This document shows, one piece after another, positions 1 through 41,592 of a DNA stretch of 41,592 nucleotides. The notes below the pieces were generated by a model, which did not search any database, had not been told where the DNA came from, and was given only the letters and a program-made list of their open reading frames with translations. Numbering within the stretch: the stretch's first letter is position 1; each line of letters opens with the position of its first letter. The position numbers and the translations under genes were made by a program. Source of the stretch: Patescibacteria group bacterium (GTDB taxonomy: Bacteria > Patescibacteriota > Dojkabacteria > JAKAPS01); contig JANWIC010000017.1 of the NCBI GenBank assembly GCA_025450075.1, forward strand, positions 1 to 41,592. Direction: 5' to 3'.

Positions 1-192
1 ACTATTAACTTGAAAAAGTCCCTTTTCAGATTGAAGGAAGAACTAGATTCATATAGAGAGGAATATAGAGGGCTCACACCACTGGAAACCATTGATTTGA
101 AAGAACAACTGCCACCGATTGAGGCTGTAAGTACAAGGTTTCTGGGGAACAGGGACTCGAACCCCAAATTTTGGGACCAAAACCCAACGTGA
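1..192 (+). CDS. C-terminal fragment of an unrecognised protein, cut by window edge
   Basis: Frame 1 is open from the first base to a TGA at 190-192. The first 47 or so codons give a charged, coding-like peptide (LKEELDSYREEYRGL, then LPPIEAV). The last 17 codons lie antisense to the tRNA-Gln gene at 142-212, so their sequence is dictated by the tRNA rather than by protein selection. I do not recognise the family. It may be the true 3' end of a gene that starts outside the window and overlaps the convergent tRNA, or the remains of a longer gene. No start codon can be assigned with confidence; a TTG at position 10 is the only in-window candidate. Confidence 0.35.
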   Translation, partial: TINLKKSLFRLKEELDSYREEYRGLTPLETIDLKEQLPPIEAVSTRFLGNRDSNPKFWDQNPT

Positions 193-212
193 TGCCATTT
201 CACCATTCCCCA
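142..212 (-). tRNA. tRNA-Gln (TTG)
   Basis: Read on the minus strand it folds as a cloverleaf. The acceptor stem TGGGGAA/TTCCCCA has discriminator G, and the anticodon stem TTGGG/CCCAA encloses the loop TTTTGGT, giving anticodon TTG. The T-arm carries the TTCGAGT loop. No CCA is encoded. It is the last of six tRNA genes in a leftward cluster, 12 bp beyond tRNA-Gly. Confidence 0.95.
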
Positions 213-224
213 GCGTGTAAAGGA

Positions 225-298
225 AGCGGGAGACGGGATTCAAACCCGCGACCTATTCGTTGGCAACGAATCACTCTAATCAACTGAGCTACTCCCGC
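225..298 (-). tRNA. tRNA-Gly (GCC)
   Basis: On the minus strand the acceptor stem is GCGGGAG/CTCCCGC with discriminator T. The anticodon stem ATTCG/CGAAT encloses TTGCCAA, so the anticodon is GCC. The T-loop is TTTGAAT. CCA is not encoded. It lies 5 bp from tRNA-Phe in the six-gene cluster. Confidence 0.95.
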
Positions 299-303
299 AA
301 TTA

Positions 304-376
304 TGCCGAGAGAGGGGCTCGAACCCCCGACGCAGGGCTCTTCAGGCCCTCGCTCTACCAGCTGAGCTATCTCGGC
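304..376 (-). tRNA. tRNA-Phe (GAA)
   Basis: On the minus strand the acceptor GCCGAGA/TCTCGGC has discriminator A. The anticodon stem AGGGC/GCCCT encloses CTGAAGA, so the anticodon is GAA. The T-arm is GGGGGTTCGAGCCCC. CCA is not encoded. Confidence 0.95.
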
Positions 377-385
377 AAACAAATA

Positions 386-458
<73 letters not shown>

Positions 459-499
459 AATTTTCAAAGAACGAACGAATTATATCATAAAACTAAACA

Positions 500-581
500 T
501 GGGCAGAAGAGGACTCGAACCTCCATACCTTTCGGCACAACCACCTCAAGGTTGCGTGTCTGCCAGTTTCACCATCTGCCC
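500..581 (-). tRNA. tRNA-Leu (GAG)
   Basis: This is a class II tRNA with a long variable arm, on the minus strand. The acceptor GGGCAGA/TCTGCCC has discriminator A. The anticodon stem CAACC/GGTTG encloses TTGAGGT, so the anticodon is GAG. CCA is not encoded. It is one of two adjacent leucine tRNAs here; a third is at 22782-22867. Confidence 0.95.
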
Positions 582-602
582 AGTCGTGTCAAGATTATAT
601 CA

Positions 603-686
603 TGCCGAGAAGAGGATTTGAACCTCCACACAATTGCTTGTACAGCACCCTGAATGCTGCGTGTCTGCCAATTCCACCACCTCGGC
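603..686 (-). tRNA. tRNA-Leu (CAG)
   Basis: This is a class II tRNA on the minus strand. The acceptor GCCGAGG/TCTCGGC has discriminator A. The anticodon stem CAGCA/TGCTG encloses TTCAGGG, so the anticodon is CAG. Its first base (686) directly follows the TGA stop (687-689) of the upstream solute-binding protein gene, with no spacer. The tRNA 5' end must therefore be cut from a shared transcript unless a promoter lies inside the coding region. Confidence 0.95.
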
Positions 687-2315
687 TCATTTTACATACC
701 AATTTTGTATGTTGCTTAGAATATCTACATCAAATGCAAGGTTGTTGTCAATACCTATAGGGATAATATTGGGCTTTAATTCAGCTAAAACCACCGGTGA
801 ATACAAAAATACTGCCGGTTTATCATTCATAATATTTTTTTGGAAAAGGATATATGCCCTTTTTCTCAGAGATTTGTCTGTAGTATTTCGTGCCAGGTCA
901 AGTGCATGATCCACATTTACATTTGCATAGGATGACAAGTTACTGCTTGCTCCTGATTGCCATAATGGTGCATTATCAGGATCAACATTTCCCTGCACCT
1001 GCACATACGCAATATCAAAATCTTTTCTTTCAAGAATTGAAGATGTCCAATTAGATTGTGAATACGGGATAAGGACAACTTGAATACCCAAAGCTTGAAT
1101 TTGGGTTGCTAATATATGGATAACGGATTCTTCAACACTGTCTTCATAGGCTAATGATAACGAAATCTGTACTCCATCTTTGTTAATTAATTTGCCCTTA
1201 TACATAGTATATCCTGCAGCTTGCAGTGCTGCCATTGCCTTAGTCTGGTCATATGAATATCGTATAATGGATGGGTCATTTGAATATGCCCATGAATTAG
1301 CGTTAATTGGACCGTCAATCATCTGATCATATCCTTCCAGTAAATTGCTTATTACTTTTTTGTTTATTCCATAGCTAATTGCTTTTCGAATATTATCATC
1401 TTTCAATCTTGTCATATTAAAAAACAATGCATTATATGTAGATAAGATTGATTGGGAGATGATATGGTCTTCAGTATCATTGAGAATACTGTGTAAGATA
1501 TTACTGTTTGGATCAGATAAAATATATGCGTTAATATTTCCCTGCACATAATCTGTATACATACTCTCCTGGTCAGTATATGTCTTTATAGTGATAGATT
1601 GGATTTTAGGCTTCCCTCTAAAATATGTAGGATTTGCAATGAGTGTGTATGAAGAATTGTTTCCACTTGCAAGAACATATGGACCTGTTCCTATTTCTTC
1701 ATATTTTGAATAGACAGTATGAGATGGAAGGATAGGGAAAAGAAGATGCTGCCAAATGTTTACATCAATACCTGTTACTTCTACATCAAGATGTGTATCA
1801 TCCACTTTATTCATTGAAATTGTTGCAAAAATTCCTTTAGGATTTAGTTTTTTTTGTAAATTAAATGAATAGATCACATCATCACTTTTTAATTGTGTTC
1901 CGTCTTCCCATTTAATTGCCGGATTCAGGGTTATATGGATTTGGGTTAGGTTCGGGTCGGTATCCCAGCTTTGCGCAAGCAATGGTGAAGGATTATTTTG
2001 ATTATCCAGGGTAAACAGGGTACTAAATACCAGTTTATTAATTGTTCTTGTGATTGTCGTGTCTCCAAGCAAGTTATATGGAGAGGAGTCATCAATTCCA
2101 ATAAGTAAAGAAGTATTTACCCCTTTATTCTCAAGCAGCATGCCGTAAACATAATGATATGAAATACCAAGTATGATAGAAAGCATGATAATGACAATAA
2201 TGGTGTAATACCGTCTTAGTCTTTTGATTAAGCTAAGAAAAAATGATGGGTAATTCCATAATGCATATCGGATTATCGAAACAATCGAACGATCTTTTTG
2301 ATAGCTGCGTATCAT
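687..2315 (-). CDS. Membrane-anchored family 5 solute-binding protein (ABC peptide/nickel type)
   Basis: The 542-residue product has a basic N-terminus and one hydrophobic segment (about residues 36-58, YYTIIVIIMLSIILGISYHY). An extracytoplasmic domain follows and fits SBP_bac_5 (oligopeptide/dipeptide binding). Typical features are an early THTRTINKL-like start (TITRTINKLVFSTLF), 'LLAQSWDTDPN', 'KWEDGTQLKSDDVIYSF' (family pattern F.DG.p.tA.DV.yS) and 'NIRKAISYGINKKVI' (R.A....D+..i). The anchor replaces the usual cleaved signal peptide or lipobox. No permease or ATPase gene is adjacent, so the protein may act alone or with components elsewhere. It follows secG by 8 bp and its stop abuts tRNA-Leu(CAG). 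Substrate unknown. Confidence 0.85.
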   Translation of the reverse strand: MIRSYQKDRSIVSIIRYALWNYPSFFLSLIKRLRRYYTIIVIIMLSIILGISYHYVYGMLLENKGVNTSLLIGIDDSSPYNLLGDTTITRTINKLVFSTLFTLDNQNNPSPLLAQSWDTDPNLTQIHITLNPAIKWEDGTQLKSDDVIYSFNLQKKLNPKGIFATISMNKVDDTHLDVEVTGIDVNIWQHLLFPILPSHTVYSKYEEIGTGPYVLASGNNSSYTLIANPTYFRGKPKIQSITIKTYTDQESMYTDYVQGNINAYILSDPNSNILHSILNDTEDHIISQSILSTYNALFFNMTRLKDDNIRKAISYGINKKVISNLLEGYDQMIDGPINANSWAYSNDPSIIRYSYDQTKAMAALQAAGYTMYKGKLINKDGVQISLSLAYEDSVEESVIHILATQIQALGIQVVLIPYSQSNWTSSILERKDFDIAYVQVQGNVDPDNAPLWQSGASSNLSSYANVNVDHALDLARNTTDKSLRKRAYILFQKNIMNDKPAVFLYSPVVLAELKPNIIPIGIDNNLAFDVDILSNIQNWYVK

Positions 2316-2323
2316 AGCAATCT

Positions 2324-2554
2324 TTATTTAGTCAGGATCAATGACGCAAGTGCACAAGCAACAAAAAGTATAGCAATAATGATAGTTTCATAATACAGGA
2401 ATTTTTCCAATCCTCTTCTTGCTCGGAAAAATTCTCCTCCTCCTGTTCCTCCAAATACTGATGAAAGTCCGGAGCCTCGTACCTGAAAAAGGATTGAAAC
2501 AATAAGGATTATTCCTAACACAATTTGGGCAAAGTCAATGATTTTTAAGTTCAT
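2324..2554 (-). CDS. secG: Preprotein translocase subunit SecG
   Basis: This 76-residue protein has two membrane segments around the conserved SecG loop. The loop reads 'LFQVRGSGLSSVFGGTGGGEFFRARRG', given here in pieces: LFQ, GSGLSSVFGG and the basic FRARRG stretch. SecG is the small accessory subunit of the SecYEG channel and stimulates protein export through the inner membrane. Length and topology are normal for the family. It sits 6 bp after an unrecognised membrane protein gene and 8 bp before the solute-binding protein gene, so all three probably share a transcript. Confidence 0.93.
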   Translation of the reverse strand: MNLKIIDFAQIVLGIILIVSILFQVRGSGLSSVFGGTGGGEFFRARRGLEKFLYYETIIIAILFVACALASLILTK

Positions 2555-2560
2555 AAGTCA

Positions 2561-2968
2561 CTACTTAGTTAATATGTTGCTGATTATACCCCAAAATGCA
2601 AGTAATAGTGAAGCTATGATGGTATTCTCTGTCTGATTCAGTACAAGTGGTATTTGAGAAATTGGTAGACCGGCAAACGGAATTTCGATACCTCCGTTTG
2701 ATATGTGTAAAAGGTAGATTGAGTGAGAGCAAGAGTATACTGCTCCCAACATAATGAAAAATCCTAACAGTAGTTTTGTGATAAGATTGTTTCTTATCGT
2801 TAGAAACTCTACAATTGGTCTTACAATGAAAATACTGACGGCAAAGATAAAGGATAGAAGCAATATGATTGGAAATTGGTTTTTGATTCCTATGCCAGTT
2901 AGAATGTATGGAATATATACAAGTGGGATATAGAACAGAAGTGTAAGGAGCAGTATTTTTCTAGGCAT
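2561..2968 (-). CDS. Small four-helix membrane protein, function unknown
   Basis: The 135-residue product is very hydrophobic, with about four predicted membrane helices near residues 5-25, 32-52, 64-84 and 112-132. A short polar segment (NGGIEIPFAGLPISQIPLV) sits before the last helix. The overall pattern resembles the small four-helix proteins annotated as phage-holin-family-4-like, which are common as chromosomal genes. I see no diagnostic motif, so this is only a suggestion. It heads the leftward unit with secG and is divergent from the transglutaminase gene, with only 38 bp between the two starts. Confidence 0.7.
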   Translation of the reverse strand: MPRKILLLTLLFYIPLVYIPYILTGIGIKNQFPIILLLSFIFAVSIFIVRPIVEFLTIRNNLITKLLLGFFIMLGAVYSCSHSIYLLHISNGGIEIPFAGLPISQIPLVLNQTENTIIASLLLAFWGIISNILTK

Positions 2969-3006
2969 TCGTAATAAATATCTTTAAAAATTAGTTCTCA
3001 AATGCT

Positions 3007-4956
3007 ATGATAATTATAGATATGTTCAAAAAAGTAAAACACACAATTCTTGGTGCTGTAATTTTCTTCATTATAGCACAGTGCATTTTCATTTTGCCAC
3101 ATGCAACATCGGTCTATGCTGCTGACTATTCTATCAATTACGGAATATCCTACACAATAAATCCGGATGGTGTTGCAACTGTTGATTATCACATTCAACT
3201 GACAAACTTAAGTGATACGCTGTATGTGACATCAGAAAGTCTGACAACAACTCAAACAGACATATATAACCTGAATGTAATAAATTCACTTGGGATTTCT
3301 CAAAAATTTACTGTTACAAAAACTTCTAATACTGCAACAATTACTACTACTTTTTCCAACCCTGCTGTAGGACAAGGTAGTTCAGATGACTGGCATATAG
3401 TGTATAACACAAAACAAATTGCATCGAATATCGGTCACACATGGAACATCCTTGTTCCAGGATTCGGTGACCGTGGAAGTCTGAATATTAATAATTTGCA
3501 AATTGCAATTACTGTCCCTAAAAACTTCGGAAACATCAATTTCGCTTCCCCTGCTCCATCCAAAACACAGGACAATGGTAATAATCTGACATATGTATAC
3601 CAAAGCGATAAGATTGATGCATCCGGAATCAATCTCATTCTTGGTGATGCTGAAACCTACAAATTTACATTCAATTATCCCATCACAAATACTGATTCAA
3701 ACACACAAGTATATACGATAGCTGTTCCACCTGATACACCATTACAATCCACGACTTTCACAAATATCTCACCTCAACCTGATACATTCACCATTAATAG
3801 CGATGGAGACTATATTCTCACATATAAATTGCCTTCGAAAAAATCCGGAACGATTCATGTTGAAGGAATATCCATTGTGTATGCAACCAATGGATTATTG
3901 CAAAAAAAGAGAACAACTCCAATTCAATTGTCCTCATCTGACCAGCAAACATATACCCAAGCGATGAAATATTGGGATGTAAATAACCCGCAGGTACAAG
4001 TTCTTTCTCAAAAGCTTACCGCAAATCTAACAAATAATACAGACAAGGCAAGGGCAATATATGATTATCTTGTCAAAAACTTCACATATAACAGAAGTGC
4101 TTTATTTGATAAAAATAGGCAAAGGAAAGGATCTTTGTACGCGCTTGCTCATCCGAAGGATGTCATTTGCCAGGAATATGTAGATACTTTTGTAGCTCTA
4201 GCAAGAGCTGCACATATCCCTGCTGTAATGGAGGCAGGTTATGGAAACACACTTTCTCCGCTTGATACACTTCCTGATAATGTCTTGCATGCCTGGGCAT
4301 TATATTATGATCCTGATTACGGTTGGGTACCCGTTGACCCGACATGGGGTTCTACTTCCGGGGAGAATTTCTTCGGCAATATTGGCTCAAGTCATTATGC
4401 ACTTGCTGCTTATGGACATAGTTCTACAGATCCTATCCTAGTTCTTGCATTTATTGCAAATTCTGATAGTTCAAATAATATTAAGCTGCTTCCGACAAAC
4501 GAGTCATATGTATCAAATCCAGGCTATTCCTTGGCAAGCGGAAACACAGTGTCGGTAAATGGCGGCTTTGCTTCAAACGGGATTGTCAGTATGACAAACT
4601 CCGGTAATAGGGTGTTATATTTGGACTATGCAAATTTAAGTGGTGTTGCAGGAAACCCATCCCTTAATCCCTTCCTTACTGATGCATATATCTTTCCCGG
4701 TATGAATGGGAATATTGGATTTAATGTAACATCTAACTTATTCAATTCTCAAAAAATTGAAGGACTCTTATCAGTCGCTTACAAAGGATATGGTGATAAC
4801 ATTCCGGTAAAAAAAGAGTATCCTCTTTCCATTATTATTACCCCCGGATGGTATGTAAAGCTCATTCCTCTCCTTGCGGTAATTTTAATTTTTGTGTTAT
4901 CATATACATTAGTGAACCTAGTTATCAGACTAAGGGGTAGGTTTGCTAAAAATTAA
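3007..4956 (+). CDS. Secreted, membrane-anchored transglutaminase-like protein
   Basis: The 649-residue product has an N-terminal signal sequence ending near VYA/ADY, a beta-rich region of about 300 residues, then a transglutaminase/protease-like core. The catalytic triad is visible as Cys388 (ICQEYVDTF), His428 (LHAWALYYD) and Asp444 (PVDPTWG). 'RAIYDYLVKNFTY' precedes it, as is usual in this family. Another beta-rich domain and a C-terminal membrane helix (about 616-638) followed by basic residues place the enzyme outside the cell and tethered to the membrane. Such proteins cleave or crosslink peptides; the substrate is unknown. The ATG at 3022 (MFKKVKH) gives a more typical signal peptide than the one at 3007. 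The PEP-synthase-like gene starts 15 bp after its stop. Confidence 0.85.
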   Translation: MIIIDMFKKVKHTILGAVIFFIIAQCIFILPHATSVYAADYSINYGISYTINPDGVATVDYHIQLTNLSDTLYVTSESLTTTQTDIYNLNVINSLGISQKFTVTKTSNTATITTTFSNPAVGQGSSDDWHIVYNTKQIASNIGHTWNILVPGFGDRGSLNINNLQIAITVPKNFGNINFASPAPSKTQDNGNNLTYVYQSDKIDASGINLILGDAETYKFTFNYPITNTDSNTQVYTIAVPPDTPLQSTTFTNISPQPDTFTINSDGDYILTYKLPSKKSGTIHVEGISIVYATNGLLQKKRTTPIQLSSSDQQTYTQAMKYWDVNNPQVQVLSQKLTANLTNNTDKARAIYDYLVKNFTYNRSALFDKNRQRKGSLYALAHPKDVICQEYVDTFVALARAAHIPAVMEAGYGNTLSPLDTLPDNVLHAWALYYDPDYGWVPVDPTWGSTSGENFFGNIGSSHYALAAYGHSSTDPILVLAFIANSDSSNNIKLLPTNESYVSNPGYSLASGNTVSVNGGFASNGIVSMTNSGNRVLYLDYANLSGVAGNPSLNPFLTDAYIFPGMNGNIGFNVTSNLFNSQKIEGLLSVAYKGYGDNIPVKKEYPLSIIITPGWYVKLIPLLAVILIFVLSYTLVNLVIRLRGRFAKN

Positions 4957-4971
4957 TTAACCATACTGTCC

Positions 4972-7578
4972 ATGGCATCCACACTAATTTCAACAATTGG
5001 TTTTCCTGACATTACCAAAAATGACGCAACAAAAGTCGGGAGCAAAGGAATGAATATTGCAGAATTGACGCGATTGAAAATTCCCCTTCCTCCAGGATTT
5101 GTTATAACTTCAGAGGCGTACTACTATTTCTTGGATATGGCAAGAATACGTGAAAAGATTCTGGATATTCTTACCAACCTGGATGTTGAAAACAGTAAAG
5201 AACTTGAAGAAGCATCCAATATTATCCAGGACATGATTATTAAATCAACTGTCCCCCCTGTTATTGAGAATGCTGTCTTAAAAGCATATTCCCGATTATC
5301 AGGATTTGTAAATACATATGTTGCCGTCAGGTCTTCCATTTCCTCAGAAGACTCGGATGAAAATTCTTTTGCAGGCCTTGCATCGACATTTCTCAATATT
5401 CGAGGAGGAAAAGATGTCACTCTTGCAATGAAAGCATGCTGGGCATCACTATTCGAACCTAACTCCATTTATTACAGATCAGCAAAGGGTATAAGCCATG
5501 TAAAAGTAGGCATGTCAGTAGTCATACAAAAAATGGTGCAGGCAGAAGTTTCTGGTACCATGCTAACTATGAATCCCATTACCTCAGATTCCTCCACTAT
5601 TATCATTGAAGGGATGCTGGGACTTGGAGATATCATGGAGGCAGAAGCACTTACTCCAGACCATTATGAAATTGAAAAATCTTCCCTTACGTTAATTGAT
5701 AAAAAAGTATACAAGCAAACATTGATGATGATTCGATCCACGAAACATGAGGAAAGTGAAGAACAGGTTAAAAAAGTACAAGTAGCACAAAAATGGCAAA
5801 ACCTACAAAAATTGGATGATAAAAAAATAGTTGAACTTGCAAGTATTGGAAAGGTAATCGAACAGCAATTTGGTGAACCACAGGATATTGAATGGGTGAT
5901 GGAGGCGGGGAAAATATATATCCTTCAAAGCAGGTCAATTGCTCCTTCAGTAGATATTCATCCACATCCGTTAGTAGAGAAATTGCAGGAAGAATTAGTG
6001 CAACAGCCAATAGAAGAAACTGTTCATATTGAAAGCGCACCGGCAAATGATTCGGCAAATAGCCAGATTATCCTTTCAGGTTCACCTGCAAGTGAAGGTG
6101 TTGCTGAAGGGTATGTAAAGATTGTCCGGCAAAATGATGATTTTATTCATTTAAACACGGGAGATATCCTGGTAATTGATCGCATTATTCCTGACTATAT
6201 CTTATGGATGAGAAAAGCAGCAGGAATCATTACCAATGAAGGTGGGGTTACGTCTCATGCAGCTGTACTTTCACGAGAATTTAAAATTCCTTGTATTGTT
6301 GGAACTGAAAATGCAACAGAAATATTATCAAATAATGATTATGTCAGAATTGATGGATCAAGCGGACAAGTTTTTTTGAAATTGATAGAAAAAAACCTGG
6401 AACACCCTTCCTCACCAATCAAACATGAGGAAGAACAAATTGATCAGCCTTTTGTTCATGATGAGACATCAGTACAGCAAGTCGCAATAGAAGAACCGGT
6501 AATTGAAAATATTCCACAAGTTCATCTTGCAGAAGAAACAATTCCAGAACCACTACTTCCCGTAGTTGAAGAAGAGCAGCTACTTCCTGAAAATGTTTCA
6601 GATTTTACTATTCCGCAAGAAACTATTTCTGAACCAGTCTATATTGAAGAAAAACCAAAAGAGACAATTCATCATATTAATATTCGCACAGCAACAAAGA
6701 TCTTAGCTAATCTCTCAGATAAATCATTAGCTCCAAGTATTGCACAAAAAGATGCTGATGGAATTGGATATATTAACGGAACTGAAATTTTGAATACTGT
6801 CATAAAGCGACATCCGGAAGCATATATCGAAGAAGAAATTGTAGAAAAATATGTTACGGAAACAGCAACTGTTCTGGAAACATTTTGTAGAGAATTCAAC
6901 CCCCGTCCAGTTATTTACAGACCTTCAAACCTGATATCCACTGAATTACAGTTTGATAGCGGAGTTTATGAACCTCATGAAGATAATCCAAAGCTTGGGT
7001 ATAACGGTGCAGTTAAATATATTGAAAATCCATCTCTATTTAATCTTGAAGTGGAAGCGATTAAAACAACCCGAAATAAATCCGGCTACAAGAATCTATC
7101 CTTAATGCTTCCAATGGTTCGAAATGAAAAAGATTTACGAGAGATAAAAAAAATTGTTACATCAAATGATTTAAAACGATCTTCCACATTCAAAATATAT
7201 TTGCCTATTGAAGCTCCGTCAACGGTTCTTCTTATTCATCAATTAATAGATATCGGTATTGATGGATTGTTTATCATGGCGAATACTCTTTCAGGGTTGT
7301 TAAATGCAGCCGATTTAGAAAACCCAAAGTACAAAAACTTTAATGTTTTTAATGAAGCATTTATGTTAAGTGCTGAGGTGATTATTAAGACGGCTCATAA
7401 GAACAAGATCCCTTCTGGTGTCATTCTACAAGGTAAAGAATTTGACTCTGATGCCTTATCTGAAATTATTGAATGGGGTGCAACATATATTTCCGTTGAT
7501 CCATACTATATTGAAAAAACGAAGGCCACTGTGGCAGATATTGAAAAAAATCTTATCTTATCTCGACGAAAAAAATGA
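4972..7578 (+). CDS. PEP synthase-like protein with degenerate C-terminal barrel
   Basis: The 868-residue protein has the three-domain plan of phosphoenolpyruvate synthase. The ATP-grasp domain (about 15-330) looks intact: GSKGMNIAEL, VAVRSSISSED, GTMLTMNP and DIEWVMEAGKIYILQSR. The swivelling phosphohistidine domain keeps His429 in EGGVTSHAAVLSREF. An 80-residue Glu/Pro-rich linker follows. The TIM-barrel domain (about 640-860) aligns with PpsA (YEPHEDNP, FNLEVEAI) but is altered. The PpsA catalytic cysteine position (GICGQG) is Ile818 in GVILQG, the metal-binding SND is Ala770-Asn771-Thr772, and the GFRG arginine is Asn in GYNG. Enolase overlaps by 4 bp, so it may act on PEP or pyruvate, but loss of these residues argues against normal PEP synthase activity. 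It could transfer phosphate to another acceptor or act as a regulator. Confidence 0.8.
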   Translation: MASTLISTIGFPDITKNDATKVGSKGMNIAELTRLKIPLPPGFVITSEAYYYFLDMARIREKILDILTNLDVENSKELEEASNIIQDMIIKSTVPPVIENAVLKAYSRLSGFVNTYVAVRSSISSEDSDENSFAGLASTFLNIRGGKDVTLAMKACWASLFEPNSIYYRSAKGISHVKVGMSVVIQKMVQAEVSGTMLTMNPITSDSSTIIIEGMLGLGDIMEAEALTPDHYEIEKSSLTLIDKKVYKQTLMMIRSTKHEESEEQVKKVQVAQKWQNLQKLDDKKIVELASIGKVIEQQFGEPQDIEWVMEAGKIYILQSRSIAPSVDIHPHPLVEKLQEELVQQPIEETVHIESAPANDSANSQIILSGSPASEGVAEGYVKIVRQNDDFIHLNTGDILVIDRIIPDYILWMRKAAGIITNEGGVTSHAAVLSREFKIPCIVGTENATEILSNNDYVRIDGSSGQVFLKLIEKNLEHPSSPIKHEEEQIDQPFVHDETSVQQVAIEEPVIENIPQVHLAEETIPEPLLPVVEEEQLLPENVSDFTIPQETISEPVYIEEKPKETIHHINIRTATKILANLSDKSLAPSIAQKDADGIGYINGTEILNTVIKRHPEAYIEEEIVEKYVTETATVLETFCREFNPRPVIYRPSNLISTELQFDSGVYEPHEDNPKLGYNGAVKYIENPSLFNLEVEAIKTTRNKSGYKNLSLMLPMVRNEKDLREIKKIVTSNDLKRSSTFKIYLPIEAPSTVLLIHQLIDIGIDGLFIMANTLSGLLNAADLENPKYKNFNVFNEAFMLSAEVIIKTAHKNKIPSGVILQGKEFDSDALSEIIEWGATYISVDPYYIEKTKATVADIEKNLILSRRKK

Positions 7579-8897
7579 AAATTACCTCATTAACAGGTAG
7601 TCAGATTCTTGATTCTCGTGGTAATCCTACCTTACGTGTAAAAATTATTCTTGAAAACGGTATTGTTGATTATGCTGAAGTACCATCAGGTGCTTCAAAA
7701 GGTTCAATGGAAGCTTTTGAACTCAGGGACGGAGATCCAGTACTATATGAAGGGATGAGTGTCCTAAAAGCATGCCATAATGTCGCCACCGTATTTGATA
7801 GGATTAGAGATTATGATGTAGAAAATCTTCGGGAAATAGATCAGACAATGATTGAATTTGACGGTACTAAGAATAAAGAACGTGTCGGTGCAAATACCAT
7901 GCTTGGGATTTCATATGCATGCCTGAAAGCAGGAGCAAAATTGCAAGGAATACAATATTATCAGTGGGTTAATCAGCTTTTCCGAGAATATTTTAAAAGG
8001 GAAATACAGATATCTCTACCCTGTCCACTTTTTAATATTCTGAATGGAGGAAAACATGCAGATAACGGGGTTGATTTCCAAGAATTCATGTTTGTACCTC
8101 TGCGGTATCATGATTTGGAAACAATCAAAAACCAAGGATATACCTGCACCTCAGCCGATGCACAAAGAAGAGTTATGATGGGTGCAAATGTCTTACATGA
8201 ATTAAAGAAAATTATTAATAAGTCAGGACTTTCTACTGGGCTTGGTGATGAAGGAGGGTATGCACCTGCAGTTAGTGGTGCAAAAGATGCATTGAATCTA
8301 ATTTGTGAAGCTATGACAAATGCCGGATACAAACCATATGATGATGCAAGTCTTGGAATTGATTGCGCTAGCAACTCTTTTTATAACGCTGAAAAACAAT
8401 GGTATGAAATTCACTCAACAGAAGGAATGCAGACTTTTGATGCTGACGGAATGATAAGTTACTATCGATATTTTTTGGAACACTACCCTATTATTTATCT
8501 GGAAGATTTTTTGCAAGAAACTGATATGGACGGATTTGCACGGATGACACAAAGCAGTGAAGGTGCAAGAATCATGTGCAGTGCAGATGATTTAGTTGTT
8601 ACAAATCCGCAATTGGTTAAGCAAGCAATTGATAAAAAAGCAATGAATGCCATGATTGTCAAACCAAACCAGATAGGCACATTTTATGAGACATGTGAAG
8701 TCGTGAACCTTTGTGTTGATAACCATATTATCTATGTTCCATCTCATCGCTCAGGTGAAACAAACGACAGTATCATTACTGATATTGCTGTCGGACTTGG
8801 CGCAACTTTTTTGAAAGCTGGAGCTCCTCAAAGAGGAGAACGTGCAGCTAAGTATAACCGGCTGATGGAGATTGCAGACATAGTTGCATTGTCATGA
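7575..8897 (+). CDS. eno: Enolase
   Basis: The 440-residue protein converts 2-phosphoglycerate to phosphoenolpyruvate. Family landmarks are intact: SGASKGSMEAFELRDGD near the N-terminus; NGGKHADNGVDFQEFMFVP; GLGDEGGYAP; the metal ligands in GIDCASNSFYN, YLEDFLQETD and SADDLVVTN; the catalytic lysine region IVKPNQIGT; and PSHRSGETNDS. Some positions differ from the commonest form (IDCASNSFYN instead of LDVAASEFY), but no key residue is missing. Its ATG overlaps the PEP-synthase-like stop by 4 bp and its stop overlaps the next ATG by 4 bp, so translation is probably coupled within a lower-glycolysis operon. Confidence 0.95.
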   Translation: MKITSLTGSQILDSRGNPTLRVKIILENGIVDYAEVPSGASKGSMEAFELRDGDPVLYEGMSVLKACHNVATVFDRIRDYDVENLREIDQTMIEFDGTKNKERVGANTMLGISYACLKAGAKLQGIQYYQWVNQLFREYFKREIQISLPCPLFNILNGGKHADNGVDFQEFMFVPLRYHDLETIKNQGYTCTSADAQRRVMMGANVLHELKKIINKSGLSTGLGDEGGYAPAVSGAKDALNLICEAMTNAGYKPYDDASLGIDCASNSFYNAEKQWYEIHSTEGMQTFDADGMISYYRYFLEHYPIIYLEDFLQETDMDGFARMTQSSEGARIMCSADDLVVTNPQLVKQAIDKKAMNAMIVKPNQIGTFYETCEVVNLCVDNHIIYVPSHRSGETNDSIITDIAVGLGATFLKAGAPQRGERAAKYNRLMEIADIVALS

Positions 8898-10456
8898 AAA
8901 AAGACCTGAATACAACTTTTCCATTTGGAGTTTTACTTATCCTTGACGGATGGGGCGAGGCTTCGTATAGCGAGTATAATGCTGTTAAACTTGCCCATAC
9001 ACCACATATGGATTATCTGTATAATCATGGTTATTCTACATTTCTTGGCGCATCGGGAGAAGATGTCGGACTTCCCAATGGAACTATTGGAAACAGTGAA
9101 GTCGGGCATTTAAATATTGGTGGGGGTCGTGTTGTCATGCAAGAAGTGCTTAAAATTAATTCTGAAATTACCAATGGGAAATTTTTCCATAATCCTGTTC
9201 TTCGGGATGGAATACAACATGCAATAGATACTAATAAGAGTATCCATATTATTGGTCTTTTAAGTGATGCATCTGTGCATTCATCGAATGAACATGCTTA
9301 TGCCATATTAAAACTTTGTGCTGATATGGGGGTACATGATCGTGTATATATTCATGCAATTACTGATGGAAGAGATACACCAGTTGATTCTTCCTATCGA
9401 TATATAACTGAGCTACAAGTAAAAATGCAACTGTATCATGTCGGTGAAATTGCCTCAGTTATGGGAAGATATTATGCAATGGATCGTGACCAAAGATGGG
9501 ACAGGGTTGAGAAAGCATACCACTCTCTTCTCTCACCTGACGAACCAATTTTTGACAATCCGTTCGATGGAATTCGAACATCGTATAACGATCACAAAAC
9601 TGATGAGTTTATTCTTCCGTTTCATGTAAAAGTAAAGGAAATGGTAAATGCGCAAATTCATGATGGAGACACTGTCATTTTTTTTAATTTTCGTGAAGAC
9701 CGCGCTAGGGAATTAACCATTTCATTCCTCAAACCTGATTTTCATGAATTTCCAATTCAACCTATTCATCCATATTTCATTACTATGACTGAATACGAGA
9801 ATGGGTTATGTGAGCATATTGCGTATGAGCCTGAAAAAGTAGAAGGTACATTGTCAGAAATATTGAGTTTAGAAGAATTATATCAATTCAAAATAGCTGA
9901 AACAGAAAAATATGCTCATGTTACATACTTTTTTAATGGAGGAAGAGAAGTTGAATTCCCATTGGAAGACAGGTATATGATTCCTTCTCTTAAGATTCCC
10001 ACATTTGATTTAGAACCACAAATGCGTGCAAGAGAAATTGCAGATGAGCTAGTAAAACGGATTGAAAGCAAAAAGTACAAACTTCTTGTTGCAAATCTTG
10101 CAAATGCCGATATGGTTGGCCATACCGGAAACCTACAAGCAACAATAAAGGCATGTGAGGTAGTAGATTCGTGTGTTGGAAAAGTATATGAAGAAGTCAT
10201 AAAGTTTGGTGGGTTTTTAATCATTACAGCTGACCATGGAAATGCTGAGGTAAAATATCTGGAAGATCGAAAACAGATCTCAACAAGTCATACATGTAAT
10301 CCTGTGCCTTTTATATATACATCCCCTTTTGCTTCAGATAAAATAAAAGTTGATAAAGGGAGGTTAGGAGATGTTGCACCGACCATACTAAATAGGCTAG
10401 GATTAATGAGAAGTGCAGGAATGACAGGTCGTGATCTATTACATACATATGATTGA
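8894..10456 (+). CDS. gpmI: 2,3-bisphosphoglycerate-independent phosphoglycerate mutase
   Basis: The 520-residue protein interconverts 3- and 2-phosphoglycerate, the step before enolase. It has the full alkaline-phosphatase-superfamily pattern: LLILDGWGEA with first metal Asp; IGNSEVGHLNIGGGRVV with the phosphoserine; HAITDGRDTPVDSS; MGRYYAMDRDQRWDR; NFREDRAREL; the second metal cluster near NADMVGHTG; and TADHGNAE with SHTCNPVPFIY. Length matches the family (about 510 residues). The 4-bp overlap with eno and 8-bp overlap with the PfkB gene place it in the middle of the operon. Confidence 0.95.
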   Translation: MKKDLNTTFPFGVLLILDGWGEASYSEYNAVKLAHTPHMDYLYNHGYSTFLGASGEDVGLPNGTIGNSEVGHLNIGGGRVVMQEVLKINSEITNGKFFHNPVLRDGIQHAIDTNKSIHIIGLLSDASVHSSNEHAYAILKLCADMGVHDRVYIHAITDGRDTPVDSSYRYITELQVKMQLYHVGEIASVMGRYYAMDRDQRWDRVEKAYHSLLSPDEPIFDNPFDGIRTSYNDHKTDEFILPFHVKVKEMVNAQIHDGDTVIFFNFREDRARELTISFLKPDFHEFPIQPIHPYFITMTEYENGLCEHIAYEPEKVEGTLSEILSLEELYQFKIAETEKYAHVTYFFNGGREVEFPLEDRYMIPSLKIPTFDLEPQMRAREIADELVKRIESKKYKLLVANLANADMVGHTGNLQATIKACEVVDSCVGKVYEEVIKFGGFLIITADHGNAEVKYLEDRKQISTSHTCNPVPFIYTSPFASDKIKVDKGRLGDVAPTILNRLGLMRSAGMTGRDLLHTYD

Positions 10457-11441
10457 TACACTTGGAGAAAAATTGGATGTTTTTGTCATAGGAGGAGCGA
10501 TGATGGATACTTTCATCTTCCCTGAAGAAGGTGTATTGCAGTCAGAGAATGGCAAAGATTTGATCGCATTTACCTATGGATCAAAAATTCCCATTTCACG
10601 AGTACATTCTGATATTGGGGGTGGAGGCGCAAATACTGCAGTAGGTCTTGCAAGACATGGTTTAAAAACTTCACTTCATACAAAACTTGGCAAAGATGAA
10701 TATGCGGATATTATTAGAAAAAGACTTAAGGAAGAACAGGTTAGCACTACACATATTAAAATGGGGACAATCCAGACCGGTATGTCCATTATTCTTCAAG
10801 GGCTTGGGAGAGATAGAACAATCTTTACGTACAGGGGAACAAATTCAGAAATGAGTTCTTCTGATATACCATCTGATATATACAAACATACCCGATATAT
10901 TCTCGTAAATGCACTCTATGATTCAACTTCTAATATGATTATGGATATCGTACAAAAAACTAGAGAAAGTGGAGTAAAAGTTGCATTATCTCTTGGCAGA
11001 AGCGAAATATATTTCCAGGGCAACCATCTAGTTGAAATTATGCCTGCAATCGACCTGTTAATTGTAAATGAGGAGGAATCCCAAGCACTGTATCATGTTC
11101 TGACAAATAACTTCCATAAAGAATTTGAAGAATGTGATGCATGTCATAAGACAACAAATGAAATATTGCAATTCCTTCATGACAGTGGTGTTGCAACCGT
11201 AGGTGTTACCCTTGGTGCATCTGGAGTAAAATTCATTGATGAACATAATACGTTGTATGCATATCCCTCCAAAAAAGCTGAGGCTGTGAATACGACAGGT
11301 CTTGGAGATGCCTTTTTTGCAGGATTTTTAGCATATACTGTAATGGGAAAAAGTATTGAAGAGGCAGCATTACATGGTATTGATAATGCAGTTTCAGTAA
11401 TGGGATATTTAGGTGCACAAATTGGACTTTTACGATCATGA
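10449..11441 (+). CDS. PfkB/ribokinase-family sugar kinase
   Basis: I chose ATG 10449 (MIDTLGEKLDVFVIGG) because the beta-strand DVFVIGGAMMD follows directly; an upstream ATG at 10431 would add six residues. The 330-residue product has both PfkB signatures: GGGGANTAVGLARHG near residue 55 and the C-terminal NTTGLGDAFFAGFLAY, with the catalytic Asp in GLGD. Such kinases phosphorylate sugars, nucleosides or sugar phosphates with ATP. The acceptor cannot be told from sequence. Position after gpmI suggests a fructose-phosphate, ribose or nucleoside substrate feeding glycolysis, which is inference. Its ATGA overlap with the acyl-CoA synthetase gene is 4 bp. Confidence 0.88.
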   Translation: MIDTLGEKLDVFVIGGAMMDTFIFPEEGVLQSENGKDLIAFTYGSKIPISRVHSDIGGGGANTAVGLARHGLKTSLHTKLGKDEYADIIRKRLKEEQVSTTHIKMGTIQTGMSIILQGLGRDRTIFTYRGTNSEMSSSDIPSDIYKHTRYILVNALYDSTSNMIMDIVQKTRESGVKVALSLGRSEIYFQGNHLVEIMPAIDLLIVNEEESQALYHVLTNNFHKEFEECDACHKTTNEILQFLHDSGVATVGVTLGASGVKFIDEHNTLYAYPSKKAEAVNTTGLGDAFFAGFLAYTVMGKSIEEAALHGIDNAVSVMGYLGAQIGLLRS

Positions 11442-13519
11442 TTAATCTTTCAACTATACAATCAATTGCTGTTATTGGAGCATCAAATGAACGAAAGAAG
11501 CTTGGCTATAGTATATTGAAAAATATTTTAGATTACGGATTTTCTGGTAAAGTTTATCCAATTAATTTAAAGGAAGAAGCAATTGCAAATCTTCGTTCAT
11601 ACAAATCCGTTATGGAAATTTCCGAACGGATTGATCTTGCTGTCATAGCTATCCCTGCACCATTTGTTAAAGAGGTTCTTCAGGAATGTGTAAAAAAAAC
11701 AATTCCTCTTGTCATCATCATTTCTGCGGGATTTAAAGAAACGGGAGATGAAGGAAAGAAATTGGAAATTGAATTGCTACAAACTATAACCCATTCTCAA
11801 ACTCGAATTATCGGTCCGAATTGTTTAGGAATGATCCTTGCACAATCTCATGTAAATGCTTCATTTGCAGCAAATTTTCCTTCATATGATCCGATATCAT
11901 TTATCTCACAATCCGGAGCATTAGGAACTGCGTTTCTCGATTGGATTGATGAAAATGATCTTGGTATTGACTCATTTATCTCAATTGGAAACAAATCGGA
12001 TATTGATGAAAACATCTTGCTGGAGCAATTGGATAATCAAAAGGTTATTGCTTGTTATTTGGAAGATATTAAAGACGGGAAAAAATTAATGGAAATTGGA
12101 TATATTAAAAATCAAAAGCGACCGGTACTTGTATTAAAACCTGGAAAAAGTGAAGCAGCTGCAAAAGCGATTTCATCTCATACAGGCTCTTTGGCGGGAG
12201 GCCATGTTGCTATTAGCACGGCACTGAAACAATCTGGATATATTGAAGTAAATACAATTGGTGAATTGTTTAACAAAATTAAAGCGTTTGCATGGCAGCC
12301 AATACCAAAAAGCAATAAGATAGCAATTGTGACCAATGCAGGAGGACCTGCAGTTATCACAACCGATCTTATTATTGAAAAAGGAATGAGACTTGCAGAC
12401 ATAGATGAGAAGACACATGCTCTACTTCAAGAAAAATTACCAAGAACCGCAAACATGCATAATCCCATTGACGTTATTGGTGATGCACTTTCTGACAGGT
12501 ATGTAGCAGCAATGGAAGCAGTATTGCAAGAAGATGAGGTGTCAGCACTTCTTGTGCTACTTACTCCTCAAATCATGACAGAAATTGAACTGACAGCAAA
12601 GCTTATTGGAACTATGACAAAATATAATAAGCCGATTATTGCCTCATTTATTGGAGGTACATTAGTAGAAAAAGGCATGAAATTGCTTGCCAAAGAAAAA
12701 ATTCCTGCATATCATTTCCCTGAAACTGCAGTCGATGTATTATCATCAATGGTTTGGTATGGTGATTATGTTAAAAAGCATGAAACTTCCCTTGTTGCCT
12801 CTTCCCAAAGCATGTATTATGCAGCTTCTCATGGGTATATAAGCGAGAAATACATAGAAGCGCAAAGACATAATCTGAAAGCATTCAGTCCGAATATTTC
12901 TGAACAGATTGCAAAACGATACAATATCCCGGTACCCGAATCATCTATATGTGCCACAAGTGATGAAGCATTAACACATATCTCGCAAACAGTTCACTAC
13001 CCTTGCGCTTTAAAGATATCATCACCTACTCTCTTGCATAAAAGTGATATTGGTGGTGTTATAACCGATATTCAAGATGATAATGGTGTACGAGTAGCCT
13101 TTGATAAACTTGAGGGCATAATAGAGCACCACAGCATCTTTGATGCGCATATAGAAGTACAGCCATATATAACTGACGGGTTATATACGATAATTGGTGC
13201 ACAACGTGATGCAAATTTTGGTGTGGTCCTCTTATTTGGGCAAGGAGGTATCTATACTGAACTCATGCATGATACCACAACCCGCATTGCACCTATTTCA
13301 AAAAATATGACACTTGAAATGATTGATGAAACGAAAATTGCCTCCATCCTTCATGGAATCCGTGGACAGGACCCACTTCCCCTTGATGGGATCGTTCAAA
13401 CTTTGCAAGCAGTCCAGGATTTAATGCTGGATTACCCTTTTATTAGTTCAATTGATATTAATCCGTTGATTGTTGGGAAAAGCGGATCTTTTGCTGTAGA
13501 TATTAAGATCCTTTTATAA
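11438..13519 (+). CDS. Acetate/acyl-CoA synthetase, ADP-forming, fused alpha-beta
   Basis: The 693-residue protein contains, in order: a CoA-binding Rossmann domain (IAVIGASNERKKLGYSI); two succinyl-CoA-synthetase-like ligase domains (IIGPNCLGM, SQSGALG and the phosphohistidine region SSHTGSLAGG); and a C-terminal ATP-grasp domain (ALKISSPTLLHKSDIGGV, LFGQGGIY, IDINPLIV). Enzymes of this type make ATP from ADP, phosphate and acetyl-CoA, releasing acetate. They are common in archaea and fermenting bacteria without phosphotransacetylase/acetate kinase. The fusion of alpha and beta parts is one of the known architectures. It ends the rightward carbon-metabolism operon, which would give substrate-level ATP. 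Its last 17 bp overlap the convergent phosphomutase gene. Confidence 0.92.
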   Translation: MINLSTIQSIAVIGASNERKKLGYSILKNILDYGFSGKVYPINLKEEAIANLRSYKSVMEISERIDLAVIAIPAPFVKEVLQECVKKTIPLVIIISAGFKETGDEGKKLEIELLQTITHSQTRIIGPNCLGMILAQSHVNASFAANFPSYDPISFISQSGALGTAFLDWIDENDLGIDSFISIGNKSDIDENILLEQLDNQKVIACYLEDIKDGKKLMEIGYIKNQKRPVLVLKPGKSEAAAKAISSHTGSLAGGHVAISTALKQSGYIEVNTIGELFNKIKAFAWQPIPKSNKIAIVTNAGGPAVITTDLIIEKGMRLADIDEKTHALLQEKLPRTANMHNPIDVIGDALSDRYVAAMEAVLQEDEVSALLVLLTPQIMTEIELTAKLIGTMTKYNKPIIASFIGGTLVEKGMKLLAKEKIPAYHFPETAVDVLSSMVWYGDYVKKHETSLVASSQSMYYAASHGYISEKYIEAQRHNLKAFSPNISEQIAKRYNIPVPESSICATSDEALTHISQTVHYPCALKISSPTLLHKSDIGGVITDIQDDNGVRVAFDKLEGIIEHHSIFDAHIEVQPYITDGLYTIIGAQRDANFGVVLLFGQGGIYTELMHDTTTRIAPISKNMTLEMIDETKIASILHGIRGQDPLPLDGIVQTLQAVQDLMLDYPFISSIDINPLIVGKSGSFAVDIKILL

Positions 13520-14870
13520 CCCTATCGATGAGGGAGAGAATTTCTACAGTCTTTTGATCGACAATACTCTTTTGTAATGATTCTACATTTAATCGGATGA
13601 GTGGTTCAGTATTTGAAGCTCTTAAATTAAAACGCCACAATGGATATTCAAATGAAATACCGTCAATATCTGTAAAGGTCGAGCCATCAAAATATTTTTC
13701 TTTTACAACCTGTAAAATCTCATCAGCTTTTGTCGTTTCAATATCTCTCTCTCCTGAAATGAAATATTTTGATACAAGCTGGTCATATAAATCGCTAATA
13801 TGGCTGCACTTTTCAAGAAGCTGCAGCATGATGATAAGCGCAACCATGCCATTATCAGCAAAAAAATAGTCTCTGAAATAATAATGACCTGTTATTTCAC
13901 CGCCAAATATCGCATTTTCTCTTCTCATTGTCTCTTTAATAAAGGAATGTCCTGCTTTATCAATAACCAGCTTGCCACCAAGTGATGCAACAGTATCTTT
14001 TACTGCCCAGATAAGACGGGGATCTGAATATATTGTTGAACCTGGAAACAATTGAAGGAAATATTTAGCAAGTACACAGGTGGTAAAATATCCATCCAAT
14101 GATTCTCCATGCTGGTTATAGAAAAAAGAACGGTCTGCATCCCCATCCCACGCAATAGCAAAATCTGCTCCGACTTCTCGTATTTTCTCTTCAGTTTCTA
14201 CTCGAAGTTCTGGAATCATCGGGTCAGGCCTTCCTTTCGGAAATGTTCCGTCAGGAGTAAAGTTTAATTCAACAACCTCTAACGGTAGATTCCCAAGATG
14301 GATTAATCTTTGAAGCGCAAGACCGGACATGCCAAAGTTCGCATTTGCCACAATCTTATAATGCTTTGTTAAAGGGATCTTTAAAAAAGATAATACTTTA
14401 TGACAATAATCATCAAGGATATCTTTTTCAACTATGGTTCCCTTTCTTTCACTTACAATCTTTTGTCCGCTTAAAACCCAATCTCTGATTTGAGGAATTC
14501 CACTATCACCTGCGATCGGTATTGCACCAGTTCTGACCATTTTAACCCCATTATATTCGCGGGGATTATGAGATGCAGAAATAGCTATACCTCCATCATA
14601 GCCGTAGTGTGCTACAGTAAAATACATCATATCAGTTGAAATTTGTCCGATATTGATGACATTTACTCCAGCATCTACGAATCCTCTTATTGCAGCCTCT
14701 GCAAGAGATGGACCTGAAATACGAACATCATGTCCAACTACTACATCGACAGGATGGATATATGCAGCATATGCCTGAGCGACTCGATAAGCAATGTCTT
14801 CATTTATCGTATCAGGGTAAATTCCTCTGACATCATAAGCTCTAAAAATGGCAGGATCTATTGTAGGCAT
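13503..14870 (-). CDS. manB: Phosphomannomutase/phosphoglucomutase
   Basis: The 455-residue protein belongs to the alpha-D-phosphohexomutase family, which interconverts 1- and 6-phosphates of glucose or mannose. All four active-site elements are present: phosphoserine loop AISASHNPREYNGVKM; metal loop DGDADRSFF; sugar-binding loop GGEITGHYYFRDYFFADNG; and phosphate-binding loop RASNTEPLIRLN. The N-terminus IFRAYDVRGIYPDTI is typical for bacterial ManB/AlgC-like enzymes. It probably supplies sugar phosphates for cell-surface polysaccharides. The gene is convergent with the acyl-CoA synthetase gene and overlaps it by 17 bp at the 3' ends. manB is used as a family symbol only; glucose and mannose specificity cannot be separated here. 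Confidence 0.92.
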   Translation of the reverse strand: MPTIDPAIFRAYDVRGIYPDTINEDIAYRVAQAYAAYIHPVDVVVGHDVRISGPSLAEAAIRGFVDAGVNVINIGQISTDMMYFTVAHYGYDGGIAISASHNPREYNGVKMVRTGAIPIAGDSGIPQIRDWVLSGQKIVSERKGTIVEKDILDDYCHKVLSFLKIPLTKHYKIVANANFGMSGLALQRLIHLGNLPLEVVELNFTPDGTFPKGRPDPMIPELRVETEEKIREVGADFAIAWDGDADRSFFYNQHGESLDGYFTTCVLAKYFLQLFPGSTIYSDPRLIWAVKDTVASLGGKLVIDKAGHSFIKETMRRENAIFGGEITGHYYFRDYFFADNGMVALIIMLQLLEKCSHISDLYDQLVSKYFISGERDIETTKADEILQVVKEKYFDGSTFTDIDGISFEYPLWRFNLRASNTEPLIRLNVESLQKSIVDQKTVEILSLIDRVIKGS

Positions 14871-14926
14871 TTGTAGTTTGTTATACCCAACTATACTACA
14901 CTAATATGGATCAGGAGGCAATTAAC

Positions 14927-15502
14927 TTATCTGATTATTATTCTTTCATCATTTCGTTTTCTTCTCATTGGGAATAGTTCTAAATAGATTCTATCATTTA
15001 AATCATTTGGACTACCATATGTGAGACATGCCCATTCCCTACCATCATCACCGACAAAACGAAATGCAGTATGTCGAAGATAGCCAATTTTCGAAGGATT
15101 CGCTCTTATTATTTGAAATGAACTTTCAGGTATATTGCTCATTGTTATTATTGAACGATAAAGCAGAAAGATTCTATTTGATGCAATTGGTGAAAAAATA
15201 CCCTCAGATTGTAATGATGGAAGAATATCTTTCACATATTGTCCAATTCCTAATGCAAGTGCTTTTTGATATAGCTCAGGACTTTGAGTTGCATTATATA
15301 ATTCTTGGAATGCAGCTAGTTTCATTTGATCAGTTAAAGAAGGAATATTATGAAATATGAAGCAAAGTGCTTCATACCATTCTCGAACTGGCTTATGCCA
15401 TACTTCATTCATGTTATCAACACCGAGCCTCTCATCCTCAATAGTCCGTTGTATTTGCTCTAGCTGCTCATGTAAACTATTGCTTATTAATTCATTTCCC
15501 AT
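14927..15502 (-). CDS. Hypothetical protein, paralogue of the next gene upstream
   Basis: The 191-residue product is not recognised. It has no signal peptide or membrane segment, so it is probably cytoplasmic. The first part is helical with a W-x(6)-W-x(2)-AL pattern (EVWHKPVREWYEAL) and later AFQELYNATQSPEL; the C-terminal part is beta-like (YRSIITMSNIPESSFQII, DGREWACLTYG). The same order of elements occurs in the neighbour at 15528-16232 (EKWQDVCVAWGDAL, AFKQVLNALDNRRY, FHSLCDICQVTEGYLGFI). The two look like a diverged tandem duplication. They are 25 bp apart and probably co-transcribed with tRNA-Lys. Function unknown. Confidence 0.7.
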   Translation of the reverse strand: MGNELISNSLHEQLEQIQRTIEDERLGVDNMNEVWHKPVREWYEALCFIFHNIPSLTDQMKLAAFQELYNATQSPELYQKALALGIGQYVKDILPSLQSEGIFSPIASNRIFLLYRSIITMSNIPESSFQIIRANPSKIGYLRHTAFRFVGDDGREWACLTYGSPNDLNDRIYLELFPMRRKRNDERIIIR

Positions 15503-15527
15503 CGGTATATAATTGTAAGATACTTAC

Positions 15528-16232
15528 TTATTTAGGATCAGGCAAATATATTTTCATTCTCCGACCTTCCGCATCAATAATCATTAATTGAAGATCAACG
15601 AATATATTCCATTCATCATCTGAAGATAACCCATTTTCCGAAAATGTATCTTCAATATCAACAACAGGAAAAAATCGAAATCTATTTCCTCTATCATCAC
15701 TATTTTTTGATTGTGGTAGGGAATAAAAATCACCATGGTACATTGCCATAGATGAATATAATATAAATCCCAGATAACCTTCAGTTACTTGACATATATC
15801 GCATAAGCTATGAAAAACTAATCCCACTACCTTTCCAGAACGGTATGTAATTCCCTTTTTCTTACGATCTACTAATTTTGTACCTTCAATTGTTTTGCTA
15901 AACTGTTTTTCGAAATTTATTTTTACCTCTTCTTGAGAGACAGCAAGAAGCATATTAAAATATCTCCTATTATCTAAAGCATTTAATACTTGTTTAAAGG
16001 CAGCAGTATACGTGCTATAGGGAATAGATTCATTGAGATTTGGAAAAACATGTAATATTAATGCATCACCCCATGCAACACATACATCTTGCCATTTTTC
16101 TCGGGTCTGATGTTCTTTCTTCCATTCATTATATTGTGTTAATACTGTTACAACCTCCGCTGCATCATTATCATGTATAGGTGCTTCTGATGGGATAGTA
16201 TCAACAGAGGTTGATGGTTTAGATTCCGACAT
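15528..16232 (-). CDS. Hypothetical protein, tandem paralogue
   Basis: The 234-residue product starts with an acidic, probably disordered stretch of about 30 residues. A helical region with EKWQDVCVAWGDAL and AFKQVLNALDNRRYF follows, then a beta-rich C-terminus ending ...RRMKIYLPDPK. The spacing of Trp and hydrophobic positions matches the neighbour at 14927-15502, which lacks the acidic N-terminal extension. It contains a CDIC pair (LCDICQVTEGYLG), but with only two cysteines in that motif and no obvious partner, zinc binding is doubtful. The start lies 12 bp after tRNA-Lys on the same strand. Function unknown. Confidence 0.7.
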   Translation of the reverse strand: MSESKPSTSVDTIPSEAPIHDNDAAEVVTVLTQYNEWKKEHQTREKWQDVCVAWGDALILHVFPNLNESIPYSTYTAAFKQVLNALDNRRYFNMLLAVSQEEVKINFEKQFSKTIEGTKLVDRKKKGITYRSGKVVGLVFHSLCDICQVTEGYLGFILYSSMAMYHGDFYSLPQSKNSDDRGNRFRFFPVVDIEDTFSENGLSSDDEWNIFVDLQLMIIDAEGRRMKIYLPDPK

Positions 16233-16244
16233 AATAGATTATTA

Positions 16245-16316
16245 TGAGCCGTACAGGACTCGAACCTGTAACCAATAGCTTAAAAGGCTACTGCTCTACC
16301 ATTGAGCTAACGGCCC
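16245..16316 (-). tRNA. tRNA-Lys (TTT)
   Basis: On the minus strand the acceptor GGGCCGT/ACGGCTC has discriminator A. The anticodon stem GTAGC/GCTAT encloses CTTTTAA, so the anticodon is TTT. The T-arm is ACAGGTTCGAGTCCTGT. CCA is not encoded. A promoter lies just upstream (16336-16364), and two hypothetical genes follow on the same strand. Confidence 0.95.
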
Positions 16317-16335
16317 AAAATGACAATACCTGGTA

Positions 16336-16364
16336 ATTTTATACTTAAACCCTTTTAAAGTCAA
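16336..16364 (-). promoter_or_regulatory. Sigma70-type promoter for tRNA-Lys
   Basis: On the minus strand, TTGACT (16359-16364) and TAAAAT (16336-16341) are separated by 17 bp. An overlapping TATAAA (16338-16343) gives 15 bp. The predicted start point is about 12 bp before the tRNA 5' end. The site lies between the parB stop and tRNA-Lys, so it would drive the tRNA and perhaps the two paralogous genes after it. Confidence 0.6.
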
Positions 16365-16376
16365 CTAAAACTGCTA

Positions 16377-17261
16377 TTACACATGATATCCAATATAGCT
16401 GAATCTTTTATATAGTTCATCAAGCTCATCATCATTATTATATGAAATTATGATTTTTCCTCCTTTATGGGTCCTGGTAAAGTATATTTTTCTTCCGATC
16501 AATTTTGTTAGAGCAATTTCCATTTCTCGTGTTTTTTCATCTTTAATCTTTTTTGCTCTTTCTACAGACAATCCAGCAGCCAATTTATCAACAAGCGCTC
16601 TTAGCTGCTTTGCAGATAATTGGTTTTTCAAACACATTTTTAATGCAAGTGCCATTGCATCTTCATTGCCAAGAAGAGGCATAAGCTGCTCTGCTTGGAA
16701 CATATTGATTTCTTCTTGCATGATTGCTCTTTGTACAAAATCAGGAAGTTGTAACAACATCATCCTTTGACTGATTGTTTGTTCGTACACACCGAGCTTT
16801 TCTGAAATTTGAGATAGAGTCATATTGAATTCGGCTTTTAGCTGCATATATGCATTTGCCTCTTCTAAAGGGTTTAAGTCTTTACGTTGCACATTTTCTA
16901 TTATGGCCATTTCAAGAAGTTTTTCACCTGCAGCTTCTTTAATGATGACGGGTACAGTTTTTAATCTTGCTTTTTTTGCGGCAGATAGTCTTCTTTCTCC
17001 TGCAATCAAGCGATATCGACCATTTTTTAACATGGTGACGATAAGCGGAGAAATAAGGCCATGTTCTTTTATTGATTGAGCGAGTTCATCAATTTTACTT
17101 TCAGCATCAACACGAGGTTGATATGGATTCTTTTCAATAAGGGTAATGTCAATTGCAGGATTATATCCGCTCTTTATCTTATTCTCACTCAAGATTTGCG
17201 GGTCAGTACTTGTCAGAAGAGCTGATAATCCTTTTCCAAGTGGGGTGTTATTGTTACTCAT
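16377..17261 (-). CDS. parB: Chromosome-partitioning protein ParB
   Basis: The 294-residue protein has the ParB/Spo0J order: a conserved N-terminal segment (GKGLSALL); the CTP-binding ParB/Srx domain with NPYQPR, HGLISPLIV and GERRLSAAKKA; ENVQRKDLNPLEEA; then a helix-turn-helix (LSQISEKLGVYEQTISQRMMLL) and a C-terminal dimerisation part. ParB binds parS, loads as a CTP-dependent clamp and works with ParA to segregate the origin region. The gene overlaps parA by 8 bp. I saw no palindrome close to the canonical parS (TGTTTCACGTGAAACA) in this window. Confidence 0.95.
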   Translation of the reverse strand: MSNNNTPLGKGLSALLTSTDPQILSENKIKSGYNPAIDITLIEKNPYQPRVDAESKIDELAQSIKEHGLISPLIVTMLKNGRYRLIAGERRLSAAKKARLKTVPVIIKEAAGEKLLEMAIIENVQRKDLNPLEEANAYMQLKAEFNMTLSQISEKLGVYEQTISQRMMLLQLPDFVQRAIMQEEINMFQAEQLMPLLGNEDAMALALKMCLKNQLSAKQLRALVDKLAAGLSVERAKKIKDEKTREMEIALTKLIGRKIYFTRTHKGGKIIISYNNDDELDELYKRFSYIGYHV

Positions 17262-18021
17262 ATCTGTGTACTACTTCTTTAGCTAAATTATGGTATGCTT
17301 TTGCACCTGATGAACTTGGATCATAAATGCTGATCGGTTGCCCATGGGAAGGCGCTTCGGATAATCGTACATTTCGTGGAATAATAGTCTGAAACATTTC
17401 CTCAGGAAAATACTTTTTGATTTCATCAACAACAGAAGTTGATAACTTCGTTCTTGTATCAAACATGGTAAGAATAATTCCAGAAACTGTAAGGTTAGGA
17501 TTAATACCTGTTTTTATCAAAGTAATCGTTTCCATAAGTTGTCCAATTCCTTCCAGTGCATAATATTCGCATTGAACCGGAATGAAAACTGTCTCAGCAG
17601 CCGCCAATGCATTAATGGTAAGAATACCAAGTGAAGGAGGACAATCGATAAGAATAAAATCATATTGATCTTTTACCATATCTACTGCTCGTTTCAATTT
17701 CATTTCACGGGATATTTGGTTTACTAACTCAATTTCAACTCCTGCAAGGGATAAATCAGAAGGAACGAGATAAAGATGGTCTATCTCAGTTGCAAGAAAT
17801 ACTTCACTGATTGTTGCCTGACCAAGCAAAACTTCATAAATTGTCTTTCTTCCGTTTTGTTTATTATTGTATTTCATCCCGAGTCCTGATGTTAGATTAC
17901 TTTGCGGATCTAGATCAATAAGGAGTACTTTCTTTTTTAAGCTTGCAAGGTATACACCCAAATTAAGGGTTGTTGTGGTTTTTCCAACACCACCTTTTTG
18001 GTTTGTAAGGGTAATAACCAT
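17254..18021 (-). CDS. parA: Chromosome-partitioning ATPase ParA
   Basis: The 255-residue ParA/Soj-type ATPase begins immediately with the deviant Walker A motif (TNQKGGVGKTTTTLNLG) and has Walker A' (LLIDLDPQSNLTSGLG) and Walker B (DFILIDCPPSLG). There is no N-terminal DNA-binding extension, which fits chromosomal type ParA. It forms ATP-dependent dimers on the nucleoid, released by ParB. It overlaps parB by 8 bp and follows lepB by 4 bp, giving a lepB-parA-parB transcript order. Confidence 0.95.
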   Translation of the reverse strand: MVITLTNQKGGVGKTTTTLNLGVYLASLKKKVLLIDLDPQSNLTSGLGMKYNNKQNGRKTIYEVLLGQATISEVFLATEIDHLYLVPSDLSLAGVEIELVNQISREMKLKRAVDMVKDQYDFILIDCPPSLGILTINALAAAETVFIPVQCEYYALEGIGQLMETITLIKTGINPNLTVSGIILTMFDTRTKLSTSVVDEIKKYFPEEMFQTIIPRNVRLSEAPSHGQPISIYDPSSSGAKAYHNLAKEVVHRYE

Positions 18022-18025
18022 AATA

Positions 18026-18637
18026 TTATTTCGTAGAAGCTACAATAACATTACCTTGTGTTGTATATGTTTCAGATGGAACAAATTCAGCTTTTTGTAA
18101 TGGCCAGTATACAACCCAGGCTTTTCCTTTTATTGCACTTTTATCAACAAACCCCCATTGTCTTGAATCAGAACTTTCACGTCTGTTATCCCCGAGTACA
18201 AAGTATTTATCGGCAGGAACAGTAATAGTCTTATCATCAGCTAAAAAATCAAGTCCTGAGGTATAGTTATCTTTTGTCACATAGGCTGATTCATCAACTT
18301 GTTTACCGTTTAAAAACAACGAGCCATTCATCACTTCTACTTTATCTCCCGGAAGTCCAAGAATCCTTTTAATGTAGTCATGAGTGGCATCAAATTTAAA
18401 TACAATAACATCACCTCGCTGTGGCTCCCCGAACCGATAAGATAATTCGTTAATAAGCAGAAATTCTCCATCAGAAAAGCTTGTGTCCATTGAATGCCCT
18501 ACAATAATATGCGGAGATGCAATGAAAATATAGATGATAACAAATACTGCCAAGGCAATAACTACTGTCTCAACAATATCAAATACGATAAACCCGAATA
18601 TTTTTTTTAGAATATTTTGCATATGATCATTTTTCAA
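18026..18637 (-). CDS. lepB: Signal peptidase I
   Basis: The 203-residue protein has an N-terminal membrane anchor (about 18-40), followed by the S26 peptidase domain. The catalytic Ser is in GHSMDTSF and the catalytic Lys in DYIKRILGLPGD. Box E is seen in FVLGDNRRESSDSRQWGFV. It removes signal peptides from Sec-exported proteins on the outer face of the membrane. The window encodes several likely clients (transglutaminase, propeller protein). The DTSF after the catalytic Ser-Met replaces the more usual MxPT(F/L). Start at 18637 or, less likely, the internal Met at 18622. Confidence 0.95.
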   Translation of the reverse strand: MKNDHMQNILKKIFGFIVFDIVETVVIALAVFVIIYIFIASPHIIVGHSMDTSFSDGEFLLINELSYRFGEPQRGDVIVFKFDATHDYIKRILGLPGDKVEVMNGSLFLNGKQVDESAYVTKDNYTSGLDFLADDKTITVPADKYFVLGDNRRESSDSRQWGFVDKSAIKGKAWVVYWPLQKAEFVPSETYTTQGNVIVASTK

Positions 18638-18675
18638 AGTAAAGTATACCCAAACCCTATCCTTTATGCAATAAG

Positions 18676-19653
18676 TTAGAAATTATCAGCAGTGTACCTG
18701 AAATCATAAACCCCATCTGTAATCTCGTAATGCCTTTTACAGGAAACACAGGAAAGCATATTATTTGTTTTTTCAAGCTTACCTCTACATGCCGGACAGC
18801 AAAATATTTCATCAATGTTTGATACATTTTTAACTACTTTCTCGTCCTTTTCCAAAAGGTAGTACATGCTTGGTCCAAACGATATTGGTGCAAGTACTTC
18901 TTGTACGTTTTTCTCAACAGCAGATAATACTGATGTCCCAACCAGCTTTTTTAGAAAAGGCATCCGGAAGTTTGATACACTTAGTTTTGCTGATATATGA
19001 AAATCTGTTTTTGTAATTTCATTTGAAATGTAAGTTGGATGGAAATTCAAGAAAATCTGATCAGCTCCTTTTGATCCCTGTGCTGTTTCCCGTGGAACCT
19101 GCTTGTAGGGAGATGCATCCTTTAAATCTTTCATCTTGCCATGAAGAATTGCTTTCATCGCATATTTCGCGTGTATCTTATTCGCTGCTTCTAGGATGAA
19201 ATATGAGTTGATAACTCTATTTATTTCTTCAAATGCTTTTTGAGTAAATTTCAAATGGTGCATTACCCGTACCATCTGTCCAGCATCAATTTTGTCATCA
19301 CAAAACGGCAAGAAATACACATTTCCTGCAACATAGGTAACATTCGTAATACCAGCTTCAATTAGCTCTTTTCTTCCTTTTTTTAATGTTTCTAAAGAAT
19401 AATCAAAAAGGATAATATGCTTTGCATATGGAAGATAGGTATGGATTTCTCGTCCATATGATCCTCCAATATCAATATATATGCCGTCTTTTTTTAAATC
19501 TACTTTTTTTGATGCTTTTTGTAAAAGTTTCATGAGCGCAATTTTATCTGCCAGGTCTTCATATTCCCTTCCTTGCCAGTAGGTACGGTAATCATATTTT
19601 ACCGCATCATAGTCAGCAATAACTGGCTCTGTTTTTGTTTTTTGTTGTGTCAT
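18676..19653 (-). CDS. Class I SAM methyltransferase with C-terminal Trm112-like zinc ribbon
   Basis: The 325-residue protein has a Rossmann methyltransferase core. Motif I is IYIDIGGSYGREIHTYL, followed by IILFDYSLETLKKG (acidic ribose-binding residue), GNVYFLPFCDDKID and a VMHHL post-motif segment, as in Methyltransf_11 and UbiE-like proteins. After about 270 residues comes a short four-cysteine domain (CCPACRGKL ... LSCVSCKRHYEI, then DGVYDF), like the Trm112p-type zinc ribbon often attached to such enzymes. Substrate unknown; quinones, lipids or small molecules are all possible. It is divergent from the FemAB gene with a 53-bp gap and is probably cytoplasmic. Confidence 0.85.
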   Translation of the reverse strand: MTQQKTKTEPVIADYDAVKYDYRTYWQGREYEDLADKIALMKLLQKASKKVDLKKDGIYIDIGGSYGREIHTYLPYAKHIILFDYSLETLKKGRKELIEAGITNVTYVAGNVYFLPFCDDKIDAGQMVRVMHHLKFTQKAFEEINRVINSYFILEAANKIHAKYAMKAILHGKMKDLKDASPYKQVPRETAQGSKGADQIFLNFHPTYISNEITKTDFHISAKLSVSNFRMPFLKKLVGTSVLSAVEKNVQEVLAPISFGPSMYYLLEKDEKVVKNVSNIDEIFCCPACRGKLEKTNNMLSCVSCKRHYEITDGVYDFRYTADNF

Positions 19654-19706
19654 ATAATTGACTGGTGAGATAGAAAACCGCTATATTCAATTGGAAATAC
19701 AATCGT

Positions 19707-20729
19707 ATGGATAAAATTATAGAGATAAACCCCCAAAATTACAATCAATTCGATAAACATGTCCCTCATATTGTCCAAACAACCTACTGGGGTGAATTCA
19801 GAAAATCTCTCGGCAATACCGTCTACTATTTCGGACAGATTCAAAAATCAGAATTAGTCAAAGGATGGATGATGTATATAACAACCATCCCCTATCTTAA
19901 TCGAAAGATTGGAGTTATTACCCAATGTCATGAACCGACAAAAGAATTGATAGATAGTGTAAATGAAGTGGCAAAAAAAGAAAAACTAATATCTGTGAAA
20001 TTTGAACCGCTTATCCAAGACTCGAATGAGGCAATGACTTCTTTAACCTCTCTGGGTTTAACTCATGGAGAAGATCTTTTTTTAAGGCATACGTTCATAC
20101 TAGATCTCCATGCCTTTACTATCGATGACATTTTTAAACAATTCAGCACTTCTACACGCCGGAACATACGTATTGCACAAAAAAAAGATCTTCTCGTTGA
20201 AATTCATCCATACAGTAAAGATTCGTATGATGCAATTGATACATATTATGCGCTTAGCCTTGAAACGACAAAACGCCACCGGTTTGCAACTCATTCTCTC
20301 GGCTATTTCCATACTCTGTATGACCAGATGAAAAATCATTTGATCGTATTTACGGCAAAACTAAATGATGAACCAATTGCAGCTCTTGTGATGATGACTG
20401 ATGAAAACAGGGCATATTATCCCTACGGTGCATCAGCACATAAATATATCGAGACAAAAGCTCCAAATCTTCTTGTCTATCAGGCAATCCAATATGCATA
20501 TAATGCAAAATATGATTCATTCAATTTCTGGGGAGCACTCGAAGAAAATCCGGATCCGGATCAGCCATTGTACGGCGTCCACAATTTCAAAAAAGGTTTT
20601 AATGGAAAGCACATATCCTATGTAGGAGGGTATGATCTGGTGATAGAAGGGAAAATGTATCGGCTGTTTAATAAAGCATTTTCACTCTACTGGAAAGTTC
20701 GAAAGGGATTGAGGAAACTAAAAATTTGA
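19707..20729 (+). CDS. FemAB-family peptidyltransferase (peptidoglycan interpeptide bridge)
   Basis: The 340-residue protein fits the FemABX family, a double GNAT fold that transfers amino acids from aminoacyl-tRNA to the lipid II stem peptide. Recognisable parts are the N-terminal 'QTTYWGEFRKSLGN', the 'FSTSTRRNIRIAQKKDL' segment (family STRR.I++A.+.G), 'PIAALVMMTDENRAYYPYGAS' (A......G....Y.YGaS) and the closing 'FNFWGALEENPDP ... GVHNFKKGFNG' (WG......gi..FK.gFgg). It overlaps the convergent penicillin-binding protein gene by 12 bp, so two peptidoglycan functions lie together. The residue it adds cannot be told. Confidence 0.88.
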   Translation: MDKIIEINPQNYNQFDKHVPHIVQTTYWGEFRKSLGNTVYYFGQIQKSELVKGWMMYITTIPYLNRKIGVITQCHEPTKELIDSVNEVAKKEKLISVKFEPLIQDSNEAMTSLTSLGLTHGEDLFLRHTFILDLHAFTIDDIFKQFSTSTRRNIRIAQKKDLLVEIHPYSKDSYDAIDTYYALSLETTKRHRFATHSLGYFHTLYDQMKNHLIVFTAKLNDEPIAALVMMTDENRAYYPYGASAHKYIETKAPNLLVYQAIQYAYNAKYDSFNFWGALEENPDPDQPLYGVHNFKKGFNGKHISYVGGYDLVIEGKMYRLFNKAFSLYWKVRKGLRKLKI

Positions 20730-22658
20730 ATTTTCTGGATACATCGGTAAAACTGTGTTCATAAACTCATTCCATATTGGTGCAGCAGTATTTTCTCCAT
20801 ATGTTACTGGAGATGTAAATGACTGATCTGTGTTTCCTGCCCAGACACCAGTTACCAGATGGCTAGAATATCCCATAAAAAGATTGTTTTTGTTATCCTG
20901 TGATGTACCTGTTTTTCCGGCAACTGTCCAACCGTTATCCTTTACAGGAACGAGGGTGTGATAGTTTTTTAATATATCATTAATCTTTTTCACTTGATCT
21001 GCAGGGAAAACCTGTTGGGATTGGATAGAAGTATCATCAAATAATTTCTTCTTCGACTTGTCATATACCTGTAGAATTGATCTTAACGGATGTTTTACCC
21101 CATCCTGCGAAAGAATGCCAAATGCTGTTGTATGTTGGATGAGAGGAACCTCACATGCTCCAATAGAAATACTAAGGCCATATTGGCAATTTTTCACATC
21201 CTCAAGGCCTGCTTGCAAGAGCGTATTATACACATTTTGTATCCCTATCTTGTTTCCTGTCTCTACTGCCGGAACATTGCGTGATTCAAGAAGAGCGCGT
21301 GTAATGGCCATATCGCCTTCAAATTTGCCGTCAAAATCCATAGGGGTATATGTTCCCGGATTCAAATTGTATGTTGTTTTCACATCATGGACAATTGTAT
21401 CTGGTGTTTCTCCATCCATAAATGCTCGCAAATATACAAAGGGCTTTACAGAAGATCCGGGGGATATTGGAAAAAGTGTCATATTTACTTCTCCTCGAAC
21501 TTGTGGAGATTCATCATGGTAGTTTACCGATCCTACCATCGCAAGAAGGTTACCGTTTGTAGCATCCATAGAAACAAGAGATGCGTTATGCGCATTGTAC
21601 CCAATCTTCAATTCCTGAGCTACACCATCTTCAACTGATTTTTGCGCTGCGTTTTGGATCTGGGTATCAAATGTTGTATATACTCTTAATCCTTGTGTAT
21701 CAACTGAATCTTCTCCGTACATCTTGTAGAGTTGGTCTTTAATGTATAACGAAAAGCTTGGATATGGAATTTGTTGTGACATACTAAAGACAAGCTGCTC
21801 GTTTTCTGCCTCAGTAATCTGGTCTTTAGTCACATGGGTAACTTGTTTGTTTTTTAACATTTGCTCAAGAACATATCTCTGTCTTGCAAGACCGAGTTGT
21901 AGAGCGCCAGGACCTATCGAAAAAAGCGGAGAATACAGGCTGGGGGCTTGTGGAAGGCCTGCGAGGAATGCGCACTGAGCAAGATCTAATTGTCCGATAT
22001 TTTTGTTAAAATATGCCCGTGCCGCTGCTTCAACTCCATAATTACTTCCTCCAAAAGGAATGGCATTAAGGTATGCTTCAAGAATCTGGTCTTTTGAATA
22101 ATGCTGGGATATTTTAAGCGTCAAAACAATTTCTTTTATCTTTCGCTCAATTGTTCGGGATTGATCGAGGGAAGTATATTTGACTAATTGCTGAGTTATT
22201 GTGCTTGCTCCTTGCAGTGAACTGTCTGCATTATTTGAAAAAACATCATGGACAACTGATCTTGCAATTGCTAATGGGTTAATCCCATCTTCAGAATAGA
22301 AGTTGATGTCTTCTGCAGCTAGCATAGCATATTGCATGTTTTTTGGAATATCTTGTAATGGTGTATATATCCTGTTTTGATCTTTGTAAATAGTATATAT
22401 GATATTCCCTTTATCATCATAGATAATTGTACTTTCCGGAAGTTTTCTTTCAAAAGGAGTGTTAATTGGAGGGAGGTTTATTGTATATGAAGCAACAATT
22501 GATGCCAGATAGGCAAGAATAGTAAAGCCGATAAGAGATGCTAATACAACAAAAACAAATACTCCCCTTCTACGTGATTTTTTTTCGTTGATTTTTCCAG
22601 CTGCTTTCTTTTTTTGTAAATCTTTATGTATGTTTTTATTCAGCAGCCGTGAGTGCAT
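20718..22658 (-). CDS. Class A penicillin-binding protein (glycosyltransferase/transpeptidase)
   Basis: The 646-residue protein has a basic cytoplasmic tail, a membrane helix (about 31-55), a GT51 glycosyltransferase domain and a transpeptidase domain. GT51 motifs are AAEDINFYSEDGI (catalytic Glu kept; the usual His after FY is replaced), GASTITQQLVK, RTIERKIKEIVL and ILEAYLNAIPFGG. Transpeptidase motifs are SPGSSVKP (SxxK), SRNVPAV (SxN) and KTGTSQDN (KTG). It polymerises and crosslinks peptidoglycan outside the membrane. The convergent FemAB gene overlaps its 3' end by 12 bp. Length is at the short end for class A proteins, with no extra C-terminal domain. Confidence 0.95.
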   Translation of the reverse strand: MHSRLLNKNIHKDLQKKKAAGKINEKKSRRRGVFVFVVLASLIGFTILAYLASIVASYTINLPPINTPFERKLPESTIIYDDKGNIIYTIYKDQNRIYTPLQDIPKNMQYAMLAAEDINFYSEDGINPLAIARSVVHDVFSNNADSSLQGASTITQQLVKYTSLDQSRTIERKIKEIVLTLKISQHYSKDQILEAYLNAIPFGGSNYGVEAAARAYFNKNIGQLDLAQCAFLAGLPQAPSLYSPLFSIGPGALQLGLARQRYVLEQMLKNKQVTHVTKDQITEAENEQLVFSMSQQIPYPSFSLYIKDQLYKMYGEDSVDTQGLRVYTTFDTQIQNAAQKSVEDGVAQELKIGYNAHNASLVSMDATNGNLLAMVGSVNYHDESPQVRGEVNMTLFPISPGSSVKPFVYLRAFMDGETPDTIVHDVKTTYNLNPGTYTPMDFDGKFEGDMAITRALLESRNVPAVETGNKIGIQNVYNTLLQAGLEDVKNCQYGLSISIGACEVPLIQHTTAFGILSQDGVKHPLRSILQVYDKSKKKLFDDTSIQSQQVFPADQVKKINDILKNYHTLVPVKDNGWTVAGKTGTSQDNKNNLFMGYSSHLVTGVWAGNTDQSFTSPVTYGENTAAPIWNEFMNTVLPMYPENSNF

Positions 22659-22738
22659 GATATATGAAAACGAAATGAAATGTGGGTAGTTTTACGTATT
22701 GTACAATAATATATCCTATACCACAAGTACTTGAGCTG

Positions 22739-22766
22739 TTGAAAAGAATCCTTTTTATGCTATAAT
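22739..22766 (+). promoter_or_regulatory. Strong extended -10 promoter for tRNA-Leu/tRNA-Pro
   Basis: TTGAAA (22739-22744) and a perfect TATAAT (22761-22766) are separated by 16 bp. A TGC directly before the -10 box matches the extended -10 (TGn) element. Transcription would start near 22773, about 9 bp before tRNA-Leu. This is the clearest promoter in the window. Confidence 0.8.
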
Positions 22767-22781
22767 CACAAATGTTATTGC

Positions 22782-22867
22782 GCTGAGGTGGCGGAACAGG
22801 CAGACGCGTCAGACTTAAAATCTGATTTGGGTTATACCAAGTGTGGGTTCGATTCCCACCCCCAGCA
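22782..22867 (+). tRNA. tRNA-Leu (TAA)
   Basis: This is a class II tRNA with a long variable arm. The acceptor GCTGAGG/CCCCAGC has one A-C mismatch and discriminator A. The anticodon stem TCAGA/TCTGA encloses CTTAAAA, so the anticodon is TAA. The T-arm is GTGGGTTCGATTCCCAC. CCA is not encoded. tRNA-Pro follows after 3 bp. Confidence 0.95.
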
Positions 22868-22870
22868 TTT

Positions 22871-22944
22871 CGGGATGTAGCTCAGTTGGCTAGAGCACCT
22901 GTTTTGGGAACAGGGGGTCGCAGGTTCAAGTCCTGTCATCCCGA
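22871..22944 (+). tRNA. tRNA-Pro (TGG)
   Basis: The acceptor CGGGATG/CATCCCG has discriminator A. The anticodon stem CCTGT/ACAGG encloses TTTGGGA, so the anticodon is TGG. The T-arm is GCAGGTTCAAGTCCTGT. CCA is not encoded. The following 176 bp hold no convincing gene, and the accessory gene region begins after it. I found no second copy of the tRNA 3' end in the window that would mark an integrated element. Confidence 0.95.
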
Positions 22945-23120
22945 TTAAATGAGATTTCTGCCTTTTTTTGTAATTCCAAGAGCTTGTTGAGCACTCAATG
23001 GTTCAGGGTTTTATAACTGGTTATTCCCATTCACCGCCATTTATTTTATTAAAGCCAATCTTTTTAGATCAAATTCTGTAACCATAGATATTTTCCTAAC
23101 TTATAAACAGATATCTCTTT

Positions 23121-23723
23121 TCAATTTTTTAAAAGCCCTTGTAGTTTTCCTTGAATAAATTCCTCAGGAGTCGTGAATAAATATGACTGCATTCCTAAGG
23201 CATTTGCTGGGGCTATATTGTCAGGCTTATCTTCAATATATAATATTTCTTGAGGCAAAACACCTGCTAATACTATAAATCTTCTGTATAGTTCTATATC
23301 AGGCTTCCTAATTCCTTCTTTCCATGAGAAAAGACCAAAGTCAAAATACTGCATGATATGATACTTGTTTTCTAGGTATTCTGATCTATCTTTTGGGTTA
23401 TCTGAGATATAAGCAATTTTATATCCTTTTGTCTTTAATTTTTTTATAATATCAACAGTTTCTGGGATAACTCTATACGCATCAAAGAATAGGTTTATTA
23501 TATCTGATTGGGTAAGACTTGAATTAAGAAACTTATTGATATTTTGTATATACTCACCTAAGCTTTCTTTTCCAGTCCTGTATCCTAAAGCTAAATCACC
23601 ATTTAGTGCTTCTTGAATATTATTCTCCTCTATAGGGAATTTCTGTTTTATGTTTTGTATTGCAATCGATAGACCATTTGAGAAGAGGACACCTGAAAAA
23701 TCAAACGCGATAACTCTTACCAT
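23121..23723 (-). CDS. HAD-superfamily hydrolase (YihX-like)
   Basis: The 200-residue protein has the HAD subfamily I layout. Motif I is VIAFDFSGVLF with nucleophile Asp8, followed by a helical cap (about 18-85). Motif II is IAYISDN, the motif III lysine is in RKPDIELY, and motif IV is ILYIEDKPDN. Ser10 stands at the +2 position where most phosphatases have the general acid/base Asp; YihX-type enzymes have Gly there, so reduced or altered activity is possible. A second HAD protein in the window (37345-37965) shares this Asp-x-Ser motif. The gene is 10 bp after the dimeric-barrel protein gene and probably co-transcribed. Substrate unknown. Confidence 0.85.
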   Translation of the reverse strand: MVRVIAFDFSGVLFSNGLSIAIQNIKQKFPIEENNIQEALNGDLALGYRTGKESLGEYIQNINKFLNSSLTQSDIINLFFDAYRVIPETVDIIKKLKTKGYKIAYISDNPKDRSEYLENKYHIMQYFDFGLFSWKEGIRKPDIELYRRFIVLAGVLPQEILYIEDKPDNIAPANALGMQSYLFTTPEEFIQGKLQGLLKN

Positions 23724-23733
23724 GAGAATACTA

Positions 23734-24042
23734 CTAATATAATTCTTTCAACTTACTTTCTTCAATAAGTGCAGCTATTTCAAATGTATGGATTATTGGT
23801 TCTCCGAATTTCTGTTTACTTCCTGCAAACAGCTCTGAGTTTAGGAAAGTTTCTAAAGCTTCTTTGTTCTCCCATACATATAGGCCACCATATTCACCTG
23901 TTTCTTCATTCAAGACAAATATCTTTGTTCTCAGCCCTTCAAGTCCTTGGTAGTACTCTGTAGCTCGTTGTAAGGCAACTGTACGAATAGAATTCCAATC
24001 AGTATCTTTAGGAAGTATAAATAAAATGCTTGCTGCTATCAT
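23734..24042 (-). CDS. Small dimeric alpha/beta-barrel protein (YdhR/ABM-like)
   Basis: The 102-residue protein has a beta-alpha-beta-beta-alpha-beta pattern. A segment GEYGGLYVWENKEALETFLNSE resembles the second half of YdhR-like and antibiotic-biosynthesis-monooxygenase-like domains (strand, then a helix starting with an 'eAL..yl' pattern); the N-terminal strand is SILFILPKD. Proteins of this fold form dimers and act as monooxygenases, isomerases or ligand binders. No catalytic residue can be named here. It precedes the HAD gene by 10 bp on the same strand. Confidence 0.6.
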   Translation of the reverse strand: MIAASILFILPKDTDWNSIRTVALQRATEYYQGLEGLRTKIFVLNEETGEYGGLYVWENKEALETFLNSELFAGSKQKFGEPIIHTFEIAALIEESKLKELY

Positions 24043-24070
24043 AATATTTCAGTTATATAGCTAGATTATA

Positions 24071-24213
24071 TCAGAGAGAGATGGCATTAGCATAATTCAA
24101 AATCCTACTCTCTTTTATACTTTCAATGCTTTCATTAAATTTTACAATATGATATATATTATCAATGAGATATTGACAATTATCAAAAAGTTCAAGTGTA
24201 GTTTCTGAATCCC
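24071..24213 (-). pseudogene. Frameshifted gene remnant A in the 24043-24427 gap
   Basis: On the minus strand one frame gives DSETTLELFDNCQYLIDNIYH and then closes; a second frame takes over with VKFNESIESIKESRILNYANAISL and ends at TGA 24071-24073. The join near 24140 reads naturally if a one- or two-base slip is corrected. No ATG opens either piece. This looks like the 3' end of a decayed gene. The family is not recognised. The rest of the 385-bp gap holds remnant B and otherwise nothing I can identify. Confidence 0.35.
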
Positions 24214-24241
24214 GATTTTATATTATTAAAAAAATTTGGTC

Positions 24242-24352
24242 CTACTCATTTGTGACTACTCCCCTAAAAGGAACTTCTTTTCTATTTCTTCTTAACCTTC
24301 CCTTATCAAAATTCAAATCAACAACTTTTCCGTCTGGAGCAATACCAGAATA
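24242..24352 (-). pseudogene. Gene remnant B (36 sense codons)
   Basis: On the minus strand the frame is open from just after a TAG at 24353-24355 to a TAG at 24242-24244. It translates as YSGIAPDGKVVDLNF followed by DKGRLRRNRKEVPFRG. The composition looks coding rather than random, but there is no ATG, GTG or TTG suitable as a start near its beginning. It is likely a fragment of a lost gene; family not recognised. Confidence 0.3.
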
Positions 24353-24427
24353 CTAGATTAGAATTGAGAAAAGTAGAATATTAATCAAAAAGTTTATGAT
24401 TAATCTTTCCTTCTTGATTTAAACCAT

Positions 24428-25732
24428 CTAAACTTCTGACATTAATTCAGCTGAAAAGTCTTCTACTTTATTATCAGTTGATTTAACAAAGGAAACTGCT
24501 AATGGAATTCCAATAAAGAGTAAAACTCCGCCAAAAATAGATAACATAATTCCTGTGTTATTCAAACTGATAAATTTGGTAGCAATTAATATCACACAAG
24601 CATATATAAAGCTTACAAACATATTAAGTGTTGAAATTGCACTTGCCCTATACTTTGAATCAAAGCGTAGATTTATGTACTTATCTAATGCAGTATACCG
24701 CAAAGTAAAAAGAGAATAATGAAAAATCAGGAAAATTGTTCCCATATAAATATTGCGTATAAATCCAAACAAGAGAGATATACCTAAAATCATTGGCAAT
24801 AAAACACTTAGATTTTTTTCTCCCAGTAAATTATCAATTTTATGTGATGCTAATGAGACACCCATTCGTGTGAGGGCAATTGTAGCATAAATATATCCAA
24901 TATTTGATGAAGAATATCCTAACCAGCTTAAAAAAGGAGCATAATAAAACCAAAGTAAAAGTAGTTCAACAGAAGCTATGCATAAAAAATAGAAGGAAAG
25001 TTTTGATGTAGATTCATTTTTAAATGCTTCATGAAAACCATTTATTAATCCTTCCCGATATGTAAAAAGTGATAATTTACTATTTTTTTCTCTTGTTGGT
25101 TCCTTAATAAAAATAAAAAGAAATGCTGCGACTAGAGTTACAATTCCTAATGCGACATAAGGAAGCCCAAAGAAAATCGCATACATGAATTGTCCTATTA
25201 CCATTGCCACAATAACTGCTCCTCTTCCTAAGAATACACTTTTACCAGAATATTTAGTGTAATCAGAATCTAAGTCGTGATCTTTTAAAGTATCAAAAAG
25301 TATTGCAGTATCAGCACCAGATGCGAAAGAACTTCCGAAACTGCTTACAATATATCCGAGTAGGAATATGGAAAAAGAATTTCCAAATCCTATTACAATA
25401 TATCCAATCCCTGCAATAACATATCCGATGATTATGGAATATTTTCTTCCTATAAGATCCGCAAAAACTCCTGTAGGAAGTTCCAAAATAACACTAAGAA
25501 GTAACCCAATTGCTTCTAATATCCCTAATTGAGAAAAGCTTATGTAATGAGTAAAGAAAAGCACCCAGACGGGGGCAATAAACCTTAGTCCATTCAATAC
25601 TTGTGCACCGTAAAATAAATATAAGTTCTTTTTTAGATATGAGACCATATACTCAAATAATCCTTTGATTATATGTACTATTTTAATAAGTTGCAACAAA
25701 CAGAAGGTAATTATTGCTTTCAAAATGCTCAT
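24428..25732 (-). CDS. Major facilitator superfamily transporter
   Basis: The 434-residue protein has about 12 predicted membrane helices. The signature loop between helices 2 and 3 is clear: LELPTGVFADLIGRKYSIIIGY, matching the MFS G-x-[LVF]-[AS]-D-x-x-G-R-[KR] pattern. An acidic SGADTAILFDTL segment follows helix 4, as in several MFS subfamilies of unknown substrate. The Met at 25651 (MVSYLKKNLYLFYGAQ) gives a more typical MFS N-terminus; the 27 upstream residues add a hydrophobic stretch that may be untranslated. Direction and substrate of transport are unknown. Gene remnants lie on both sides. Confidence 0.85.
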   Translation of the reverse strand: MSILKAIITFCLLQLIKIVHIIKGLFEYMVSYLKKNLYLFYGAQVLNGLRFIAPVWVLFFTHYISFSQLGILEAIGLLLSVILELPTGVFADLIGRKYSIIIGYVIAGIGYIVIGFGNSFSIFLLGYIVSSFGSSFASGADTAILFDTLKDHDLDSDYTKYSGKSVFLGRGAVIVAMVIGQFMYAIFFGLPYVALGIVTLVAAFLFIFIKEPTREKNSKLSLFTYREGLINGFHEAFKNESTSKLSFYFLCIASVELLLLWFYYAPFLSWLGYSSSNIGYIYATIALTRMGVSLASHKIDNLLGEKNLSVLLPMILGISLLFGFIRNIYMGTIFLIFHYSLFTLRYTALDKYINLRFDSKYRASAISTLNMFVSFIYACVILIATKFISLNNTGIMLSIFGGVLLFIGIPLAVSFVKSTDNKVEDFSAELMSEV

Positions 25733-25754
25733 TAAGACAAATGGTTAAATATAG

Positions 25755-26081
25755 AGGTGCAATTTATTAATAAAATTTTCTTCGGGATATCCATTGTACA
25801 TTGTGTCACTAGCAATCCTTTCAATCCCCTTTACAATCCTTTTTAGATTCATTATCTATTTGGGAGTTGTGGGATAATTCCCTATTGCAAAATCTTTTCT
25901 TTCGGTAGGTATTCCTCATATTGCAGTCATTACATTTCTTAATTCGGCATGTATTATTAACCTCACTTTTCTTTTAATGTTCATTCCTATTATTGGAAGG
26001 AAAAGTACATTGAAGATTTTTAATATATACCTGGTTGTTGTTTTACTATCCGGATTCGGTATGTACGCACTGCATATTTAA
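25755..26081 (+). pseudogene. Membrane-protein remnant with in-frame TAA
   Basis: On the plus strand one frame is open from 25755 to 26081 except for a single TAA at 25875-25877. The first part reads PLYIVSLAILSIPFTILFRF then IIYLGVVG. After the stop the frame continues with PHIAVITFLNSACIINLTFL, FIPIIGRKSTLKIFNIYLVV and SGFGMYALHI to TAA 26079-26081. This gives about three membrane helices. No ATG opens it (a TTG at 25794 is possible). The conserved reading frame across the stop suggests a recently inactivated gene or a decayed piece of one. It fills most of the 395-bp gap; nothing else is visible there. Confidence 0.45.
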
Positions 26082-26127
26082 GTATTTCTAGTGAGGTGAT
26101 TATTCTTATGAAGTTTTCTTGAAAGGG

Positions 26128-26739
26128 CTATATATCCTTTGATGCTAATTCCATAATCATTCGATTTTCAGGATAGGGATGAAGCAGGTCTAATAATCTT
26201 TCTGGTTCCGTTTCATCAGGATTGAGCCATATCTCCTGTTCTTCATCTGTTAGTATTGCCGGCATCCTGTTATGTACCTCCCCTACTAAGTTGTTTGGTT
26301 CAACTGTAATGATAGTAAATGTTTTTAACTCTTCTCCCTCAGGGTCTTTCCATACCTCATACAGTCCCGCAAATCCAAACATATGGTGATCGTTCATCGA
26401 AAACTTATACGGTACCTTACCGCTTGCTGTTGTTTTCCATTCATAAAAGCCTGTTGCGGGAATAATACATCGCTGGGTTTTTAATGGAACACGAAATGAA
26501 GGTTTTTCAGCAAGCGTTTCCTTCCGTGCATTTATCATCTTATACCCGATCTTTGCGTCTTTTGCCCAATGCGGAATAAGACCCCATTTCATGACAACCA
26601 GTTCCCCGTCTGTCAGGACAACAGGGACGTATTGGCTCGGAGAGACATTTACATTCGGCTTAATTTCAATTAATTTGTTCTTAATATGATACACCCTATA
26701 TATTTGCTGCGGATCAGTTAGTTCAAATCTTCCACACAT
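26128..26739 (-). CDS. SRAP/YedK abasic-site processing protein
   Basis: I chose the start at 26739 because it gives Met-Cys-Gly-Arg-Phe. SRAP proteins need Cys2 exposed after Met removal to form a thiazolidine crosslink with abasic sites in single-stranded DNA; the ATG at 26745 would bury it. The 203-residue protein also has SPSQYVPVV, WGLIPHWAKD, INARKET, IIPATGFYEW (active-site Glu) and EVHNRMPAIL (active-site His). It protects abasic sites at replication forks, and the family is often linked to SOS genes. It is divergent from umuD-umuC with about 120 bp between, which fits a DNA-damage theme. Confidence 0.93.
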   Translation of the reverse strand: MCGRFELTDPQQIYRVYHIKNKLIEIKPNVNVSPSQYVPVVLTDGELVVMKWGLIPHWAKDAKIGYKMINARKETLAEKPSFRVPLKTQRCIIPATGFYEWKTTASGKVPYKFSMNDHHMFGFAGLYEVWKDPEGEELKTFTIITVEPNNLVGEVHNRMPAILTDEEQEIWLNPDETEPERLLDLLHPYPENRMIMELASKDI

Positions 26740-26807
26740 ATCCATTTTTCATATATCAGTATTTTAACACGGAATAATCGTGTATTGAAGATGTGTTTGG
26801 ATTGTTA

Positions 26808-26836
26808 TTGAAAAAATGCAGGAAATGTTCTATCCT
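26808..26836 (+). promoter_or_regulatory. Candidate promoter of umuD-umuC
   Basis: TTGAAA (26808-26813) and TATCCT (26831-26836) are 17 bp apart, with a predicted start about 20 bp before the umuD ATG. Just downstream, CGAACA occurs twice (26847-26852 and 26858-26863), 11 bp from start to start, the second touching the ATG. The half-site recalls the CGAAC of Gram-positive SOS boxes, but it is a direct and not an inverted repeat, so a LexA role is unproven. Confidence 0.4.
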
Positions 26837-26862
26837 TATCACAAGCCGAACAATACCCGAAC

Positions 26863-27264
26863 ATGCTACAAACAAAAGACGAGAATAATTTTACACACCA
26901 AACCGGTTTCCAATCCCCGGCAGATGATTTTTTAGAAAAAGATATTGATTTAAATGACTTCCTTATAAAACATCCAGCAGCAACTTTTTTTGTTCGAGTC
27001 GATACAGATGCTATGGTTGCATGGGGATATTATCCCAATGACATATTAATTGTTGATAAGAGTGTGCATGCAATGCATGGCTCCCTTATCATTGCTCTTT
27101 TTGATAGCGAATTTGTCTTTAAACGTCTGTATAAACAGGGAGAAACATGTTACCTGGTATCTGCAAGCAAAAAGTATAAGCCGATATACATTAGTTCTGA
27201 AAGCGATTTTACCATATGGGGAGTTGTTATCTGTTCAATACATTATGATACCCTGCATGCTTGA
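26863..27264 (+). CDS. umuD: UmuD-like S24 protein with catalytic Ser replaced by Ala
   Basis: The 133-residue protein aligns with E. coli UmuD through its whole peptidase-like domain: GFQSPADDFLEKDIDLN, HPAATFFVR, NDILIVD, MHGSLIIALFDSEF and IWGVVI. The nucleophile Ser60 of E. coli (SGDSM) is Ala50 here (DTDAM, codon GCT at 27010-27012), while the catalytic Lys97 is kept as Lys87 (FKRL), with the same 37-residue spacing. The Cys-Gly cleavage site is Thr14-Gly15, and the arm before it is only 14 residues instead of 24. Self-cleavage therefore should not occur; S60A in E. coli is a known non-cleavable form. It overlaps umuC by 8 bp and probably acts as a fixed partner of that polymerase. Confidence 0.88.
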   Translation: MLQTKDENNFTHQTGFQSPADDFLEKDIDLNDFLIKHPAATFFVRVDTDAMVAWGYYPNDILIVDKSVHAMHGSLIIALFDSEFVFKRLYKQGETCYLVSASKKYKPIYISSESDFTIWGVVICSIHYDTLHA

Positions 27265-28561
27265 TATTGCAATCCCTAAAAAGATATATGCGATTGTTGA
27301 TTGTAATAGCTTCTATGCATCCTGTGAACGGGTTTTTAACGGCCGTGCACGAAAGCATCCCGTTGCTGTGTTATCAAATAACGATGGATGTATTATTGCG
27401 CGTACTGATGAAGTAAAAAAACTTGGTATCACCATGGCAGATCCTGTGTACAAGCATGCAGTAGAGCTGCAGGAGCATGGTGTCATGCTCTTTTCATCGA
27501 ACTTCACACTCTATGCCGACCTTTCAAAGCGAGTAATGCGCATCCTGTCTGAATTTGCTCCACACCTGGAAGTATATTCAATTGATGAGGCGTTTTTGGA
27601 TATTACCAACGTGTATATCCCTGATTACACAGCATTTGCAAAGCAGATCCGAGAGACTATCCTTGAGTGTATTGATATTCCCGTTTCAGTAGGCATTGCA
27701 GATACAAAAACACTGGCAAAGGCTGCGAACAAGCTGGTAAAAATATTCTCAAAAGATTCAGGTATACTGAACCTGCATGGATTACGTGAAGAGATGATAG
27801 ATACATACCTCTCCCAGCTTCCTGTAGAAGATGTGTGGGGAATAGGTTCACGCTATGCTGAGTATGTATCATTTCGAGGAGTAACAAACGCAAGAGAATT
27901 GAAGTATTATAGCTTGAAAGAAGTTAAACGAAGGATGCATATTGTTGGTGAAAGAACTGTGATGGAGCTGCACGGCATAGCGTGCATTCCCTTTCAAGAA
28001 GAGTATAAAGACAAGAAAGGGATACTATCATCAAAAGCATTTTCTTCCCCTGTAAAAGACTCCTCACAGCTTATTGAGGCAGTTTCTACCTATATGGCAA
28101 GGGCTGCAGAGAAGTTGAGAGCGCAAAATTGCGCGACAAAAAGCGTCAGCGTATTTTTACGGACCAACCATTTTGATGAAAGGCTGTCACAATATTCAAA
28201 TAGTTTTACCATAAAGCTGCCCTTTCCCACCTCCTATACCCCTGATCTTATCAAATATGCACTTCTTGCTTTAGATCAAATCTTTATTCCTGGATACCTG
28301 TATCATAAGGCAGGGGTCTTTCTAGACAAAATAATCCCCGATGATACAATACAAAATGAATTGTTTGGCGCTTTTACCAAACAAGATTACCTGAGAAAGA
28401 AAAAACTTATGGAAGAAATCGATAAGCTGAATTTCAGATATGGACATGATACCGTATTTGTCACAACTCAAGGGGTGAAAAGGGATTGGAAAATGAAACA
28501 GGCAAAACGCTCACAACGGTATTCGACCCGAATGGATGAATTACTGAGAGTAAAAACGTGA
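27257..28561 (+). CDS. umuC: Y-family DNA polymerase V catalytic subunit UmuC
   Basis: The ATG at 27257 (MLDIAIPKKIYAIVD) overlaps umuD by 8 bp; an in-frame ATG at 27245 would add four residues. The 434-residue product has the polymerase metal residues in YAIVDCNSFYASCERVF (Asp15) and YSIDEAFLD (Asp110-Glu111). It also has GIADTKTLAKAANKL in the palm and DVWGIGSRYAEYV in the helix-hairpin-helix region. The UmuC-specific C-terminus is present (FVTTQGVKRDWKMKQ, then SQRYSTRMDELLRVK). This identifies UmuC rather than DinB. It carries out error-prone synthesis past DNA lesions. All catalytic positions look intact, in contrast to its UmuD partner. A terminator-like hairpin follows. Confidence 0.94.
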   Translation: MLDIAIPKKIYAIVDCNSFYASCERVFNGRARKHPVAVLSNNDGCIIARTDEVKKLGITMADPVYKHAVELQEHGVMLFSSNFTLYADLSKRVMRILSEFAPHLEVYSIDEAFLDITNVYIPDYTAFAKQIRETILECIDIPVSVGIADTKTLAKAANKLVKIFSKDSGILNLHGLREEMIDTYLSQLPVEDVWGIGSRYAEYVSFRGVTNARELKYYSLKEVKRRMHIVGERTVMELHGIACIPFQEEYKDKKGILSSKAFSSPVKDSSQLIEAVSTYMARAAEKLRAQNCATKSVSVFLRTNHFDERLSQYSNSFTIKLPFPTSYTPDLIKYALLALDQIFIPGYLYHKAGVFLDKIIPDDTIQNELFGAFTKQDYLRKKKLMEEIDKLNFRYGHDTVFVTTQGVKRDWKMKQAKRSQRYSTRMDELLRVKT

Positions 28562-28649
28562 TAATAACAGAGTAAGTTTAGGATATTTGAAATTTAATTC
28601 GAATTGGTATACTATTCAATTACCGTATTGAGAGAGGTATTGAGAGGCA

Positions 28650-28679
28650 AGCAGCTTAGCAGCTGCTGTTTTTATTTTT
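28650..28679 (+). terminator. Rho-independent terminator after umuC
   Basis: AGCAGC (28650-28655) pairs with GCTGCT (28662-28667) around TTAGCA. A G and a T-rich tract (TTTTTATTTTT) follow on the plus strand. It lies about 90 bp after the umuC stop and before the convergent HD-ART gene. Confidence 0.7.
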
Positions 28680-28698
28680 AAAGACCTATCATAACAAA

Positions 28699-30285
28699 TT
28701 AATTATCCGTGCTTTCATGATAATCTTGAATAGCCCGCAGGTTCATTATGACGGTATGGGTTGGAGATCGTTTCCATAAATCCCTATCATCAATATATCT
28801 AACACCATCAAGATGTAATACTTCTCTAACGAAAGCAGTCCACAAAGGGCTAATCAGGTAATATAAGTTTGGATCTTGATTTAATTGTACCGCTAACATA
28901 TCCCAAATATCCCCATTCCTATCCATATCATACATGTCATTTAACATTTTTCCTTTTCTCTTTGCCATTAGTTGAGCTTTTTCTTTTTCAGTTTTTCCTT
29001 CAAAGCCTACTCTTTTAGTAATGTCGAACATTTTCATTGAAGGTATGTGCATATCCATATCATCCGTATATCTTGCAGCTCGATATCTTGGATTATCACT
29101 CGATACCCTTTGTATAAATCGTAAGAGATGTTCTTCATATGCCTGTAAATATTCATTACCTTCAATTTGTAATAATAAGTCTTGGGTATGTTTTTGTATA
29201 CGTTCTGCAATGAATTGCCTATTGGCAAGAAAAAAGTTATACCATTCCTTGGCTAGGTCAGGTGAAATGATCCCATTAGAAAGCTGGTCAGGTGTCCTTA
29301 AATCTAAAAATTTCCCTTTAAAATGTATTGCTATTACTCTTTGAATTGATTCTTCATACAACGCATCGCTTATATTTGCAATTCCTCTGGCTTCTGAAAT
29401 TTTTGACGTTAGATATAATCCCAAGCCAACCTTACTCCCCGATGATCCTACTTGTACCAAATTATTATTTATTCCATCTTCACGATCAAAATCTAAAGGG
29501 TTTAGATTTTGTGTTCCATGATATTGAGTTTCATCTACTGTATCTGCACCAATAATAACATCACTAAATCTCATTTCATGAAGCAGGGAGAATAACAGTC
29601 TATCCACTTTATGAAGGAAATGGGGAGCAAGCATCAATTTTCTATTTTTATAAACAAAAATATAGTCTAAGGATTCTGTTCCTCCAGCAAATTTTGTATA
29701 GGTGCCTGCATCAGCAATATAGTAATGCATCATAAGAGGAAGTAGCTCCTCTACACTGATGTGCAATTTATCAGACATTGTTTTGAATCTAGCAGCAGCA
29801 GTGTCCTCATCAATACTATCTCTGAAATAGCTGCCAAATATACTCGAGCAAGCTATACCTACCATAATTTCAATTTTTGCTGGATTAATTGAAAATTGAG
29901 AAAGTACTTCCCGCATAATAGGTTCAGTATAGATATGCTGATCTTTGTTCGATTTCCCTAGTGGTTTTCCAATATCATGCAATGCAAGCATAAGCCTGAA
30001 CTCAGCTTTGCTTAAAACGCCACTTTCCCAGTTTTCAGACCTGATTTGTTCCTCAAACTGACGAATAACTTTGATGGTATGCATCCCAATAGTTATGGGA
30101 GATTCAGCTGTACTTTCCCATACTCTAGTATCAGCTGCATAAAGTTTTTTTAAAGAATCTGATGCTTTTGCAAACATCTCGACTAAAGCTGATGTATCAA
30201 ATTCAGTTTGATTAACCATCGCAAGAATTTCTGGAATCATCGAACTCTCAAGTTGATATTCGCTTACATTTTTGACTTCACTCAT
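28699..30285 (-). CDS. HD-domain protein fused to ADP-ribosyltransferase-like domain
   Basis: The 528-residue protein is not a family I know. Residues 60-200 carry an HD-like metal site: His69 (GMHTIKVI), His103-Asp104 (LALHDIGKP), a possible His117 and Asp192 (YYIADAGTY). From about 250 the sequence looks like the H-Y type ADP-ribosyltransferase fold. YHGT (255-258) gives the first-strand His; GLGLYLTSKISEAR (287-300) gives the second-strand Tyr followed by the typical helix; a strand IQRVIAIHF follows. A C-terminal DGVRYIDDRD and HTVIMNLRAI pair (about 490-520) recalls the closing strands of many ART domains. HD proteins cleave phosphoester bonds in nucleotides, and ARTs use NAD. The pairing could link nucleotide hydrolysis to NAD-dependent modification, which is inference. 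No signal peptide. Confidence 0.65.
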   Translation of the reverse strand: MSEVKNVSEYQLESSMIPEILAMVNQTEFDTSALVEMFAKASDSLKKLYAADTRVWESTAESPITIGMHTIKVIRQFEEQIRSENWESGVLSKAEFRLMLALHDIGKPLGKSNKDQHIYTEPIMREVLSQFSINPAKIEIMVGIACSSIFGSYFRDSIDEDTAAARFKTMSDKLHISVEELLPLMMHYYIADAGTYTKFAGGTESLDYIFVYKNRKLMLAPHFLHKVDRLLFSLLHEMRFSDVIIGADTVDETQYHGTQNLNPLDFDREDGINNNLVQVGSSGSKVGLGLYLTSKISEARGIANISDALYEESIQRVIAIHFKGKFLDLRTPDQLSNGIISPDLAKEWYNFFLANRQFIAERIQKHTQDLLLQIEGNEYLQAYEEHLLRFIQRVSSDNPRYRAARYTDDMDMHIPSMKMFDITKRVGFEGKTEKEKAQLMAKRKGKMLNDMYDMDRNGDIWDMLAVQLNQDPNLYYLISPLWTAFVREVLHLDGVRYIDDRDLWKRSPTHTVIMNLRAIQDYHESTDN

Positions 30286-30305
30286 AACAACTGTATTATA
30301 TTGGA

Positions 30306-30311
30306 ATTATA
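30306..30311 (-). promoter_or_regulatory. Candidate extended -10 box of the HD-ART gene
   Basis: On the minus strand TATAAT is preceded by TGG (extended -10), 20 bp before the ATG at 30285. A weak TTGTAA lies 15 bp upstream. In such AT-rich DNA a chance match is possible. Confidence 0.35.
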
Positions 30312-30430
30312 CCATACGTAAATGCATTACAATAATATTGTCTTCATATACTCAAATTATTTAGACTAGATATGAATCACATTCTCCCTTACAATCCTAT
30401 CGATCATGCATAATACATTATTATATTTGT

Positions 30431-31126
30431 ATGTTAAAGCTAAACAACCATGAATTGAGGATCCTTACTTCAATTATCCTTAAAGAGAAAGCGCGCTATT
30501 CCGATTTAAATAGCGAAGATCTTCCAACAAATCAGTTCAACTATCATCTTCAGTTACTTCTCCAGGAAGGATTTATTGAAAAGGACAATAATATTTACGT
30601 ATTAACAGAAAAAGGAGAAGAGCTAGCTGGGGATATCGATATATTTGCACATGATATTGAACGTCAGGGAAAAATATCAGCTGTAGCAATATGCAAAAAG
30701 ATGGAAAATGATGAAGAGCTGTTTTTGATGCAAAAAAGGAAGAAACAACCATATTATGGTTATTGCGGTTTCCCTGCAGGAAAAATGAAATATGGCTCTT
30801 CATTTGCTTCTGAAGTGCTAAGAGAATTAGAAGAAGAAACTGGTATGACAGGAAAAGCAGAACTTAAACAAATTTCACATGTTTTGGTAAAAAATTTAAA
30901 AGGTAAAAAAATCGTTAATGATTTTACCTTCTTTAAATTTCTCATAACAGATTTGAAAGGACACTTTATCCAAGAAAGTTTGGAGGGAATTAACCAATGG
31001 ATGACTGTTAAACAGATTAAAAAAGAAAAGCATCTCTTCCCTGGAGTTTTATATTCCATTGATCTATTAAAGCAAAAGAATATTTCTTTTAAAGAGATTA
31101 CTGAAATCTACAAGCAAGAGAATTAA
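30431..31126 (+). CDS. Nudix hydrolase with N-terminal winged-helix domain
   Basis: The 231-residue protein starts with a winged-helix-like region (about 1-65: ELRILTSIILKEKARYSDL ... LLLQEGFIEKDNNIYVLTEKG). A Nudix domain follows from about 78. The Nudix box runs from Gly117 to Met139 with RELEEETGM intact; the first Glu of the box (G-x5-E) is Ser123. The REUxEE metal-binding part is complete, so catalysis is plausible. Nudix enzymes cleave nucleoside diphosphates linked to another group. The winged helix may bind DNA or act as an interaction surface; NrtR-type regulators carry it on the other end. It is divergent from the HD-ART gene. Confidence 0.88.
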   Translation: MLKLNNHELRILTSIILKEKARYSDLNSEDLPTNQFNYHLQLLLQEGFIEKDNNIYVLTEKGEELAGDIDIFAHDIERQGKISAVAICKKMENDEELFLMQKRKKQPYYGYCGFPAGKMKYGSSFASEVLRELEEETGMTGKAELKQISHVLVKNLKGKKIVNDFTFFKFLITDLKGHFIQESLEGINQWMTVKQIKKEKHLFPGVLYSIDLLKQKNISFKEITEIYKQEN

Positions 31127-31158
31127 TCTGCTAACTGATTATTTCAAATAATAAAGAT

Positions 31159-31503
31159 TTAACAATCTAACTTACCTAATTCTGCAGCAATACATTCTCT
31201 TAAATTCATTAATTCCTCTTTCATTGGGTCGTATTGTACGGATACATAAAGAGCAGCATCTAAATCCATCAAGGCCATTATTAACAATTTTCTACTTTTC
31301 CCTTCATTTTCACATATGTTAAGAGTTCCACGTAAAAAGAAATAGTAGTAGGGGTTCAACTCTTTTGATACAAAAGGAGCTGCAGTTTCTATAATATCCT
31401 TAGCTTGATTTAAATCACCATTTTCAATATTTTGTAAAACAGCTAATACTAATAAAGTGCCTTCCAAAGGTGGTGTTTCTTGTTCACCTATTAATTCTCC
31501 CAT
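31159..31503 (-). CDS. Small helical protein, function unknown
   Basis: The 114-residue product is predicted to be almost all helical (LLVLAVLQNIENGDLNQAKD, then YYYFFLRGTLNIC, then LRECIAAELG). The alternation of paired helices recalls TPR-like repeats without a clear consensus. No signal peptide or membrane segment is seen. It is 24 bp downstream of the VOC gene on the same strand, probably in one transcript, and convergent with the Nudix gene. I do not recognise the family. Confidence 0.65.
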   Translation of the reverse strand: MGELIGEQETPPLEGTLLVLAVLQNIENGDLNQAKDIIETAAPFVSKELNPYYYFFLRGTLNICENEGKSRKLLIMALMDLDAALYVSVQYDPMKEELMNLRECIAAELGKLDC

Positions 31504-31527
31504 AATATCTGTCGATAAAATAATATG

Positions 31528-31914
31528 CTATAACTCACCCATAAACTGTATACAATTTCCTTCAGGATCTAGGAAGGTAAATACATATCTTGGATTTTCT
31601 GGGGTCCATCCTGGTGTTTTTTCAAGATCAAGTAGAATGCTGACTCCTTCTGCCTTTTTAATCTTTTCATACCATGGCTGGATATGATCATCATACAAGT
31701 TGAGGATATGTCTATATGGTTCTTTTGAAAAACCTGAAACTTGTGAATGACTTCCAATCCAGATCTTGTATCCTGGAGCTATCATGATTGAATATCCATA
31801 ATCATTTGGGATATCTATTTTCTTTTCTATTTCAAAACCTAATACATCAGTATAAAAATTTTTAAGCTTATCAGGGTTTTCTGAGAATATAAAAAAACTA
31901 TATCTGCTAATCAT
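31528..31914 (-). CDS. VOC-superfamily (glyoxalase/bleomycin resistance-like) protein
   Basis: I chose ATG 31914 (MISRYSFFIFSENPDKLKNFY) because the first VOC strand starts there; the longer form from 31965 only adds a hydrophobic stretch. The 128-residue product has the paired beta-alpha-beta-beta-beta layout with LKNFYTDVLGFEIEKK and the closing DPEGNCIQFMGE. The usual metal ligands are not obvious: the first strand has no His, and the final Glu of the DP.GN.iE pattern is Gln. It may bind a ligand without metal or have another role. Function unknown. Confidence 0.8.
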   Translation of the reverse strand: MISRYSFFIFSENPDKLKNFYTDVLGFEIEKKIDIPNDYGYSIMIAPGYKIWIGSHSQVSGFSKEPYRHILNLYDDHIQPWYEKIKKAEGVSILLDLEKTPGWTPENPRYVFTFLDPEGNCIQFMGEL

Positions 31915-31985
31915 AATAAAGAAAAGATATATAGGTATCGTAACAACCTGATGAATAAAAATCAAATTATCAAAAGATTATCCTA

Positions 31986-32014
31986 TTACATTTCCAAATT
32001 ATCTTTGCTATACT
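31986..32014 (+). promoter_or_regulatory. Candidate promoter of the Ham1-IMPDH-like gene
   Basis: TTACAT (31986-31991) and TATACT (32009-32014) are 17 bp apart, with TGC directly before the -10 box (extended -10). The start of transcription would be about 20 bp before the ATG at 32042. Confidence 0.45.
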
Positions 32015-32041
32015 ACTCTCGCTTAGATTATCTTTACATAT

Positions 32042-34393
32042 ATGGCATTCCCTGATGGATATAATCTTTTGCCAATAAATACTATTCAAAATGTTGACAA
32101 AGATTCTCCACTCCCTGTATATGATTTCGCCTCCAGAAACAAAAATAAAGAGAAAGAATTTCTTCGATTAGGATTAACGATTCGGCGGATAGATTTAGAA
32201 GTTCCTGAGATCCAGCATGATGATCCTGATGTCGTGCTTGAAGCAAAAGCAAGAGAAGCATTTAGAAGAAATAATGGCCCTATTTTAGTTGAAGATACAT
32301 CATTAAGCATTGATGTTTTAGAAGGAAAACCAGGTCCTTATGCTGATGCATATACCAAGACACAAACTCAGAGAAAGCTATTATGTGAATCATTACCTAA
32401 AAATAACCGTGGAGGCATATTCCGTGTTGGTCTTGCCATATCACCTGATGGAGTACATGTATTAAGCAGGATTGCTGAAGTAAGAATACAAATTTCAAAA
32501 GAACTTCGAGGAGCAGGATTTGGTTTTGATGATATGGTTGAACCAGTTGATCAAAAAGAAGGAAATGGAAAAATACGAGAAAAACTAAAGACATATGGAG
32601 AAATGACACCTGAGGAAAAGGATTTGTATTCACCCAGACGAATTGCAGTCGAGATGCTTATCCATGAACCTTTTGAATTATCAGCAAGAACTGTTTTTGC
32701 TCTTCCTGATATCCCAGCATATCAAATGTCCTTTATTGATTCTCAAGAGATAGAGAAGAATAATGCTGCAGTTGCTTTTGCACGAAACGTTTCTGGATTA
32801 AAAAAGACTGATAAACATGCAACTATTTCCATAACACACGATGACCTTCTTCCCATTTATAGACAACCAATAGGCTTAAATAATGAAGTGATTCGCTATA
32901 CAAGTAATTTAGAAGAGCATAGTCAGGGGCTCATTATCCTTGCGCATGGAGATACCAAAATGCAGGATAATTTAAAACCGAAAAGAATCTTCTCTACAAA
33001 ACCGGGAGAACCTTTTGTATTTCAAATGACACCAAATAGTATTAAAAAGGCACTTGCTGCACGAGCAGTGGAATTTGCATTAATGCATAGTGATGCAATG
33101 CACCAACATATTCTTGATATTCAAGAAGGGAAAATCCCACATGTTCCCCGGCCGCATGTCAGATCTGAAACACTGGAAAGTCTATTTGAAATGAAGGTAG
33201 AAACAGATAATATCACTGGAAAACACTCAATAGTGCAAGCTGCACGAAATACTGTTGCAACGGCATCAGTCGGGTACCCTAGAATGTTTTCATCAACTGT
33301 AACCAGTAGAAAAGCTGCATCTAATTTTGGACTATTCATGAAATCTGGAAATATTGTATCTTCACTTTTCAGCTTAGGAGGTATGCCAATGACATCCGGA
33401 TCTGCTGATACAATCGCTACTGCAGCCTCATCATATATGCGATCTTGGATCCCGCATAATGGATTTTATGCAGGAAGCCTTGAAAGACAACTTTCTCTTT
33501 TTGCTGAAGCAAAACAAAAGTTAATTGATGCTAACCTTCCTCAGGAAATCTACTCAATGTGTTTGCAACAAATTGGACTTAGTATTGCAAGTGAAAACCC
33601 AGACAAATTAGCGGAAGATGCGCAACAGTTTTTCACACTAGGTGGTCGGGCTATTCGAATTTATACAACTAACCCCAATATTCGAGTTGTCGATACTGCA
33701 ATTGCAATTAGAAAAAGAGTCGGACCAGAAATGCTCATTTGCGTCGGTCCAATTGTAAATGCGGAACAAGCAACAATGTTAAAAGAAAAAGCTGATGTCA
33801 GAATGTTTTTAGTAGGACATGGCGGTGGAGAAACGTGTACTTCCTTAAAAGGTGGAGGAGCAGCTAATGCAATTACACTTTTATATGAACTTTATCTTAA
33901 TCCATTATTTGATGATTGCATCATAGGCACTGAAGGTGGAATTGGAGATGGATTCGGTCCATTACTTCCTATGGTTGATACATTTTCTTTAAACCAAAGT
34001 GGAGTTCGTGGAGGATTTGAAATATCCGGAGGATTATTCTTAAAACATGTCAGCGGTGAATATTGTCTTCCAAACCATGGAAGTGCAAGCGCCTTTACAC
34101 AAGCTATCGAATCTCTTATATATCCTGATATTGCTAAAAAAAGAATGAGCCTAGATGGGAAGGTAATAAATATTGAGGGAAAACCAAATTATTCAATAAA
34201 ACACGAATCAGATCATAGCATTGTAGATTCGTTCAGATGGAAGCGAGGAGTCGCAGGAACTGCACTCGCAGACCTACAATCGCAAAGCATATATGAACTT
34301 CGATCACTTGTGCAAAATACAGGTATCTTTCCATTGGTAAAGATTAGCCCTGATGCCTATTATATTGCTGGACCACAAAGACAATTATGGTAA
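32042..34393 (+). CDS. Fusion of Ham1/ITPase-like domain and IMPDH-like barrel
   Basis: The 783-residue protein joins two nucleotide-enzyme folds. Residues about 25-215 match the Ham1/RdgB inosine/xanthosine triphosphatase family: FASRNKNKEKEF, EVPEIQHDDPDVVLEAKARE, VEDTSLSID (Glu84, Asp85), GKPGPYADAY and GAGFGFDD. The usual SHR motif near the end is Ser197-Pro-Arg. Residues about 410-765 match the IMP dehydrogenase/GMP reductase barrel: GGMPMTSGSAD; IRKRVGPEMLICVGPIVNAEQA; the catalytic loop GGETCTS with Cys599; GTEGGIGDGFGP; and RWKRGVAGTALADL. CBS domains are absent, and residues 220-410 are unassigned. The first domain would make IMP or XMP and the second could oxidise or reduce it; this coupling is inference. 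The next gene overlaps by 7 bp. Confidence 0.8.
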   Translation: MAFPDGYNLLPINTIQNVDKDSPLPVYDFASRNKNKEKEFLRLGLTIRRIDLEVPEIQHDDPDVVLEAKAREAFRRNNGPILVEDTSLSIDVLEGKPGPYADAYTKTQTQRKLLCESLPKNNRGGIFRVGLAISPDGVHVLSRIAEVRIQISKELRGAGFGFDDMVEPVDQKEGNGKIREKLKTYGEMTPEEKDLYSPRRIAVEMLIHEPFELSARTVFALPDIPAYQMSFIDSQEIEKNNAAVAFARNVSGLKKTDKHATISITHDDLLPIYRQPIGLNNEVIRYTSNLEEHSQGLIILAHGDTKMQDNLKPKRIFSTKPGEPFVFQMTPNSIKKALAARAVEFALMHSDAMHQHILDIQEGKIPHVPRPHVRSETLESLFEMKVETDNITGKHSIVQAARNTVATASVGYPRMFSSTVTSRKAASNFGLFMKSGNIVSSLFSLGGMPMTSGSADTIATAASSYMRSWIPHNGFYAGSLERQLSLFAEAKQKLIDANLPQEIYSMCLQQIGLSIASENPDKLAEDAQQFFTLGGRAIRIYTTNPNIRVVDTAIAIRKRVGPEMLICVGPIVNAEQATMLKEKADVRMFLVGHGGGETCTSLKGGGAANAITLLYELYLNPLFDDCIIGTEGGIGDGFGPLLPMVDTFSLNQSGVRGGFEISGGLFLKHVSGEYCLPNHGSASAFTQAIESLIYPDIAKKRMSLDGKVINIEGKPNYSIKHESDHSIVDSFRWKRGVAGTALADLQSQSIYELRSLVQNTGIFPLVKISPDAYYIAGPQRQLW

Positions 34394-35235
34394 TTAATAA
34401 TGATGGCGGTATACAGTCATATACTGCCATGTTTAATCAAGCAATAGAACATAATTTCACTAACTATAAAGCAATTGTACAGATGGCTCTAAAAGGAAGA
34501 AGTTTTGCTGATACATTTCAAGGTGTTTTTCAGGGCCATCAAATTACGGTAGTAACCGGAGCACATAAGAGTGAAAATGCAAATGCTGCTCTGAATAATC
34601 TTTTGGATACAGATACTTCATATATTTATCTTATCGAAGGATGGAAAAGGGGACCTGTGATTGAAGGGATTAATTTTTCTAAAAGGATTGCCATAGATGC
34701 TGATATTATTGATCCTATTATCGCAGTCTTTCTTCCAAGCCTTATTAAATGGTTTTATCAAACCCAAAAAGGAAGTGAATATTCCTTAGACTTTATATGC
34801 ACTGTCCTCATGATTGAAATATATGCATCATATTTCAATATTAACCCTAATAACCCTGAACTTTCCATCATATTTCAAAAAAATGAACAACAGCTAATGA
34901 AGATGTTGGATGATTATGAAGCATTTAAAAAGGCACATTCATTAGATGAAATAAAGCAAACACATCTAGATATTATGAAGGGATTAGTTAATGTATCAAA
35001 TATGTTTAGTTTTCAGCGATTATGCAGGTTTTTAGAACAGGTTGACAATGCAAGACCAATTCTTGCATATTGTGGATATTTACATTTCCCACTGTTTTTC
35101 CTTTCCTCTGTTCCTGATGAATATATATTAAGTAAGGAAGAAATTGATACACTCATTGAAGAACAAAAGATTATTGACGAAAATATTTACAGTAGATGGG
35201 AAAAACTAAATCAAAGTGCAGATAATGTTAGTTAA
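34387..35235 (+). CDS. Unrecognised protein coupled to the Ham1-IMPDH-like gene
   Basis: The 282-residue product is cytoplasmic by appearance, with a mixed N-terminal and a helical C-terminal half. Three short motifs, VVTGAHKSENANAAL, YIYLIEG and ILAYCGYLHFPLFF, sit where the H, E and H motifs of the EreA/ChaN/TraB (TIKI) superfamily would be. The similarity is weak and I do not assign it. Its ATG overlaps the previous stop by 7 bp, so translation is probably coupled and the two products likely work together. A complex hairpin lies after it, before the convergent acyltransferase gene. Confidence 0.7.
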   Translation: MVINNDGGIQSYTAMFNQAIEHNFTNYKAIVQMALKGRSFADTFQGVFQGHQITVVTGAHKSENANAALNNLLDTDTSYIYLIEGWKRGPVIEGINFSKRIAIDADIIDPIIAVFLPSLIKWFYQTQKGSEYSLDFICTVLMIEIYASYFNINPNNPELSIIFQKNEQQLMKMLDDYEAFKKAHSLDEIKQTHLDIMKGLVNVSNMFSFQRLCRFLEQVDNARPILAYCGYLHFPLFFLSSVPDEYILSKEEIDTLIEEQKIIDENIYSRWEKLNQSADNVS

Positions 35236-35305
35236 ATTCATTATTTATACCTATTCCGGTATTCATTAAAAAGGTGAAAAGAAACTAATATTCTCAATAA
35301 TCGTA

Positions 35306-35351
35306 TTGGTAGATTTTCAACATAAAGTTGAGAAGGGCTAAACTCTACCAA
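35306..35351. other. Nested inverted repeat between convergent genes
   Basis: TTGGTAGA (35306-35313) pairs with TCTACCAA (35344-35351). Inside it, TTTTCAAC (35314-35321) pairs with GTTGAGAA (35327-35334) with one wobble on the plus-strand RNA. The inner hairpin leaves a 9-nt single-stranded part on one side. There is no clear T-run on either side, so it is not a textbook terminator. It may still end transcription of the two converging genes or protect a 3' end. Confidence 0.45.
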
Positions 35352-35385
35352 AATTTAACTGAAGATTACATAGTTCTGCATTACC

Positions 35386-36630
35386 CTATTTTACCTGTAA
35401 AAGTTTAGTAAATGCCAATGAATTAACTTTTATATTGAATAAAAATTGAAGTCCATAATGAAGCAGAGATGATAAAGCAATAACAATACCCGTATAGATA
35501 AAGAACCATAAGAATAATGGTTGCCTAAAAAGAAAAAAGTCATATACGACCATTAAAGGGATATGAATTAAAAATATTTCATATGATATAGTACCAAGGA
35601 AATACAAAATTGAAGATCTTCTATACCATTGTGTCATAAGTAATACAAAACTAATAATAAGAAAACTAAAAAATACATATTGTGTGCCTTGGACTCCGGG
35701 AATATAAGAGCAAGACAAAAGAATAATGGAGACACAGGTTAGAATCTTTTTATTTCTTGAAAGCGATTGGTATGCCTTTTGTAATTTTTTGTAGTACACT
35801 CCAATTGCTACACCAACTGGGAAACAAAAAGCATAATATCCCCATAAAACAGGAAGAGTAAATGTGTATGCAGCTATCTGTCTTGCAATCGTAAAATTAA
35901 TTAATGACGCAAATAAAAATAGCAGAAGTATCTTTGTATAATCTTTGAATTTTGTATGAAATATCAAATAAAATACAATGTAATAAATAATAACATAGGT
36001 TACAAACCACCACATAAGTGGATCGATAATTTGGTTCGATATAATTTCTCCAATATTAATAGCGGAAATAAGCCATAATAAATATGAAATATGTATACCT
36101 ACTTGAAGTATTTGCGAAAGGAAAACAAATCCTAGAACTACAATAAGATATGGCAAATAAACACGCTTTCCTCTTCTTAATATAAAAGTTTTAACAGCTA
36201 ATACTTTTCCATTAGTCATATAAGTTTGGACGAGTCCATATCCGGATATAAGCAAAAACGTGCTTACACCTATTGGACCTAAAGCATTTATAAATGAAAT
36301 ATCAATAGATGGATTAACTATGAGTTTTGAAACATAATGATAGAAAACTATACAAACAATTGCCAATCCTTTCATCTGAGTTGTTTGATCAAAAGTGAAA
36401 AAATTATTAAGAGTTGCTTTGTTTTTTACATATCCTCTTTTTCGAATGTTAAAAAGGAAGAGAATTAATAATATAATCAATATGAGTAGAATACTAAATC
36501 CATCATCATTTATCATATTTTTTCTAAATGCATGATTCTGTAGTTGAATCGAAGTTTGATGGAAAAAAGTTAGAGCTGTATACATGATATTTATTAGGTT
36601 TACAGCATTATACAAGAATATTTCAAGCAT
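35386..36630 (-). CDS. Acyltransferase 3 family membrane protein
   Basis: The 414-residue protein has 10 or more predicted membrane helices and the Acyl_transf_3 start QTTQMKGLAIVCIVFYHYVSK, with the conserved His in FYHY. PIGVSTFLLISGYGLVQTYM and RRGKRVYLPYLI are also typical of OafA/YrhL-like O-acyltransferases, which acetylate surface sugars using acyl-CoA from the cytoplasm. There is no fused SGNH domain, but an SGNH-like gene lies 4 bp upstream on the same strand. The N-terminal 39 residues are uncertain; Met codons at residues 16 and 39 are alternatives. It is likely part of a three-gene operon with the HAD and SGNH genes. Confidence 0.88.
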   Translation of the reverse strand: MLEIFLYNAVNLINIMYTALTFFHQTSIQLQNHAFRKNMINDDGFSILLILIILLILFLFNIRKRGYVKNKATLNNFFTFDQTTQMKGLAIVCIVFYHYVSKLIVNPSIDISFINALGPIGVSTFLLISGYGLVQTYMTNGKVLAVKTFILRRGKRVYLPYLIVVLGFVFLSQILQVGIHISYLLWLISAINIGEIISNQIIDPLMWWFVTYVIIYYIVFYLIFHTKFKDYTKILLLFLFASLINFTIARQIAAYTFTLPVLWGYYAFCFPVGVAIGVYYKKLQKAYQSLSRNKKILTCVSIILLSCSYIPGVQGTQYVFFSFLIISFVLLMTQWYRRSSILYFLGTISYEIFLIHIPLMVVYDFFLFRQPLFLWFFIYTGIVIALSSLLHYGLQFLFNIKVNSLAFTKLLQVK

Positions 36631-36634
36631 TCAA

Positions 36635-37348
36635 CTATTTCAATATATCTTCAAGAAAGTTAATAAAATTATTTGATACATCCATATTCGCTACTCTATT
36701 TGGATGTGAATCAAAAGGAAGAATCTTGCAATATTTACGCTTTAAAGTATTTGTAAATTTACCATCATTTTGTGCCAAATAGTCAAAGAAATTGTATGGA
36801 TGAATATTTGGATAATTTTGTGTAAATGTATCACTCATCAGCCAGTCTGCAAAAAATCTTGCCCGTTTTGCTGCCTCTTTATTAGTCATTTCCATTCGTA
36901 GGGGTGGAGGAGAAAATGGTAAGAAAATATTTTCAGGATGTTTTGCACAAACATCTCGTATATGTTCATATTCTTTTATATACGTTTCTAATTGTTTATC
37001 TGTTAATATTTTTGTAACTGGGAAGCAGGATTTGAACATAATTACATCATACCCGAGCATCTCCTGAAACGGTTCAGGTGATGCTGTAAACAGCTTTTCT
37101 AACCCATCAGGATCGGTATTATTATTCGGAACTTGAATGTTTTCTTTTTCAATTTTTCCTTCCCAATTTCGAAACCCATATATGGAAGGATGAAAGATAA
37201 ATTTTAATGAATCTAACTTCCCAGTTTTTATATATCCCTGATCATACAAACTTACATCTGGGAAATGGGTATGTAGTTTTTGACGAATATTTCCCTGTTG
37301 AATGAAGCTGGCTCCAGTTGAATGATGAATAAATAGAATTTTTATCAT
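36635..37348 (-). CDS. SGNH/GDSL-like hydrolase
   Basis: The 237-residue protein begins with a beta-strand and HHSTGASF, where the Ser after HH matches the position of the GDS serine in SGNH hydrolases that use an HHSTG variant. Near the C-terminus, FDSHPNRVAN fits block V (DxxHP). A central strand ends in MFKSCFPVTK. No signal peptide is seen, so the protein is either cytoplasmic or exported in another way. It may add or remove acyl groups on the same substrate as the neighbouring acyltransferase 3, since many OafA-type enzymes carry these two domains in one chain. It overlaps the HAD gene by 4 bp. Confidence 0.6.
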   Translation of the reverse strand: MIKILFIHHSTGASFIQQGNIRQKLHTHFPDVSLYDQGYIKTGKLDSLKFIFHPSIYGFRNWEGKIEKENIQVPNNNTDPDGLEKLFTASPEPFQEMLGYDVIMFKSCFPVTKILTDKQLETYIKEYEHIRDVCAKHPENIFLPFSPPPLRMEMTNKEAAKRARFFADWLMSDTFTQNYPNIHPYNFFDYLAQNDGKFTNTLKRKYCKILPFDSHPNRVANMDVSNNFINFLEDILK

Positions 37349-37965
37349 TCAGAAACAGTATCAAGTATTCCTGGAAGAATATTGTTACAATAGTCCTCGG
37401 TTGTAGTATAAAGATACGTTTGCAATCCTAATTCTTGTGCAGGAGTAAGAAAATCTTCCCTATTATCTATGTATAATATTTCATTTGCCTCAACTCCAGA
37501 TTTATAAATGAGTCGCTGATATAGAGCCTTTGCTGGTAAGTATTCCCCCTCTTGCCAAGCATATACTCCAAAATTGAAATTTTGTAGAACTTGATATTTT
37601 TCTTCAAGATATTCGCCTTCTTCTTTAGGAAAATCTGAAATAAATGCAGTCTTTATTGGGGAGTCTTTCAATGTCATTAAAACTAAAAGCATTTCTGGAC
37701 GTAGCTTGTTCGCATCGAATATTTTTTGCTTAATATCATCCAGGGAAAAATCAGTACCAAGCACAGACTGGAATCGGTTGAGATATTGATACACATCTTC
37801 TTTTCCTGAAAGGTATGGTATTGAAGATTCACCCTGTAAAAGGTTTCTTGCTTCATCTTCACTCATTTTATACTTCTCTACAAAACTAATAATGGCCTTA
37901 TCTAATCCTTCTAAATAGATAACCCGGGAAAGATCAAACGCAGTAACTTTTATCATGGATGTCAT
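37345..37965 (-). CDS. HAD-superfamily hydrolase, second paralogue
   Basis: The 206-residue protein resembles the HAD protein at 23121-23723 along its length: motif I is VTAFDLSRVIY, motif II TAFISDF, a motif III Lys is in LPAKALYQRL, motif IV is ILYIDNREDF, and the closing LQTYLYTTTEDY parallels MQSYLFTTPEEF. Again Ser replaces the +2 Asp of motif I. The first protein's motif III has RKPD, which is absent here. The start may be Met4 (37956), as MIKVTAFDL matches the family better. It is first in the operon with the SGNH and acyltransferase genes. Substrate unknown. Confidence 0.8.
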   Translation of the reverse strand: MTSMIKVTAFDLSRVIYLEGLDKAIISFVEKYKMSEDEARNLLQGESSIPYLSGKEDVYQYLNRFQSVLGTDFSLDDIKQKIFDANKLRPEMLLVLMTLKDSPIKTAFISDFPKEEGEYLEEKYQVLQNFNFGVYAWQEGEYLPAKALYQRLIYKSGVEANEILYIDNREDFLTPAQELGLQTYLYTTTEDYCNNILPGILDTVSE

Positions 37966-38093
37966 ATTTCAAATCTGGTATATCTAAAATTATATCAAAT
38001 ATATGCTACAGTACCAAAATATTGAAAAAACGCTTTGAAGTAGCATAATTCTTACCGATTTAGTATAATAGTTTACATAATTGCTATAGGCTT

Positions 38094-39821
38094 ATGGAAC
38101 TGTATCCTGATCGACCAACTGGGATAGATAATGATACAAAAGTACAATATTCTCCTTCACCTGAAGAGCAATTGCTTGTAAATGAAGCAGATGATTATCT
38201 TTCAAAACTGCTTGAACCAGTTCTAAACATTGATATAAAGACTTTTACTCTCTTTGGTATAGAATATTTTTTGACTGATGAAGGGTATATGCTTCTTCAT
38301 TCAATATATAAAGAAGCAACTAAAAATGGCCTTCTTGAATTTGCATCATTTCGAAAAACAAGAACAGAAAATCTACAATGGGTCATTTCTGTGTTAGACC
38401 GAATTGATTTTTCTCAATTTAGTAAACAAAGAAGAGATGAAATTGCAGGAATAATTTCAAAAGCTGCAGAGCAAAGGCTTCAAAAGTCTTTTTCTCCACT
38501 GCTTGCTGATTCGAATTTTAATACAGAAGGAATTGAAGCACCAATGAAATATAATGTGGTGCTCGAACCTGATAAGGCGATTGATAAAGTTGCAAAACTT
38601 CGTGAGATAAAGCGGACTCTTATGCAAGAAAGAACTAAATATAAAAATCAAAAAGCAGTATATACCTTATATAGTGCATATATTCAAAAAATGAATGTCA
38701 ACATAACCTCTCTCATTTCAGATCTTGTTCATATTTCTGACAAATATAACCGAAGAGGAGCGGATTTTGACAAAACTAAAGCTCTTAAGGAGCAGATTCC
38801 GTATGGTACAAGTTTTAAAGGTTTCGGTAGAAATCGTAACTTAGCAAGGCTGGATCGGTATCTGCACGGTAAAGGATTAATAAGGGAAAATGGAGATTAT
38901 ACGCCGATTGGTAAATCAGCAAGAGAAACCGGAGAAAAATTATCTGATCAGCAAGGTATAATTCTTCCGGATATGGATACATACACAACTGAGGCATATG
39001 GAGAAAATTTTCCTGTTGATGCTGAGATGTTAAAAGAAATGTTTGAGGAAGTATTGCGAGCAAATGGTCTTTTACGAAGTGAAGAAAATCCGAATGGCTG
39101 GACCGTATATCTTAGTTCTAAAGCTCGCAACTTGTCAGTTAACACAGAAAGCCTTGCACATAATCCTTCCGGAAAAAGAATCAATATACCTGTCGATTTT
39201 GTAAGAGCATTTTATGGTATAAAGCCAAACCCATCCGTTATGGCTACTATTGCTCATGAGATGACTCATATTTTTAGAAGAGAAGTAATGAAAGTAATTA
39301 AACTGCAACTTTATTCCGATAGAATCAGTCCTCCAAGAGGTTCAGTTGTATCTGAAGGAGCAGCAGTTCGTGCAGAAACGCAAGTACAAACTGAGGTTTT
39401 CAATTTGCCAAGAGAAATAAATGGGGATTATTTAGCTGCTGCAATGAGACGACTTGAAGGAGGAAATTTTCTTGAATGTGTGAAGGCTTTTTATGATTCA
39501 TATATCCACCATTTCCCCCAAGAAGATAGAAAAGAGGCATTAAAGCTTGCTATATCACGTACCAGAAGGATCTTTAGGCATACTCAAAATCTTGAGTCTC
39601 ACGATCCTGAGGTGACACAAAGCGAGCCATTATATTACCTGGAGCAAAGCCTAATTACACTTATTGACCCGTATGGAGTGATCTCCCCGTATCTGCTTCC
39701 ATTAATTCAAAATGGAGTCATTTCAATAAATTCAATACTATCAGTAGCGAATAAATTTCAATTAATTTCTGAAATCCTTACTCCTGATGTAATACGAAGA
39801 ATAAAAGAAATGAAGAAATAA
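38094..39821 (+). CDS. Zincin-like metallopeptidase, possibly DUF1704-related
   Basis: The 575-residue protein is helical in its N-terminal half. It has HEMTH at residues 388-392 (TIAHEMTHIFRRE) and SEGAAV with Glu421, 29 residues after the second His. This spacing and a glutamate in an EG(A/L)A motif fit gluzincin-type peptidases such as DUF1704/tyrosine carboxypeptidase-like proteins. SFKGFGRNRNLARLDRYLHG before it may match the region that DUF1704 proteins have ahead of the zinc site. No signal peptide is seen, so it is probably cytoplasmic. A TATAAT at 38064-38069 could be its -10 box, but no -35 is obvious. Substrate unknown. Confidence 0.65.
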   Translation: MELYPDRPTGIDNDTKVQYSPSPEEQLLVNEADDYLSKLLEPVLNIDIKTFTLFGIEYFLTDEGYMLLHSIYKEATKNGLLEFASFRKTRTENLQWVISVLDRIDFSQFSKQRRDEIAGIISKAAEQRLQKSFSPLLADSNFNTEGIEAPMKYNVVLEPDKAIDKVAKLREIKRTLMQERTKYKNQKAVYTLYSAYIQKMNVNITSLISDLVHISDKYNRRGADFDKTKALKEQIPYGTSFKGFGRNRNLARLDRYLHGKGLIRENGDYTPIGKSARETGEKLSDQQGIILPDMDTYTTEAYGENFPVDAEMLKEMFEEVLRANGLLRSEENPNGWTVYLSSKARNLSVNTESLAHNPSGKRINIPVDFVRAFYGIKPNPSVMATIAHEMTHIFRREVMKVIKLQLYSDRISPPRGSVVSEGAAVRAETQVQTEVFNLPREINGDYLAAAMRRLEGGNFLECVKAFYDSYIHHFPQEDRKEALKLAISRTRRIFRHTQNLESHDPEVTQSEPLYYLEQSLITLIDPYGVISPYLLPLIQNGVISINSILSVANKFQLISEILTPDVIRRIKEMKK

Positions 39822-39824
39822 TAA

Positions 39825-40001
39825 CTATTTTTTCTTTGTCTCTCCACGTTTTCGTCTCTCTTTATTTACCGTTGCAGCAGCAACTCTTTTTGCACCTTCC
39901 TTACCGCCATATCTTCTGCTCTTTTCAGCTGATTCTTTAATATGTTCATATTGTCGCTGTTCTTTAGATGTTACACCTGATAAATGTTTCTTTCCCGGCA
40001 T
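39825..40001 (-). CDS. Small basic protein of 'plasmid stabilization'-like type
   Basis: The start at 40001 (MPGKKHLSG) is set by a near-perfect Shine-Dalgarno 5 bp upstream; the longer form from 40019 would overlap that site. The 58-residue product is highly basic and helical: SKEQRQYEHIKESAEKSR, then GGKEGAKRVAAATVNKERR. The pattern KrQaEHI..gy.k.G..+.eA...A.aTVNK is seen in many short proteins loosely annotated as plasmid stabilization proteins; their function is not established. It may bind nucleic acid. It lies between the zincin gene (convergent, 3-bp gap) and the propeller gene with its terminator. Confidence 0.7.
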   Translation of the reverse strand: MPGKKHLSGVTSKEQRQYEHIKESAEKSRRYGGKEGAKRVAAATVNKERRKRGETKKK

Positions 40002-40006
40002 CGATA

Positions 40007-40015
40007 TCACCTCCT
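40007..40015 (-). promoter_or_regulatory. Near-perfect Shine-Dalgarno of the small basic protein
   Basis: AGGAGGTGA on the minus strand stands 5 bp before the ATG at 39999-40001. Most genes in this window show little or no such sequence, so this one suggests strong translation and fixes the start. Confidence 0.8.
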
Positions 40016-40063
40016 GCAACTAGAATACATGAAAGAAATGAAACAAACAGTTTGCTTCATTAC

Positions 40064-40095
40064 AATAAAAAAGGGTCTATATTCCTAGACCCTTT
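40064..40095 (-). terminator. Rho-independent terminator of the propeller gene
   Basis: On the minus strand AAAGGGTCTA (40086-40095) pairs perfectly over 10 bp with TAGACCCTTT (40070-40079) around a 6-nt loop, followed by a T-rich tract. It lies 13 bp after the stop of the gene at 40109-41592. The A-rich flank on the left makes it one-directional. Confidence 0.85.
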
Positions 40096-40108
40096 CAGAA
40101 ATTACAAC

Positions 40109-41592
40109 TTAAAGTCCATATGCATAAAGGTTACCATCAAAATTTCCCTCATACAATACTCCATTTGATACGGTAATTGGAGCATCAAAAATTGAGCCTG
40201 AATGCGCTTGAGTAAGCGGGGCAACTACTCCACCCGTATTTTTATTTAATACAATCATACTATCCTTAGCTGGTACATACAAAAGAGTTTGTGAGACAGT
40301 AATTCCTCCAAGAACAGGTCCTGTTGTTGCACAATATCTCCATAAATATGTTCCTGTTGCAGGATTTACTCCTTCAACATCTCCTTTACAAGAAATTCCA
40401 TTGATAGTTGTGCTTCCACCTGCTACATAAAGAGTTGTTCCATCCCATGCACTTGGTGAAATACTCCCATTTCCTGAGCTTGGTGAATCACCACCAACTG
40501 CTAGCTGGTCTTGCCAAATTGGCCCATTTGCTAAATGATCTCTTGCAAACGCATAATATGCTCCATTTTTATTAGCTACACCTACCATTGGCGTTAGTAT
40601 CCCATTTATATTTGCACTGAACAAAGTTGGAGTGGATCCAAAATCGCTATCTGGTACGAGTTGTGATATCGGAACTTGCCAGTACCCGACAAGAGACATA
40701 TTGCTTGTATTTATTTCAACAATTGAAGTTGATTCATCAGGTTGTGAGCATCCCCCTTTATTTCCTGTTGCAACATATATTGTTCCTTTCGATTCATCAA
40801 TTGCAGGAGATCCCCATACACTTGAACCGGTACATCCTGCTGGTTCAGTATTAAATGTTGCCTGAATTGCACCATTTAATGCATTAATCTTAACTACTCC
40901 GCCTTGTATTAAAGGACAATCTCCAAAAGATGCCTTTCCGATAAATACACTTCCATTATAAATGGAAGGAGAACTCCACATGAATATTCCAGGAATTGGG
41001 CCGAGTGGTGCTGTATCCCAAATTTTTACACCGCTCAATGCATTCAATTCATATACTGTTCCATCCCCTCCTCCAACAATAACTACGGGAGTGTTGACCC
41101 CGTTTAGTGAAAGTGTGGTAATTGTTGCAGTACTTCCAACTCCAACAGTTGTTGGGTGGCAGTTTGTATCAATTGTCTGGCCAATAAAAGTTCTCCATAG
41201 TTCGTTCCCATTCACATCAGATGCATGTTCATACCCGTCCCATGATCCCCAATACAGCGTGTTATTAGCAATGCTAACCCCGGCTGAAATACTTGAACCT
41301 TCATGAACAGTCCAGTGAGAGTGAAGTGTTGCTCCATTTGCAGCTGTTATAACTCCATCACTTGCATTACTTGTTCTTGCATTGTTTCCTAAATATGTCG
41401 TCCAATCTGTTGCTGTTCCAGTTGGAGTTGGGGAAACTGTCGTTGTCGGTGATGGATATACGCTCGGTGTGGGCGTAACCATAGTTGCCAAACATTGCCA
41501 GGAGTATGGATTACCTGTAACTGTTTGCACAGCTGTGGTATTTGGTGTGTTGTATTGCCATTGACATGCTCCAGTCATATTGATAGCAACAC
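40109..41592 (-). CDS. Secreted PQQ-like beta-propeller protein, 5' end outside window
   Basis: The frame stays open to the right edge (VAIN before the ATG at 41578), so the start lies beyond the window. The visible 494 residues begin with a small part ending near NPYSWQC, then a Thr/Pro/Ser-rich linker (VTPTPSVYPSPTTT and further). An eight-bladed type beta-propeller follows with repeated strand patterns: ISAGVSIANNTLYWGSWDG, VYELNALSGVKIWD, GVVKINALNGAIQATF, LYVPAKDSMIVLNKNTGG and a last VLYEGNFDGNLYAYGL. Such outer-surface propellers bind proteins or sugars; a PQQ cofactor role cannot be claimed, because the binding residues are not identified. Several cysteines may form disulfides outside the cell. 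A strong terminator follows. Confidence 0.85.
   Translation of the reverse strand, partial: VAINMTGACQWQYNTPNTTAVQTVTGNPYSWQCLATMVTPTPSVYPSPTTTVSPTPTGTATDWTTYLGNNARTSNASDGVITAANGATLHSHWTVHEGSSISAGVSIANNTLYWGSWDGYEHASDVNGNELWRTFIGQTIDTNCHPTTVGVGSTATITTLSLNGVNTPVVIVGGGDGTVYELNALSGVKIWDTAPLGPIPGIFMWSSPSIYNGSVFIGKASFGDCPLIQGGVVKINALNGAIQATFNTEPAGCTGSSVWGSPAIDESKGTIYVATGNKGGCSQPDESTSIVEINTSNMSLVGYWQVPISQLVPDSDFGSTPTLFSANINGILTPMVGVANKNGAYYAFARDHLANGPIWQDQLAVGGDSPSSGNGSISPSAWDGTTLYVAGGSTTINGISCKGDVEGVNPATGTYLWRYCATTGPVLGGITVSQTLLYVPAKDSMIVLNKNTGGVVAPLTQAHSGSIFDAPITVSNGVLYEGNFDGNLYAYGL

Follow-up and report, generated by a model that had tools for sequence, protein, structure and literature searches.

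The window, by which we mean the whole stretch of DNA analysed (41,592 nucleotides), derives from a Dojkabacteria-class (Patescibacteria) assembly of 1.1 Mb that is 93.5% complete. An earlier note, made from the letters alone, had placed a single purine-related fusion protein at 32042-34393 on the forward strand, and these coordinates are right: the open reading frame is intact and encodes 783 residues. The gene, its parts, the residues that matter below and the adjoining gene are as follows.

32042 to 34393, forward strand: fusion gene for Ham1 domain, extension and IMPDH-like barrel, 783 residues (open reading frame, Pfam, AlphaFold, Foldseek).
32126 to 32662, forward strand: Ham1/ITPase domain, residues 29-207 (Pfam PF01725); NKNK, EIQ, VED and FGFDD kept, SHR replaced by SPR.
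32663 to 33271, forward strand: extension particular to the family, residues 208-410; no independent match; a shorter form occurs in separate barrels.
33272 to 34390, forward strand: CBS-less IMPDH/GMPR-like barrel, residues 411-783 (profiles, PF00478 in homologues, Foldseek).
33662 to 33664, forward strand: Tyr541, at the position of the NAD-ribose Asp (D248 of E. coli GuaB); 60/60 barrels have Tyr.
33836 to 33838, forward strand: Cys599, the catalytic Cys (GuaB C305); 60/60 barrels.
33932 to 33934, forward strand: Glu631, at the position of the IMP-ribose Asp (D338 of GuaB); 58/60 barrels have Glu.
34175 to 34177, forward strand: Glu712, equivalent to GuaB E415, T. foetus Glu431 and GuaC Glu289; 60/60 barrels.
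34387 to 35235, forward strand: 282-residue open reading frame overlapping the fusion stop by 7 bases; no assignable family.

AlphaFold modelled the full-length protein from a 44-sequence alignment with a mean pLDDT of 86 and a pTM of 0.84, and in a Foldseek search of the PDB this one chain matched both ITPase/KomB and IMPDH structures. Profile matches and model together show one polypeptide predicted to comprise a Ham1 domain, an extension that belongs to the barrel, and the barrel itself, without CBS. The Ham1 fold that had been recognized in the first part is borne out by Pfam (PF01725, 78.1 bits against a gathering score of 22.5; E = 1.1e-21, residues 29-207) and by fold matches to KomB, human ITPA and MJ0226 (TMt 0.77-0.85, about 0.8 for the human ITPase); the score against the TIGR00042 equivalog, 63.7 bits, is far under the cut-off of 145. 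The catalytic acidic residues (the VED/ADD pair) are kept, VED being residues 83-85. SPR does stand in place of SHR, as had been observed, and most other fusions have SMR or NMR there. Because SHR is present in just 10 of 28 other Ham1-like proteins compared, with SPR and SMR common, the phylum does not hold strictly to this motif, and on sequence comparison SPR, taken alone, is no mark of a new function. The same genome holds a second, degenerate Ham1-like gene (G000 contig C7, L138:2382-2936, forward strand; 184 residues), which reads REDHS and TSWDR where the usual motifs would be expected.

Residues 220-410 had been singled out as matching nothing familiar. They have no match of their own, as stated, and they do not form an independent domain: residues 208-410 are modelled confidently within the full chain, residues 208-412 folded alone reach a pLDDT of 57, and related barrels encoded as separate proteins carry a shorter counterpart at their N-terminus. 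By sequence and model residues ~208-410 are thus a family-specific extension of the barrel rather than a third domain.

The barrel itself is too divergent in the window protein for single-sequence detection, a Pfam scan of the protein giving no barrel family match. Its homologues match PF00478 (IMPDH/GMPR) at 2e-15 to 5e-21, profile searches reach IMPDHs in the PDB at 1.7e-19 (separate-barrel profile) and 2.9e-10 (fusion profile), and the window model aligns with IMPDH structures at TMt values of mostly 0.7-0.78 over ~390-450 columns (Foldseek, PDB), all of which upholds the IMPDH-type barrel proposed for the last part. CBS domains are missing, again as claimed. Among the motifs on which that proposal drew, Cys599 aligns with the IMPDH catalytic Cys and the EGG (631-633) of GTEGGIGDG with the ADGG motif of IMPDH; GVAGT is not conserved, homologues having AARTLAD at the same place, and drops out as an IMPDH-type motif. 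Assignment to a known enzyme fails by wide margins: the window protein has no match to the TIGR01302 equivalog, for which homologues score 42-60 bits against a cut-off of 481.5, and for the GMPR equivalogs the separate barrels reach at most 54 bits against cut-offs of at least 344 and the fusions have no match.

As a single query the window protein matched nothing in genome and viral collections; this copy is too divergent for such a search, and an alignment of barrels was required. Scanning 84,980 species genomes with that alignment gave 65 loci, which together with the window and one further locus (L063) yielded 34 complete fusions and 26 complete separate barrels of ~500 residues. The fusions come mostly from Chloroflexi and otherwise from WWE3, Dojkabacteria and Paceibacterota; the separate barrels come mostly from Microgenomates-type Patescibacteria, plus two Chloroflexi. 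Four genomes of the window's class carry a full-length fusion and three others a separate barrel. The distribution is patchy: in a 380-genome sample of the phylum the barrel was detected in six (E <= 1e-30, separate-barrel profile), though divergent copies, that of the window among them, can escape this profile. L063:1498-3054 (reverse strand) encodes a still more divergent, 518-residue relative of the separate barrels on a long branch, without a Ham1 neighbour and adjoining a sigma-factor-like gene. L108 was considered as a separate barrel starting within the extension and was rejected: the start of its reading frame sits at a 15-base run of N, upstream of which the reading continues into the extension, without a Ham1 domain.

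In a tree, all family barrels form one deep group outside canonical IMPDH and GMPR. A Ham1 gene directly adjoins nine of the separate barrels, on the opposite strand and divergently transcribed; these nine fall within one clade of ten, and the fusions constitute a different clade, sister to it. The remaining separate barrels have no Ham1 gene within the flanking DNA examined. The idea that the two domains always occur together thus stands for the fusion clade and, as adjacent genes, for part of the other, and fails for the rest, where they are unlinked. That the two are fused in one clade and adjacent in another nonetheless makes a strong, if not universal, functional link between Ham1 domain and barrel, and the nine gene pairs sustain the connection that the earlier note had drawn. 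Between close relatives dN/dS is 0.03-0.11 for the barrel, 0.04-0.17 for the Ham1 domain and 0.06-0.23 for the extension; each part of the fusion, extension and barrel included, is under strong purifying selection and is maintained.

Besides Ham1, no neighbour is conserved around the fusions beyond the local synteny of related genomes. At the window locus the 282-residue reading frame (34387-35235) probably shares a transcript with the fusion; it has just a sub-threshold match to Ph1570 (E = 0.005) and no homologue beside other fusions, and is a possible partner of the fusion found only here. A Shine-Dalgarno scan was uninformative. Upstream, at 30431-31126 (forward strand), a winged-helix plus NUDIX protein represents a second nucleotide-related gene nearby, one not conserved at other fusion loci. 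Farther away lie a co-directed run of central-carbon genes (3007-13519, forward strand: transglutaminase-like, PPDK/PEP synthase, enolase, iPGM, PfkB kinase and acyl-CoA ligase of the ADP-forming type) and a 575-residue open reading frame without a Pfam match (38094-39821, forward strand).

To compare active sites, 60 family barrels were aligned to E. coli GuaB and GuaC (GuaB numbering is used). Cys305, Thr307, Glu415, Gly387 and Ser390 are kept in 60/60 barrels, and invariance extends to the GG loop, at its first Gly, and to the Gly and Ser of GMGS; the flap Arg-Tyr dyad of IMPDH is present in none of the 60. The Asp with which GuaB and GuaC each contact the NAD(P) ribose (D248) is Tyr in all family barrels, and the ADGG Asp (D338), likewise common to the two enzymes, is Glu in 58 of 60. 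Crystal structures of IMPDH show the nicotinamide ribose held by the former Asp, with contacts to IMP otherwise shared by all IMPDHs (PMC4342496). With Tyr for the NAD-ribose Asp and Glu for the IMP-ribose Asp, therefore, it would be unsafe to presume either the substrate or the cofactor. Further contacts have shifted: near the 5'-phosphate, S303 is Arg in most fusions, Gly in separate barrels and Glu in the window, and S362 is Gln in fusions, the window's included, and Arg in separate barrels; the equivalent of Tyr385 is Asn in the window barrel, and at the Asn277 position the window barrel has Pro and most others have Gln. An ancestral IMPDH/GMPR has been proposed to use the Thr-Glu pair alone, the Arg-Tyr flap being added later, and GMPR lacks the dyad (PMC2525682). 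The family's combination of Thr-Glu with no flap would parallel this ancestral route by analogy, and we caution against taking it as proof of antiquity, because the flap could have been lost.

The reading that we prefer, tentatively and with confidence somewhat short of even, is that the fusion is a bifunctional purine-nucleotide enzyme belonging to a new deep clade of the IMPDH/GMPR superfamily, with net conversion of IMP to XMP most likely in Chloroflexi. A catalytic purine-nucleotide enzyme is the best reading because of the fold, the linkage, the conserved Cys, Thr and Glu, and the selection on all parts. The Ham1 domain would hydrolyse (d)ITP or XTP to (d)IMP or XMP and pyrophosphate; the barrel would bind a purine monophosphate, at whose C2 the invariant Cys would attack to form a covalent adduct, with water or ammonia handled by the invariant Thr-Glu pair rather than by the missing Arg-Tyr flap. 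The two halves would share metabolites, the barrel making or using IMP/XMP and the Ham1 domain returning wrongly phosphorylated ITP/XTP to the monophosphate. Sequence and model thus predict purine C2 chemistry on a monophosphate, and the exact barrel reaction stays a proposal. For the suggestion in the earlier note that the fusion makes an unusual purine, nothing was found in support, and a plain IMPDH fed by Ham1 is called into question by the replaced ribose and dinucleotide contacts and by the window's genome, in which neither canonical IMPDH nor GMP synthase (GuaA) was found.

The purine pathways of the carriers bear on the direction of the reaction. No canonical IMPDH was found in nine Chloroflexi carriers with genomes of 3-8 Mb, and GuaA is present in eight of these nine. 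As a control, a mixed profile that detects canonical and new barrels (E <= 1e-20) was run on 150 genomes from the Anaerolineae-class to which one carrier (G444) belongs: 94 had a canonical-type IMPDH, one (G444) the fusion, none both and 55 neither. Absence of GuaB is thus not rare in these metagenome-assembled genomes (MAGs); the 55 genomes with neither barrel type may reflect incompleteness or a further source of XMP. The probability that nine carriers would all lack GuaB by chance is ~0.37^9, near 1e-4, and since the carriers are related and MAGs are incomplete, the link between this absence and the fusion is suggestive only. In Chloroflexi the barrel would most likely convert IMP to XMP, as a stand-in for the absent GuaB upstream of GuaA, and it probably replaces IMPDH there. 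The patescibacterial carriers mostly lack both canonical IMPDH and GuaA, neither being found in the Dojkabacteria, WWE3 and Microgenomates-type carriers tested. With no GuaA in the window's genome and like carriers, XMP would be a dead end, and in these GuaA-less Patescibacteria either direction would be feasible, the GMP-reductase direction fitting the window's genome equally. The two loci whose barrels branch closest to that of the window (L107 and L108; Paceibacterota, Levybacteria) come with a canonical guaB beside guaA, so the barrel is no simple IMPDH replacement in that sub-clade.

An alternative is that the Ham1 domain acts as a sensor, binding a purine triphosphate without cleaving it and regulating the barrel in place of the regulatory CBS module. 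The absence of CBS from the fusion is consistent with this, and KomB, one of the best structural matches, is a Ham1 protein that receives a signal by binding dITP (PMC12948488) and in our alignment reads VEH where active enzymes have VED. VEE or IEE replaces VED in 27 of the 34 complete fusions, apparently those of Chloroflexi (loci L072-L106), and this substitution suggests that hydrolysis may be weakened or lost in them. However, VED is kept in the window protein, in other patescibacterial fusions and in the adjoining separate Ham1 partners, and Glu in place of Asp may still allow activity; we consider the sensor unlikely.

A shade less likely is the GMP-reductase direction, with the barrel deaminating GMP (or dGMP) to IMP, the Ham1 domain removing ITP and the IMP going on to AMP. 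The missing Arg-Tyr flap points this way, as do the short, GMPR-like flap of the separate barrels and an EGK motif and Glu that match those of GuaC. The window's genome has PurA, without GuaA and canonical IMPDH, which makes a route from GMP through IMP to AMP coherent. Yet among 14 genomes searched PurA was found only there and in G034, and not in the other fusion-bearing Dojkabacteria and WWE3 genomes tested; Chloroflexi carriers with GuaA and no IMPDH need XMP made rather than GMP removed; and the NAD(P)-ribose Asp common to GuaB and GuaC is Tyr here. The PurA-like protein of G034, a patescibacterial genome with a separate barrel (L139:2756-4303, reverse strand; 515 residues, PF00709 E = 7e-40), is longer and far more divergent than usual.

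Instead, the two halves might form a sanitation system for deoxy- or damaged nucleotides apart from GTP synthesis, with dITP/dXTP and dIMP/dXMP, or some other purine, as the substrates of both. The change of the IMP-ribose Asp to Glu is placed to alter recognition of the 2'/3'-OH, and the patchy distribution and the co-occurrence with canonical guaB and guaA in the window's nearest relatives would suit such a specialist. Nothing direct indicates a deoxy preference, however, and the missing canonical IMPDH of the Chloroflexi carriers would go unexplained, so that we regard this as improbable. Membership of a Kongming-like nucleotide-sensing defence system is much less probable still: KomB is the best Ham1 structure match, but the fusions have no conserved partner genes, PADLOC gave no match in the genes tested (with a 2023 library that may lack Kongming), and no relative was found in viral contigs (four queries) or in phage or plasmid collections. 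An assembly or frame artefact joining two genes has a negligible chance of being right: the carriers found are, with few exceptions, MAGs or contigs from metagenomes, but a chance or artefactual origin is refuted by 33 further complete fusions, of conserved length and with low dN/dS, in independent assemblies that span several phyla.

The bifunctional enzyme, if real, would matter for a drug target of textbook standing: in IMPDH the residues that contact IMP and NAD are regarded as invariable. A deep clade occurring where ordinary IMPDH is missing, with the chemistry residues kept, both ribose anchors replaced and the water-activating flap gone, would reveal an alternative means of carrying out C2 purine chemistry. 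The Thr-Glu mechanism proposed for a primordial IMPDH would become testable in a natural enzyme, and fusion and gene pairs would connect barrel chemistry to ITP/XTP clean-up. A bolder formulation, which we think doubtful though not far-fetched, is a third catalytic type of IMPDH/GMPR that is flap-less and CBS-less, uses the Thr-Glu route, has rebuilt ribose and cofactor sites and Ham1 in place of CBS, and is the sole XMP-former in several Chloroflexi lineages.

While the superfamilies themselves are known, clade and fusion are new as far as the literature searched, in which no description of either was found, and no curated family covers the fusion, in keeping with the earlier impression that it was undescribed. 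The Ham1 half shares with Ham1/RdgB/ITPA (PF01725) the fold, the NKNK, EIQ, VED and FGxD motifs and a score above the Pfam cut-off, and differs in its fusion to a barrel, in SPR for SHR and in a TIGR00042 score far below cut-off. KomB resembles it in Ham1 fold, in a catalytic motif altered in some members and in a purine triphosphate ligand, whereas KomB acts as a protein of its own, together with an NADase, a partner not found here; in Kongming (KomABC) deaminase and NADase genes lie next to the Ham1 gene, and around the fusions no conserved neighbours were seen. Other Ham1 fusions, for example in cassava brown streak virus polyproteins, which turned up as structural matches of the model, join Ham1 to another protein, with no IMPDH-like part. 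A viral fold library also gave matches over ~226-255 columns to Pandoravirus proteins that bear the name GTP cyclohydrolase and are possibly another Ham1-type fusion. The barrel shares with GuaB (PF00478, TIGR01302) the (beta/alpha)8 fold and the catalytic Cys, Thr and Glu, but has no CBS and no Arg-Tyr flap, has Tyr and Glu for the ribose Asps, a changed Asn277 equivalent and an extra N-terminal extension, and lies in a separate deep clade. From GMP reductase GuaC it is set apart by Tyr for the NADPH-ribose Asp, Glu for the GMP-ribose Asp and scores far below the GMPR equivalog cut-offs; with GuaC it shares the lack of CBS and of the Arg-Tyr dyad, the Cys/Thr/Glu set and the EGK motif.
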